Positions 1 through 64,000 of a stretch of DNA of 64,000 nucleotides are shown here, piece by piece. The stretch lies in assembly GCA_963971405.1 (NCBI GenBank), contig OZ020490.1, positions 11,580,874-11,644,873 of the forward strand, given 5' to 3'. How positions within the stretch are numbered: the first letter of the stretch is position 1; every line of letters begins with the position of its first letter. The notes below the pieces were generated by a model. That model was not told where the DNA came from and made no database searches. It saw only the letters and a program-made list of their open reading frames with translations. The position numbers and the translations under genes were made by a program. This DNA comes from Psococerastis gibbosa (lineage: Eukaryota > Arthropoda > Insecta > Psocodea > Psocidae).

Positions 1-239
1 ATAAGTACCTAAGAAGTTAACACGATATCTCAAAAAATTTTAAATGTTGATAGATAAACTTGTTAAAGTGAAGTTAATAACACTAGTGTTATATATTCAT
101 TGTTATAAATGATGTGACTAACAAAAATAAAACTAGCCACCGGAATATGCTGCGGGGGCCCGATTAATTTATGAGCATCAGTTTCCCTAAAAAAACATTT
201 ATTGCAGTTCAATAAATTAATCCGAATAACCTCTTCAGT

Positions 240-400
240 CGCCTTACTAAGTAGGTTAATAGGCTACTTGTGTTGAGTCACATGTCCGATTGCATAGTGT
301 GTAAAGACTCGCACAAGTACAATCACGCTATACGGTCATGTTACCGAAGCCGATAAGCAACTAGTAAAACTGTTGTCATAAACACAACAAAATCAGATAA
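240..400. repeat. Dispersed repeat fragment, second copy at about 41830-41960
   Basis: Both copies share the core GTAAAGACTCGCACAAGT and the following CGAAG(C/T)CGATAA stretch. The second copy lies inside the 1.1-kb hAT-like element at 41291-42395, so this may be a fragment of the same family. The assignment to hAT is inference. Confidence 0.45.
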
Positions 401-1799
401 TATGCTAATATTTGTCATTCTAACTTTCTCTCCAAACACAGACCTAACCAGGCCAGTGGTAGCACGCCATGTTGGTTTTATGATGAAAGACACTTAATGA
501 GAAGATAAAAGACATAGAAAGTAGACATAATGAAGAATTTGCCCTTAAGTATGCCTGGTTCTGATACCCAGAATATGTTTTTAGTAAATTTTAGAGGAAG
601 CTAACCGTTGAAAAATCCCACGGGCAGTTTCGATTTATTTTTTCAAATTAATTTTCTATGCAAGTTATTTAAGATGCGGCATATCCAAGTTGAAGAATAC
701 TATCATGCACCATATTATAAGGTACCTATTTTCCCATGAATCTGATAATTGATAAACCGTGCTTTTCGTGTGGTGGGCTTCGGAAATCGTCGAGAAATCG
801 ACACAAAATCGTATGCTAGCCCTATGGTTATAATGAAATTGCGATTGGGAGAATAGTCCGTGTGTACCGGGCCAAATACTGAGTAACGGCAAGTTCTTCA
901 TTATTATTCAACTTCAAAATAAAGTCATTTCAACCACTTGTATCATTCACACATGAAATCAATATGCGTACTTAATATCAAACAATTTTGATGTAATATT
1001 ATAATTCATAGCTTTTCCTTGGAAAAAAATGTGTCTTCATGGGAACCTTACCAAATTTTGGTAAAATAACATGGCGTGAGAACCAGTTAATGAAATTCTC
1101 ATTCCACAATGGCCATATTTGCATAATATCCTGAAATATATAAACTTTGATAATACGCAATACATAGGTTTATATGAACTGTTGCTAATCTAAAGATAAT
1201 CTAAGAGGAAGAAGCAGGCGACGCATTCCAAGAAATAGTGCTTACTTTATCCATTTTTATTGACTAACGATAGTTCACAAGACAAATTGTATTGTGTATA
1301 ATCACAGTTTATATATTTTAGGAGGTGTCCAAAGAGCATTTTTGTCTATAGAAGGGCTATGGAAATAAATACATTAGCTCTCAGCCCATGTAGTTCTAAA
1401 ACATTTGGAAAGATTTCCCTTCAAACATCTAGAATGTTGATTTTATTCGGAACATAAATTTTATTGTATATCATAAACCTACATAAAGCCTACACTTTTT
1501 TTCACTTTCTTACAATTTTCACCTTTATACAATCTCATGTGTGAACTAAATACATAACAACGCACATTGGGTAGGTAACCAGAAAGAATGGGTTTAGGGA
1601 CAAAATAGTAGAACGATGGTTTAACCTTAATCAAAGTGGACAAATCTGCCATTTTATCAGAGATGTCGTATTGTCAGGTGCTCCAGGCGGCAGGCACCTG
1701 TCTGCAGGCACCGAGTATTAATGTGTAATTATTGGCGCATTCTCTATCTGTCTCATATAATATTATAATATTGTAACATTATGTAATATTGTCGCCTGG

Positions 1800-1995
1800 C
1801 TACGTCACATAAATTTCATTAATTTTTTCCAATGAAATTTTATTTTGCAAAAAAAGCGACAAGTGGTGGTTTATGAAGTTTTCCATGTCCTTGGGCTTTG
1901 CCAAGAGGAATTCATTAATTTCACCGAAAATACCTGGGTATTCTTTGTTCACAAAATATTTGGAAATCTCTGCCTTAACTAAGAAATTCATCTGA
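1800..1995 (-). repeat. Dispersed repeat, family E, undisturbed copy
   Basis: This copy contains GAGGAATTCATTAATTTC followed by TTCTTTGTTCACAAAATATT. Related copies lie at 20298-20569 plus 31874-31905 (split by the copia element) and at 33067-33270. It happens to be open on the minus strand for 63 codons, but the reading frame is not kept in the other copies, so I treat it as a repeat and not a gene. It is useful as the unoccupied version of the copia insertion site. Confidence 0.55.
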
Positions 1996-2104
1996 TTTGC
2001 CCAGTTTAATCAAGCCAAAGTAGATAATGGACAGTGATGAAAAGGCAAGAAGGAATCGTAGTAAAGATAAAAAAAATAAACAATTGGGAAGATAGGTAAA
2101 ACAC

Positions 2105-2285
2105 ATCAGCAGCCTGATCGAGGCGATTATAATACCGGGGTTAAATAAATACCCTAGGATTATAACTGTAAACAAAAAGATTTTGAATAGCACTTACCAT
2201 TATAAAATTATCTTGTTTACATTTTTAATACCAGGGGATTAAATAAATACCGGTATTATAATCGCCTCGATCAGACTGCAGATGC
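2105..2285. mobile_element. Short inverted-repeat element (MITE)
   Basis: The ends are inverted copies of one another. The left end reads GCAG(C)CTGATCGAGGCGATT and continues into ATAATACCGG, and the right end is its reverse complement with few mismatches. The total is about 180 bp. There is no coding capacity. A clear target duplication was not found, so the superfamily is unassigned. Confidence 0.75.
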
Positions 2286-2540
2286 ACTTTTTAAATGGAA
2301 CTTTCCTGATTACAGCCATGGCTAAGTTGGTTCAACTTACTTTGTTGCTAGTTTCTCAAACCCCCCAGATTACACACTCTAATATATTTCCAACAATCCA
2401 ATAAATAAGGGTCGAAGAAAAATTGGAACATGTAATACCTAACTTCAGATTCAAAATGCATGTTCGAAATAAACAATACAATTTTTTTTCAAGGCCAAAG
2501 ATCTTATTTTTTGACGATAATAGGCCTGAACAGCATATTT

Positions 2541-2755
2541 TTGTAATTATTTTCTTAATTTGTTTTTAGTTTAGGTTATAGCCTCCGGTATGTGTTACAA
2601 GACAGTTGAAATTGTAATTATTTTCTTAATTTGTTTTTAGTTTAGGTTATAGCCTCCGGTATGTGTTACAAGACAGTTGAAATTGTAATTATTTTCTTAA
2701 TTTGTTTTTAGTTTAGGTTATAGCCTCCGGTATGTGTTACAAGACAGTTGAAATT
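2541..2755. repeat. Tandem repeat, 71 bp x 3
   Basis: Three head-to-tail copies of a 71-bp unit start at 2541, 2612 and 2683; the third tapers off at about 2755. The unit includes GCCTCCGGTATGTGTTACAA. The copies look identical by eye, which points to a recent expansion. It is not a CRISPR array because there are no variable spacers. Confidence 0.9.
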
Positions 2756-3092
2756 GCAGATCTTACAAATTAAAGAAAATGTAACAGACTAATATAAGTG
2801 ACCCATAGAGAAATTTGAAGATTACTTTACTGAGGAAAATTCTCTAAACTACCCAGAGGCTGTCACTCATAAAGTTCCCTTTAAGCATTCCTGTTATCTA
2901 CCAGCATTCGTTTTTAGCTATCATCCCAATTCGCAGTAGTCACTGCTTACTTTTAAGAACGAACATCACAAATATGAAAAATAGAAACCGTAAATGACTA
3001 TTTTTTAGAAACAGACATAAGCAACATTTATAAGCAGAAGGCCAAGATTTCAACAATGATTGGCCAAGCCAGGTACTTTACATAACGCTCAC

Positions 3093-6000
3093 CTATTTTT
3101 GTCATTGTGAAGGGAAATATGACAGTTCCAGCCGCTTTCGAGCCCCATTTTCTCCGAGAAAACGCGCGAACGCAATTCGTTCTCCTTACTGAAGTGGACA
3201 AACCGGATGCACGCTCGCTCTAATTGTTCAACAAGCAATACCACATCCGCTGGAGCGTGGTACTGCATCGTAACCATGCCAACGAATACCTGATTGGACT
3301 GCAAATCAAACCAGCCTTCCATATCGCAGACATCCTCTTCCTTACCATCTTTCCCGAGTAGAGAATCTGCCCCAAAAAAACATTAAATTACATTATTATG
3401 AACTGGTTGGTTGGTTTCCAAAACCTGCTTTCAGCATTTTTGCTTTTAAGCAACCCTGTCAGCCTGGCGCTGGAAGTGAGTCTGTTTAACTTGAGGCACC
3501 CTAAGGGCAGACTCTTTCACCCCGGGGGAAAGGGGAGTTGACTGACAGGGTGGACCTCCGGATTAAAGTGGATTCCGAACCACTAGGGGAATATGGTACA
3601 GTCACACGAATAAATCGGAGGAGCCAGGACTCGACATACACGTAGACTGGCTGGTATAATCTCAGCGCGTTATCACGTCCCACCATGTTCCCCTGCCAAC
3701 GCTATGCACACTACCAAGTTTGCCGCAGTTTGAAACATGCTCTGCTCTCTTGGATTCAACATGGTAAGGCCGTTGGCGTTATGAACTTAAGACTATAAAT
3801 ACAAAAAAAAAACAAAGTCATGGTCAAGAATAAAGGAGAGCTGAACCAAGTATATGCAGTCCTATTCAATTGACTTGCCTGGGCAGCACAACAGCAGAGG
3901 AAAAGAGCTCTGCAGGTGAAATAAACAGCTTCGTATTCAGCAAGCGAAAGACGTTAAAAAAACTTAAATCCTGGAATCTGTCAACATAAGACAGCATAAG
4001 GGAACAGCTCGTAAAAATCAGCGCATGAATTGTTTTATTCGACGGATGTGAAACCTAGACTATAGCCTAAAAGGAACTGAAGAGGCTAGAAGCATTTGAA
4101 ATGTGGTGCTACAGAATGATGCTTCGGATAAGCTGGAGGAGCCAAGTGACGAATGCTGAGTCCTAGAGGCTATTGAGGAAGAGAGCTGTTAACTCATATG
4201 AAAAGTAGATGGGCAAACTGGGTAGAGCATTTGTTAAGGCACGAAAATCTAGCACACACCATCATTGAGGGCACAGTGGAAGGAAATAACAGAAGTGGAC
4301 GGCCGAAGAAGGAACTCATGCATCAACTGAAGGAGGACGCAGGAGCTGAAGAGGGAAGCACTGGACCGTGAGAACTGGAGGTGCATATGCCGTTACTGAT
4401 AACCAATTGATGAGATTGCGACCTCAGAAGATGGGTTCAGCAACGCCATTAGAGCCAAAGGAGCTCGACGTAGAATTGTACCTACTGCGGGGAAAAAAGA
4501 CACTGTTCGTTGCCCATATCCTTTTCGTCGATTGGAAGTGCAAAGAAAGCGTTGTGACAGAATACTGGACAGCATAATATGTACCTTCAGAGCTTTCAAA
4601 GAAATGGCGAACGACGCCTAAAGGGTGAAGATGAAGGGTGAAGGGCTACAGGATCACCCACAGTAGGCTTTCCAACAGCTTAGGTTGGGCAATGCGTTGG
4701 TTAGTACGGAATATGAAAGTAAATTGAAGCATTCTACTCACCACTTGAATGGAACTGTGCCAGAATCCCCCGCCATTTGGCATCTAGTAGGCTGAGAGCT
4801 AGAGGTGTAGGACTTCTATGGGGCAAATACAGATGTCTGCAGTCTGCAGGTAGTTCCAGGTACACTTGAGATAGTTTGGGGCTAACAGTCTTGGATAAAG
4901 GTCGGTAAGCAAACGCAGTGCAGTTGGCAGTTAAACTAGTTCTTTGATAAAAATCTAAAATTTTCTTCCTAAAACGTAAAAAGAAAAAAGGGCATTATAT
5001 TATATTATATATAAATGCATTATATTTCAGAGTATTTTATACGAAAATTTAATATGTACGTACCAGCCATTGAAACACGGACAATAGCATTGAGAAATAA
5101 AAATTAGAATAATTATATTGTCGAATAATAATACCAGTGTGCCTCACCCCTCCATGCATGTAGGTGAACAGTACACTAGTTTGTTAAAAATATAATTGAG
5201 GTAACCGCGCTTTCTTATTTATAGACGCTGTAATGGATGTGTCAATGGTAGTTAAGTCTGTGGTTTGGTCAACTGCTATTGGGAGCACATTGGGCAACAT
5301 GATTACCCAAGGACCGTCTAAAACAGTTTGCCATTGCATGCAATGATTTTTTTTTTAATTTAGGAATTCTGTGTAAATGGAATCTATAGTTGTGGTTGGT
5401 TTGTGTGCTTGGCCGGACTGCAATCACTTGCTTTCAGAGCAACGGATTATCCAAAGACTAGTAGCCTACTGTATGGTAAGCGTGAGGTTTCGGGCTAGAG
5501 TTCTATATAGGAGAGATAATTATCCTGCGACCACCTGGTACGTTTTATAAATGGCTGGTCATAGGAGACGTGTCATCAGACGGCCCCCCCATTTCAAATA
5601 ATATTGTTGATGCGCTCCAATGTACCATCTCTCCTACATACAACTCTAGTTTGGGCTGTGGCCATGAAAAAAATTGCATACCTATCGGCAAGAGTAAGCG
5701 GATGTAAGTCGTATCCATCCCAATACTCGACGCAGGAATCTAAAATGACGTCAGCTGTACCCTGGCTCATCAGTTGCAGACAGTTCGTCTGTTTTTCACG
5801 CAGAATTGTCGCTACCATATGTGGAAACGGAAACCTTAGCTTGGTCATCGAGAGCTGCTTCACGATTTTGATGTCCCTTTTCACTGTTTCCGGTCTCTGC
5901 AACAGTTTCAATGAAAGTTGATGGAGGGAACTTATAGCTAAGGATATTCTATATAAACTGAATGCGTAACTTGGAACTATTATTATAAGCTGAACATAGA

Positions 6001-9000
6001 TGAGAATTTTTCAGATTCAGGATTCAAGCCTCCATCCTTCTTTGCCTATTTCATTAGCCTCTCCCGTTGTAGGTCTCATTTTATAAAATACTTTTAATAG
6101 TTTTTAAAATATTTTAAAAATACTGCTTGAAACATGTTTACATAGCTTTTCCAGTTGTAGATTTCATTTTTTTTAATCATTTCTGAAGCTTTAAAAGAAT
6201 GTAATTTTAAGCAAGATTTATCAGTTTAATGATTAAAGTTATCATTTGATATAAAAAAGCAAAATTCAATAAAATGCATTAAAAAGAACCGGTCCGAGTT
6301 TACTCGAACATGCTTTCCAATTTATCAACATTAGTAGATCTTCTTCTTCAGCCAACGCCCGTCCTTGGCTGGTAGGCCATTTGACGCACATTAGTAGATA
6401 GAGAATATGAGTAATTTCGTGGTAAATAATTTTCCAGTGGTTAAATTTCCGTTATTTCGGGGGGGGGGGGGGGGGGGGTTGCCCACCTGACGTCACTGGA
6501 AGTGAGATAAATTCTAGAAAGGTCAGACCAACACATTAATTACCACACAGCAATAATTGCAGAGCACACAATGCATTTGAGCGCGAATTTTTTTAAAAAA
6601 TAATTTTTTGTGCAAAGCCAAATATTTTTTGGGAAAGCAACCTATCCGGTTTCGTTACTCAATTTAACACCTAAAACATACTTGAAGGTAGAAATCATCG
6701 ATAGAAAGGTTTCGCAGAAAAATTATTTTTTAGTAATTTTTCATTAAAATTTACATATTTTTATTTTTTTACCCCCCGAAGCAAACTATCAAGGGGCAAG
6801 CGACCCCCCGCATTTTATCAACATTAATAACAACTACAATATATATGAATTAAAAAGAAATCGTTGGAGCTGTTTTCGGGAAATAATTTTTTTATACGTT
6901 TTTTTTTGGAGTTTTTTTAGAATAAAACCCCCCCAAATTGAGTTAGCCCCAAATAAAAAAAATGGTCCCGAGGTATGATTTTTGTGAACCTACATGCCGA
7001 ATTTCATCAAAATCGACAGAGAAGTTTGCCCGGAAATCAACGAACAGACAGACAGACAGACAGACAGACATACATATCGTAAAAACCACTTTTTTGGGTT
7101 CTTGGGACCTTAAAACGTGTAAATCCATTGAAATCTCGGAATCGAAAATTTCGACCGTCACAAAGCTTTCCTTATACTACGTATAAATTGGAAAGCAATA
7201 ATGAATTTTATTTGAGTTTAGGAGCCGAGGGAATCCTGCCGACTGGTAGGCTGTTGCGAGTCCATATGTTAATATTGTCCATACTTGTAGCTGGGCCTAC
7301 TGGCAAGTGTAATTCTTCTTCTGAGGTCGCAATCACAACGATTGGTTGGCAGCAACTTTCTGTGTATTACCCTCCAGCACTCTGGGCCCTGCGCCTTCCT
7401 CTTCAGCTCTTTGCACGTTCGAGTAATTAGGTCATTCAAACACACATATTTTCTATGTAAGATATCAATACCCACTACATTTACAGACCCTCAACAGACC
7501 TTTGACAAAAATGACAGTCGCGGTGCAAATAGACACATAATTCAGGTATTTATCAAAAATACAATACAATGTTAATTTCAAACCAGTGCCCCCTCAAGCC
7601 AGTACGGGTGAGGGAGGGACATCAAATAAAAATAGTTAAATATAACATAACGTTTGTTCCATCTGTCCTATATAGAACTCAAATGAGCCCAAATTTGATA
7701 CCTTAGGCTTACTACATACCACATGCTGGAAAGTACAAAGAACTTGTTCCAAAGAAAAGCCATCCTGAGCTTGTTCCATGAATCCAATCTGGGCAGCAAG
7801 CTCACACAAGCATCGTCTGTTCATAACCGGAACTAAGCTTTCATTCTGAGATGCCTCACAAGAGAGGTGGCAACAAAATTGTGAATACACTTCCTGAAAC
7901 AGTAAAGAAACAGTAACAGAAAAGTAGTAGGGAGGGGACCTAACCTTTAAAAAGAACCGGTCCGAGTTTACTCGAACATGCTTTCCAATTTATCAATTAG
8001 TATAGAGAAAAAATGATTAGTTTCATGGTAAATAATTTTCCTATGGTTAAATTTCGGATATTAAGGGGGGGGGGGGGGGTCGTCCACCTGACGTCATTGG
8101 AGGTGACGTAAATTCTAGATAGGACAGACCAACACATTACCACACAGCAATAATGGCAAGCCACGCAATGCATTTGAGCGTGAATTTTCTATCATTTTTT
8201 CAAACATATTTTTTTTTGCACAAAACCAAATAATTTTTTGGGAAAGCAACCTGTCCGGTTTCGTTACTCAATTTAACACCTAAAACATGCCTGAAGGTTT
8301 GCCCGGAAATCGATGAACAGACAGACAGACAGACATACAGACAGACAGACAGACAGAGCGACAGACAGACATTTCGTAAAAATCACTTTTTTGGGTTCCT
8401 GGGACCTCAAAACGTGTAAATCCGTTGAAATCTCGGAATCGAAAATTTCAACCATTACAAAGCTTTCCTTATACTACGTATAAATTGGAAAGCAATAAAT
8501 AACGACTTCGTCTTATATTACTATTAAATAATGGAGATCGCTCGTTCTCTAATCGCCTAATATGGGCGAAGCAAGACACCATGATGCGGAGCGGATGCCT
8601 AATTTATTATTATTTTATTTATAATTAACCCAGTGGGCAGATAAAAACGTTTTTTATTAGTAGATAGGCCAACTATTAACACATTTATCTCAACTCTTCT
8701 GAGCAACAACGTAAAAGAATAACTTCGCCAGGAATAAATAAATTAATATAAAGAAATCGACTTTTTTTTGTTCCACTACTAAGCCAACCTAGCGGAGTTA
8801 GGGCTATAAGCCCTCTTACACTCAACTAGGAAAGCCCGGGACCGCCTGAATTACATGCCCTCCGAAGCATGGCCAGAAAATATAGCAAGTGTGGTATTCG
8901 AACCAACAACCTTTCGGGTGAAAGTTGGAGTCCGTTCCACTACTCTATATGTCCTGACTATAAGAGAATAAGGGTAAATTATACTAAATAAACCCCAATG

Positions 9001-12000
9001 AATAATTAATAAATTAATTGGAAAGGCGTATTTACCTGCGACTCGGGATTGCAAGTATTAAGCAATATGGCCAGACCGAGTGGCTTGAGGGAAGTTAGAT
9101 GATGTCGCCACGATTGGTCGTCAAACTGTAACCGATAAGGATGGACATACTCGTGGGTAAGATCTAACACCTCCGCTACTGACTGTACGTCACCTAAAAA
9201 AGAAGCTATAATTTAGAATTCAGGTAACATACATAACATACTTACATACTAGCCAACGCCCACCCTTGGCATGTCGGCCATTTGGCGACGCGTTAACCAG
9301 TAGCGACGTGCTGTGACGTAGAACTCGCCTTATAAATAAATAAATAAATATATATATATATATTGTATATTTCTGTTAAATTATACAATACAAGTAATCA
9401 ACAAGTAATTGACAAGAAAGTATAAAATAAAATCGTCAAAATATCGTCAAAATCAGGTAGTTCTGTCATTGTGCTAGTGCCTCAGTGACAGTGTAGAAAG
9501 CTTGGTCTAAGAGATGTTTTTAAGCAATTTAGGGAAGTTAGAAGCATTTCTCGCCACTCTCAGTGCAATCGGGAGTTTTCTAAGGCAGGCGAAACCTTGT
9601 AGTATAGGATCCAGTCGTTCGCACTTGGCTGTGCGTAGCGCTGGCCTTACAAGGTCTCCCCGTTGCCTCGTGTTGTAGGTGTGAGTGTCCCCATTTTGTT
9701 TAAATGTCCCCCACACCTTAGGCTTTAAGATATGTAAAATGCATCTAAATATGTACAGACTTGGGGCTATCATGATTTTTAATGATTTGAAGTGAGAGGT
9801 CCGAGTTTTAGCATGCAGCGCACTCCCCTCTTTTGGAGCCTGAGTACAGCGTCCATGTTCCCTATGGAGGTCCGTCCCCAGGCCAATATGCCGTAGTTTA
9901 TATGGTGTGCGGTTGATCGCCGGACGCGACGCGAGGTGTTCTTCGTCCATCAGGGGGTGTCCACATAGGTCGCAAGCACAAGAATCGCGGACATACATAA
10001 CATACCATAAATCAATGGTGATAAGAGAGTTAGGGATGGAAGAACCATTGATGGACAGGATAACGAGAACGTGACTGCAATGGCTTGGGCACGTAAAGCG
10101 AATGTATAACAGCAGGTGCGCGAGGGAAAGCTGAAGAAAGAAATGTAGGGAACACGAAGACGAGTAAGACCAAGGGAAAGAATAAAGAAACCAGATTAAG
10201 GACGATTTCAGAAGAGTGGGACCAGGGGAAGTGTTGAATAAGCAGTGGAGAGAGTGGAGGAGGCTCACATATCACAACCGGGGGCAACTAGAGCTGATAT
10301 GATGATGATGTAGCAAATCAAGTAGTTTAGTGCAATGTAGTCTTCATTGAGACAGGTAATATTTGCCTGAATACGGCAATACAAATTGCGTGACGTGGAC
10401 ACGCTGAGTAACAAAGTGTGAGTAACAGGTGCCAATATGTGGCCGCCAGTAGACAGCAATTTTTATTTTTGAACCTATAGCATGCAGTAAAACAAAACTC
10501 ATTTCATTATTATAAAGAACAGTACCTGTTCTTGCGTGGTCCCGTTCGCCAGCCTCTTCGGGGGCCCGACGTTGCGCTTCAAAGTAGCCTTCACTGTCCA
10601 GACTCTCTCTAGAGTCAGCAACATCACCAGACTGGCGAAGGAAGAACACTTTCTCAGCGCTAGGATTAGGCCATGACAGCACGCCTTTCTTGTCAACGCA
10701 ACAGAGTGCCTGCAAATAGTTTTGGTTATTACACAGATTTAAATTATTCAAAAAAACTAAAATGAGCGGGGATGCTGAAAATGGAAAATGGCATTGCTCC
10801 ATTTTAATCATAATTTGTAGGTTTGCGATCTAGCTTACATACCGTGACAGATCCTAAAACATGTAGAACATTCGTAGAACGTGATAAAATAGAATTTCGA
10901 CCCAGCAAGTCTTCAACATAAAATCGCCAGAGTTCACCACACTTGACAGCACTTGCTTCGACGTCCATATCTTCAAATGGATCTACCAAAACTACCTGAA
11001 ATCCAAGACGAAAAGCAATGAGCAATACGATCCCAAGTTAGAGGCATCACTTAAATATTTCCATTTAAAAAGTAAAAATCATTACAAAATTAAAAAACAA
11101 GTCAAAGCCACATAAAGGACTATTTCATACATAGCAATAACCGATTAGTTTTGGTGCAATGACGTCGCCATTAAACTGAGAGAAATCGAACCGATATGTA
11201 CCGAATTATCACTTCATGGAAAAATTACTATACCAAAGATTACCCTAGAATTATAGTGAATGAAACAGTCCTCAACAACTTGGAGACGAATTCTTAGGAG
11301 CAAATCAGAGTATTTGTTGTTTGTTAGACAGGCAATAAGATATTTGTGTGATTTAGGGATGGCCAATATCTGGAGTCAGCTTCCTCTAAAAAATAGTAAC
11401 AAGCAACAAAGGTGGTCTACCTGACTAGGGGTAGTGTCTTGAAGAACAGCTCTCAGTTTAATGAGTCCCCAAGCACTGAGGAGCCTCCAGGCTGCCGGTA
11501 GCATTAACGGAAGAAACGGTAACCCCGCATAAATGGGCTCAAGTATGAATGCTTCCGACCAGTGGCCCAGCCCAAACATGTCAGCCAAGAAAAAATGCCT
11601 GACGCAGTTCGCAATCATCACTAGAAGCTAAAATAAAATATATCCGTAACAGATAAACAAGTAACAGCAAAGGCTTTCACGGAAGTTGGAAGTTCGCTTT
11701 CATTAGTAGTTACAATAAGTTCGCAAGGCCAAATACGAGCATAAAAGGTTACATTGATGTATATATAAAACAAACACTAATGGCAATGTAACTAATACTA
11801 GTATTATATCATGATTGTAATAAAATGAATAATGTTTAAACTGTACTCTGTAGGGTGTATCCCGCACGCCTCTATGAAGGCATGGGAGCCCTAATTGTAT
11901 TTTGTCTAATTATTGTATTTGTTGGAAATAAAGAATTGTTATTATTATTATATTATTTCGACCACGGCCCATCAGCCCGGATTCTACTAATTCTTCAGAT

Positions 12001-14488
12001 AAACAAGTCATTGGGATTTTATAGGTACTAGTATTTAATAATTCGGAATAAGCGTCCTGCAGCCCTAATATGGCGACTTGGAAATAACATAATACCGGGG
12101 TTTATAAAAACCAAAAAGACCTAAGACCTAAGACCTAAGACTGGCAGAAATTGGTTTCTTTATGTGGCCGGCTTCGAAATTATTGTCCAGTTCTTTATTC
12201 ACTAGGCTACGTCTCAGATACTAACCACAGCTATCGGAAAAGCAACGTATTCAGCGCAGAGCGTCACGATCAGATGTCTCTCTTTGTCATTGAAAGACAC
12301 AGGTCTCTGAAGTGCTTGCTCCAGGGCCATCCGAAGACTTCGCAAATAGGGCGTCTCCTGCAGTACATACTTCTTATTTTCCAGTGGGGCTCGAGCAGCA
12401 GGTAGAGTAAGACCTTCGTGTGGAAGATGGGGATTGTATATGTCTTTTGCGTGAAGGGGCGTTCCACTCTTGTCCTGTAAATCATCCAATTATCCACAGA
12501 TTTTAAGAAATTAAAATTGCCATATATTGTATACAGTTTGGAGACAGTGGTCACGAACAACGAACAAGATAATAAAATACAAGAGGCTAATATGGAGTTC
12601 ATCAGAACACCCATCAGAGTACAAGAAGGGATTAGAAATGATCTCGAGGTGGAAAAACCATTGTTGGAGAAGATAGCGAGCAATGGATATGTAAAGGAAA
12701 TAGATAACAGCAGGTGGGAGGAGAGATGGCTGGAGGAAGAAATAGAGGCAATACGAAGGAGAGCAACCTGATTGAGGACGATCTCAGAAGAGTAGGGCTG
12801 GTACCAGAGGAAAAGTTGAATAGTCAGAGGAGTAGTAGAGGAGGAGGCTCACATATCATACTCAGGCAGCTGGAGCAGACCACTGATGATAATTATGAAC
12901 GACAATCCTTATAGTACCACCACGCCTAATAAATTTACAAGAAAGCACCTACCGCATGGCTACCAAGTCCAATTTTTGGTTGAAACAATTTTTCTAACCG
13001 CACTATAACATCAGAAAAGCCAAGCAGGGCGTTTTTTCCTTTCAAGTACTCTGTTATTTGCACGTAAGTTAAGCACGGCACTTTCTAATAATTTTAAAAA
13101 GACAAGCGTTGTCTAGCATTGCACACGTGACTGAAATCAAATGATATATCTGGCTAATATGGAAGACATGAGGTGAACAACAGCATGCGAAGTCGGACGT
13201 CAAAGTTCTAGACAGGCGTATTCAAACTTCTTTCCAATAAAAATAAGTCCTATGTCGATATATAAGAAATACAAACCTCAAAAGGAATACAAAAGCCTGG
13301 TACAACATGGCCAGGCCTCATAACGATCACGTCTCCTCGCACCAGAAGAGCCCACGGTAGATTGACAACTTGGCCATCCCTAAAGGTCCACTGCAACGTA
13401 ATACACGGCGACACAGGACTACACAGGTTCGGGTAGTTGGCACTGGTCCAGTCTACGTCATTACGCAGCCTCGATATAGATTCCACAAGAAGGTTAGCCC
13501 GCCGAAATACTTCCCGCCTTCGCACCCACGAGTCCCAAATAACGACTAGTAGACCAATGGCTAAGAGAATCAATATTACAAGGCCGTCTATTACAGGAGG
13601 AGAACTATGAACACCTGAAATAATAACGAAAACATTAGTTCAATAGTTATTTACTGATTTAAAATGAAGGGGGCACATGGCAAACTTTTGGCATCATTGT
13701 ATTGTAACTGCGGACTGTTAAGATACGGAAACTAAAATACTTCGGTCATGTGATAGGAACGAAAGGTATCGCTTTCTGCATGTAATAATCCAAGGGAAGA
13801 TAGAAGGGCCGAGTGCTCCCGGCAGAAGAACATTCTGGTTGAAAAACCTGAGAGTGGTATGGTAAGAGCACGAATTCTCTTATCAGAGCAGCAGTCTCCA
13901 AGGTCCAAATTGCCATGATGATCTTCGACAGAAGAGACATTTAAAGAAGTATTGTAGAATAGAATGTAACTATAGCACTAATTTAAGATAAATCAAATTA
14001 AACTAATTAAATACTCTAATTATTTACTAAGCACGTATATTCTCTCATTCACCGGAAAAGTAGCAGAAGACAATTAATTCTACACAAGACGTGGCAATAG
14101 TGGCCATGGCGCCACATAACCATTATCGAGCACACTCACGCATTTTCCTACACATGGTTAAAAAACTAGGTTATTATCGTAAAGCTTCTTTAGGAAACCG
14201 CAAGGCAAATCTTTGCCTGTTGTAGTTTAATACATTGAAAGCTACATTTTAGAAAAAAAACTAACCGTAGGCGGCAGAGGCGGCGATTAAAAAGGTCCCA
14301 GACAGGAAGAGGGCAATAGCAGAAGGTAATGAGAGGGTCGAGTGGGGACTTCTGGGACTCAGTGCGTCCCAAAGTACATCTCTCCAGCCACCGACCCAAT
14401 CTTGCTCAATCATCACAGAATCCAAGTCATCGTGCAGTCGAGACAACGCTTCGCGTGTTTTTAAACCTGGTGGCGGTGCATTCTCCAT
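3093..14488 (-). CDS. TMEM94: TMEM94 (KIAA0195) orthologue, P-type-ATPase-like ER membrane protein, 5' 11 coding exons
   Basis: Exons on the minus strand: 14488-14266, 13614-13277, 12474-12226, 11627-11421, 10995-10843, 10709-10526, 9193-9036, 7893-7720, 5896-5682, 4968-4742, 3366-3093. All introns are GT-AG and all phases agree, giving about 800 codons; the vertebrate protein is about 1350 aa, so the 3' part lies left of the window. Seen: an N-terminal helical pair (residues about 52-103); RGDVIVMRPG, which resembles the P-type actuator domain (exon 2); two membrane helices in exon 4; a degenerate phosphorylation site CVDKKGVLSWPNP starting at residue 394 in place of DKTGT; and conserved FDDQSWRHHLTSLKPLG, GTADVILDSC and MGLESGWNCHISL blocks. 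Family knowledge: TMEM94 sits in the ER membrane and has been linked to magnesium uptake. The start is chosen because its first residues match TMEM94 and an acceptor-like site lies just upstream. A non-coding 5' exon probably lies further right. No damage is seen. Confidence 0.93.
3403..3775. repeat. About 365-bp dispersed repeat (family D), copy 1
   Basis: Four copies occur in the window: here, 16219-16590, 43262-43612 (opposite orientation) and 63899-64000 (cut by the edge). They share CCTGCTTTCAGC near one end, GCACCCTAAGGG, GTGGATTCC and AAGTTTGCCGCAGTTTGAAA near the other. There is no long open frame common to the copies. It is probably a non-autonomous element; I see no convincing pol III boxes or inverted ends. 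This copy lies in TMEM94 intron 10. Confidence 0.75.
4030..4400 (+). pseudogene. RTE-type LINE C-terminal relic
   Basis: Broken frames encode motifs typical of the end of RTE-like endonuclease-reverse transcriptases: YGCETW-like start, EAFEMWCYRMMLRISW (in frame near 4090-4135) and PKKELMHQLKEDAG near 4300. Several stop codons and shifts interrupt it. It lies antisense inside TMEM94 intron 10, downstream in transcription of exon 10. Clade assignment is by motif memory only. Confidence 0.7.
6281..7200. repeat. Family R element with poly-G and (CAGA)n, copy 1
   Basis: The element begins near GAACCGGTCCGAGTTTACTC and ends near TATACTACGTATAAATTGG. GCTTTCCAATTTAT near the left end and ATAAATTGGAAAGC at the right end are inverted copies. 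Inside are a G19 run (about 6460) and a CAGA tetranucleotide array (7043-7070). Copies: 7949-8497 and, reversed, 57379-57956; diverged pieces near 42900, 49250 and 58340. Superfamily unknown. It carries a 48-bp LINE insertion at 6340-6387. Confidence 0.75.
6340..6387 (-). mobile_element. 48-bp LINE 3'-end insertion with 12-bp target duplication
   Basis: The duplicated target ACATTAGTAGAT flanks it (6328-6339 and 6388-6399). On the minus strand the insert ends in an AAG-rich tail and carries the GGACGGGCGTTGGC 3' signature also seen at 9264 and 45276. It is an extremely 5'-truncated copy of the LINE family represented at 45264-45752. Confidence 0.8.
7269..7475 (-). pseudogene. RTE-type LINE 3' fragment
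   Basis: On the minus strand it reads ELKRKAQGPECW and later CDCDLRRRI, and the DNA shares TTCTGAGGTCGCAATC with the 3' part of the relic region at 4400-4440. It is a separate, short, decayed copy in TMEM94 intron 8. Confidence 0.5.
7949..8497. repeat. Family R element with poly-G and (CAGA)n, copy 2
   Basis: Same orientation and same ends as copy 1, but shorter. It keeps the poly-G run near 8065 and a longer, interrupted CAGA array at 8320-8375. The 60-codon minus-strand frame of repeated LSVC is a translation of the microsatellite and not a gene. It lies in TMEM94 intron 7. Confidence 0.75.
8756..8962 (-). mobile_element. tRNA-headed SINE, copy 1
   Basis: On the minus strand it has an A-box-like start (AGTAGTGGAACGG) and a B-box GGTTCGAATACC (8893-8904), followed by GGCCATGCTTCGGAGG and GGCGGTCCCGGG, and ends in an ATAA-rich tail. 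A second copy is at 49985-50190. It is in TMEM94 intron 7, sense to the gene. Confidence 0.75.
9262..9320 (-). mobile_element. LINE 3'-end fragment
   Basis: It shares AGCCAACGCCC and TGGC...GGCCATTTGGCGACGC with the 3' ends at 6340-6387 and 45276-45330. Only a short end is recognisable, and no target duplication was resolved. Confidence 0.45.
9507..9960 (-). pseudogene. CR1/Jockey-group LINE reverse transcriptase C-terminus, relic
   Basis: The minus-strand frame contains GTDLHREHGRC, SLKIMIAPSLYIF and HTYNTRQRGDLV, followed by a leucine-rich end. These correspond to the thumb/C-terminal region of CR1- and Jockey-like ORF2 proteins (the usual pattern is a YNTR box followed by a helical tail). 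The upstream reverse transcriptase core is absent, so the copy is 5'-truncated. It lies in TMEM94 intron 6, in the same orientation as the host gene. Confidence 0.7.
10018..10290 (+). pseudogene. RTE-type LINE 3' relic
   Basis: Frames broken by several stops encode LQWLGHVKRM, DFRRVGPGEVL and WREWRRLTYH, characteristic of the last 100 residues of RTE-like LINE proteins. It ends in TGATGATGATG. It overlaps the 5' side of the minus-strand relic at 9507-9960 and lies antisense in TMEM94 intron 6. Confidence 0.7.
11840..11957 (+). repeat. LINE 3' UTR tail with (TTA)n
   Basis: GCCTCTATGAAGGCATGGGA, then GGAAATAAAGAATTG and a TTATTATTATTA tail, is the usual form of a LINE 3' end. No coding part remains. 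It lies in TMEM94 intron 3. Confidence 0.55.
12590..12895 (+). pseudogene. RTE-type LINE 3' relic
   Basis: It encodes a start like IRTPIRVQEGI, then SRWEERWLEEEIE, DDLRRVGLVPEEKL and a final HIILRQLEQT, with frame changes. It is the same family as 10018-10290 but less decayed in this part. It lies antisense within TMEM94 intron 2. Confidence 0.7.
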
Positions 14489-15226
14489 CCTTAAAATACC
14501 AAAATTTATGTTACAAATAAGCCTTCCAACTACTACCTAGGTATGTCGGAGCTCGAACCAGTCTGTTTATTCAACCTGAAAGGTTCTCAACAGAAGGAAT
14601 CATTGTTTTAAATACTAAAATATAGACGTTAGCTAGCAATAGGCGCGAAGCAACAGGAGTTTATCTTATTATTCGTAATTCTTATGACAGTGTCAAAATG
14701 ATTTAACCTTTGTGCCCTCTAATAAATTTTGATTCTTTTATTTAAATTTAGGGAGAACTGTGTAACAGGTCTTACCTGCAACTGTTGCCACCTTTAGTTT
14801 ATATTATTAATATGGTCATTGGACATTTGCGCATCAGAAGCCACTGCCAAGAGACAAATTGGTTTTAACACAGTGCTCTAGTATAAGATTCCAGACTTAA
14901 GTTAACAATAACCTTTCCACCAGGTGACAGAATAGTGAGTACTTCTACCAAAAGTACCATCTGCGCTACTTGTGTTGAATTCATTACGAGAATATAATTA
15001 AACTTTTTGAAAAGCAATTAGCTAAAAATAACAACAAAATATTGTTTACATGGTTGAGGTTGCCATTTTGGATTTCACTACCCACTGTGGCCAACATTAT
15101 AAAAGTCCATATTCTTCACCGCCGTACACGGATTTAAATAAAATACTGGATAGGAAACTTTTTATTAATATCGTATGCTAAAAATAAGCGGAATCAGTTT
15201 TAAGATCAAAATCATTCTGCTGGTCG
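14489..15226. other. Upstream flank of TMEM94
   Basis: The sequence TTTTAAG directly before the TMEM94 start could be a splice acceptor, so a non-coding first exon and the promoter may lie further right. I see no CpG-rich island or clear core promoter here. No repeat or gene recognised. Confidence 0.35.
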
Positions 15227-15248
15227 CCGCCATTGCATTGGTGGCCTA
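15227..15248 (+). repeat. Left arm of a 22-bp inverted repeat flanking the P-element relic
   Basis: Exact 22-bp match (reverse complement) to 18283-18304, about 3 kb away. The core is GCCATTGCATTGGTGGCC. It may be the terminal or subterminal inverted repeat of the P-like element. No 8-bp target duplication sits directly outside it, so I favour subterminal or decayed ends. Confidence 0.65.
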
Positions 15249-15318
15249 CGCCATCTTATAAAGCATGGTTGCTCATTAGAATTTAGCAAATTTTAAATAT
15301 TATTTTATACAGAAAAAA

Positions 15319-17325
15319 ATGGTTTATTGTGCGGGAATTTTATGCGAAACCCGTCCCTCATCTATTTCGAATATACCTTTACACAGGTAAGTCAGTGTTT
15401 GTCTTGGAAACCTGAAATTTAAGATGTTTTTGTGGAAGCCTCAAACACAGCATGTTTTTGTTTTTCATGGCCTTATTTTCATTTTAAACTAATTTATGTA
15501 GGTTAAGATTACCTGTTGTGCATTTCTTAGTAAGATGCGACTGAATGGTATGTAATGCAATAAACATTTGTAATCTTGGTCTTAAAATATTTACTCATTG
15601 TGCGCCAATAATGACACAATGTTGTTGAGTGTGTGTTGCTATTTCAGTATCACTTCGAAAGTGTACTCGCCTTTACATGATGATAGGCCTCAGTCCAACT
15701 TTAAGTTTATTACAGAATAATGTTGTTTATGTCAGAAAAAGAAGTTGAAGAAAGATTTGGTGGCAATTTCTTTAATTTTATCATAATGCTTCCTGCTTTG
15801 CATCCTATTATTTTATGCATTATTTTTTTTCAGATTTTCTTTAAACAATGAACTGTTAAAGAAATGCTTATTGTCATGCGAAGAGATTTGTACATGCCCA
15901 CTAAATGGTCTCGAATTTGTGGCCAGCATTTTGAAGGAAATTCCTATTTGGTGCGACCAAATAGTATCAGAAAGCTATTATTATTAAAGTCGGACGCCGT
16001 GCCTTTATTATTTGACTTCCCCAAGCGGCTGCAGCGGAAAGCGTCTAATCGTCGCGAAATTGTTCGACAGGGGATATATTTACAATAACTTGAACCTGAT
16101 CATCCAACTCCAAAGGTATGTAGCATTATTATTTTCAAATGCTTTGAAATCTTTGTCCAAAATTAGTCTATCGTTACTCTTGACTTCGTGATATTTCATA
16201 TTAAGTAAGAAACAATTTTTTTTCTGACACCTGCTTTCAGCTTTAAGCAACCCTGTTAGCCTGGTGAGGGGAATGAGTCGGTTTATTATCTCGATGCACC
16301 CTAAGGGAAGACTCCTTCACCTCGGGGAGAAGGGGAGTCGACTAACAGGATTGACCTCCTGATTATAGTGGATTCCAAGCCATTTGGGGAAAATATTATA
16401 GTAAAGTAAAGTCACACGATGAAAACGGAGGTGACTAGGACACCCGCAATTAGACTGGAGGGTACAGTCTAAGCGCGTTATCATGTCCCACCATTTTCCC
16501 CTGCCGACGCTGTGGGCACTACCAAGTTTGCCGCAGTTTGAAACACGCTCTGCCCTCGTGGTTTCAACTTGGTTAGCCCCTAAGGGTTATGAAATTGGAA
16601 AGATTGTAGTGTCAGCCGCATGGAGGAGCGGGTTCGGTTTCCGTTCACACCCCAGTTCTTCCTCTTTTATATTTCCTGATGGGCCTGGTTCTGTAGTTTA
16701 CCGTCTATAATGTTAATTCATCTTTCCTATAGTGTTTTGGTATATTCTTTCAGTTAATGGATGACGCGAAAAACGACGCCAAACCATGCAAAGTTGCCTC
16801 GACCCAGGCGAGCGTGATGAAAGAGACGTCGTCTTTAAAAGAAAGCGGAAGTTCAACTGCTGCAGGTCAAGTTGGAGGCGTATGTGGAACCAGGGATTAT
16901 GTTACCTTTTTTACTTATTTGTCTGAGAATAACATTCTCGTCCCTATTTGCAAGATCATGGTAGCCTATTGAGATCGATTCAATGAGCATTCGTTCCCAA
17001 ATATTGTATGACAAGAGCAGAAAGAAAATGGGAAGCTATGTTGATTTGGGAAAATTCGCTGCTTCAGAAATTGGTAAACCCGCAAGAGGGGCCCTTGTTT
17101 TGCAAGTTGCCTCTCTGTCAAGGTCTTTCAAATGCCCGTAAGCGTATTTTCTTATTGAAAAATTAGACGCCTCTATTCTCAGTAGAATATTGATGACAGC
17201 TTCATCATATTGGGATTAAAGTCCGCTCATGTGATGGTGTTCACGTAAATATAGCAGCATTACTAGTTTTAGGTTGTGACCTTGTCGCAGGCGAGCATAC
17301 ATTATTTCCACACCCAGCAGACAGG
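15319..17325 (+). pseudogene. P-element/THAP9-like transposase relic
   Basis: Exon 15319-15386 starts MVYCAGILCE and ends at a GTAAGT donor. The next exon (15834-16115) completes a THAP zinc finger: FSLNNELLKK, then, after a one-base frame change near 15860, PTKWSRICGQHF and the AVPxxF-type box AVPLLFDF. The C2CH ligands are visible. An in-frame stop follows at 16086. A third exon starts at 16754. At 16990-17325 the P-type catalytic core is recognisable: MSIRSQILYDK, GSYVDLGKF, GALVLQVASL, then a stop, YFLIEKLDAS, a frame change, HHIGIKVRSCDG and LFPHPAD. Established: P elements encode an N-terminal THAP DNA-binding domain and an RNase-H-like core. Stops and shifts make this copy inactive. 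A family D repeat is inserted in the intron at 16219-16590. It lies immediately upstream of TMEM94 on the opposite strand. Confidence 0.85.
16219..16590. repeat. About 365-bp dispersed repeat (family D), copy 2
   Basis: Same orientation as 3403-3775, with shared CCTGCTTTCAGC, GCACCCTAAGGG and AAGTTTGCCGCAGTTTGAAA. It lies inside the intron between the second and third exons of the P-element relic, so it arrived after that element. Confidence 0.75.
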
Positions 17326-18282
17326 TATCCTATATTTGTTTAAGTTGACTCGAAATTCATATGCTGAAACTGGACGCTAACTAACACGCTCAGCGTGGAA
17401 TTATGAACACCCCTACTGCATTCATTGCTGGTTTATTATTGATAGGCCTACATGGAAAAATATATATTATAAAAAAATTCAATTTCATAAGTTAATTTGT
17501 TGTAAATTATGCCCCTTATTTTCGTATTTAGCGTTAAGGACATTAGGTACCGCACGGTAGGCTACAAATGGTACTTAGGTGTACGTAGGTGCAGAACTGG
17601 ATAATTAGGCCTAACTACGAGGTGGGCAAGACAAACTTCAGCAAATAACTTGCAATATTGCTGGTGATTATTAAGTTACCTGTCTGATAAGCATCTTAAA
17701 TTCATAGTTATCTTCAGTCATAGTAAAGTAGGTAGATACCTTATAATCTTATGACAAAATAGCATAATCATTATTATTGTCGTCATCGGAATAGGCGAGC
17801 AGCAACTACCATTTAGGTAGCTACAATTACAAAGACCCCACGTATGGTGTCGATCGAGTAACGGACGGACGGCAATAGAACAAAATTAATTTGATGTTAA
17901 GGTAGAGTAGGTACTATTCGGTGTTGTAAGGTGTGAACAAGTCCTTTGCATCATTTTTTACCGACTTTCCTGCCTACGATGTGTCCGTGCTTTTATTTCT
18001 GCTTACGCCTGAAGGCCAGTTCTATTATGGAATCCAAACTAAGCCAAGAAAAAGCAATTATAAATGAAAACTCAGCGTTTATCTAGGGGTAGTATCAATA
18101 TTAAAGAATTTTTCCTATTGCCATTTCAAGCAAAAAACTAGTCTTAGAAGATTTATATTTTATGCACGACAAACAAAATTAGTAATATTTTTGATAGCTT
18201 GCACCAAATTAGCGTCAAACTAATTATTTTCAATATAATATCGCCAAAAAAAGTATAGGACCTCACATAATAAATTTGAATT
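17326..18282. other. Remainder of the P-element relic, no coding recognised
   Basis: After the last recognisable transposase codons (HPAD, then a possible GT donor) I see no further conserved P-element segments before the inverted repeat arm at 18283. It is probably decayed interior. Confidence 0.4.
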
Positions 18283-18304
18283 TAGGCCACCAATGCAATG
18301 GCGG
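18283..18304 (-). repeat. Right arm of the 22-bp inverted repeat flanking the P-element relic
   Basis: Reverse complement of 15227-15248, 22 of 22 bases. See the left arm. Confidence 0.65.
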
Positions 18305-18637
18305 ACTGAATTCCTTGTCATCCCCTGCCGCCGTATAAAAAGGGCGGCAAATTCCTCCTGTGCCTGTAGTGTCTAGCAACATTGCAGCAAAATAAATTTT
18401 CAACTTCCCGCCAATTTGGAATTTTTTTAAAATAGAAGTATCACCTGAGGGGACGCTGGGTCTGTGGACCCCAGTGCCCATGGGTTAATCCGGTACTGCC
18501 TGGGCATGCAATGAAGCGGCAATAACCCATTCTAGCTGGCAATTTTCGCCAAAAGCCCAATGCTCATAAGAATTAAGCTACATGGGGCTCTGTTCAGCTC
18601 ACGGTATTTACTGCACCTATTATTGCGGTATTACTTA

Positions 18638-18777
18638 GGCGGGTATTCCACATACGCCAATCGTCAATGAAAAATTGAAAAATGACGTTTAAAGACATAC
18701 TAAAAATTCTGCTACCACGTCAATTTACGTCATTTTTCAATTTTTCAATGACGATTGACGTATGTGGAATACCCGCC
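18638..18777. mobile_element. Hairpin MITE, 140 bp
   Basis: The arms are 50 bp with two mismatches, starting GGCGGGTATTCCACATACG. TTA flanks both sides, consistent with a PIF/Harbinger-type 3-bp duplication. The loop contains GACATACTAAAAATTC followed by TGCTACCACG, which is shared with the copies at 36263, 55415 and in part 58062. The left arm has lost about 20 bp near the loop relative to the other copies. Confidence 0.85.
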
Positions 18778-20297
18778 TTACGGGTTCAAGGAATAAGCAA
18801 ATACCTTAGACCAGCCACTTATGCAGGATTCCCCTTCAGGGGGTTTGGGGTCATGTAGGGCCTACGTGAACCTACATTATAGGCGATGACTGCGAAAAAT
18901 TGGTGAAAGGCTTAGTAATAGGAATTGTTTTGAAAAACGAAATTCATAGTACCTAGTAATGCATAGCAATTCACAAGATTCGTTAAACTAACTGCAAACG
19001 GGCCCCGGGGTATTAAAAAAAAGGTGCGCAATGATGTGTTGTTACGCTTTTTTTTTAAGTAAAAAAAAACTAGATTTTACGGCAGAATGGTTAATAAAAT
19101 TTAAAACAGGGGGACTTGAGGGTTTACTCCGAGCGATTAAAAAAAAAAAAAAAAAAGACGAAATAGTGAGGTCTGAAGGAATAGTCTCATTCGCCCATTT
19201 TAGGTTGGGTATCTAGTCGAAGTCGAAAAACCCACCTCTGCATAATTGCCTGCCATAGACTTTAACCCAATCAAAAGAATGTTGCCTAAGCATGTAGGTG
19301 TGCCTACGGGCAATACCTTTTCGCCGAAAGTGCTCGTGAGAAAACAGGCGAATCGAATGCAAAGTAAGGTGCTTCCCCTACCGTATTTCAAAGGAGTAAC
19401 TTATGCTCACATATCCCATGATAAAGTGGAAAAATTAAAATAAATAAAACTTGGCTTGTTTATTTAAATGTAATTTCTAATTTAACATTATAGCCATGGG
19501 ATATGGGAGGGATCTTACGCAGGAACAACAATACAAAACCGTTCACGACCAGATGAAGGTGTTAAGGTTTCTTCTGTTCATTATTCTCAAAATAAAGAGG
19601 TGTTGAGAGATGCTCTATGCTACGGTAGGCTATTATATGATCAATGATTAACAATGGCTAACCTGTTTTGAACTTGAACAGTTTGAAGGGAAATCGGGAA
19701 CACTGATACTCAGTCAATGAAGCTCCGTAACATACGGTTCAGAGTAACCCACTTTAAATGGGTTCATCTCAACACTACAATAATGCTAGTCAACACCTTC
19801 ATCTACCCGTATTTTCAATTATATTACGTTCAGCGTAAAGAATTTACAGCAATAACGAAAGCATATGGATGAAGCTTAGGGTAACGTTCAGCAAATGTGA
19901 AAGGGAGTCACTGTCAGTATCACATATCCCATACAGTACATTATAGAAAGAACAACAATTATCACATTCCGTTAAACAATTAAAAACGCAGACGTAACTA
20001 GGAGTATTGAATCTCACAAAATCAACAACAATAACTATAGGCATATCAAAGTTTTCAACAATGCACAATGCCTACAGACAAAAAAATAGAAAATTTTAAA
20101 ATAAAAAATAACATTTCATAAGCCCTCCAATAGGATTGACCTGGTTCAAAAGAGTAATAAATATCAGGAAGTTTAGAAGACGCGCGGAGATCCTTCCATG
20201 ATGAATACAAAAGAGCAAATACAAAAGGACAAATAGTGGCAGGAGAGGGAACATTGAGCCAGAAAAGACGCACTAATAGGCTTGACTAAATGAAATG
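18778..20297. other. Intergenic, no gene recognised
   Basis: It holds homopolymer A runs (near 19140) and short open frames without recognisable motifs. A 65-codon frame at 19246-19443 is the longest; nothing supports it as a gene. Confidence 0.4.
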
Positions 20298-20569
20298 CCA
20301 AAGGTTATGAATAGCCAATGAAACGTACGTATAAGAACGATTGCGTCACAAGTTTAGGTACAGATTTCAAAAACATTTTGACAAATGAATTAATTTCGCG
20401 TTCCACAGCCGCCAAGATATGAAAGTGATCAGGTGAAAAATTCATACGAAAATGCGCGCGTTCGCTACATGCCACTATTTTAGGCGAGAAAATGTAAATT
20501 TGCTGCAAAATTATTATTTTCATATCTTTGCGAGGAATTCTTTCATTTCGCCAAATACTCTTTGTTCAC
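20298..20569 (-). repeat. Dispersed repeat, family E, copy split by the copia element
   Basis: The last bases, TTCTTTCATTTCGCC...CTCTTTGTTCAC, align with 1910-1960, and the alignment continues on the far side of the copia element at 31874 (AAATTTTTTGAAATCTCC). Thus the copia element landed inside an older repeat. Confidence 0.6.
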
Positions 20570-21045
20570 TGAGAAAAATTTAATTAAATAAGTTATAATT
20601 AAGAAATCTAATTTAAAATAATACATTTAACTTTAAATAGAATACTGTTTGCAAAGAAAAACAAGTTAGTTAATAAAATATATTTTGTCCTGGCAGAAGG
20701 CAATTTTTCAATATGGCGAATTCTGGAAGAATGACTGAATGAGTTTTATAGCCATGCCAAAAAGACCACATGTATTTTAAATTTATATTATGCATTTATG
20801 GTTCATGAGTAACAGTAGAAAATGAAGCAGAACGTGGTTCATATTATAATTAATTGTATAATAAATTGAGTCTATTTATTTTAGGTAAGATAATAATACT
20901 ATTTCCACATATATCTTCAATAATCCTTATCAATTGGTAGCAGAACGTGGTTCATATTATAATTAATTGTATAATAAATTGAGTCTATTCATTTTAGGTA
21001 AGATAATAATACTATTTCCACATATATCTTCAATAATCCTTATCA
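20570..21045 (+). repeat. Copia 5' LTR with an internal 113-bp duplication
   Basis: The unit from GCAGAACGTGGTTCATATT to TTATCAATTGGTAGCAG occurs twice (about 20820-20940 and 20941-21056). The first copy runs past the LTR end into the PBS-like TTGGTAGCAG and then jumps back into the LTR at GCAG. The 3' LTR has one copy only. The natural LTR would be about 363 bp. Confidence 0.85.
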
Positions 21046-21047
21046 AT

Positions 21048-21058
21048 TGGTAGCAGAG
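21048..21058 (+). promoter_or_regulatory. Primer binding site, initiator tRNA-Met
   Basis: TGGTAGCAGAG lies 2 bases after the LTR end. It is complementary to the 3' end of animal initiator tRNA-Met (…CUCUGCUACCA). The polyprotein ATG follows at 21061. Confidence 0.8.
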
Positions 21059-21060
21059 TC

Positions 21061-23184
21061 ATGATGACGAGCAAAGAAGATATTGCTGCAATAGAGAAAC
21101 TGTGTGATGTGTCCAACTATCAACTATGGAAATTTCAAGTTGACATTTGGCTGAAAAGTGCAGGTCTGTATGGATATGTGGATGGGACAATCCCTGTAGG
21201 GGACAAGACACATAAGGACAGTGATGATGCCAAAGTTCAAAGGCTCATAGTATCTACAGTTTCTAAAACTAATTTAATGCATTTATTAAATTGTTCATCG
21301 GCCGTGGAAATGTATAAGAAGCTTACGAGACTTTATGATAGAGACTCGGACATGCAGAAGTGCAACTTGTTGACTACGTTTTACAACTTCAATATTGATG
21401 GAAGTAAATCGATGGCGGAGAACGTAGCGGTGTTGGAAAACGTGGCGTTTCGACTGAAGGCAGTTGGGGAAACTATCTCTGATTCCATGATGATGTCCAA
21501 GGTTCTGGCTGTTTTACCGGATAGCTTCAAGCACTTCAAGGTGGCCTGGGAAAGCACGGAAAAGGCGGAACGGACGATGACGAACCTGGTAGCTCGACTA
21601 TCGATTGAGGAAAACCAGATAAGTACCAACAATACTAGGCCTAGTAATGTAGCATTTGCCTCGTTTAGGAAGGGCATAAAATGCTACAAATGTCTCAAGG
21701 TCGGTCATCTTAAACGGGACTGTAGACAAAACAGCGCTGAATTTAGCAAAACCAATAATGGTAATAAGAATAAGGGTAAGTTTCCACCCTGTAAAATTTG
21801 CGGCTTGACCAATCACAGCGAAGATAGGTGTTTTAAGCGCGATAAAGCTAAATATGACAAAGTTTCGTTCTTTGCAAGCAGCTATGAAAAGGCTGGTAAA
21901 AGTAGCAGCATATTTGTAATCGATTCTGGAACGACCCAGAGTTTAACTAACAATTTAAATCTTCTAAGTAATGTTGTATGTAATGATGAGGAGTTTTGTG
22001 CAGCTAATGGAGGTAGTATGAAAAGTACAGCTAAAGGTACTCTTGATGGTAAAGACTGTCTGTTGAAAGAAGTAAAATACATTCCAGAGCTCTGCACAAA
22101 TTTACTCTCAGTTAATCGTATCACGGAAAATAATGGTGAAGTATTATTCACTAAAGAGAAAGTTATAGTTACGAAAAATGATAAGGTAGTGTTAGAAGGA
22201 GAAAAAGTTAATGGCCTGTATAAGATTAATATACCTAAAGTAAATAATAATGTAGCTATGTGTGTTACTGAGGTTCACAAAAGGATGGGTCATTTAAGTT
22301 ACAAAAATATTGGTAATCTTAAGAAAATTGCTGATGGGTTAGAAAACTTGGGACCGATTGATATTAAAAATATTCCTTTTTGTGATGTCTGTGCCAGATC
22401 AAAGCTCAAACGAACCCCATTTAAGGGACATATGAGAAAGGCAAAAAGGCTGTTAGAAACAATACAAAGCGATCTCTGTGGTCCTATAGACCCACCTACG
22501 TATGATGGTAGGAAATACTTTATTACTCTCACAGACGATTTCTCGCATTATTGTGAGGTTTATCTATTAAAAAATAAGAGCGAAGTGTCTGATGTTGTAA
22601 AAGCCTATATTTCTCGCGTTGAAGTTGAAAAGGAGGTAAAGGTAAAAAATTTTAAAACAGATGGTGGTTCGGAATATGCTCCTTTAGCTAGTTTCTTTGA
22701 GTCTAAGGGAATCAAAGTTGATAAAACTGCTCCCTATAGTCCTCAGCAGAATCCTAAATCTGAGAGGATGAATTACACTTTATGCTGTAAACTGCGTGCC
22801 TTGTTATTTGAGTCTCATTTTGAAAAAGATATGTGGGGAGAAGCCGTTCAAATGGCAACTTACCTGACTAATAGAAGCCCTACTGCTAATTATTCTAAAA
22901 CTCCGATTGAGCTATGGTCCGGTAGAAAGCCTAATGTTGCTGATATAAGGTTGTTTGGATCTATATGCTATGCAAAAACACTAACGTATTTGAAAAAGCT
23001 TGATGAGCGGTCTAAGAGGTATCTATTCTTGGGATACGCCAACAATGGTTACAGGTTGTGGGACGAGGAGAAACACAAAGTTATAGTGGCTCGTGATGTT
23101 GCATTTAGCAACATAATACCTGAGCCTAGTAGTCATGAATTACCAAGTATTACATCGTCTGCTAGCTTGTGTAGAGTCCGTTAA
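21061..23184 (+). CDS. Copia Gag-protease-integrase, cut by a LINE insertion
   Basis: A 707-codon frame beginning just after the primer site. The N-terminal part has the copia Gag pattern NYQLWKFQVDIWL. A CCHC knuckle CYKCLKVGHLKRDC lies at about residue 208 and a second, CKICGLTNHSEDRC, at about 243. The aspartic protease motif DSGTT is at about 288. The integrase zinc-binding part runs from HKRMGH to CDVCARSK, followed by catalytic D (SDLCGP, about 470), D (KTDGGSEY, about 532) and E (PKSERMNYTL, about 567); the residue before KSER is P where G is usual. The true copia frame ends where the LINE begins near 23170, so the last few codons are LINE sequence. The rest resumes at about 28599. The product would be truncated but includes all domains up to integrase. 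Confidence 0.92.
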   Translation: MMTSKEDIAAIEKLCDVSNYQLWKFQVDIWLKSAGLYGYVDGTIPVGDKTHKDSDDAKVQRLIVSTVSKTNLMHLLNCSSAVEMYKKLTRLYDRDSDMQKCNLLTTFYNFNIDGSKSMAENVAVLENVAFRLKAVGETISDSMMMSKVLAVLPDSFKHFKVAWESTEKAERTMTNLVARLSIEENQISTNNTRPSNVAFASFRKGIKCYKCLKVGHLKRDCRQNSAEFSKTNNGNKNKGKFPPCKICGLTNHSEDRCFKRDKAKYDKVSFFASSYEKAGKSSSIFVIDSGTTQSLTNNLNLLSNVVCNDEEFCAANGGSMKSTAKGTLDGKDCLLKEVKYIPELCTNLLSVNRITENNGEVLFTKEKVIVTKNDKVVLEGEKVNGLYKINIPKVNNNVAMCVTEVHKRMGHLSYKNIGNLKKIADGLENLGPIDIKNIPFCDVCARSKLKRTPFKGHMRKAKRLLETIQSDLCGPIDPPTYDGRKYFITLTDDFSHYCEVYLLKNKSEVSDVVKAYISRVEVEKEVKVKNFKTDGGSEYAPLASFFESKGIKVDKTAPYSPQQNPKSERMNYTLCCKLRALLFESHFEKDMWGEAVQMATYLTNRSPTANYSKTPIELWSGRKPNVADIRLFGSICYAKTLTYLKKLDERSKRYLFLGYANNGYRLWDEEKHKVIVARDVAFSNIIPEPSSHELPSITSSASLCRVR

Positions 23185-24127
23185 TTTTTGAATCAAGTAT
23201 ATTTAATTTTTCTTCGGTTGAAATCTTATTATTTTGTGCGTCAAATAATCGAAATTGGGCAGATAAGGGTCAACGCTGAAGACAACAGTACTTGGAACCA
23301 AGTAAAATTGACGGAATATACCTGAATATTGATATTTATTGTATCATTATATCATCTTTTGGACCTCAACCATCAGACGGACAACTTGTCATAGTCAGCT
23401 GAGTAGTGTTGTTATTTGACTTGTTTCGTAAATAATAACAAACTGATACGAGAATACGACTACTATTTTGAAAAGTCACTCACCACTGGAGGAACCATCA
23501 AGATGAAGGGAAATTATTGCAGTACAACGCTTGAAAGACCAATTTCTCTTCACTAAATACAAATAGCCACGGCTGAACATCACCATTCACCGCACTTTGT
23601 AGTAGCCTGCTTGACTAGGACACCACACTGTAGGATCAGAACACCACACTACCGAACTGAGCAGGAAATCATCAACCAAATACGGTAATATCACACAAGT
23701 ACTTTTAGTGAGGCAATTTGCTAGCTTGCGTTGTAAATTTTTTAAACTGCATGAACTTTGTTAACTTGTTGTGCCGCGTGTTTACTGTTTATATTTACAA
23801 TTTTCATTTCTGAATGACGTGTCAATAGATAGATTCTGGTTACTGAATCGAAGCGCCCACATACTTTTAGGCGGCAAATTCAAAATTAAAATTACAAACG
23901 GGACTATCTTAAATCGATTTTTATTTTTATATTTTTATAAGTAATCTGAATTGAATCTGCGACTTATTGACTATATTGAGAAATTGTTATAACTGATTGG
24001 TAAGTTGTACTAACTTTCAGTAGGTATATTGTATACATAGCCTACATATTGCACAGTATATATTTTGTATCGTTCAATTATCTAACTCACTTGACCCATC
24101 AATTTATCTAAGCCTACCTACTTCAGA

Positions 24128-25519
24128 ATGTCTTTGCTAGATCTGAGTATTCCAATATCAAACAATGACTCTAGCTTTAATGTAACTATGTCAAACGACA
24201 CTTTTATTGAATCTAAGGCAAATGAAGTGTTTCAATACTATGCTGATAATCGAGATAGCCTGCCTGTATTGCTGTATGATAAGACAATGGGCTTCTTTAA
24301 GGAGATTTTTGACCTGGCGAACAAGGTTACCCTTGAAAATGAGCGCTTGCAGAATACCATCAGCGAGAAGTCGGTATTATACGAAGAGCTGGATAGAGCT
24401 TATCTCCAGTCTCTTAAAACAGCTCACCTCCTGCGTAGCCAGCTTCAGTATATCGAAAAATCTGTATCTTGCGCCACTATTGCAACGCAAACTCCGATTG
24501 CTGAAGCTGCTATTGAGCAGTTCAAACCAAAAATTACTTTCTCTAACGCCCATACCTCTACTTGTGATTTAAATGTTTTAGACGACTTAAAAATGCAGGT
24601 AGGCACAGAGAGTACTCCGTTGTTAGCCAAACGACCAAGTCACGCTAGTGAAATTTTTAATATTGTAAAAACTCGAAAAATCACTAAACCTACAACAGTG
24701 ACTTTAAGAACTATCGAAGTTCAGCCCTTTGAGGCTTTGCCCAGCACTGTCTCTTCTCCCAACCCTAAAATTTTTATCCTTAGTGACGAATATGGTAAAG
24801 GGCTGGGCCCATTGTTAAATACCCAGATCCAAATGAGTGGTTCATCTTCTGTGGCCCTGGGCGTTACGAAAACAAATGGTAAGCTAATGGATGTGGTTGA
24901 AAGTCTAGCTTCCATTTCTCACAATCTATGTACGAACGATACTGTGATTATACAGGGTGGGTCAAACGACGTGCATGGTATTTACTCATTCCCTATCTCT
25001 CTAAGCCGTGCCCTGCAAAAGATTTTATTGTATAAGGACAAGTGTAAAACTATTATGTTAAATATCCCGTACCGATTTGACAAACCTGAACTAAATAGCG
25101 AAATATTTCACGCAAATGAACAAATAAAAAAGTTCTGCTTAAGAAACGGCATTTCTTACAAACTGGTTGAGTTACCCCGTTCAGACTACTCAAAATATGG
25201 TCGTAATTTGTCTCGTCGGGGGAAAAATGTATTAGCAAGGAAGTTAGTTGACTATTTATTACCGAACCTCATATCTCAAAGCGAAAATGTTATGGATACC
25301 CCCACCCAGATAGCTGCAGATATCTTAAACGTCATTTTTGAAAATGCAACCAAGGCAGTTCAAATGCTATCCCCCTCTCAAGCAAATCAAGTTAATGAGA
25401 GTGAATGCCAGGTTCAAACTGGCCAAAAAATTCAGATCGTTGAGGGCAGGGGTAGGCGATTGGAGCATTTTTTATTCAAAGGTCTATCTACCAAGAAAGG
25501 CCGCCACAAACGTATATAG
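24128..25519 (+). CDS. LINE ORF1 protein with SGNH-hydrolase-like domain
   Basis: 463 codons. Residues about 65-115 are a heptad-rich, Leu/Glu-rich stretch (NKVTLENERLQNTISEK and on) that should form a coiled coil. From about 213 there is an esterase-like fold: FILSDEYGKGLG in the block I position, QGGSNDVHG (GxSND-type block III) at about 276, and SRRGKNVLARKLVDYLL (block V position, about 361) where the catalytic His is not evident. Established: several CR1-group LINEs carry an esterase/SGNH domain in ORF1 in place of an RNA-recognition motif. Nucleic-acid chaperone or membrane roles are inference. No zinc knuckle is seen. The active-site Ser may be replaced (DEYG where GDS is usual), so enzyme activity is doubtful. 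Confidence 0.85.
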   Translation: MSLLDLSIPISNNDSSFNVTMSNDTFIESKANEVFQYYADNRDSLPVLLYDKTMGFFKEIFDLANKVTLENERLQNTISEKSVLYEELDRAYLQSLKTAHLLRSQLQYIEKSVSCATIATQTPIAEAAIEQFKPKITFSNAHTSTCDLNVLDDLKMQVGTESTPLLAKRPSHASEIFNIVKTRKITKPTTVTLRTIEVQPFEALPSTVSSPNPKIFILSDEYGKGLGPLLNTQIQMSGSSSVALGVTKTNGKLMDVVESLASISHNLCTNDTVIIQGGSNDVHGIYSFPISLSRALQKILLYKDKCKTIMLNIPYRFDKPELNSEIFHANEQIKKFCLRNGISYKLVELPRSDYSKYGRNLSRRGKNVLARKLVDYLLPNLISQSENVMDTPTQIAADILNVIFENATKAVQMLSPSQANQVNESECQVQTGQKIQIVEGRGRRLEHFLFKGLSTKKGRHKRI

Positions 25520-25533
25520 CCGTACCTGTTACC

Positions 25534-28377
25534 GTGACGAGGACCAATGACGCTGCACAGTGGTCAAATCTCAGTCTCTTACACATTAACATTCAATCAC
25601 TAAATTCTAAGTTGTCATTCATTAAATCACTCCATACAATTAATACCCTACCTACCGATGTACTGTGCATTTCTGAGCACCATATGCCTCAGCTTCAAAT
25701 TAATACAGTAAACTTTGAAAATTTCTTCTTGGCCACTTCTTTTAGTCGCAAAAACCACGGCCGCGGAGGTTCGTGCATTTTATTGGCAAATAGGTGGAAA
25801 GACAAAAATCGTCCCCGTACGGATTTAATGGCTAGAAATAGCGAATTTCATTTTGAGATATGTGCTGTAGAGCTTGTTGAGAGTAAATTAGTCATCTTGT
25901 CAGTGTATAGGTCCCCAAATTATGGCTGCCGCAATGTCTTTCTAGAAAGTTTAAATTGGGTAATAGAAGAAATTGCTACTGAGGGCAAAAACATAGCCCT
26001 CGCCGGAGATTTTAATTTCCACTTCTTAGATCCTAACGATGCTTTACCACTTACTGATCTCACTTTCTCTTACGGGCTGGCAAATACCGTACAATGCCCC
26101 ACAAGAGGCAACCAGTGCTTAGACAATATTTTTACTAATTTAGCTTTTAATGACCCGGATGTTTTTGAAACGGGCATGTCTGATCATAAAGCAATCCACA
26201 TAAAGCTTAGGATATGTAAAACTATACGTCAAACGGTTACACCGCAAATTAGACGGAAACTAAATAAAGGTAATTTGGAGAACCTATCTTCATATTTAAA
26301 AACGGTATGTTGGTCGGATATATATGAATTGCCCTGTCAAGATGTAAACACCCTTTTTAAAAACTTCTTGCAACACTTTCAAGGAGCACTAAATTTATTT
26401 TGTCCATTTACTCCCCACTGGAAAACTAACCGTATTTCTGTCAATTCCCCTGAACTAACGAGTATTTATGCTAGAATGAAAGACACTAATGTACTAATAA
26501 AAAGTTGCCAGGACCAAACATTGAAAACTGCCCTTCGTAAGCAGTACAGGATACTAAATAAGTTGGCGGAATCCACTGTAAAAAACATAAATGACGGAAA
26601 GATAAAAAACGATTCTAACTTATCTCGTGGTGCTTGGAAACTAATAAGGGAAACTGTGCACATAAAACCGGTTAAAACTGGGCCGAAGGAATTGTGTGTG
26701 GGAGGTTCGGTCACCTCAGACGCAAATGAAATGGCTAAACATTTTATAAAACACTTCTCGCAACTACCGGTACCGCCTAAATCAGACCTATCGCCCATTG
26801 ACATCATGAGGAGAGTAACAGTCAGTCCTGTCGACTCATTTTTTTGTCGCCCAGTGTCTCATGATGAACTAACTCGTTTATGCAAGAGTTTTAAGAATAG
26901 TAAAGCTCTAGATACATATGATATGTCATCCACACTAACAAAACTTTGTTGGCCTTCTATAGGTGAAATTGTAACTTATTTAATAAACACGGTTATATCA
27001 GAGGGTGTTTTTCCCTCTTGCTTGAAAGCTAGTGAAATCGTACCTGTATATAAAAAGGGGGACAAAACTGAGGTAGGAAACTGGAGGGCTATCTCCATCT
27101 GCCCATTTCTTTCAAAGTTAATAGAAAAAGTATATTGTGACCAATACTTAACCTTTTTAACTACAAAGGACATCCTTAGTCCCGATCAGTTCGGTTTCCG
27201 CAGGAGGCGGAGTACAAATGACGCACTGTACTCTTTCATGTCATCAGTATATGAACTTGTGGACAACAGAAATACACTGGGTGGCATTTTCTGTGACCTG
27301 AGTCGTGCCTTCGAAATGGTCCCCCATTCTATATTGCTTGATAAATTAAGTCATTACGGTCTTCGTGGACTACCTCTTCAATTTTTATCTTCATACCTCG
27401 AAGGTCGGGTACAGAGGGTTCGTTTGAATCAGGACAGTGGAGACACAGTTCAGTCGGAATGGGTACCAGTAGAAAGGGGCGTCCCGGCTGGTTCAGTTTT
27501 CGGTCCAATCCTGTTTATCTTATTCGTAAATGACTTGCCTGCGTCCATACGCCCCCACTGTACACAGTGCACCTTATTTGCCGACGACACCAGCCTGTTA
27601 GTGTCAGGTAATAGGAACGCAAATTTAAGTCAGTTAACTGAAGTTTCGCTACTGAAGGCACAAGAATGGTTTGACGCTAACCAATTGGTGCTTAATACTA
27701 ATAAAACGGTGCTTGTGAACTTCACAAAAAATGATATTTCGTCGTCATTGTCAGTAAATGGTCAGGTTCTCGCGCTTAGTGCAAAAACTAAATTTCTGGG
27801 CTTAATTATTAACAGTGGTCTAAGCTGGACTGATCATATTGACGCACTTAGTGCTAAGTTGTTATCAGGGCTGTATCTTCTCCGTACGCTTGCCAGTCAG
27901 GTCAGCAGAGAGGCTCTTAAGCTAGTATACCATGCCTGTTTTGAGTCCCATCTCAACTATGGAATAATTTTTTGGTATGGCTCGCCTCAAAATGTTTTAA
28001 ATCGACTCTTAGTGTTACAGAAACGAGCCATTCGTACCATGTGCCGCCTCCATCCTCGCACCCATTGCAAGCCATACTTTAGGGATCTGGGGATTTTGAC
28101 ACTGCCAGCACTCTATGCGTTAAACCTACTTATGTTCGTGAGAAAGGACCTATCAATTTTTGATACTAGAGATGGAAGGAACGGTAGAGTGTTGCGGGGG
28201 TTGAGAGTGCATTTTGAGAGCTTTCGCTTTTCCCCGCAGTACCGGGGAATAGCGCTCTTTAACAGTCTTCCTCGGCATTTGAGGGACGAGCCTAGTGTCA
28301 AGATCTTCAGAGTTTCAGTTAGGGAATTATTATTAAAATTGAGCCCATATGATGTGCGTTTCTCCTTTGAACAGTGA
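25534..28377 (+). CDS. LINE ORF2: APE endonuclease and reverse transcriptase
   Basis: 947 codons, opening 14 bases after the ORF1 stop. N-terminal apurinic-type endonuclease: HINIQSLNSKL, ISEHHMPQ, GRGGSCILLA, LAGDFNFHF and MSDHKAIH are the usual catalytic blocks. Reverse transcriptase: IVPVYKKGDK and NWRAISICPFLSKLIEK, PDQFGFRRRRST, CDLSRAFEMV, GVPAGSVFGPILF and the active site FADDTSLL (about residue 680), then a thumb and a C-terminal FNSLPRHLRDE block. Two small departures from consensus are FEMV (usually FDxV) and PAGSVFGP (usually PQGSxLGP). No stops or shifts, so it could be active. It belongs to the CR1/Jockey group; the exact clade needs a tree. Confidence 0.93.
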   Translation: MTRTNDAAQWSNLSLLHINIQSLNSKLSFIKSLHTINTLPTDVLCISEHHMPQLQINTVNFENFFLATSFSRKNHGRGGSCILLANRWKDKNRPRTDLMARNSEFHFEICAVELVESKLVILSVYRSPNYGCRNVFLESLNWVIEEIATEGKNIALAGDFNFHFLDPNDALPLTDLTFSYGLANTVQCPTRGNQCLDNIFTNLAFNDPDVFETGMSDHKAIHIKLRICKTIRQTVTPQIRRKLNKGNLENLSSYLKTVCWSDIYELPCQDVNTLFKNFLQHFQGALNLFCPFTPHWKTNRISVNSPELTSIYARMKDTNVLIKSCQDQTLKTALRKQYRILNKLAESTVKNINDGKIKNDSNLSRGAWKLIRETVHIKPVKTGPKELCVGGSVTSDANEMAKHFIKHFSQLPVPPKSDLSPIDIMRRVTVSPVDSFFCRPVSHDELTRLCKSFKNSKALDTYDMSSTLTKLCWPSIGEIVTYLINTVISEGVFPSCLKASEIVPVYKKGDKTEVGNWRAISICPFLSKLIEKVYCDQYLTFLTTKDILSPDQFGFRRRRSTNDALYSFMSSVYELVDNRNTLGGIFCDLSRAFEMVPHSILLDKLSHYGLRGLPLQFLSSYLEGRVQRVRLNQDSGDTVQSEWVPVERGVPAGSVFGPILFILFVNDLPASIRPHCTQCTLFADDTSLLVSGNRNANLSQLTEVSLLKAQEWFDANQLVLNTNKTVLVNFTKNDISSSLSVNGQVLALSAKTKFLGLIINSGLSWTDHIDALSAKLLSGLYLLRTLASQVSREALKLVYHACFESHLNYGIIFWYGSPQNVLNRLLVLQKRAIRTMCRLHPRTHCKPYFRDLGILTLPALYALNLLMFVRKDLSIFDTRDGRNGRVLRGLRVHFESFRFSPQYRGIALFNSLPRHLRDEPSVKIFRVSVRELLLKLSPYDVRFSFEQ

Positions 28378-28598
28378 ATCTCTTATATTTTTAAAATGAA
28401 ATTATTTAATATATACACTGTGCAATATCGTTGGTTTTTAGGTTTTAGCTTTTGACTACATATATATACTGTATTTACATATATTCATATTCCATAAGAT
28501 TGTTTGACTTAGACAGTAAGGGGTTGGAGAAATTTTGTTACATTGAGTATCTATCCTCTGTTGCTTGTCCAAATATATACATTACATTACATTACATT

Positions 28599-30407
28599 AA
28601 CGATAATTATGTTGTCGATTTATTTAACGACACCAATTCTTGTTGTTCAGATGATGAGTCCGAATCTGAAACGGATGAAACTCAAGCTGTGACGGAGGTG
28701 GACCAGTCTCAGTGGTCAGCTGGATCAGAAGTTGATACAAGCGAGAGTAATGATGATAATGACATTAGTAGCGGCTACGATCTGAGACGTGTCACACATC
28801 CACCAGCTAGATATGATTGCGTGATGGATTTGACTGATGCACTAGAAGGAAATGTTTCTAATTTTTTGTCTAGTGACAGTTCTGTTTACAATAATAATAT
28901 TTCGCTTACCTATAAGGAAGCTGAAAGGAAAAGTGAATGGAAAACTGCAATAAACAGCGAAAAGGAGTCTTTGTCCAAAAATGACACTTGGGGATATGTA
29001 AACAGATCTGATGCTAAGGGCCATACGATATTGAACACTAGATGGTTGTTTAAAATTAAAGATGATGGAACGCACAAAGCCCGGTTGGTAGTGAGAGGTT
29101 TTCAGCAAAAACCTGGTATTGACTACAATGAAACTTATAGTCCGGTAGTAGACACTGACTCGTTGCGAATTTTGATGGCTATTTCTGCATCTAAGAATTT
29201 AAAGATTGTAACTTTTGATGTGCGAACAGCATTTCTGGCAAGCCCTATCACCGATGAGGTCTTTATTGAAATTCCTGAAGGGTATAAGAAACGTGAGGGG
29301 CAAGTATGTAAATTACGCAAATGTCTTTATGGTCTCAAACAAGCTCCAATGAATTGGAACAGTACTTTAACTTTGCGTTTAAAACAAATAGGGTTAGAGC
29401 CTACCAAAAGCGATCATTGCATATTTGTGAATGCCAATAAAACTGTTTATCTTAGCATTTTTGTAGATGATGGTTGTCTGGCATGTGAAAATGAAAAAGA
29501 AATGAATGACATATTGAAGTATTTAAGCAAAAATTTCGAAATTAAGAGTTTTGAAAATCCTAAAAGTTATGCTGGTTTTGAACTTGATATAAACAATGAA
29601 TTTATAAGCTTAAAGCAAGAAAAGTTTTGCATTCAAATGTTGAACAGATTTAATATGGGCGATTGTAAAGTAACAGATACTCCCATGGAGAAATCTAAAT
29701 TCGCCGAAGAAGTTGAGAATTTTGAAAATATAAAATTCCCATATAGGGAAGCTGTCGGAAGTTTGCTGTATATAAGTTCAAAAACTAGACCAGATATTAG
29801 TTTTGCCGTAAATACTGCTGCTAGAGCAGTTGAAAAACCGAGTTGGAAGGACGTTAAAAAGGTTAAACGAATCATGCAGTATTTGAAAGGTACATCTAGT
29901 CTTGGACTGGTTTTTAAACGAAATAATAATATTGATCTACTTAATGTGTACACTGATAGCGATTATGCAGGTGACTATGCGACTTGTCGTAGCACTAGTG
30001 GATTTGTTTGTTACTTAAGTGGAGGACCAATTGCTTGGCACTCCAGAAGGCAGCCTATTGTCTCAAACTCGTCTACAGAGGCTGAGCTGATCTCAGCAGC
30101 TGACTCAGTGAAAATACTTATTTTTATTAAGACTTTAAGTGAAGAGATGACTGCTAATAAACTTAAGATTTTTCTGAATGTTGATAATACCAGCGCCATA
30201 TATCTTATAAAGAATGGTAAATTCAATCGGCGCAGTAAACACATTGACGTTAGATATTTTTTTATACATGAGAAATACAAAGACAATCTTTTTGAAATAA
30301 AGCACTGCCAAACGGACAGGCAAATAGCAGATATTTTGACTAAACCGTTGTTGACAGAAAAGTTTATAAAATTCAGAAATTTGCTTGTTTCAAAAGATGA
30401 GTACTAA
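28599..30407 (+). CDS. Copia reverse transcriptase and RNase H, second part of the interrupted polyprotein
   Basis: The open frame begins at 28452 inside the LINE tail, but the copia reading resumes at about 28599 (NDNYVVDLF), with an acidic linker before the enzyme. Reverse transcriptase: TWGYVNR, NTRWLFKIKDDG, ARLVVRGFQQKPGIDYNETY, SPVVDTDSLRILM, DVRTAFLASPI, YGLKQAPMNWN and the active site FVDDGC (29460), the YVDD-type box. RNase H: YTDSDYAGD (29948), STSGFVCYL and NSSTEAELIS, then HIDVRYFFIHEK and ADILTKPL at the end. All catalytic Asp/Glu are visible and the frame is open to the stop. It is nonfunctional here only because the LINE separates it from Gag-integrase. Confidence 0.93.
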   Translation, partial: NDNYVVDLFNDTNSCCSDDESESETDETQAVTEVDQSQWSAGSEVDTSESNDDNDISSGYDLRRVTHPPARYDCVMDLTDALEGNVSNFLSSDSSVYNNNISLTYKEAERKSEWKTAINSEKESLSKNDTWGYVNRSDAKGHTILNTRWLFKIKDDGTHKARLVVRGFQQKPGIDYNETYSPVVDTDSLRILMAISASKNLKIVTFDVRTAFLASPITDEVFIEIPEGYKKREGQVCKLRKCLYGLKQAPMNWNSTLTLRLKQIGLEPTKSDHCIFVNANKTVYLSIFVDDGCLACENEKEMNDILKYLSKNFEIKSFENPKSYAGFELDINNEFISLKQEKFCIQMLNRFNMGDCKVTDTPMEKSKFAEEVENFENIKFPYREAVGSLLYISSKTRPDISFAVNTAARAVEKPSWKDVKKVKRIMQYLKGTSSLGLVFKRNNNIDLLNVYTDSDYAGDYATCRSTSGFVCYLSGGPIAWHSRRQPIVSNSSTEAELISAADSVKILIFIKTLSEEMTANKLKIFLNVDNTSAIYLIKNGKFNRRSKHIDVRYFFIHEKYKDNLFEIKHCQTDRQIADILTKPLLTEKFIKFRNLLVSKDEY

Positions 30408-30458
30408 GTTCATTTAAAAATATTTTTCATTGTAAGTGTAAATTAGGATTTCTTAATT

Positions 30459-30465
30459 AAGGGGG
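30459..30465 (+). promoter_or_regulatory. Copia polypurine tract
   Basis: AAGGGGG lies directly before the 3' LTR, in the position of a plus-strand primer. Confidence 0.7.
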
Positions 30466-30738
30466 TGTGAGAAGAATTTAATTAAATAAGTTATAATTAA
30501 GAAATCTAATTTTAAATAATACATTAAACTTTAAATAGAATACTGTTTGCAAAGAAAAACAAGTTAGTTAATAAAATATATTTTGTCTTGGCAGAAGGCA
30601 ATTTTTCAATATGGCGAATTCTGGAAGAATGAATGAGTTTTATAGCCATGCCAAAAAGACCACGTGTATTTTAAATTTATATTATGCATTTATGGTTCAT
30701 GAGTAACAGTAGAAAATGAAGCAGAACGTGGTTCATAT

Positions 30739-31776
30739 TGTAGGAAATGATGCCCCAGAGGTTGGCGACACTGAGAAGGCGGTGCGTCAGTTGTTGTGAG
30801 ATGGCGGATGGTGTGGGAACGTTTAGTTGCCCACAATAAAATGTGTTTCTGTATTTTGTATTAATAAATCTTTAACTCAAATTAATGTGTATTTACTCCT
30901 ATAAATTCAGAAGTGGGATTCGTGTTAAGTTAACTTTGTGAACTCGGCTTTAAATAAGTGAAAGTGATTGTTATTGAATTATAAATGAAGAAAATATGTT
31001 ATGGACAGCGGTATGCACTGCAGTCGCAGGCGCGGTCGAGTACACTTGGCTCACTAGAGTTGTGTGATGAGTGGTAGGTGAGACGATAATTGAGGCCGAC
31101 GATAACTGAGGCTAGTGTACGCAACTTGATAAAAACTGTAAGAAGACGTTCGTGACCATTGTGTTTGCTTTAGCTACTTCCTCTTTGCTAAGTGCGGCTG
31201 GTGAAATGACCTCGTGTGAGTAGTCTAAATTCTAATGTATTGAAATAAAGACGAAGTATAAAGACGAAATATAAAGACGAAGTATAAAGACGAAGTATAA
31301 AGACGAAATATAAAGACGAAGTATAAAGACGAAGTATAAAGACGAAGTATAAAGACGAAGTATAAAGACGAAATATAAAGACGAAGTATAAAGACGAAGT
31401 ATAAAGACGAAGTATAAAGACGATGCATAAAGACGAAGTATAAAGACGAAGTATAAAGACGAAGTATAAACACGAAGTATAAACACTGTAATCGGCAAAC
31501 AACAGCTACGACGTTGAAAGGATCAGTGGTGAGGGGCCTAAAATGACAACTACAACTGCTGAGTACATGAAGGAGTGGTGCCCAGGGTCGGGACCAGGCA
31601 GGACGGCCGATTGTAGGAAATGATGCCCCAGAGGTTGGCGACACTGAGAAGGCGGTGCGTCAGTTGTTGTGAGATGGCGGATGGTGTGGGAACGTTTAGT
31701 TGCCCACAATAAAATGTGTTTCTGTATTTTGTATTAATAAATCTTTAACTCAAATTAATGTGTATTTACTCCTATA
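30739..31776 (+). mobile_element. TRIM (non-autonomous LTR element), 1038 bp
   Basis: Two 165-bp LTRs (30739-30903, 31612-31776) begin TGTAGGAAATG and end CTCCTATA, and look identical. The element is flanked by the 4-bp duplication ATAT and sits exactly within GGTTCATATTATAATT of the copia LTR. The 708-bp interior has no gag or pol. After the first LTR comes AATTCAGAAGTGGGATTCG, the likely primer site (tRNA not identified). The interior is dominated by a 13-bp minisatellite. TG…TA termini are less common than TG…CA. Its autonomous partner is probably gypsy- or BEL-like, an inference from the 4-bp duplication. Confidence 0.9.
31247..31482 (+). repeat. 13-bp minisatellite inside the TRIM
   Basis: About 18 tandem units of AAGACGAAGTATA with A/G and a few other variants. 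The long minus-strand frames of repeated LYTSSLYFVF are translations of this array and not proteins. Confidence 0.95.
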
Positions 31777-31873
31777 ATATTATAATTAATTGTATAATAA
31801 ATTGAGTCTATTCATTTTAGGTAAGATAATAATACTATTTCCACATATATCTTCAATAATCCTTATCATTCAC

Positions 31874-33060
31874 AAATTTTTTGAAATCTCCAGCTTGAAG
31901 AGAATAATTATATGGAGCGTAGAATAACGTCATCCCCACATCCGATAACATACTTAATATTTTTTATATAATTTATAAAGCAAGGTATTAAAAATCTGGT
32001 CCACTCATGTTTTACAAGACTATTTAATGTATCATATTATTTGGTATTTTTTTATTTTTTATTATATTCTTGTCATGAAAGAACTTCTGTCTAAAATAAA
32101 AAATTCATGAAAATATGACGTCTTCTACAACGTGAGTATACTAAATATGTAATAACTTGCTAAGTAAATAAACAATAAAATAAAAGATTAAATCAAAACC
32201 TCATCTTGGGGTGCCAATTTCCTACGTTCCGCGTACTCTCAATAATTATTGATCCAAGGCTATAAAGCAATTAAATTATAAGCAAGTAGGCAGCTGAAAT
32301 TCAAAATGGAATCGCACACCTTACTTACAAAAATTAAAAAAATGTTTCCGATTCAGATTACCATCATTTGCTTCCATTGTACCTCAGTTACATAAAACGA
32401 TCAGAAAAGCGCCAAACAATTTATTATTATTGTAAAACTATAATACAGTAAGAACTTTGAAAAAAACTTCATCATCCTCAACGTCATTAGTAATCCAAAA
32501 TCAATTCTGGTTCTAGCCCGGGGGTGGTCTAAGGTACTTTAGGAATATCCATTGCTAAAATGCACAATAAACCCAAACTCTGCACAACTAACTAGCCTAC
32601 CTCATCGATACGGCTATAGCATGAGCACAACACAAGCAGCATACCTAAAAAAAAACTTGTAGCCTACCCGATTAAAAAAATAATAATGATCGGTATAGAC
32701 AGTTAGCTAAGTTAAGTTAAAAAAAATAACTGAAGAAGTGGGGGTTTTATTTAGCAGAAAGGTAGACCTTTAAACTTCGTACCGCTGGGCTTAATTTTAA
32801 TGAGCTGAGTTTGTTATTTTATTTGTTTTAATTTATAATTTTTTTCTGGTGTTTTAATAGATAGGTTTCTGTTATTCAGGGTGAGGGTGAATACAACAAA
32901 TCAAAGATAATTTAAATTTATCCAGTCGTTCTTGACTCATAAGTATAACACACGACGTACGGTATATCTGTTTAAAGGGACAGATTTTAAAATTTTTTTG
33001 TTGACACGGAATGACTGCCTATTTTTGAAGAAAATAATTAAATTAAATTAACTTCTCATT
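31874..33060. other. Intergenic, AT-rich, no gene recognised
   Basis: The first 30 bases continue the family E repeat interrupted by copia. The rest has no recognisable coding or structured element. Confidence 0.4.
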
Positions 33061-33066
33061 CCGCAG

Positions 33067-33270
33067 TTGCAAAGACAGTGGTCGGATGAAAAATTAATAA
33101 GAAATGAAAGCTTTATCAGAAAGCAGTCTATTTCCCCGACTGATTTAAAACTCTTCAATAAAATTATTCATCTCACCACTTTCTTAACTTTGAGGCTGTG
33201 GAACGAGGAATTAATTAATTTCGTCAAAAATCCACGAACATCTCTTGCTGGCAAAATATTTTGAAATCTC
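33067..33270 (+). repeat. Dispersed repeat, family E, further copy
   Basis: GGCTGTGGAACGAGGAATTA and GAAATCTCTCCC match the other family E copies. It is open for 65 codons by chance. Confidence 0.45.
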
Positions 33271-33339
33271 TCCCTTACATATAGAAATGTAGGCATGTTA
33301 TAGAATGTAATATCAATTAAGTCTAGTGGTCTAGTGCAC

Positions 33340-34140
33340 GAACCCCCCCCCCCCCTCCCAGATCATATTATTGAACATATCAGGGATGGAACCTTGTACA
33401 GCTCTCAGAATTTCGTAATTTTCGGAACTCAATGGTAACATAACAGAATAGAAGGCAGAGCTAATAGACGTTAATTTGGACAAACTTTTTGAATGATATT
33501 TTGAATGTTTATTTTTACTTCGGTCAAATAGGAGAAAAAAAATTCCCCTGCCCACAGAAAAAATTTCGGAATTTTGCAAAACATCGGAATATTTCAGAGG
33601 CCAAAAGGAATGGGTTCCATCCCTGCCACATAGTCTACCTAAGAAAAGACCCAGTTTTAGTGTCATTTAATCTACCTATTCAGACGGCGACCAATGTTCG
33701 ACTTCCGGAAAATGTCTTCATAATTGTGTTCTAGTGTAGGCCTACTCTAATAGTATCAAGGCCGTAGGCAAGGGGGGGGGCTTATTGGGCTGCAGCCCCC
33801 CCCCCCCCGAAATGAAAACTTTTGAAAAACATTTCCGCCGGGGGAGACCCTCGGCCCCTCCCCCCCTGTTTGCAGATATATGAATATGCATGCCTTTGTA
33901 AGCTTTGCTGCTGTAAAACCCCACTGTTTGCACTTATATGTGGATTTTTTTCCTCGGGGGAGGCCTCCCTCTGGTTTAAATGCAATATTATTTCTATGAG
34001 TAAGTATTCCGTTGTAAGCTGTGTAAAATCTATCTTTTGCTGCTGTTAAAATGCGTAAAACCCCACTATTTTGCACTAATATTTTCAAATTTCCCCCCCC
34101 CCCCCGAACCCCCCATTTGGGTGGAAATGCAATATTATTT
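33340..34140. repeat. G/C-run rich, transposon-derived segment
   Basis: Several C9-C13 and G10 runs (33344, 33772, 33799, 34096). The piece at 33660-33740 is repeated in reverse at 49100-49150 (share ACATTGGTCGCCGT). The stretch at 33755-33810, with a GTAGGCAAGGGGG start, looks like the G-rich hAT-type ends seen elsewhere in the window, but boundaries could not be set. Confidence 0.4.
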
Positions 34141-35646
34141 TTATTCAATCTAAACGGTCGTAATGGTAACATTAGGATTTAGTCCGCATTTCCGCAAAAT
34201 ATTGTGTGTCTGTGTTCGCACCAAAACTAAGTCCGCCTAGAAATTGACGTTTGGTGTGCCTATGCTATCATATGAAGCCCTTGGAAGCCAACCCATGTAA
34301 GTGACATTTTCAGATTTTTTTAGTTAAGTGCACGGTGAAAATTTCCGCACCAAGGACTCCATGAGAAGCCAATCCGTGTAACTGTGCGACTGTTACAGAC
34401 CAAAATATTGAGGTTTGAAAATGAGTGTAAGTGCAAAGTTGCAGATACATTAAGAAGCCAAGTGAAGTTGCCTGTTCCTTTGGTGGCCAAGAAATGTAAT
34501 TGTGTCACTTACACCTCTTTGCCTCCAAGCCGGACTTTGTTTACATTCGCAAATCGAATTCTAAGCGTTGAGACCAGGGGCGTTTAACTTCAATGGAGGT
34601 TTTCGTTATACGCGGGAACTGTTCTGATTGGCCCTGATCCAAACCCACGATAGCCAACCGTGAAATTGTATTTTTTTTTTAATTTTATGTTGGTAACACC
34701 TGTTTGTGATTTACTACAAACATCCCGTGGCTGCAGATCCTTGTCAACATGGCGGCTAGTGTAGCCTCTATAAGCTAAGTACAGGGTTGAGACCGAGTCA
34801 GATATCCGTTCTGCAATGCGTAAGACTTCGACATATTTAACGTTGATACTTATCTCTGATATTTGGCTTATGGTTAAGGGGTGCCCCGTAAGGGTTACTA
34901 TGCCTCCCGCCGTTCTAGTTAATATATTTCTATGAAAACAACGGACATTCCGACATTGGACATGGACAACACACAGCGGCCTTTAATAATATTATATATT
35001 TTTAATAAGTTTTGTGAGCCAATATAAATTTGAACTACGACGGGAAGTGAGGTGAGTAAACATATTTCATGTGCCTGTTTTTTTAAACATTTTCAGTTGT
35101 ATACCATCCAACACCTTACATATCTTACATGGTTTTAATTTTCAAAATGGAAAATCGTTAGCATGTGCAACTCATTTGTGTAGCAAAACAACTAAAATTT
35201 GTTTAATTCATCATTCATTCCTTGTTTGTGAAGTGTTCAAGTGAGAAGGAAAAATAGTAAAAGGTACATTTGGTAAATTACAATTTTTTAAATAAAAATT
35301 TTTAAAACCTACGCACTCACTTTGTTAGATCTCTTGTCAGTGCTATGAGATATGCCCGTAAGATGTTAGCACAACCAGCCTAGTTAACAAAAAAATGTGA
35401 AATGTGTGACCTACAATAATTTAATCACGTTAAGTTGGACACTTACGAGTCAGTTTTGACCATGTGTAAGAGGTTATTTGAACCTACAACGTGGAAGTAA
35501 CTGTTTGAAAAAGGAAAATTACGTTACAATTGCATTTTAATCTACACAATAACTTGATACACAAATTGCACCTTATTGTAGCTGGCATATACAACCTAAC
35601 TTGTGTGTTGACAGTGACCTTATTCCACTAACATTTTAACTGTGGA

Positions 35647-35834
35647 ATGGATGAAGAAACTCTTGAGCATATTCTCCTGCAATGGTCCATTCCAAGCAGG
35701 GAGAAGGACTTACTCGTGACGGCATTGGGAGGAGGAGGAATAGAAAAAATTCTGGGACGGAAGAATCTTTGGGCACTGGTGAATGAATCATCTGGCCATT
35801 GGCATCACCTGAAGCTGGAACCCAGTAGTAAGAA
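35647..35834 (+). CDS. Possible first exon of a second transposon gene
   Basis: An open frame starting MDEETLEHILLQWSIP and rich in Leu/Gly, with a usable donor (GTAAGA) at 35835. It lies between the left end and the transposase gene of the 6.6-kb element. No family recognised. It could equally be chance; the codon content is better than in neighbouring sequence. Confidence 0.3.
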
Positions 35835-36262
35835 GTAAGAAAATGGCAGTCGTCGGTGCTGACAAGTTGAACTCCATAGTGCAAAGTAAGTATTTTCTAG
35901 CAATCTCAGATAGGGGTGACGATAGTATATTAAGGGTGTACAGCCCGTAGGAAATTGGCAGCCCGAAATAATTAACTAATCATGTTATTTAACATTTGTC
36001 TCATTAAAGTTGTAAAAGACTACTTCATGCATCCTATGATAAGATATAGTATTTCTAATATTTTAAATTGTAGCTTTTTCATCGACATGATAATATTTTG
36101 TAAACAATAACCTTATTATATGATGCATAAAGTAGACTTCTACAACTGAAATGAGCCAAATCTTTAATAACTTGCTTTTTTTAATTAAATAAAAAGTTTT
36201 AAATTTCGGGCTGACAATTTCCTATGGGCTCTTTAACTAATCTGCTATTTTTCCTTTCCTAT

Positions 36263-36405
36263 GGTGCCCATTCCACATACGTACAACGTCAATGAAAATT
36301 ATGAAATTGAAGGTGGTAGCAGACATTAAAGACATACTAAAAATTCTGCTACCACCTTCAATTTCATAATTTTCATTGACGTTGTACGTATGTGGAATGG
36401 GCGCC
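36263..36405. mobile_element. Hairpin MITE, 143 bp, inside the 6.6-kb transposon
   Basis: The arms are 61 bp with one mismatch, starting GG(T/C)GCCCATTCCACATACG; the inner arm ends GGTGGTAGCAGA and the loop is CATTAAAGACATACTAAAA. Flanks are TAT and TAA, an imperfect 3-bp duplication. Closest relative: 55415-55556. Confidence 0.9.
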
Positions 36406-36851
36406 TAAGTGTAGACCTACGCTATTGTAACGAAAGCACTGGCATTTCGAGTACCTATTCGACAGATTTACATGCTGCTTTTACGGTTCCAGAAACAGGA
36501 AAAGTGACACTATCTATGTTGTTAGATTTGTCGAAATATCCTTGTGTAACGGACTGGTGCGAGTTTACCCAAATATGCTTTCATTTTTATTAATTAGTGT
36601 AGGTAATGTCAAATTTCCATGGTCAGTAATTGTACCATGGCTGCCTACTCATGTTCCGATCAATTAGAAACCTATAATGGAAATTAATATATAAATGATC
36701 AATTACGGTACCTACAGTATATGAAGTGGCAAGGTATTAAGATGCGCAGGTCTCTACACACCATGTGATCGGAGAAAGGAGAAGCATCGTTACTTTTTCT
36801 TCTTCATATTTGTGCGGGTAGTTTGGCTTATCATATCATTTGAACTTTCAG

Positions 36852-37175
36852 GAGATGTCATGTCAGCGATTTATTAAGAGAATTTAGTTCGGGATGAACA
36901 TGCATGCCGCCTTGATAAGGAGGAGAAAGATAGACGTGATGCTGGAAGGAGAAGACATTGTTCGCTATGCAAAAGCCTGAAGGATTCGGTTTATTGGCGG
37001 CGAATGGCTCATCACCGAGCAAGGGAAGGCTCGCAACCGATGAAGAGTATAGGTGGAACCTGCACAAGATGTCAGTCTCGACTTTCCAGAAGAAGAGCAA
37101 GGACGAGAATGTATTCCTATTTCCACATAACAATCTATTTCGACGTGTTGATACATTACATTTCGAGCTATTCAC
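36852..37175 (+). pseudogene. Cysteine-rich segment, possible relic exon
   Basis: A good acceptor (CTTTCAG) precedes it. One frame reads RDEHACRLDKEEKDRRDAG, then CSLC and, 30 residues on, CTRC in an Arg-rich setting, a possible four-Cys zinc site like those at the ends of some transposases. A stop lies just upstream in that frame, so it is broken or mis-modelled. It may join 35647-35834 across an intron. Confidence 0.3.
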
Positions 37176-37439
37176 GTTATCACAAATAATTTGTAGATGG
37201 ATTTCGTATGGACTGAGTTCAATTTAGTAATAAAAAGAAATGTATATTTCTTAATAAGTATAATGTGCGTTGGTCATTGAGTATTTCTTAATTTTGTATT
37301 TAATATGTTAGGTACGGCTTAGTGTGGAACTATGAAAAAAAAATAGTTTGTTTAAAATAAGGTGAATACTAACAACGTTGTCAGAGTACATACCAGAGTA
37401 GTCATTAAAAATCAATTATATAATACAAAATAGGTCAAT

Positions 37440-37480
37440 ATAATATTAAATAGGAAGGGAGCGCGAGCCGGGCCGGCCGG
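37440..37480 (+). promoter_or_regulatory. GC-rich block upstream of the transposase gene
   Basis: GGAGCGCGAGCCGGGCCGG and following GC-only bases stand out sharply from AT-rich surroundings, about 190 bases before the first ATG. It may be part of the promoter; this is inferred from position and composition only. Confidence 0.3.
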
Positions 37481-37671
37481 GGCCCCGGCCACACAAAATT
37501 TGAAAAAAGGAGCGAATGATTCAGACGCGGGAGGGCCAACGTTATTATTATTTTTTTTTTGGCAGTTGGCAGTCTTTCCCTAACAAAATATTACCATTGA
37601 GTTAACGTTCTTATATGTTATGTTGTTCTGTGGTTGAGACATTGCTCCAAGCAATTATATTTTCTTAAAAA

Positions 37672-40290
37672 TGGAAGGTAAGAGTGAAATTTTTGCACTT
37701 GTTTTCTTATAAAACTGTCCACATTGAAAAATAGCGTGATGCTTGTGTTTTCTTCCTATACAAATTAACTAATTACTGCAAAAAAGCATAAGTTAATTTG
37801 AGCCTTCATGCATAACCTAACCAGGAACAATATTTTAATATATTCTGATTTTGTTTCAGCAGAAAAACAAGATTTTGATAAATTTCATGGAGGAGTAGTT
37901 GAACCAGAGAGAGACTTATTTGAAGGTAAGCTTTGAAACTATTTAAAAGAAGGGTGTTGATAAAATACTTAGTTTAGTGTTGGCTCTAGGCTATTGACTA
38001 GGCGCCGCGCTGCCTTCACCTTATAGACTTTCCCCAACCGCCCTGCACCCCTGAGTATAAAATGTGCATTGTATGTACAAAAGTATTTACGGCCATATTG
38101 AATGTTTTTTTTCTTGGTCGATCCGGCTCTAGCTGGTCAAGGACATTACAATTTTTAATATACAGTTTGCATTACTTGTCTGGGAACGAAGCCACGACTT
38201 TCCAATTCGCAGCCTAGCTCCCTACCAACTATAATACGGCTGCCTTGTAATATGTAAAAATTTATTTTCCAGATTCTGATGATGATTTTGATGACCCTAA
38301 CTACGAACCAGAGACAAGCCCTAAAGCAAAGAGACGGCTGTTTTACATGCCAGGGCACGTTAGTGAATCTGATTGTGAATCAGTAGTCATTGAAACTGAA
38401 GATTCAGCGTCAGAAAGTATGCAACCTTGTAGTAGCAAAGACGTCGTAGGTGTGTCAGAAACCGACAATGAAAACCCTGTAAAGAAGCGCAAGAAACAGA
38501 GAAAAGTTGCGAATTGGGCTCGAGTGAGGGCATCAAGTCTGCGAAATCACGGACAAGAATACGTGGATAGGCAGGGCCATTTTCATAAGAAAAAACAAGT
38601 TCAGCCACTTGGTGACCATAAATGTCACCTAAAATGTTACGAAAAAGTTACAGAAGAAATGAGACAAAAAGTTTTTGAAGAATTTTGGGAATTAGGCAGT
38701 TGGAACTTGCAATCATCATTTCTTCATTCCTGCATCGAAGTTTCTCAGCCTCTTAGAAAGAAGCAAGGTGGAGTAAGGAATCGAAAATGTAGCCTAAAGT
38801 TCAAATTGCATTCAACTCATGTTTGCAAGAACTTTTTTTTAAAGACTCTGGATATAAGTGGCTCAAAGGTGGATTTTCTTGCTAAAAAAATGACTGATGC
38901 ATCTTCTTTTGTGAGCCCTAAAGACAAAAGAGGGCAAAAGTTACCAACAAACAAGCATGCAGAGTTCACCGTGAATATAATTAAAGAACACATAAAGTCT
39001 TTTCCAAAATATACCAGCCATTATAGCAGAAATAAAAATCCGCAACGAAGATATCTTGCTACTGATTTAACATTAAAGAAAATGTACGAACTTTATAGAC
39101 AGCAATGTAATGTACAGAGTGTGCAGCCAGTGAAAGAGAGTTTTTACCGGAAGATATTTAACACAAAATTCAACTTAAGCTTTCATCGCCCTTTAACGGA
39201 TACATGTACCACTTGTGATCAGTTGCAAGTCAAGATAGAGCATGGAAATCCAGAAGAAAAGAAAAGCGCAGAATTGGCTAAAGCGTTGCATTTGAGGAAA
39301 GCTGATGCCGCCAAAGAATGGAAAAAGACGGACACTGAAGCCGCCAAAGAAGACCCTACGAAATTGGCAAAAAAAAAATGGCAACCCCGGTACTTACGTG
39401 CAGCAGTGTGTTTTATGCCAGACAGTTATGGACTTACAACTTTAACGTTCATAACTTGGCGACTAACAAAGCCAATATGCACATGTGGCATGAAGGCAAT
39501 GGCTCCAGAGGTTGCAACGAAATTGCATCATGCCTTCTGCGTTTCATTGAAACGCTGCCTAAATCGGTAAAACACATTTACTCGTATAGCGACAATTGTG
39601 GTGGCCAAAACAAAAGTCATTTTATTGTCAAGTTTTGGTTGTATGTCATAGCGAACACTGAGATTGAGACGGTAGATCATAAATATTTTGTTCCTGGGCA
39701 CTCCTACATGGAGTGTGACCAGGACTTCGAAATAATCGAGAAGGCAAAAAAAAAAGCAGTGAGTGTGTATGTACCTGATGACTGGTATACATTGGTGGCA
39801 ACAGCGCACCGCAAATTCGCTGTTACAAAAATGGAGGAATTCGTAGACTTAGAATTCCTAAATCCGTTCTACCGCCCAAGGGTCAACGGCATTAGTAAAA
39901 TGGTGTGGCTCAGATACACAAAAACAGAACCATTCACTTTATTTTGGAAAAATTGTTACAACGAACAAATTCCGTTTTATAAACTAGACATGAGGCCGAC
40001 CGATGGAAAGGTTCTCCGTTCGTCAAAAATGGAAGTAGCAAACGTCTTGAAGCTGCCTCCTACAATGCAATTTGCCGAACAAAACCCAGGCATTAAGAAG
40101 GAGAAAAAGGCTGACCTTGTTAAACTGGTGCAGTACATACCTCCAATACACAGAAGATTCTATGAAGGGCTAAAAATAAAACCTCTGCTATTAAAGAATT
40201 AAACAAAAAAGCCCACAGAAGAAAGTGACGACGAAGCAGAGGAAGCGGAGGTTTATGATGATGAACTTGATTCCTGTGACTCTGAATAAT
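37672..40290 (+). CDS. Transposase-like protein of the 6.6-kb element (three exons, frame change, early stop)
   Basis: Exons 37672-37678, 37861-37926 and 38272 onward join in frame (GT-AG): MEAEKQDFDKFHGG, then an acidic stretch. The main frame runs to 39570, but the conserved region continues one base back from 39378: TPVLTCSSVFYARQLWTYNF, YSYSDNCGGQNKSHFIVKF and GHSYMECDQDFEIIEKAKK. I know these blocks from a large family of insect proteins called uncharacterised or DUF-type, thought to hold a DDE/RNase-H-like core; ligand residues would be the Asp in SDNCGGQN and the acidic residues of CDQDFEIIE. A Cys-rich, basic N-terminal half (HKCHLKCYEKV, CTTCDQL) may bind DNA. The frame change falls in A10 at 39369-39378. 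A TAA at 40200 is followed in frame by an acidic tail to 40290, so the last 29 codons are probably lost. The expected first Asp block (FDLQ-type) before TPVLT is not visible. Confidence 0.75.
39369..39378 (+). other. A10 run at the frame change; fits a -1 slippery site
   Basis: The incoming frame reads GCA AAA AAA AAA TGG, so the heptamer A AAA AAA is in the correct register for -1 slippage, and -1 leads exactly into the downstream frame beginning at 39378. Alternatives are a one-base deletion in the copy or a homopolymer sequencing error. Confidence 0.5.
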
Positions 40291-40370
40291 TAAAACTTTA
40301 AAATTATAACTTTCACCGAAGCTTTGATGTTTTTATTAAATATGAAATGCCATTTCTCATGAAAGCCTCT

Positions 40371-40480
40371 AAAAGCCGCGTCCAGACTATGCAATAAACG
40401 CATTGCATTACGGTAATGCCGCAATTCTTTTTAGTAGTGCGAAATGCAATGCGTAAATGCTCAGTCTGGACGCGGCTTTT
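40371..40480. mobile_element. Small foldback element, 110 bp
   Basis: Arms start AAAAGCCGCGTCCAGACT and the right end is the inverse. A second inner pair, GCATTGCATTACGG and GAAATGCAATGC, is inverted too. A partial third copy of the inner arm follows at 40487-40525. It sits just 3' of the transposase gene. Confidence 0.75.
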
Positions 40481-41290
40481 CTACGAAAAAGCATTGCGGC
40501 TTTACCGAAATGCAATGCGTTAATGCACAATCAAAATGTGGCCTTAAACATACGTTGAAAAATCGAAACACCCGTTTTGTGCACTAGTACTAAACGCTCC
40601 ATCCTCGAAGAGGCCAAGTCAAGTTAAAGATATTTTCAGAAGCCAAGTAGTGCAAGTGACGTACCTTTAAAAAAAAAAAAAAAAAAATCTACAAAACGGC
40701 CTGCATTATGGTAATTCTTTATTTTTAGATTCAAACATACCAATGTTCAAACATACCATTCCGTTATAATTCATGAAAATAGAACAACTAGATCACTTGA
40801 TATCAGTTCCTGAACTTTGACATCCATTATCTCGAAATCACAAAAATGTCACTTACACGGGTTGGCTTCCAGGGGCTTCATATATACTCAGTAACACCAT
40901 AACCTCAAAAGAATACACTAGATACAATTGAATTCAAGAAATTTTTTTTACACTGTATAGGATCACAGTTGCCGCAACCACCCCCGAAAAAAAATCCTGG
41001 CTACGGGCTTGAATAGTATGTTATAATAATAATAATTTATAAGGGAAATAGAAACCGCCACCCCGCGAAGCTAGTCGGTGATTTTATGAAATCTCCCAAC
41101 ACCTGATCGGCCAGCGCCAAACTGGAATTTTTTCCATGAATGTCTTAAGAGGACATGTCAGTGTCGGACTAGGCACTCCAAATTATCATTTTTTTTCTCA
41201 TAAAATTAGATACCTGCGGAAGTTATATATAATAATAAAAGTCGAAGATAACTATTTTTTATACTTGAATGAATTACAACATACATAGAC

Positions 41291-42395
41291 CAGTGGTCGG
41301 CAACCTTTTTGTCTAAGTGAGCCAAATTCCGGGTTTTCTGAAGCTGAGACCTTTCCAAAAGCGCGAACGATTTTCACCAGAAATTGAGCTTGCGCGATAG
41401 GCTTGTGAGTTGTGTCTTGTATCAAACAAGAAGCAACAGAAATCACAATCTGTGTGTCATGCCAGTGACGGGTTTGGCCCCTTGGCCAAAATGTGTTGGG
41501 GCTCTTTCTCGGGCAGAAAAGTCTTATTGTCGCTGATACTGCAAAATGTCGCATGTGAAAAAAGCTTACTTTTCAGGAGCAAAAAAAAAAAAAAACACTG
41601 TCTAACTTTTGTCATATTTATATATTTATTATTTTTATATATTTATTGCTTCCTTCCTATTGGCAATTGACAAGCGACCGTTTGCTACAAGATGTATTCA
41701 TTTATTTTGGTCGACATGGTGTGTTAACCCGTAAATGGCATTTTTGGACATACGAAATTTTGAAGTATATTTGTATATTTTTAAAAAAAGATTAATCGCA
41801 TACAAAAAATTTAATGAATGTAACCGATCCGAGGTTAGTGCCCGTGTTTGAGTTACGACACGTCTCCGATCGCATGGCGTGTAAAGACTCGCACAAGTGC
41901 AAGCACGTTACCACCTGGCCATCGAAGTCGATAAATCAGCAACGTTATGCCCTTACATGAATATTCCACTATCATTTATAAAATAGAGACTCAGGATGCA
42001 AAATATAATAGAGTAAGGCAATTAATCATTAATGCCACGGAACGTTCCAATATCCCACCAAATATTTCAACAAGTTTATATATTTGCTTTAGTTAGTTAT
42101 TTTAATTTCTTTAATAAATTGCGATTTTGTATTTTGCGGCTTGTTGTGGGGGCCCTGGGGTCATGGCCCTACTGGCCCCATAGCCAAACCCGGCACTGTG
42201 CCATGGTGCCACGATAAAAAAACTACAAAGGAAAGCCCCTTCGCAAGCTTAACATGCATATGTGGGTGTCCCGACCGTTAATGATTTTTCTAGTACTATT
42301 CTAAATCTTTTGCCTTTTTAGTTTTAAAATGGCTAAAAAATATAGCTTAGCCGAAGCGAGAATTTCGCTTGCGAACCAAGGGTTGCCGACCACTG
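41291..42395. mobile_element. hAT-type non-autonomous element, about 1.1 kb
   Basis: Ends CAGTGGTCGGCAACC and GGTTGCCGACCACTG are inverse copies and of classic hAT form. The flanks agree only in TAGAC, so the 8-bp duplication is decayed. No transposase motifs remain inside. The interior holds the 41830-41960 repeat also seen at 240-400. Confidence 0.75.
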
Positions 42396-42576
42396 CAGTA
42401 GACTATACTAGATAGTTTATAATTAATTTTCTGGTGAAATGATTTTTTCATAGCCTAACTTTGGTCCAACTTCAGTTTAACAAAAATTAAGCACTTAAAA
42501 AAGCACTTTCTGGTGCCCGATCGTTGGGATAACTTTTCAGCTTTAAAGCGCTTCGAACTAATTTACTCAGTTAACC

Positions 42577-42744
42577 CAGGGACGGATCCAGCCAAGTTTG
42601 GGGGGGGGGGGGGGTGTCGTTGTGGGTCTAAATAGGAAAAACGTATCTGTACGTACATGTACAATAGGATCGATTAAATTAACTTACAATAGATTTACTA
42701 AATTTGGGGGGGGGGGCAGCTACAACCCCCTATATCCGTCCATG
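42577..42744. mobile_element. hAT-type MITE, 168 bp, G-rich
   Basis: Exact 8-bp duplication AGTTAACC (42569-42576, 42745-42752). Ends CAGGGACGGAT and ATCCGTCCATG. Runs of G14 and G9 lie inside. Related in layout to 56847-57028. Confidence 0.88.
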
Positions 42745-43261
42745 AGTTAACCTATAACTCTCTAGCAATTGACTACCTACCGTACCGAAAATAGAAGGGA
42801 CATCAACATTTTCTGTATAAAAACTAAAAATGCATAACATACAAGAAAAAAAAACCAGACTGGACATTTTTAACCCCATGAATAAGATAACACCAAATGG
42901 CATAGTAAGCCCGCAGGTATGTTTTAGGTGCTAAATAGAGTAACAAAACTGAACATGTGCTATCCAATGCAAGATTTTGATTTTGAAAACATTTTTTTGG
43001 AATAAATTATGGATAAATAATCCATACCCCAATGCATTGTATACCACCCATTCTAGTCTGCAATTGTCTCATCAACCCCTTTCTAATATTGGAAAAGCTA
43101 CCGAAATTTAACCCTAGGACAATTACATAGCCCGTGGACCTCATCTATCTATTACGGCAACTATGCTAATAGATAAATAGAAAATCATTTACGGGTTCAC
43201 TCGTACCGAATCTTCAAACCTCATAATAACATTAGAACTCGGTTACAGTAAAAGACTCGCC
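42745..43261. other. Intergenic with a diverged family R piece
   Basis: About 42915-43020 resembles the inner part of the family R element (TATGTTTTAGGTGCTAAAT and TTTTGGAATAAATT). Nothing else recognised. Confidence 0.4.
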
Positions 43262-43612
43262 AACGGCCTTACCATGTTAATTCCATCAGAGCAGAGCATG
43301 TTTCAAACTGCGGCAACTTGGTAGTGTGCACAGCGTTGGCAGGGGAACCTGGTGGGACATGATAACGCGCTTAGGCAGTATAAGTCGAGTCCTGGTCACC
43401 TCCGATCTAATCGTGTGACTTTACCATGTTCCCCAAGTGGTTCGGAATCCACTATAATCAGGAGGTCCACCCTGTTAGTCAACTCCCCTTTCCCCGAGGT
43501 GATAGAGTCTGCCCTTAGGGTGCCTCAAGTTAACAAACAGACTCACTCCCCCCGCCAGGCTGACAGGGTTGCTTAAAGCAGAAATGCTGAAAGCAGGCGT
43601 TAGAAACAACAA
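43262..43612. repeat. About 365-bp dispersed repeat (family D), copy 3, reversed
   Basis: Reverse orientation relative to 3403-3775. TTTCAAACTGCGGCAACTTG and CTGAAAGCAGGCGTT mark its two ends. Confidence 0.75.
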
Positions 43613-44069
43613 CACAACAGTAAAAGACTCGGATAAGAAAGAAATTCGGGCTCCGGGTAACATAGAAGATTTCCTGGTCCTGCTGGAAGCTTCATAACTA
43701 TCATACGATAATAGGATGCCACAGAAATCTAACTCGCTTATTTAGTAGCACTACCTAGATAATATCGTTCCAAAATGGAGGGAAAACCCCTAACCAACCC
43801 AACAAATATTATTGTAAATAGCAAACCCCTCACTTGCATATACGTACGAAGGAGATTCTTGAGATTTTAGAGGTAAAGTTGAACCAGAAATAAGTCAAGA
43901 CGTCGAGAGAAAATCCCTTTCTCATTGCTAGATTCTCCAATAAATAAAGGATATTTAATTAAATAATAATAATAGAATAGGAAGGTGGCTTATCTGGGTA
44001 GCCTACCTGCCAAGGGAGTGCTGGATGCAGGTCTTGTCTACTTTAGAAATGAATGGGAATCATGAGTAA
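43613..44069. other. Intergenic, nothing recognised
   Basis: AT-rich, no coding motifs or repeats that I can match within the window. Confidence 0.4.
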
Positions 44070-44453
44070 GGTGCCCATTCCATTGACCGGCTAGGGCTAT
44101 TTCCAATAACGGTGACGTGGTAGCAGACATTCAAAACTTAGGTGGCGTCTCCACCGACCTCGCATTGCAGAATTGACGGAAATGTTTATTTTCCTCTATG
44201 CCATAGTTAAAATTGATCAATAATCATACAGTAAAATCACAAACAAACAAACTAAAATTAAAAAATGGCTTCATGGGATATGTTAATTACAAACATTTTA
44301 ATAGATTTCTATTAAAAAAAAAAAAAACATTTCCGTCAATGTCATTTGCAATCTGCAATGCGATGTCGGTGGAAACGCTACCTAAGTCTTGAATGTCTGC
44401 TACCACGGCACCGTTGTTGGAAATAGCCCTAGCCGGTCAATGGAATGGGCACC
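44070..44453. mobile_element. Composite hairpin MITE, 384 bp (element within element), copy A
   Basis: Outer ends GGTGCCCATTCCATTGACCG and inverse, flanked by TAA on both sides. Outer arms run in to GTGGTAGCAGACATTCAA, where a 242-bp element (44141-44382) is inserted at the exact loop. Copy B at 53966-54349 has the same size and the same inner insertion, so the composite moves as one unit. Confidence 0.88.
44141..44382. mobile_element. Inner MITE of the composite, 242 bp
   Basis: Ends GGTGGCGTCTCCACCGAC…CGCATTGCAGA and its near inverse (GGTAGCGTTTCCACCGAC). The left arm lacks 11 bases present in the right arm. Its end sequence is the same as the arms of 58062-58201. Confidence 0.8.
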
Positions 44454-45275
44454 TAAACAATATCAGCAATTCTCTGATGCGGATGGGTTCACACGCTGTG
44501 GGGTGGGGGCCTGGGGGCTGGGGTGCCAGGGATTAGTCAAAGTTTGTTTGGAATATACGATAGTCTTTCTCAAATCATAGGTCATATCGTTTCGCCCGCT
44601 ACACCGCGCACACTCATTGATTTTAAGTATTAGTCTATGGTAATGAACTTGTAGAGTGGTCCAACTATGTCTCTACCTACAAACCGAGTTCTAATGTAAG
44701 TTAATATTTACCACATTCACTTTTTAACACTCCGGCAGTAAAATTAAAAAGTAAAATAACTTTGTCAAGTAAAAAAAAAAGTATTACTAATTTATAATAG
44801 CCCTACTTGAACTACTTCAACTTCTATATTAGCAATAATTTCTTATTAAACGTGTACGTTTTACCCAAATTAAAAAAAATCTTGATTTTAATTTCTGGTC
44901 ACCCACGAGCCGTTATTATGACATGAAGTTACCTAATTTTATGGCATTAGGACCAACCCATAGAACCTTTAAAAAAGTCGCAATGGGACCTTACAGCATC
45001 CAGACCCGTAGCCTACGCTCCAAGAGGAGTTTAAACACGCAATTATATATTTTCAATAGCTGCATCAGTGGCGTAGCAAAGGGGGGAGGATCCGCTTTGT
45101 CTGGACACCCCCCCCCCAATTTTAGTTATGAGTCATCCTTAGCTGTCGTACGCGTCACAATTTTTCGCCCTGCTGACGTCTCGGTCATATCAATAACATG
45201 ACGATTTAAACATGGCTCGCTTTCAGTTGTTATCAATTTTCAGAAGATTTACATCCAGTACATAGTTAGTTTAGT

Positions 45276-45611
45276 TTAGCCAACGCCCGTCTGTGGCAGT
45301 TGGGCCATTAGACGCCGAGCCTCCCAGTAGCGCCTCGTTGTGTCGGCAGGAAGAAGTTTTAATCTGGAACAGGTCTCCAAGTGAGTGGCCACCATCCTTC
45401 CGGACGCGCACAGTGGACAGATGTCGGAGTCAGCAATTCCGATGCGGTGAAGGTGGGCTTGGAGTAAGTCGTGTCCGGTAGTTAGGCGGAAACGCGCGAC
45501 CGCAGCGCTTCTCTCCAAGTTTGACGGGATGGTGAGTGTAAAGGGTGTAAAGTAGCAGGCCTCCTCGTGGTGCACCCTGGGTAACGCTAAATCTGCTGCA
45601 GCGATCGCCAA
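45276..45611 (-). pseudogene. LINE C-terminal zinc-finger segment
   Basis: 111 codons: VARFRLTTGHDLLQAHLHRI, then CPLC…H…C (zf-RVT type: GIADSDICPLCASGRMVATH and ETCSRL), then an RRYWEARRLM tail. This is the end of an R1/Jockey-like ORF2. The stop is close to the 3' signature GGGCGTTGGC. Confidence 0.75.
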
Positions 45612-45628
45612 AACCGAACCATTAACAT

Positions 45629-45752
45629 GATCGCCTCAAGAGGAAGAAGAACACAAAACGGCCCTTTTCAGGGCCCAAACACCAACGACGCCCTCCGCAT
45701 CGTTTTCTGGAATGCGGGAGGACTTAGTGCCGCCAAATTCACTGAACTCAAG
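45629..45752 (+). pseudogene. LINE ORF2 start (endonuclease N-terminus), inverted
   Basis: Reads MIASRGRRTQNGPF, then LRIVFWNAGGLSAAKFTEL, the first strand and Asn of an APE-type endonuclease, and stops at the duplication. A similar ORF start lies at 57317. Confidence 0.75.
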
Positions 45753-46546
45753 ACATCCAGTACATTAATTTAAGTACTTGATATTATAGTTAACACTGGT
45801 CGTTAACGAGTCTGTCTGTAACTGTTTGCATTCATTTTCGCATCATGCATGAAGCATTACCTGGTTTAGTTTTGTTCTGTAGCTGGTGCATTCAAACTTC
45901 ACCCATATGGCCGATGTGAAGAAAACTACATCTTATGGCGTCAGTATTTCCGCTTATTTTAAGGTGACACCTTGGTCATCGCAATGACTTGACAATTTTG
46001 GCATTGCTCGTTTCCAATTGTATGCAACTTTCAGAAGATTTACATCCAAAACAATTAAACACGGTACTATCGTTAACAATGGTCTTTAAAAAGAGCTTCG
46101 CAGGGAAAACACTGGCACCGTAATGACTACATTTTTTTTACACCTGGTTCATCTATTTAAAACACAGCGGGGTCTGCATCTGTTGACTATACCAGGCAAT
46201 GATTTGCAATTAAATACAAATTCATGACTTCAATGCTTCTTAGACAATTCTGTACCATCCCAGTGGTAGAAACATTCTGGAAGTTCAGACATTTTATAAT
46301 TGTCTTGACCACAACTAAATGTAGACTTCGTTGTAAGGGTGCAGTTAAAATTAATGTGTCTTTTTAGTTTTTAGCCCTTATAGAACTTTTTGGACTCCAC
46401 CACCTTTTTTGTATCCACTCATCACCATAGCGCCTTCAGAGCATTGATTGGTTGATTATTTTACCGCTATTCAAATTTCATTTGCTATAGCTTTTGATAT
46501 GTTACATCATTAGGGATTGCTCATTACACCAGTACACGGTTTAGCC

Positions 46547-46748
46547 CAGTGGTGTAACACATTTTTGGGGGCCCTTACGCAAGACAGAGCAATGGGGCCC
46601 CCCTACAATTTATTGAAATTACACCAGACCAATAATACATTTTTCAGAAAATCCCAAAAAATTTACTTTTTTTCCTTTCTGCGGGGTCCCCCTTTGGCCG
46701 GGGGCCCTTATGCCTTGCATAACTTGCTACCCTTCTGTTACGCCACTG
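46547..46748. mobile_element. hAT-type MITE, 202 bp
   Basis: Ends CAGTGGTGTAACAC and GTTACGCCACTG. The 8-bp flanks GTTTAGCC and ATTTAGCC match 7 of 8. Internal GGGGGCCC blocks. Confidence 0.85.
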
Positions 46749-48643
46749 ATTTAGCCACCCCTTGGCTACGGGCCTGGATTGGTAGGGAAACTACTTGACT
46801 AGATAGAAAGTCCAACAACCCGCCTTGCACGACCTACGTCGTGTGTCCATAGCATGCATACTCTATTCCTAAACAGCAGTGCACACTGCCCCACCCGCAT
46901 TAAAGGCTACACTCTCATTCTCAATGTGCTTAATCTTATGTCCCTTACGAGCTACTGCACTATTAATGATAAGATTCAGCTCAGTAACGACTTAATTTAT
47001 CGGTGGCTATAGTGCGACGCAGCCCCCAATATATACCAGCGACAGACCAACTTCCTAAGACGCCGAGTAGTTTTCTTAAAACGTGTTTTCCAGAAGAGGA
47101 CTCTTCGCAACCTAAACTCGGGCAACGTATAAGCTCTTCAAAGGTTAAGCCGTTCCTTGATATCTGAGATGAATCTATCAGACAACCATATGCATGCATT
47201 CACATGGTTGACAGATAATTCGTTTCAGGTCTCAAGCAACAACTTAATGGACTTTATAGTTCAAATTCAGTTTGGACTGGAGTGAGTGTCTGAAGTTTCA
47301 TGTTGGAATTCGAAATCTATCACCAGTGAACTACCAGTGCCATGGTCATTGGACAGTTCACCGATGAATGAGGACTGACAATTATATAATATAGAATACA
47401 GAAAGACGCAGGGCAGCTGGGTGGCGGTGAGCGTCAAAAACCTACACTTCACAATCACATCTCATCACTTCACTTCACCAAAGACCTAATTTAAGCCTAA
47501 GCACTTTACAATATCATTTGTTCCTCTTCTTTTCTTCTTTCTTCCCGTTTCACAGTCACTTCACTTGATCCTAGACACTCCGACACGCAGCTGCCCAAAA
47601 ATACTAAATAAACATGGGAAGTCATTAAGACCTTCGTTGCTTTTCTGTCTGGCGTGACCTAGGTGAACCGTTCAACCGAAATGTTTACATTTCTTGCGCT
47701 CAACCACGAACGTAAAATCACCACACAACTCTGACTGCCTTATTCCAATAATCCACATCAAATCCCAGTCGCATTACTAACTGAAGTTAAACCAGCATTT
47801 AAAGAACTTATAGGTTAGTTCTCATTCATTTTGCGAAGCAATCTTTTGGAAAACACGTTAAAAGATTTTCACCAGCCCCTTAATAAGAAGACCTTGCCTG
47901 GCCTACAACGCAGACAGCACGCAACAGCAGCTGATAAACCAAATCGGTACTGACGCTTTCGAATCTTACCATCAGTAATATATTGTACTGTTATATGGTA
48001 TATATAACACTGACATTAAATTAACATTGGTTATAATAGACAGTAACTCTGGGACATAAGATTTAGCCAATCGAGAATGACAGTGCTTCCTTCAAAGCTG
48101 CTGAAACCTAAGGACGGCATGAAATGCTGATGAGAAACAGAATGTGCGCTGCTACTTCATACACAACATGCACTGAGCAAGATATGCTGTAGAACCGGCC
48201 GACATTTCCATCTCAAATTTCCTACTAATCTGCTGTGTATGTTCGGTCCCTTTATCTACATGCGACTTTTAAAGAAAACTCGCCGAGAAAGGTTTAGGGT
48301 AAAAGTAGGCACGGTAGGTCGCTATAAAGCTATAAATCTATATACTACTATATATCTGAGAAGCAAATCTTCCCAACGATCGAGCATCTATAAGGCGTAT
48401 TCACTGTGTTGGGTTTACCCTAAGGGAAAGTAGGAAACTGAAGTAAGAATGAACTTAATAGAAAAACGATGCCATAAGGGAACCTGTTTCCCTAGCATTT
48501 CCACTTTACCCAACCAACGCTCTTGGGGAATCGAAAACGGCCATGTTTGTTGTCAATTTGCATTTGAATTTTGCTACTTATCTTTATTAAAATTAAAAAA
48601 TGAATTCGACGACAGATATTAATAAAAAGCAACAAAAGGAAAC
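46749..48643. other. Intergenic, no gene recognised
   Basis: A 72-codon minus frame at 46981-47199 lacks motifs. 47520-47560 is CT-rich. Nothing else stands out. Confidence 0.35.
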
Positions 48644-48709
48644 ATGTGCAAGAGGTGGACTACAGCAGATGTTCATAAATTAATAGCCAAAGGCAAAGCA
48701 ACTTTGGAG
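48644..48709 (+). CDS. Possible first coding exon, Myb/SANT-like start
   Basis: 22 codons starting MCKRWTTADVHKLI and ending at a strong donor (GAG then GTAAGT). The Trp-rich start followed by a helix resembles the first helix of Myb/SANT-like DNA-binding proteins. Another ATG lies upstream at 48600 in a different frame. No further exons could be joined on the plus strand. Confidence 0.28.
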
Positions 48710-49670
48710 GTAAGTTAGGTTAGGTTTTTATATTTTTATGACTGGCGGAGGTATCCTCAAGTTGAGTTATTTCTCTATTTTCCCTTTTCTACAAACACAG
48801 TGAATACAATACGCCTTACATTTTTAAAACTCCCATACTTTTCTGGGCCCTTTCCCCCGATGTTATTAATCAGTAATTATCGAGCTCAGTGTTTCCCATT
48901 AGGTAGGTATCGTAGGTACTCTGTTTCCATGCAAGAACCCCGCCCTATTGCATTAAATAAATCAGGCTCAGCGAGCCTCCGGGAATTTAATTTAATATTT
49001 AATTTTGTGAGGAAACCCAGAAATTGGTAAAGTAAATGAACCATCATCTTGCAGGTTTAAAAGAGAAACGCGCAAGGGTCATGAAATGATGCGTTTTGAA
49101 GAAATTTTCTGGAAGTCGAACATTGGTCGCCGTTTCAATAGGTAGATGAATCTCTCCAAAATCTGCCCAGTTTTAAAACTCATGGGAGTGTTTACACACC
49201 CAGTTTTAGTACAGAGTTATTTTTGGTTTCCTATTCATACGCTAGTTTAAGGGAAGCATTATTGTGATGGTCGAAATGTTGGATATCGACATTTCAACCG
49301 ATTTACACGATTTGAGATCCCAGAACCCCACAAACAATTTTTTTTTTTTAAACGGCTGCAAAAAAATATCTCAGAAGAATTCTTACACATTTCTGTAAAT
49401 GTACGGGTTCATTTGAACCGTTAGTTAACTTTGTGTCAGTTTATCCTGTTATGTTGGGGCTATGTCATAATATACACTTTGTAAATTTTGTAGATTACAA
49501 GTCTTTTACAAGCTGCTATGTCTTCTTTGAGTGCAGAGATTGGACTTTCCCCAAACTTAACTAATTCAATTAAGAAAATTACCGAGATTCATAGGACTTG
49601 AGTAAGCGTGGAAGCAATGGTGGAAATAATTCTGCTCGGAAACACTAAAATATTCAAAATTAGTAGGTAC

Positions 49671-49946
49671 CTTTGAAGTGGCCGCCGCAGGCCAACGTGC
49701 TGGCAAAACAAATGACTGTAAATGTCCTGCCACCAGGTCCAGTTCATAGTCTCTAATAACAGTACAATTTGCGCGCGCGGAGGTCAGCGATTGATGTTGT
49801 CCGAGAGAAAAGGCTTCAAGGATGCGGCGGGGATGGACTTCTGACGACGGCGATGATGACTCCAGATCTAACTCGTCGGTAACGTTGGTCGAGGACTGCA
49901 TGGCCGCGGGGTGAAGACTGCTTCTTTTCCTCTTGCTCTAGTCAGA
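49671..49946 (-). CDS. First coding exon of an unidentified minus-strand gene
   Basis: The acceptor TTCTTTCCAG precedes 49946. The frame has an in-frame TAG at 49940-49938 and then ATG at 49901, so the start is well supported. 77 codons follow to a donor (AAG, then GTACCT) at 49671: MQSSTNVTDELDLESSSP, a Ser-rich N-terminus, then RDYELDLVAGHLQSFV and ending ARWPAAATSK. Base composition is clearly less AT-rich than the flanks. I do not recognise the family. Downstream exons would lie below 49.6 kb or beyond; none could be joined. The upstream exon near 51811 may be its 5' untranslated exon. Confidence 0.55.
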
Positions 49947-49984
49947 CTGGAAAGAAAATCAGAAAGGTTTTAAATTACCTATTA

Positions 49985-50190
49985 TAAATAAATAAATAAA
50001 TAAATAACGACTTTCTTTGTTCTATTACTACACTAACCTAGCGGAGTTAGGGCTATAAAGCCCTCTCTTACACTCAACTAGGAAAACCCGGGACCGCCTG
50101 CTTTACATGTCCTCCGAAGCATGGCCAGAAAATGTAGGAAGTGTAGGACTCGAACCAACAACCTTTCGGGTGATCGGCTTTCGGCATAAT
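49985..50190 (-). mobile_element. tRNA-headed SINE, copy 2
   Basis: Second copy of the 8756-8962 family. B-box GGTTCGAGTCC on the minus strand (50146-50156), shared GGCCATGCTTCGGAGGACAT and an AAATAAATAA tail. Confidence 0.78.
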
Positions 50191-50515
50191 GGACTAAGCG
50201 TGGGCGTTTTGGCCATTTATCCCGGTGTCTTTTTCAAGCGAAAAAAATGTAATTAAGATAAGCTTGCAGTCAATTTTTTTGTTTTATTAATATTTAGCCT
50301 GGGAATGTACTGTGGTTTGCTAAAATATACATCAGGGACATTTGAAATTAATCAATTTTAAACATACTGTATTTATAAAAAATGGCTCCTAAAAATGTCT
50401 TTTAAAATAAAAGTTCGGTTAAGGGGTAAAAAAGTATACCAATTTTCATAAAAATGACGAATTGTTCGGTTCTTCAACTACTGCTCCAAAATTAGAGGAT
50501 ATGGAAAAAAAAACT

Positions 50516-50587
50516 GGGCTTGGCGGGATTCGATCCCACGATCTACGCCTAGCCGGGGCGTCGTCTTAACCGCTGGACCACAAGCCC
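50516..50587 (-). repeat. tRNA-like sequence (SINE head), copy 1
   Basis: 72 bases that fold as a cloverleaf on the minus strand: acceptor GGGCTTG with CAAGCCC (7 of 7), a 3-bp D stem GTC/GAC, anticodon stem ACGCC/GGCGT with loop CCGGCTA, and T arm GTGGG-ATCGAAT-CCCGC. Position 33 is C where U is universal, and the T loop starts A, so it is not a working tRNA. It is followed by TTTTCCATATCCTC, shared with copy 2, as in a SINE. Confidence 0.6.
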
Positions 50588-50833
50588 CGACAAGTCCAGT
50601 AATCGCCAAATCCTCTACTTATGCTCTAATTGATTTGATTCGTGTTGCTAGACAGGTTAGCACAACAAGAAAACTATCTAACCGAACAGGTCTGTGAGCC
50701 TACTTAATTGCATAAAGGCAATGCTTTATTCAATACATTTGTAGTATTATATGGTATATATGACAATAAATTAACTTTGGTTGAAGAGGTAACCTCGTCA
50801 TTATAACCGAAATTGGAGGATATGGAAAAAACT

Positions 50834-50905
50834 GGGCTTGGCGGGATTCGAACCCACGATCTACGCCTAACCGGGGCGCTGTCTTAACCGCTGGACCACA
50901 AGCCC
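50834..50905 (-). repeat. tRNA-like sequence (SINE head), copy 2
   Basis: Same fold as copy 1, with a normal T loop TTCGAAT and loop CCGGTTA. Also C at position 33. The two copies lie 246 bp apart in the same orientation and share their 3' flank, which supports a SINE or dimer over a gene. Confidence 0.6.
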
Positions 50906-51810
50906 CGACTGCTCCAATGGCAATACGTTAAATTTATAGAGGAATTTTCCTAATACTACATACAGTATATATAGCCTTCCTTATTGTGTGGACCGTCGTA
51001 TCAGGGGCCAAGTTCAAGAAAAAGAGACATGACGAACCGAAGAGAAACTAGCCATGTAGGCTAATAAAAGATCCTGTCTTGATCAGTACTAAGCATGTAG
51101 GCTAGTAAAACATCCGGTCTTGATCAGTACTCGACATATTTTGTGCTCAGAATCATGCCCATGAGTTGTCTCGTTGTAATACATTATTTCAGACAGCTTC
51201 GCGCAGCCTCGTCTGTGTCTCGTCTCGCATCTTTCTGAAAATGGAAATAGAAATTAATTAATTAAAAAAATGTAACTCAAAAACTACATTACCCTACTAC
51301 AGGCCTACTACGGCGATTATTTTTAATCTGGGATTATAAATTTAACAAGGTAATTTTTGAATGGAATGTGATATTCAAAATTGTCCTGTTCACATTTTTA
51401 ACCCCAAGTTAATACTAAACGGCATAAACGTAGGCCCGCAGTTAATCAAATAGAAATGGAAATGGAAGTGAGTCCATAGGGCGGAGTCCCGTACTGGTCC
51501 CCTTTTAAAATAAAAAAATTATAATATTCACATGATATTGTATGTGCTGGATGTAAATAATAGTTACCGTTCGTGGTAACAGACCAATTTCTCTCCAGAT
51601 TTTATGAGATTTAACAGTATTCATGCAGATGTTAATTGTATCTGCAGCTGTTGATTGTGCTAACATAAAAAAGAATATTGTAACTGTAATTTGTAACGCA
51701 ATTTCTTATATACTGTGAATGGGATGACCTAGGTCTCTCATTTAATTTATATAATGAAAATAAAGGTGATTACTATTATTACATTTTATCGGCTGTTGTG
51801 CAGTACTTAC
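50906..51810. other. Intergenic or intron, no gene recognised
   Basis: It contains the near-duplicate CATGTAGGCTA…CCGGTCTTGATCAGTACT at about 51052-51130 (two tandem copies of about 50 bp) and a LINE-like 3' end near 51760 (AATAAAGGTGATTACTATTA). If the minus-strand gene starts near 52 kb, this is its first intron. Confidence 0.35.
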
Positions 51811-52065
51811 CTTGGCCCCTTCGGTCTGGTCATTTGGCTTTGCCAGCAGTTCTTTTTTAGCGATGGCCTGACGGCAGGAATGACGCAAGTTGATTTCGAT
51901 TCGAACCGTTATTAGGCAGCTGAAGTAGGTCTACTCGCCGGCGCCTCTCGCCGTTTTCGTTCATGGTGTACAGCCACTGCCCACTTGAGGCATTCATTGA
52001 AAGACATTTCCAGAAGTACTACTTGATAGCCACTGCCCACCACCGCATCGGTTTATGGCGTTCCA
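51811..52065 (-). other. Possible 5' untranslated exon of the minus-strand gene
   Basis: A strong donor (CCAAG, then GTAAGTACTG) ends at 51811, and the 250 bases before it are GC-richer than the flanks. Translation in the joined frame is closed, so it would be untranslated or belong to a different transcript. The 5' end is not defined. Confidence 0.3.
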
Positions 52066-52329
52066 CCCGGGGAAAAACATAGTTTCACCTTAAAATACAA
52101 ATAATTCAAATAATAAAGTGCATTAAGAAAATCAAATTTCACAGTAAGTATCCATGGTAGACCAATAAAAAACTCTCATCCTTTCGAAGAAATACATTAA
52201 ATTTTGTCACACAGACTAGCGGCCGTTTTTTATCTCCTTTCTCCCGACACGCTCACTGTCCGTTAATTCTTGCAATAACGCAATTTGGATAGGCTAATTG
52301 TGTTAGAAAGAGGCTAATTTTTGGACCAT

Positions 52330-52461
52330 CGATTTCTTTTTACATTAATTAATATAGTGTTTTCATTAATGTGAAGAAAAAACACTCGGTTGATTTTTCC
52401 ATTTTTAATATTGTAAATGTTGTTGTTTGAATTAATAATAAATTTTGATTTGATTTGATTC
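52330..52461 (+). repeat. LINE 3' tail with (TTTGA)n
   Basis: AATTAATAATAAATT followed by TTTGATTTGATTTGATT is a LINE-like short tandem tail. The coding part is absent. Confidence 0.4.
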
Positions 52462-53295
52462 CCTTTGATAGTTTGGTTCTAGGAACAAAAAATGATATTC
52501 TTAATTGCTGAAAAGCAAAAGCAATTGCTCCACAAGCTCAAATTGCTTGAAAATAACTAAAAAATAATTTTTGATTAACCTTGTTATCGATGCAATCTAT
52601 TGTTCAGCGGGCCTACTTTGTCGTTTAGTATTAACTTATTCTATGGGGTAAAATATGTTAACTATTATGGATCATTTACACCTGGACGCATTCCATGCCA
52701 TTATTATAGTGGGGCAATATATAATACATAATATTATAATAATATACATAATAATAATATATATCGTATATGCTTGTCTTAGGCTACAGGCATTGTCCCA
52801 TCGATCAATCCAGTGCTTTAGATTAGGGAAAATTCGAGGCTTTGTAGGACAATTAGTATTCTCCATGGAGCTGCTCATAATCATCATGTAGTACACAACT
52901 ACAGTTTACTATTAGTTAAATAGGAAAGCATACCTACAAATAAAAATTATAAAAACAACTTTCATTAATTCCACTAATTATATTTATTATTATATTATAT
53001 TGTGACAGTATTAATATAATTAGTGGAATTAGTGCAAAGTTGATTTTATTATTTTAATTAGTAATGTATCACTTCCACGAAGTCACTGGAGAAACTCTTA
53101 CATGGAAAGCATACGTTGATAAATGGACAGATTTTCCTCGATTTGGCGACTCCAATGCCGGGATCCTAAAATGGGATTCAGCTGAATAGTTGGCTATAAT
53201 ACGTGCCAGCAGACATTATGAAGTTGTGACTTAGTTTCTTTAACTGCTGTCCATTAAGCCTAAAGGCTATGAAAATATTATTTACAGAGGCTTAC

Positions 53296-53620
53296 CTTCA
53301 AGAGAAAGTGGCAGAAATTGTGGAAGTAGTACCCCCATATGCTTCTCCCAACGGCAATGAGCTCGTACAAAGTCACGGGACCCAAGCAGCACACGCAATT
53401 GTCAGATATAGTGGAAACCCAGCGCTATAACATACGGTAAGCGTGATATAAAGTAAGCATGACAGAAAACGCCGGCAGCGATGTCCGCGACACCGCAGGA
53501 AGGACGAATTAGAAACCGACCTCCAAAAAGTTGGGAGTCCGCGCATGGTGGAGCGATGTTCAAGAGTTGGCTCATCGAATGTTGTGCAGCCGGAATAAGG
53601 AGGCAGTTAAGCGCGTGTAC
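53296..53620 (-). CDS. Possible exon, unidentified
   Basis: On the minus strand it is bounded by TTTTTGCAG and by CTTGAAG with GTAAGC. Composition is exon-like. One frame is open for 75 codons, then has a stop, then continues (RVLLGSRDFVRAHCRWEK). The opposite strand also has an acceptor-bounded frame (AYLQEKVAEIVEVV). The strand is uncertain and no family is recognised. Confidence 0.28.
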
Positions 53621-53869
53621 CTGCAAAAATAAAATGTATTAAATGATAATAATCAATAACTAAATTATTATAGGAAAATTGTATTTCACTCGTAAGTAAC
53701 AAGGGTAGCACCAGGGTGGCTTTATTTCCAGCATATACTAGTAGTAACAAACCTTTCCCAAAATAAAAGAAATTTTGGTTCGCCATGATTTTTACTAGGC
53801 TACCTACTAAAGGGACATAGGCATTATTATTATTTTTTTTTTCTTTACGGCCACTTGGCTAAGCCAATA

Positions 53870-54600
53870 TCAGGCCGAGGTACAGCACAAACTTAGTAAC
53901 TCCAAAATCGTGACTACATCGTCCAACTCCCTTGTAAGGCATTGCAGGACCGATGATACCCCTAAGGTGCCCATTCCATTGACCGGCTAGGGCTATTTCC
54001 AAAAACGGTGACGTGGTAGCAGACATTCAAGACTTAGGTGGCGTCTCCACCGACCTCGCATTGCAGAATTGACGGAAATGTTTATTTTCCTTTATGCCAT
54101 AGTTAAAATTGATCAATGATCATACAGTAAAATCACAAACAAACAAACTAAAATTAAAAAATGGCTTCATGGGATATGTTAATTACAAACATTTTAATAG
54201 ATTTCTATCAAAAGAAAAACAAGCATTTCCGTCAATGTCATTTGCAATCTGCAATGCGACGTCGGTGGAAACGCTACCTAAGTCTTGAATGTCTGCTACC
54301 ACGTCACCGTTGTTGGAAACAGCCCTAGCCGGTCAATGGAATGGGCGCCTAATTCAAGAGCCATCGCCATAATGTCCCTTACTTCCGTAACCGAGTACCT
54401 CAAACCTTGACGAATGGCAACTGTGAGTCTATCCCTCGCGGCTAGAGCCATGCGTGGGCAGTCCCATAAAATGTGTTCCACCGTTTCCGGTTGGCCACAC
54501 TGATCGCAAGAGGCAGAGTCCACAATTGACATTCGCTGCAGGTGATACTTCGTCCTGGTGTGTCCTGATATTAGGCGTGACGAGGCTGTCACCACCTGTC
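53870..54600 (-). pseudogene. LINE C-terminus interrupted by a MITE
   Basis: From 54600 leftward: SSRLISGHTRTKYHLQRM, CDQCGQPETVEHILWDC (zf-RVT C-C-H-C) and DIMAMALEL, then the 384-bp composite MITE (53966-54349). Beyond it the same frame continues GVSSVLQCLTRELDD to a TGA at 53870. It is 5'-truncated. It shows the LINE was in place before the MITE. Confidence 0.8.
53966..54349. mobile_element. Composite hairpin MITE, 384 bp, copy B
   Basis: Same structure and length as 44070-44453, with inner element 54037-54278 (242 bp). TAA on both sides is the target duplication, confirmed because removing the element plus one TAA rejoins a LINE reading frame. Confidence 0.92.
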
Positions 54601-55414
54601 ACATAGGTATTATTATTATGAAGGCATCTAGATTTCAAAATATTTTATACAAAAGGAATGCCCGTGCATTTTTGACGAAATTGATTTAATTATTATATAT
54701 AGCCTATGCAGACACAAAGTGAGAGTCAAGATGAAATATTATTAAACAATTCTCAAAAATCAGTATATTTATAATGTAAAGGTATAATACCCAGTTAACT
54801 ATACAACTTTAAAACCGCAGGGGTACACGAACATGGGACTTGGTCAAACTTGGGAATGCCTGTTATGTACATATAGGCCTACACGAATTTCTTTTGTCTA
54901 CGATTGTAAAATTTTTATTAGAAAATGCTACAATCGTCATTTCATTGGACCAAAATGGGCGGAGCTTGTAATTTTTTTCCCCTTCTCAAGTTTACGACTA
55001 TAAAATATTTTATCAACCTCGGGGAGGTTAGTAAAAAATTTACTTTTGTAATTTTTGTTTTTGTTGACGTTTTGATCATTGAATTCAACAAGTTGAGGTT
55101 ACGTTTTGCGATTTGTGGTGTGTACCGTGTGTACATATCGTATTTTTGTTGTTGTTTTTACTGAGTTATACGGATTTAATCAAATAAAAGAATGGAGGAA
55201 GAGAAAACTTAGAACTGAAAAAAAAAAAATATAGCTTGGCGGGTGAATATAAAGCAAATAACAAAAGCATATTGTCTTCTGCTTCAGATTTTACTTTTCT
55301 CATTTCATTCCACAAAATGTGAGTAAATTGAAAACGAGCTCTGATTGGTCAGAAATATTTACTCACATTTTACGTACGTAGGCAAAAGAAATACGACTAT
55401 TGTGTCAATGGTAA
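54601..55414. other. Intergenic, no gene recognised
   Basis: Overlapping short frames at 54925-55164 are on both strands and lack motifs. AT-rich. Confidence 0.35.
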
Positions 55415-55556
55415 GGGGGGTATTCCACATACGTACAACGTCAATGAAAATTATGAAATTGATGGTGGCAGCAGACATTTTTACATACTAAAAATTCTGC
55501 TGCCACCATCAATTTCATAATTTTCATTGACGTTGTACGTATGTGGAATGGGGGCC
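55415..55556. mobile_element. Hairpin MITE, 142 bp
   Basis: The arms are about 61 bp and perfectly complementary except at the first few bases; inner arm GATGGTGGCAGCAGA and loop CATTTTTACATACTAAAAAT. Flanks TAA and TTA. It differs from 36263 at three arm positions, and each difference is matched by the opposite arm. Confidence 0.9.
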
Positions 55557-56846
55557 TTACTGGTAAGCTGCATCAGCTTGCACAAAGCCGCTTGTAGCCG
55601 ATGTGGGTTGACAACGAGAGCATGTACCGCCCAAATTCATAACAAAGCAAAATAATAAATAGCAAAATAATGTTCAATGGGCCACTAAAGTAAGTCTACG
55701 CAAAAAAAAACAATGGTTTTGAATACAGTATTGCACAATTGAAAAAATTAAATAAAAAAAAAATGGCCTAGGCACTTGTGTATTATGACCACACTATTTT
55801 CATTAGAGCACAAGGCTAGCCTACAAGTCTAGGTATGGCGCAATCCATAAAAAACCATAAAGAAACAATATTAATAATAATTGGTATTTGTAAATGTAAC
55901 TTACGAAAAGTTGAAGCAGGTATCTCACAGGGTCATAATAGACAACGATAAGTATTAGACACAACACGTGCAATAGGTCAATGGCAGACGCCAGACACAC
56001 TGATGACTGAATAATGAATATTCAATTATTCAATAACTGAATTATTGTGAGGATTGCGGGCGCGGACATTGGGCAGTGCGCCGTCGGGTGTCCGCTTAGG
56101 GTACCAGTCTACAGGTGAATGACCGAGCCGAGGGCCCGTGGCCGGCGGCCCGCCCGAGTAAACGAGAGGGAGAGAGAATTCCAGTCTAGTGGCCCGACTC
56201 GTGCGACCAATCAAAACCAGCCCTTCAAGGCCACGCTACTATGTGTATGTCTGCGTTGCCAGATGAAAAAAAAAAAATACGTTCTACCATTGCAATATTG
56301 AATAAAATATAAATGAATAAATAATGACTTTTGTTTTACTGTATTACTAAATCTACATAGTGGCCATAAAAAAAAGTCCGTTAGATTTAATTTTCAAAAA
56401 ACCGGCAGGTTTCAGTTTGGCACATACCAGTGGGGTAGCCAGAATTTTTATTTGGGGGGGGGGGTCCAGCCTAAAGGGGTCAATAAAGACACTCTTACAC
56501 TCAAAATAGGGAGGGCTCAAAAGGCCACAGCTGTAAGCCTGTAGGTACATCTCCGAAATGTAATAAAATGGTAGCCTATCTTTTTGTGGATTGCTTTACT
56601 GCCTAGGGTGCTAGGTTAACATGCCCAACACGGGGCCCGCGACACCTTTTCCAGTTGCCACAAATAATAAGCCTGTGCGGCTGGACCATAGTTACCTACA
56701 GTAGTTAATCAGTAATTAACTCTAAATTACTGCTAGACGATTAATAGGCATACTAAAACCCATATATAGCAGATAACTAGGCTTGAAGTATCCTGAACAA
56801 GCTGAAGCTCCATTAATAAAAACCTGGAGAGAAACTCGGTTAGTTA
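55557..56846. other. Intergenic, no gene recognised
   Basis: A GC-rich patch at 56060-56170 stands out from the AT-rich flanks but has no clear gene. 56430-56540 has a G-run and GTAGCCAGAATTTTTATTTGG, typical of decayed hAT-like ends. Confidence 0.35.
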
Positions 56847-57028
56847 CACGGACGGATACAAGGGGCAGGGGGGGGGGGGTAGGGTAGCTGCCCCCCCCCC
56901 CCAAAATTTTGTAAATCTATTGTAAATCAATTTATTACGCTCTGATTTAATCAATCCTACATATGTTTTTCCTATTTTAACCTAAACTACTCCCCCCCCC
57001 TCCCGCCATTGAGCTGGAAGCGTCCCTG
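56847..57028. mobile_element. hAT-type MITE, 182 bp, G/C-rich
   Basis: Exact 8-bp duplication GTTAGTTA (56839-56846, 57029-57036). Ends CACGGACGGATAC and AGCGTCCCTG are inverse with mismatches. G13 and C13 runs near the left end can pair. Confidence 0.88.
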
Positions 57029-57269
57029 GTTAGTTAGGTGCTTATTAAAAAACGTTCGTTTGATTCTTGATTAATTGATCACACATCAAAACAATCAAGC
57101 AAAGTGTCATTGAAAGAAGATTAATTATTATTGTACTATATAACTCGCTGAGTTAAATGGGTCTACTTATGTAATTTTTTTATTTTTTTTATTTTTTATT
57201 TGGGGGAAGTAGATCGCGTCCTCGCCGTGCCCCCTGGACGCAGAGATTGTGTGAAGAGAAATCTCATAT

Positions 57270-57378
57270 AGTTACTGTGACTGAACGATCTACATCTTCG
57301 CCAGCAGCCCAAGACCATGAGTCGGCGAACAACGAACAGACCTCCAAACGGCCTTTATCAAGGCCATAACAAAGCCCG
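57270..57378 (+). pseudogene. LINE ORF start fragment
   Basis: ATG at 57317 with MSRRTTNRPPNGLYQGHNKA resembles the ORF start at 45629 (RGRRTQNGPFQGPNT). It ends where the family R element begins. Confidence 0.45.
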
Positions 57379-57956
57379 TCGAAATTTTCGATTCCGAGAT
57401 TTCAACGGATTTACACGTTTTGAGGTCCCAGGAACCCAAAAAAGTGGTTTTTACGAAATGTCTGTCTGTCTGTCTGTCTGTTCATCGATTTCCGGGCAAA
57501 CTACTCGGTCGATTTAAATGAAATTTGGCATGTAGGTTTATAAAAATCATACCTCGAGACAATTTTTTTATTTTGGGCGATTTTTTATTTTGCGAAACTT
57601 ATCTATGATTTGTAACTTCAAGCATGTTTTAGGTGTTAAATTGAGTAATGAAACCGGATAGTTTGGTTTTCCAGGAAACTATTGGGTTTTGTGCAAAAAA
57701 AATTTTTTGAATGAAGGAAAGCAAATTCTAGCTCAAATGCATAAATGCATCGCGTGCCCTGCCATTATTGCTGTGTGGTAATGTGTAGGTCTGACCTATC
57801 TAGAATTTTCGTCACCTTCAGTGACGTTAGGTGGACGACCCCCCCCCCCCCCCCGTGATATCCGAAATTTAACCATAGGAGAATTATTTACCATGAAATT
57901 AATCATTTTCTGTCTCTACTAATCAGCATTTTCGAGTAAACTCGGACCGGTTCTTT
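57379..57956. repeat. Family R element, copy 3, reversed
   Basis: Reverse orientation: starts GTCGAAATTTTCGATTCC and ends ACTCGGACCGGTTCTTT, with (TGTC)n at 57460-57482 and a C14 run at 57840. Confidence 0.75.
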
Positions 57957-58061
57957 CATTCAATTTTTCGATAACATTTTCATTAATCATTTTATTTATT
58001 GTACCCCAAAACATATGACGATTTATTTTAAATTCACATAATATGTATCTTGTTGCACTAA

Positions 58062-58201
58062 GGCGGGGTTTCCACCGACCTCTCATTGCAGAATGCAAAT
58101 GACATTGACGTGGTAGAAGACATTCAATACTTATTAATGGTATCTGCTACCACGTCAATGTCATTTGCATTCTGCAATGAGAGGTCGGCGGAAACCCCGC
58201 C
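58062..58201. mobile_element. Hairpin MITE, 140 bp
   Basis: The arms are 59 bp with two mismatches, starting GGCGGGGTTTCCACCGACC, and run to TTGACGTGGTAG. The loop is CATTCAATACTTATTAATGG. Outer arms match the inner element of the composites; the loop side matches their outer element. Confidence 0.9.
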
Positions 58202-58922
58202 TTATCAAAGCAACAAAACTCACTAGGTCACATCTCCCATGATAGTTCAGTTTAGGACGTAAAAACAATATATAAAAAAAGCTCAATTTTCATTAAAAAC
58301 TACTAAAAAATAAGAATAACTTTTGTGTTGCTTTTTAACTTCAGGTATGTTTTAGGACTTTAGGTGCTAAATAGAGTAATAAAACTGTACAGGGAGCTTT
58401 CCAAAGCGAAGTTTCATTTTCACAAATTAATATTCTATGAAGACATTATGAGTAATCCAAAGTCCAAGGCACATCATATCATTATTATTGAGTAGTCCCT
58501 AAATATTATATTATTGGCATGTCCATTCAAAACTATGCAATGTCCCATTGATCAATCCAGTGTTTTAGGACAGGGAAAATCTATAACCTATACAGCCGGT
58601 ATTTATCCACGGGACAATTATTTACCATGTAACTATTACGGCATAGCTTGTGGAAACCACGGACTAAAAATAAAAAAATACTAATACAACAGCAAGAGCC
58701 AGATCAACCGCGACATGAATCACAAAGAAATTGCGAGTAACAAATACACTGAAACAGCGACCTGAAAGGGTGATGTACATAGGGGGTGGTTGCACTCACA
58801 CCTTCCAGTCCCTGGGGTAAAAACTCTACGAGGCTGTAAAGAGGTGTGCCAATAAGCCTTTATATACTCTATGCCCTGTTACAAGTCGTGTCTAATTGTC
58901 TCACAGTTCGTGGCAACTCATT
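58202..58922. other. Intergenic with repeat scraps
   Basis: 58330-58460 resembles part of family R (TATGTTTTAGGACTTTAGGTG). 58535-58640 shares CCCAT(C/T)GATCAATCCAGTG with 52800. No gene recognised. Confidence 0.35.
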
Positions 58923-59376
58923 GTACTACCCGACCACGACAGATACTTACTTACTTAACGTGTCCAGGTGGCACACGTTTTATTGATTGGTCCAGTATAT
59001 AGCAGCCTGGACGGCCTTGTCGTTGGCTTCAGCCAGGTCAGCAGCTGTGCAAGGGGATGGTAGTAGTCTACATACTAGCATGTGAGCCGCGTCTTGGATC
59101 TCTCCACATTCGCACGCCGTGTCGTCTTCAGCGATAAACCCCCATTTCGCCGCTGTTGTTTTGCAGAGTGGGGCGCCAGTTCTCAAACGGTTCAGGGTGC
59201 GCCAGATTGGGTATGGTAAGTTGTGGCCCGCCATCAGTTCTTCCTTTGTAACGGCACGACAGATAGGATGGCATTTGGAACACTTAGTTTATTCGAAAAC
59301 TTGTATACGCGGAACACCGAGTTTCTTCGATTTTTATACGTGTTCCAAGTGCCATCCTATCGTGGTCGGGTAGTAC
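58923..59376. repeat. Long inverted repeat split by a LINE
   Basis: Left arm 58923-58945 plus 59266-59283; right arm 59340-59376 (starts GTGTTCCAAGTGCCATCC and ends TCGGGTAGTAC). About 40 bp each with few mismatches, and a 56-bp loop. The LINE at 58946-59254 sits inside the left arm. Confidence 0.75.
58946..59254 (-). pseudogene. LINE 3' end, 5'-truncated, with 11-bp duplication
   Basis: The duplication CACGACAGATA is at 58935-58945 and 59255-59265. Reads MAGHNLPYPIWRTLNRLRTG, KWGFIAEDDTACECGEIQD and HMLVCRLLP (zf-RVT C-C-H-C), then a stop and a (TAAG)n tail at the left end. R1/Jockey-like. Confidence 0.85.
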
Positions 59377-59380
59377 ACAT

Positions 59381-59759
59381 GTGCTACATATTTGTATCTG
59401 ACTTGCAGCGACTTGTCAACGAGAACAACCTGAACATTGTGCGTCGTGCTACTGCTGCTATTTCGTTAGTGGTCTCAATGACCGTGTACCTACATGATTT
59501 AATATACTGTATGAAGCATATCAAAACACCAATCAGAATATACAGAACACCTTCAGGTCGGATCTGGTTATGAAGTTTGTGTTTCGGTTATTGAGTGGCT
59601 ACAACACTATGGGGACGAATAATAACCCCCGGACTGTAGTGAAGCAAGATAGAACAGCCATCGACTTGGACCAACTAGAGTAGTGGAAGCTTATTCTCAT
59701 GATGCATGGTGCAGACTTATAGTCCTATATGTTATAATTTAAATGTAATTACATACTAA
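59381..59759. other. Intergenic, no gene recognised
   Basis: A 116-codon plus-strand frame starting at 59223 begins inside the LINE and crosses the hairpin, so it is not a gene. Confidence 0.35.
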
Positions 59760-60778
59760 AGTTGTTGTTGTATATTAAAGTAGCACTATGTTGTTGTTGT
59801 TGTTGTTGTTGAACATGGTAGCAGCAGCTGCTAATTTGTTGACCGCAACATCATCAACTTCTCATCTTCTTAACTTTCTTGGATCTTCTTCGTCAGGGCA
59901 ACTTTAAATTTCGAAATCTCAGTTATGTTCTTTAGTTCGTAACTTAGTTGATTGTATTTTGATACCCATTCCTTAAAGATAGATTTTCTTCCTCTTCCAG
60001 AATTTGACAATTCATAATAAAAATTTCTAGCTCGGCGTGTACTGTATGAGTGGACTTCATTTACTCTCCTAGTCTTGTCAACCATATAACTTGGGCATTC
60101 TTGCAGTTTTACCTTGTGCAACAGAATCATTACATGAACGTACATTTCATCAAGCAGTGGAATGACTCCAATTTGCTCATATAACACTTTTCGTGGAACC
60201 TCCCTCGCCACTCGAATATTTAGGGCCGCTCTCATTCCATCGTTTAGGAGTATTTGAACTTGGTTTGTAATGTGGACGGGCGCATGTACAAACAGTGATT
60301 GACAATAATTCACATGTGGTTTAATCAATGTTTTGAAAAGAGTTATTCTACAACTTCGAGGTAGGAACCATAGCCTCTTCACAACTCCAATTTTTGTCTT
60401 TACACTTGAAAGAACTTCAGCATAGTGGTCCATTAGATTGAGACGGTTATCAATAGTGATCCCTAGATATTTGATAGACTGTACAGGTGTTATCACTTCG
60501 TTTCCAATCTTAATAGGTAAATATTCATCACGTGATCCACTCCCACCAATAAACAAAACTTTGGTCTTCGAGGCATTCAGTGATAGGAAATTAGACGTGA
60601 GCCATTCCCGAATAACATTCAAATCACTTATAAGTTCATCGATAGCTGCCTGATCATGCTCTGTCTTCAGATATTTGTAAATCATTGTATCATCCGCAAA
60701 CAGATGGATAAGGCAGTGTCTGAGAAGGTCTGGCATTTCATTAATATACAAAATAAAGAGCAAGGGTCCATGTGCTAA
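59760..60778 (-). pseudogene. 5'-truncated LINE reverse transcriptase (C-terminal 300 aa, frame open)
   Basis: The LINE begins abruptly at GPLLFILYINEMP (about 60775) and stays open for 297 codons to a stop at 59870. The reverse transcriptase active site FADDTMIYKYL follows within 25 residues; then SNFLSLNASKTKVLFIGG, IKYLGITIDNRLNLMDHYAE, LIKPHVNYCQSLF, DGMRAALNIRV and a YSTRRARNF box. The 3' UTR ends in an (AAC)n tail near 59790-59812. It lacks the endonuclease and fingers, so it cannot be autonomous. Little decay suggests a recent insertion. CR1/Jockey group, different family from the LINE in copia. Confidence 0.88.
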
Positions 60779-62267
60779 TAGTAATATCCAAGTTCACTTT
60801 ATGCACTTAATTCCCCACTAAAGTTATTATTCTCTTGACATTTCCACCATGAGTAATTGTTTAAATTTGCCAATGTTCATTTGTTGGTAAAGGTTAAGTT
60901 TAGCTACCCCTCATAAAATCCATTTTCACTTTATTTTCCACTGATAGCATTTTTATTTTATTCGGCATATCCACTACCCGCGTTTCAATAGACAAATTAA
61001 CTATTAAGCACACATCTAAGTCCTATATTTACTGCTACTTGTATTGCACTTTAATTTCTTTACTAACGTATTGTAAGATGGTACTGCAGTAATCTAGGTG
61101 CGGCTTGACGAAGTGACGAACGCTGTGTAATAGTCGATAATGTCTTATAGTCTATAAGTCTAATAAGTTCAAGTACTAACAATTTCAAAACACAAACCGG
61201 TTAATCACTCTAAGCCTGAGCCCTGAAGGTCGACGGAGCCAAGTTTTTGTCCGAATTGGAAAAGAAAAAATAGCAAACACTTACCTGATTTTGAAAATAG
61301 AAATTCATTTACTCATTACTATTTAGAATTTACTCTATATTCAGTCATCAGTGTATTGTTATTTGTTGTTCAACACTTCAAGTCTTCAACAGAAAAACCA
61401 AAAACCAGCGTGGTAGGTGGTAAAAAATTTCAGGACTACCACTACCTAGTAACCAAACAAGTTACCAGAAGTGTGGCAACGGAAACGTTGAAAATATGGC
61501 GCAAAATTTAATTTCCATTATGAAACCGGATTTTACGTGCTAAATCTTGTAAATAATTTTACACCTTATTGCATTGAAGCAAAGAACGCAATGATCATAT
61601 TGAGTGAATGGCATAATAAAGCTGTTACGGGTTAATTGGTTAAAGGTAGCCTAAGACTAGTTTGAAAGAAGCAATAGCCAGAGGATTTTTTCTCTTTTTA
61701 CTTCAAGTAATCCTGTCTAAAAGACAATTGATTAAATTTAATTATCATTCGTATGTTTGCAAAAGCAAACCTAGTTCTTTTATCTTTCTATAGACTATCT
61801 AAGCTTATTTAATCATACGCTTTTATACGAGATACAAGTAATAATAATAGACAGTTGATTGTTGAAAATGTATTGCTTAAGTAATTTTTCTTTGGTTTTT
61901 TAAGATTTCAACAATAAGGCCGCATTAAATCTGTTCTATCAAAAGGTATTGCCTACATAACAATAATATCGTCAACCTAGAACAACGTGAACTTTTTTTA
62001 TTATAAACATTTATTATTTGCATGTGAAAAGTAAACAATGCCATTATTAAGGTCTACGCCGCTATTTAAGCATTTAACACCTACAGTATAATATGGAAGA
62101 AACCAATTCTTAAAAAATTGCACTAATTATGTATAATTAAATGACACCATATTCAGATAAGAGACTAATATAATATCTGCCTACTTTAATTGTTTCCTTT
62201 TCTTCAACAATCGGTGGCCTGACAATATGTCGGCTACCTTCCACCCAGTCTGGTGTTTTTTTTATGT
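60779..62267. other. Intergenic, no gene recognised
   Basis: A usable minus-strand donor (AATCAG, then GTAAGTG) near 61285 could end a non-coding exon between about 61285 and 61500. No coding support. Confidence 0.3.
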
Positions 62268-62650
62268 TAAGGGCCAACCGGAGTCGCCCATATTCCATTT
62301 TCTGTTCAAACTTCACTTTCTCATGAAATATGGAACACAGAACAATGAAAAAATACTGAGTCGCAAGAAGAATTTTTTCTCCTAATTTTGATACATAGCC
62401 TACGGCAGTATGTGGCCTTAACTAACCACAATTCGCCACAGTTGAACTCCTGAGTGACCGTTATTTTTTGCGTATCAAGTTCACTAACTATAGCCGATCG
62501 GTATTGATTGCAACATACTATGTATCAAAATTAGGAGAAAAAATTCTTCTTGCCATTCAGCATTTTTTCATTGTTCTACGTTCGATATTTCATGAGAAAT
62601 TGAAGTTTGCACAGAAATGGAATATCGTCAACTCCGGTTTGCCCATAATA
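62268..62650. repeat. Foldback element, arms about 140 bp
   Basis: 62268-62410 and 62510-62650 are inverse copies with scattered mismatches. The best-kept part is AGAAGAATTTTTTCTCCTAA followed by TTTTGATACATAG. The spacer is about 100 bp. No target duplication was resolved. The 86-codon frame at 62468-62728 lies in an arm and is not a gene. Confidence 0.8.
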
Positions 62651-63556
62651 CTTTTGTGTTGCATATGTAACAGACGAATTATTATTAGTTTAAAATTTTT
62701 AAATATACTATTGTATAACAAGTTATAATTGTGAAAAACTTGTACCTGTTATTTCGTTTCTTTATAAAAAATATTGGGCCCTAATGTGGGCCGCACACTC
62801 ATAGGATGTATAATAATTAATAATGTCACACGGCTATTGCATTAGATGAAACTAGAGAGGGAAACTATAAATTAATTTACAGAACGAAAAGAAATTGTGG
62901 TATAATTAAACTAATAAGGCAAGACCATTTGGGATAAAAATATGATTTCAATACACAGAGCATCAACGTTCACATTTATAAGGCAGCATATTAGGCATAG
63001 GCCTACAGTATATACATATACCTTAGGGACGCCATCTCAACGATGAAGTTAATGTAGGTATTAAATTGAAGTAGTAAACTAGTAAAGTATTGATAATTCT
63101 GGTCGAACATCTTGTTTAGGCAGTACAGGTTATACAATTACTTGTGCCTATCAGAAACTTCTTTTAGCCAACTCGCCCAATCAATGAACAATCCTTTTTA
63201 AGGCCCATTTGAACAAGGTCTTATTGGAGACTATAAATACAAAGAATCAAAATAAATTGATATCATTAGCCCACTTACCAAGAAAGGAGATATTATACAG
63301 AGTGGTCCATAAGGCTTGACAATTGACACACTTTAAAAAAGGTCACTGTCTCAACTAGTAGCGCTATCTTGGTGGGGGTGGTAACAATTCAAAGAGTGAA
63401 CGAGGAATTTGAGTAGCATGCCATCTTGAAAAGGTGAGCAACGTGCTTCTTCCGCAAGTAAATTAAAAAAAAAAAAACTCGATTTTGCAGCAAAATAGGA
63501 ACGGTACAAATGACACATTTGAATGGCAACAGAAAATTGATGCAGAAGTTCGATTA
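62651..63556. other. Intergenic, nothing recognised
   Basis: AT-rich with an A13 run near 63466. The segment 63296-63540 is less AT-rich, but no motif could be read from it. Confidence 0.35.
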
Positions 63557-63564
63557 GACTTATT

Positions 63565-63825
63565 CAGTGGCGGCGCCGGAAATTTGAAGGTGGGGTGGCC
63601 ATGACTTACATCTGGGGGGGCCAATTAAAAAACAAAGCATTTTTCATTGGGATTAGGCATAATGAAAGCAAGTAACTTGTAATCAGTTCTAATTCTGACT
63701 TTTTTAAATTACAAAAATTCTGCTATTTAACATAAAATCTAATCGTAAAATATCTCAAACGTGGGGGGCCTGAGAAATTTTCTGGGGCCCAGGCCCCACC
63801 GGGCACCCCCGTAGCGCTGCCACTG
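63565..63825. mobile_element. hAT-type MITE, 261 bp
   Basis: Ends CAGTGGCGGCGCCGG and GTAGCGCTGCCACTG. The 8-bp flanks GACTTATT and GACTTATC match 7 of 8. Internal GGGGGG and GGGGCCCAGGCCCC blocks. Confidence 0.87.
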
Positions 63826-63898
63826 GACTTATCCCATACTAGTATTGCCATTCGCCGAGCAAATAGGAGAGGTCGTAGTCAGGGGTTGCCAACATGGA

Positions 63899-64000
63899 TT
63901 TTGTTTCTTCCAACGCCTGCTTTCAGCAATTCTGGTTTAAGCAGCCCTGTCAGCCTGGTGGAGGAGTGTTTCTATTTCTTAACATTAGGCACCCTAGGGG
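63899..64000. repeat. About 365-bp dispersed repeat (family D), copy 4, cut by the window edge
   Basis: Begins CAACGCCTGCTTTCAGCAA and continues to GCACCCTAGGGG at the last base. Same orientation as 3403-3775. Confidence 0.75.

Follow-up and report, generated by a model that had tools for sequence, protein, structure and literature searches.

A disabled 3.54-kb transposon of probable Sola type, with a predicted DUF7869 transposase and a younger nested insertion, in the genome of Psococerastis gibbosa

We analysed a 64,000-nt stretch of the host genome (C15:11580874-11644873; hereafter the window), in which positions 34274-40879 lie inside a host repeat, begin and end with inverted repeats and contain both a damaged multi-exon gene and a separate insertion. 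The features of this locus, in window positions, and the two further copies found in the genome are as follows.

33757..34273, no strand: left part of the host repeat, which continues at 40884-41011 (matches at empty-site loci)
34270..34273, no strand: left target-site duplication, ATAT (sequence; empty site with one ATAT fewer in other copies of the host repeat)
34274..34310, plus: left terminal inverted repeat, 37 bp, beginning GAAGCC (end shared with c7 and c8)
34284..34461, plus: left subterminal motifs, three GAAGCCAA from 34284, 34365 and 34454 (sequence; putative transposase-binding role)
34575..37632, no strand: nested insertion of 3,058 bp that does not belong to the element (absent from copies c7 and c8)
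37671..37677, plus: exon 1, start codon, 7 nt, GT donor (sequence; predicted)
37860..37925, plus: exon 2, acceptor CAGCAG, alternative start at 37863 (sequence; predicted)
38273..40289, plus: exon 3, broken in the window copy (predicted; stop at 40287-40289 common to the other copies)
39199..39216, plus: DTCTTC motif with a C-x2-C pair, before the catalytic domain (Cys conserved in 20/20 and 19/19 covering alignment rows)
39360..40199, plus: C-terminal frame with the DUF7869 (PF25273) match, part of the predicted RNase H-like core (Pfam E=2.1e-11; predicted fold of c7)
39369..39378, plus: A-run at a 16-nt deletion (frame shifted, first catalytic Asp removed; Asp codon kept in c7 and c8)
39591..39593, plus: second putative catalytic Asp codon, SDNCGGQNK (alignment of relatives)
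39717..39719, plus: third putative catalytic Asp codon, MECDQDF (alignment of relatives)
40610..40646, plus: right subterminal motifs GAGGCCAA and GAAGCCAA (sequence; putative binding role)
40843..40879, minus: right terminal inverted repeat, 37 bp, differing from the left one at 2 positions (end shared with c7 and c8)
40880..40883, no strand: right target-site duplication, ATAT (sequence; empty site with one ATAT fewer in other copies of the host repeat)
C15:28608259-28615533: copy c7, locus L007 (end search of the genome)
C15:17616990-17620526, minus: copy c8, 3,537 bp (end search of the genome)

A sequence-only reading of the window had proposed 37-bp inverted ends with two mismatches, an ATAT duplication and repeated AAGCCAA-type motifs inside both ends, and each of these was borne out. 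The ends pair at 34274-34310 and 40843-40879, and a degenerate end pattern occurs twice in the window, both times at the element ends (0.06 occurrences expected). ATAT stands on both flanks and is single in the empty sites described below; as it is palindromic, a single copy cannot tell repeat from duplication, and with it counted the inverted repeat would extend to 41 nt (34270-34310 and 40843-40883). We rejected this longer repeat since copies flanked by AATT, together with the empty sites, show the tetramer to be a duplication. The motifs hold as a density of RGCCAA (GAAGCCAA or GGCCAA) near both ends (4 and 3 in the terminal 300 bp of copy c8 vs. 0.41 per 300 bp internally); AAGCCAA alone was not enriched across the whole window (17 vs. 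14.35 expected). The subterminal GAAGCCAA motifs are possible binding sites for the transposase.

The same reading had suggested a genome check for further copies of the ends, and we used the leading 101 bp of the element as a query against the host genome (409 Mb in 68 contigs). The ends were not confined to the window: the six matches returned, all of them on contig C15, correspond to three copies with two ends each, and the two additional copies each carry a 4-bp duplication (ATAT/ATAT around the window copy, AATT/AATT around c7 and AATT/AATT around c8). Contig C15 makes up about 8.5% of the genome, and the confinement of the copies found to it may reflect local hopping or chance. We then queried the genome with the joined flanks of each copy, keeping one tetramer. 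The junction was covered in 40 of 40 scored rows for the window site (of 1119 candidates; 97-99% identity, 160-bp joined site), in 7 of the 7 rows other than its own flanks for c7 (of 9 rows; 78-93% identity) and in all 38 non-own rows for c8 (of 40 scored and 256 candidates; 86-97% identity, with matches that include only about 37 nt of the left flank); for all three sites the single tetramer was confirmed by letters at two loci each. These empty sites with a single tetramer therefore fix the element boundaries and the 4-bp duplication, and the ends shared by three copies, together with the uninterrupted targets, therefore make the window element a DNA transposon. The copies are 99.16-99.27% identical over ~3.2 kb of their right part, gaps left out, which suggests that the element probably moved in the recent past. 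The host repeat that received the window copy is about 640 bp long, as judged from two loci.

The element is smaller than the 6.6 kb first attributed to it: its mobile nature stands, but the size was wrong because 34575-37632 is a separate, nested insertion of 3,058 bp, and the element proper measures 3.54 kb (3,537 bp in copy c8). The nested insertion is flanked by an 8-bp duplication (GTTGAGAC at 34567-34574 and 37633-37640), begins CAGGGGCGTTTAACTTC and has no clear inverted repeats at its ends. Among 109 candidates, 40 scored places (the window one included) carry its left end at 97-100% identity, which points to a young, high-copy element, and in three fetched copies this end is preceded by unrelated flanks; judged from these sequence features, it is an independent mobile element and an example of how the apparent size of a transposon becomes inflated. 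Two frames considered as possible parts of the transposon (35632-35838 and 36878-37189) were rejected, both being inside the nested insertion; the latter, which contains C-x2-C pairs and was the sole frame scanned there, had no Pfam match over the cut-off. The nested insertion also contains a MITE-like hairpin of ~140 bp (36263-36405) with relatives near positions 18645 and 55422 of the window. At element position 180, copy c7 carries an insertion distinct from the nested one; it is 3,767 bp long and has an 8-bp duplication (TACATTAA) and an 836-aa open frame that by eye resembles a hAT transposase, so that this insertion appears to be a hAT-like element.

Two overlapping open frames (38251-39570 and 39339-40202), joined with two short upstream exons, yield the predicted three-exon gene. 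The earlier proposal of such a gene stands insofar as the three exons are splice-compatible; however, the gene is broken by the frameshift at 39369-39378 and by an early TAA stop at 40200-40202 that arose from a point change. Likewise, the CDQDFEIIE block that had been singled out is present in the window copy, but the CDQDFE form belongs to this copy only, and both c7 and c8 encode CDQDFG. Neither of the other copies is intact (c7 has lost 52 nt and stops early; c8 has lost 33 nt, carries a short insertion and has a shortened A-run), leaving an unbroken gene in none of the three copies found. Judged from its reading frame, the window copy in its present form is unable to encode an active enzyme, and, with the first catalytic Asp lost, it would be mobile only with enzyme from another copy.

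The multi-exon structure might instead suggest a host gene, domesticated or unrelated, that by chance lies between inverted repeats and is not mobile. We give this explanation almost no weight: the three copies sit in different repeats, each of which also occurs unoccupied, all three carry a broken gene, and relatives are many and diverged, with at least 56 stretches of the host genome (stretches, not copies) matching the window protein.

The C-terminal half of the protein matches DUF7869 with 44.2 bits (curated cut-off 26 bits). To place this match we used A1, an alignment of 26 rows of relatives in the host genome, 17 of which matched DUF7869 at E up to 0.01. Three of the rows come from copies of the window element (P0001, P0002 and P0003), three loci contribute two rows each (L018, L050 and L058), and L058/L059 and L023/L026 are near relatives. 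Three Asp residues are conserved in the covering rows (D1 in 17/18, D2 in 19/20 and D3 in 17/17, with 8, 6 and 9 of the 26 rows, respectively, gapped and left out of the counts), and the D1 and D2 exceptions both come from the two pieces of a single locus, L050. In c7, 75 residues separate D1 from D2 and 41 separate D2 from D3. The Pfam match covers residues 354-503 of P0003, entering the profile at position 25; as it starts downstream of the first Asp, at residue 317, the DUF7869 model apparently misses part of the catalytic core. The upstream C-x2-C pair is a possible zinc ligand. The C/DxxH motif found between the second and the last catalytic acid in the hAT/P/MuDR/Kolobok/Dada group was absent from P0003, P0004, P0005 and P0006.

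Searches outside eukaryotic relatives and by sequence against characterised proteins yielded little. A tblastn search of phages and plasmids with the C-terminal protein had no match, nor did a pattern scan of viral contigs, and the scan of bacterial and archaeal contigs gave four pattern matches with none confirmed. By sequence, the PDB returned a single match (an alanyl-tRNA synthetase, E 0.11), and PHROGs and NCBIfam returned nothing under E 0.07.

AlphaFold2, run on the c7 frame with A1, gave a model with mean pLDDT 72.6 and pTM 0.56; a model of the window fragment by itself was of low quality (mean pLDDT 37.3) and was kept out of the fold searches. Residues 311-447 of the c7 model follow the order strand, short helix, strand, strand, helix, strand, helix, strand, helix. 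Of the three Asp residues, Asp317 lies in the first strand, Asp393 closes the fourth strand and Asp435 sits close to where the last helix begins; with the short helix left out, the modelled order is that of an RNase H-like DDE/D core. Among the 50 PDB matches listed by Foldseek, the best was a chain of the TnsABCD transpososome (E 1.3e-3, 10% identity), which we take to be TnsB, the listing naming the complex only; none fell under E 0.001, and TM-scores reached at most 0.22 of the query. Piwi/Argonaute, a terminase nuclease, the Mos1 transposase (E 0.11, 8% identity) and RNase HI followed lower down, and these RNase H-superfamily matches were mixed with MutS, NurA and Tdp2. Among viral models, the sole match under 0.001 was an IS4-type transposase (2.9e-4, rmsd 26), the second carried the name of a helicase, and further down the list came repeated matches to transposases, RNases H and terminases. 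The protein shares with TnsB, Mos1 and other RNase H-like transposases a predicted core with an acidic triad; however, the matches to TnsB and Mos1 are themselves weak, and Mos1 duplications are TA and Tn7 duplications 5 bp long. The matches to the model thus support the fold class and not a particular family. The function of DUF7869 is likely to be that of a part of a DDD transposase core, so that a Pfam domain of unknown function, which overlaps the C-terminal part of the predicted core, gains a likely mechanism; if true, 'uncharacterised' DUF7869 proteins could be flagged as transposon genes.

Other DUF7869 families are present in the same genome, where the Pfam model found 21 stretches over the cut-off; 14 control genomes yielded no such match. 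Open frames of 791 aa occur at four loci of one of these, family B, and frames of 736 aa at two loci of another, and as the copies are nearly identical, related elements may still be active. The seven family B loci (L019, L020, L021, L022, L024, L029 and L032) lie on several contigs and are 98.8-99.8% identical over their fetched right parts, which suggests that this family was probably recently active. We followed five of the seven to both sides (L019-L022 and L029) and found duplications of ATAT, ATAT and ATAA, one copy with unmatched tetramers and one with a truncated left end; all three loci of family C (L036-L038) were followed and gave ATAT, AATG and one truncated copy. Families B and C begin CGTCGGC and the window family GAAGCC. 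A 4-bp duplication was thus present in five of the six two-ended copies of families B and C, and an exact one in eight of nine over the three families, the exception being CCTT/CTGG. That the protein family belongs to a mobile element whose ends are defined and which makes a 4-bp duplication, as had been suggested from the window alone, is thus supported by three copies, by occupied and empty sites and by families B and C.

A 4-bp duplication would also be compatible with an element of the Kolobok or piggyBac type. Kolobok duplications are TTAA (PMC9587614), and piggyBac integrates at TTAA (PMC7351741). The eight duplications are ATAT (four times), AATT (twice), ATAA and AATG, none of them TTAA, and we regard this assignment as highly improbable.

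We take the transposases with the DNCGGQNK block to be those of Sola elements, and we compared the element with published descriptions, so that its membership rests on features. A 2023 review describes Sola elements as having DDD transposases, 4-bp duplications, mostly 2-9 kb of length and inverted repeats of 11-1124 bp (PMC10741241), and Fanzor-bearing Sola2 elements of Dictyostelium and Polysphondylium are reported to have duplications of AWWT and of ATAT/AAAT/ATTT (PMC3627910). Here, a DDD triad is represented by the conserved Asp residues in the predicted RNase H-like core, with D1 missing from the window copy; the 4-bp duplication is present in all three copies of the window element; and the size (3,537 bp in c8) and the 37-bp inverted repeat fall within the ranges of the review. 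The likeness to the DDD chemistry it describes (PMC10741241) is drawn from conserved residues. In agreement with the Sola2 account, seven of the eight duplications are all A/T and six of eight fit AWWT; the one AATG and the one ATAA speak against the assignment. The amoeba elements share with ours AT-rich 4-bp duplications including ATAT, terminal inverted repeats and a large transposase gene; unlike ours, they occur in other hosts, have inverted repeats of 12-13 and 21 bp (vs. 37 bp here) and carry a Fanzor gene, of which none was recognised here (PMC3627910). Assigned by these features, the element is most likely of the Sola type, and within it most likely Sola2. The protein family had been called poorly described; that description is fair for the Pfam label DUF7869, but the underlying class of mobile element has probably been described before, in that the element matches the published Sola and Sola2 features.

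An alternative is that DUF7869 elements form a superfamily of their own, abundant in eukaryotes, with AT-rich 4-bp duplications, distinct from but related to Sola1-3 and hidden under the DUF label. Consistent with this, the literature collection searched had no paper under DUF7869, PF25273 or IPR057191 (an InterPro number that may be wrong), Pfam still labels the function of DUF7869 unknown, and our link to Sola comes from features. The motif letters likewise brought up no paper in that collection. However, the Sola features that we compared (DDD, AT-rich 4-bp duplication, inverted repeat and size) were all found, and we consider a separate superfamily unlikely.

With high confidence, we thus read 34274-40879 as a disabled 3.54-kb cut-and-paste transposon of the Sola type, most likely Sola2, that carries a younger 3.06-kb insertion and for which we propose a DDD mechanism. 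The transposase would bind the repeated subterminal GAAGCCAA sites, and its DDD RNase H-like active site, as modelled, would cut both element ends; the 3' ends would then be joined, with a stagger of 4 bp, to target DNA at tetramers rich in A and T (ATAT, AATT), and gap filling would produce the 4-bp duplication. Under this mechanism the window copy could be moved only by enzyme supplied by another copy.

Further repeats lie to the left of the element in the window. Frames of a Copia-type LTR retrotransposon span 21037-30404 (gag/integrase at 21037-23181 and RVT_2 at 28449-30404), and the frame that separates them (25456-28374) is that of a non-LTR retrotransposon and includes an endonuclease and a reverse transcriptase. 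A tandem array of a 13-bp unit, repeated 18.4 times, occupies 31245-31483.
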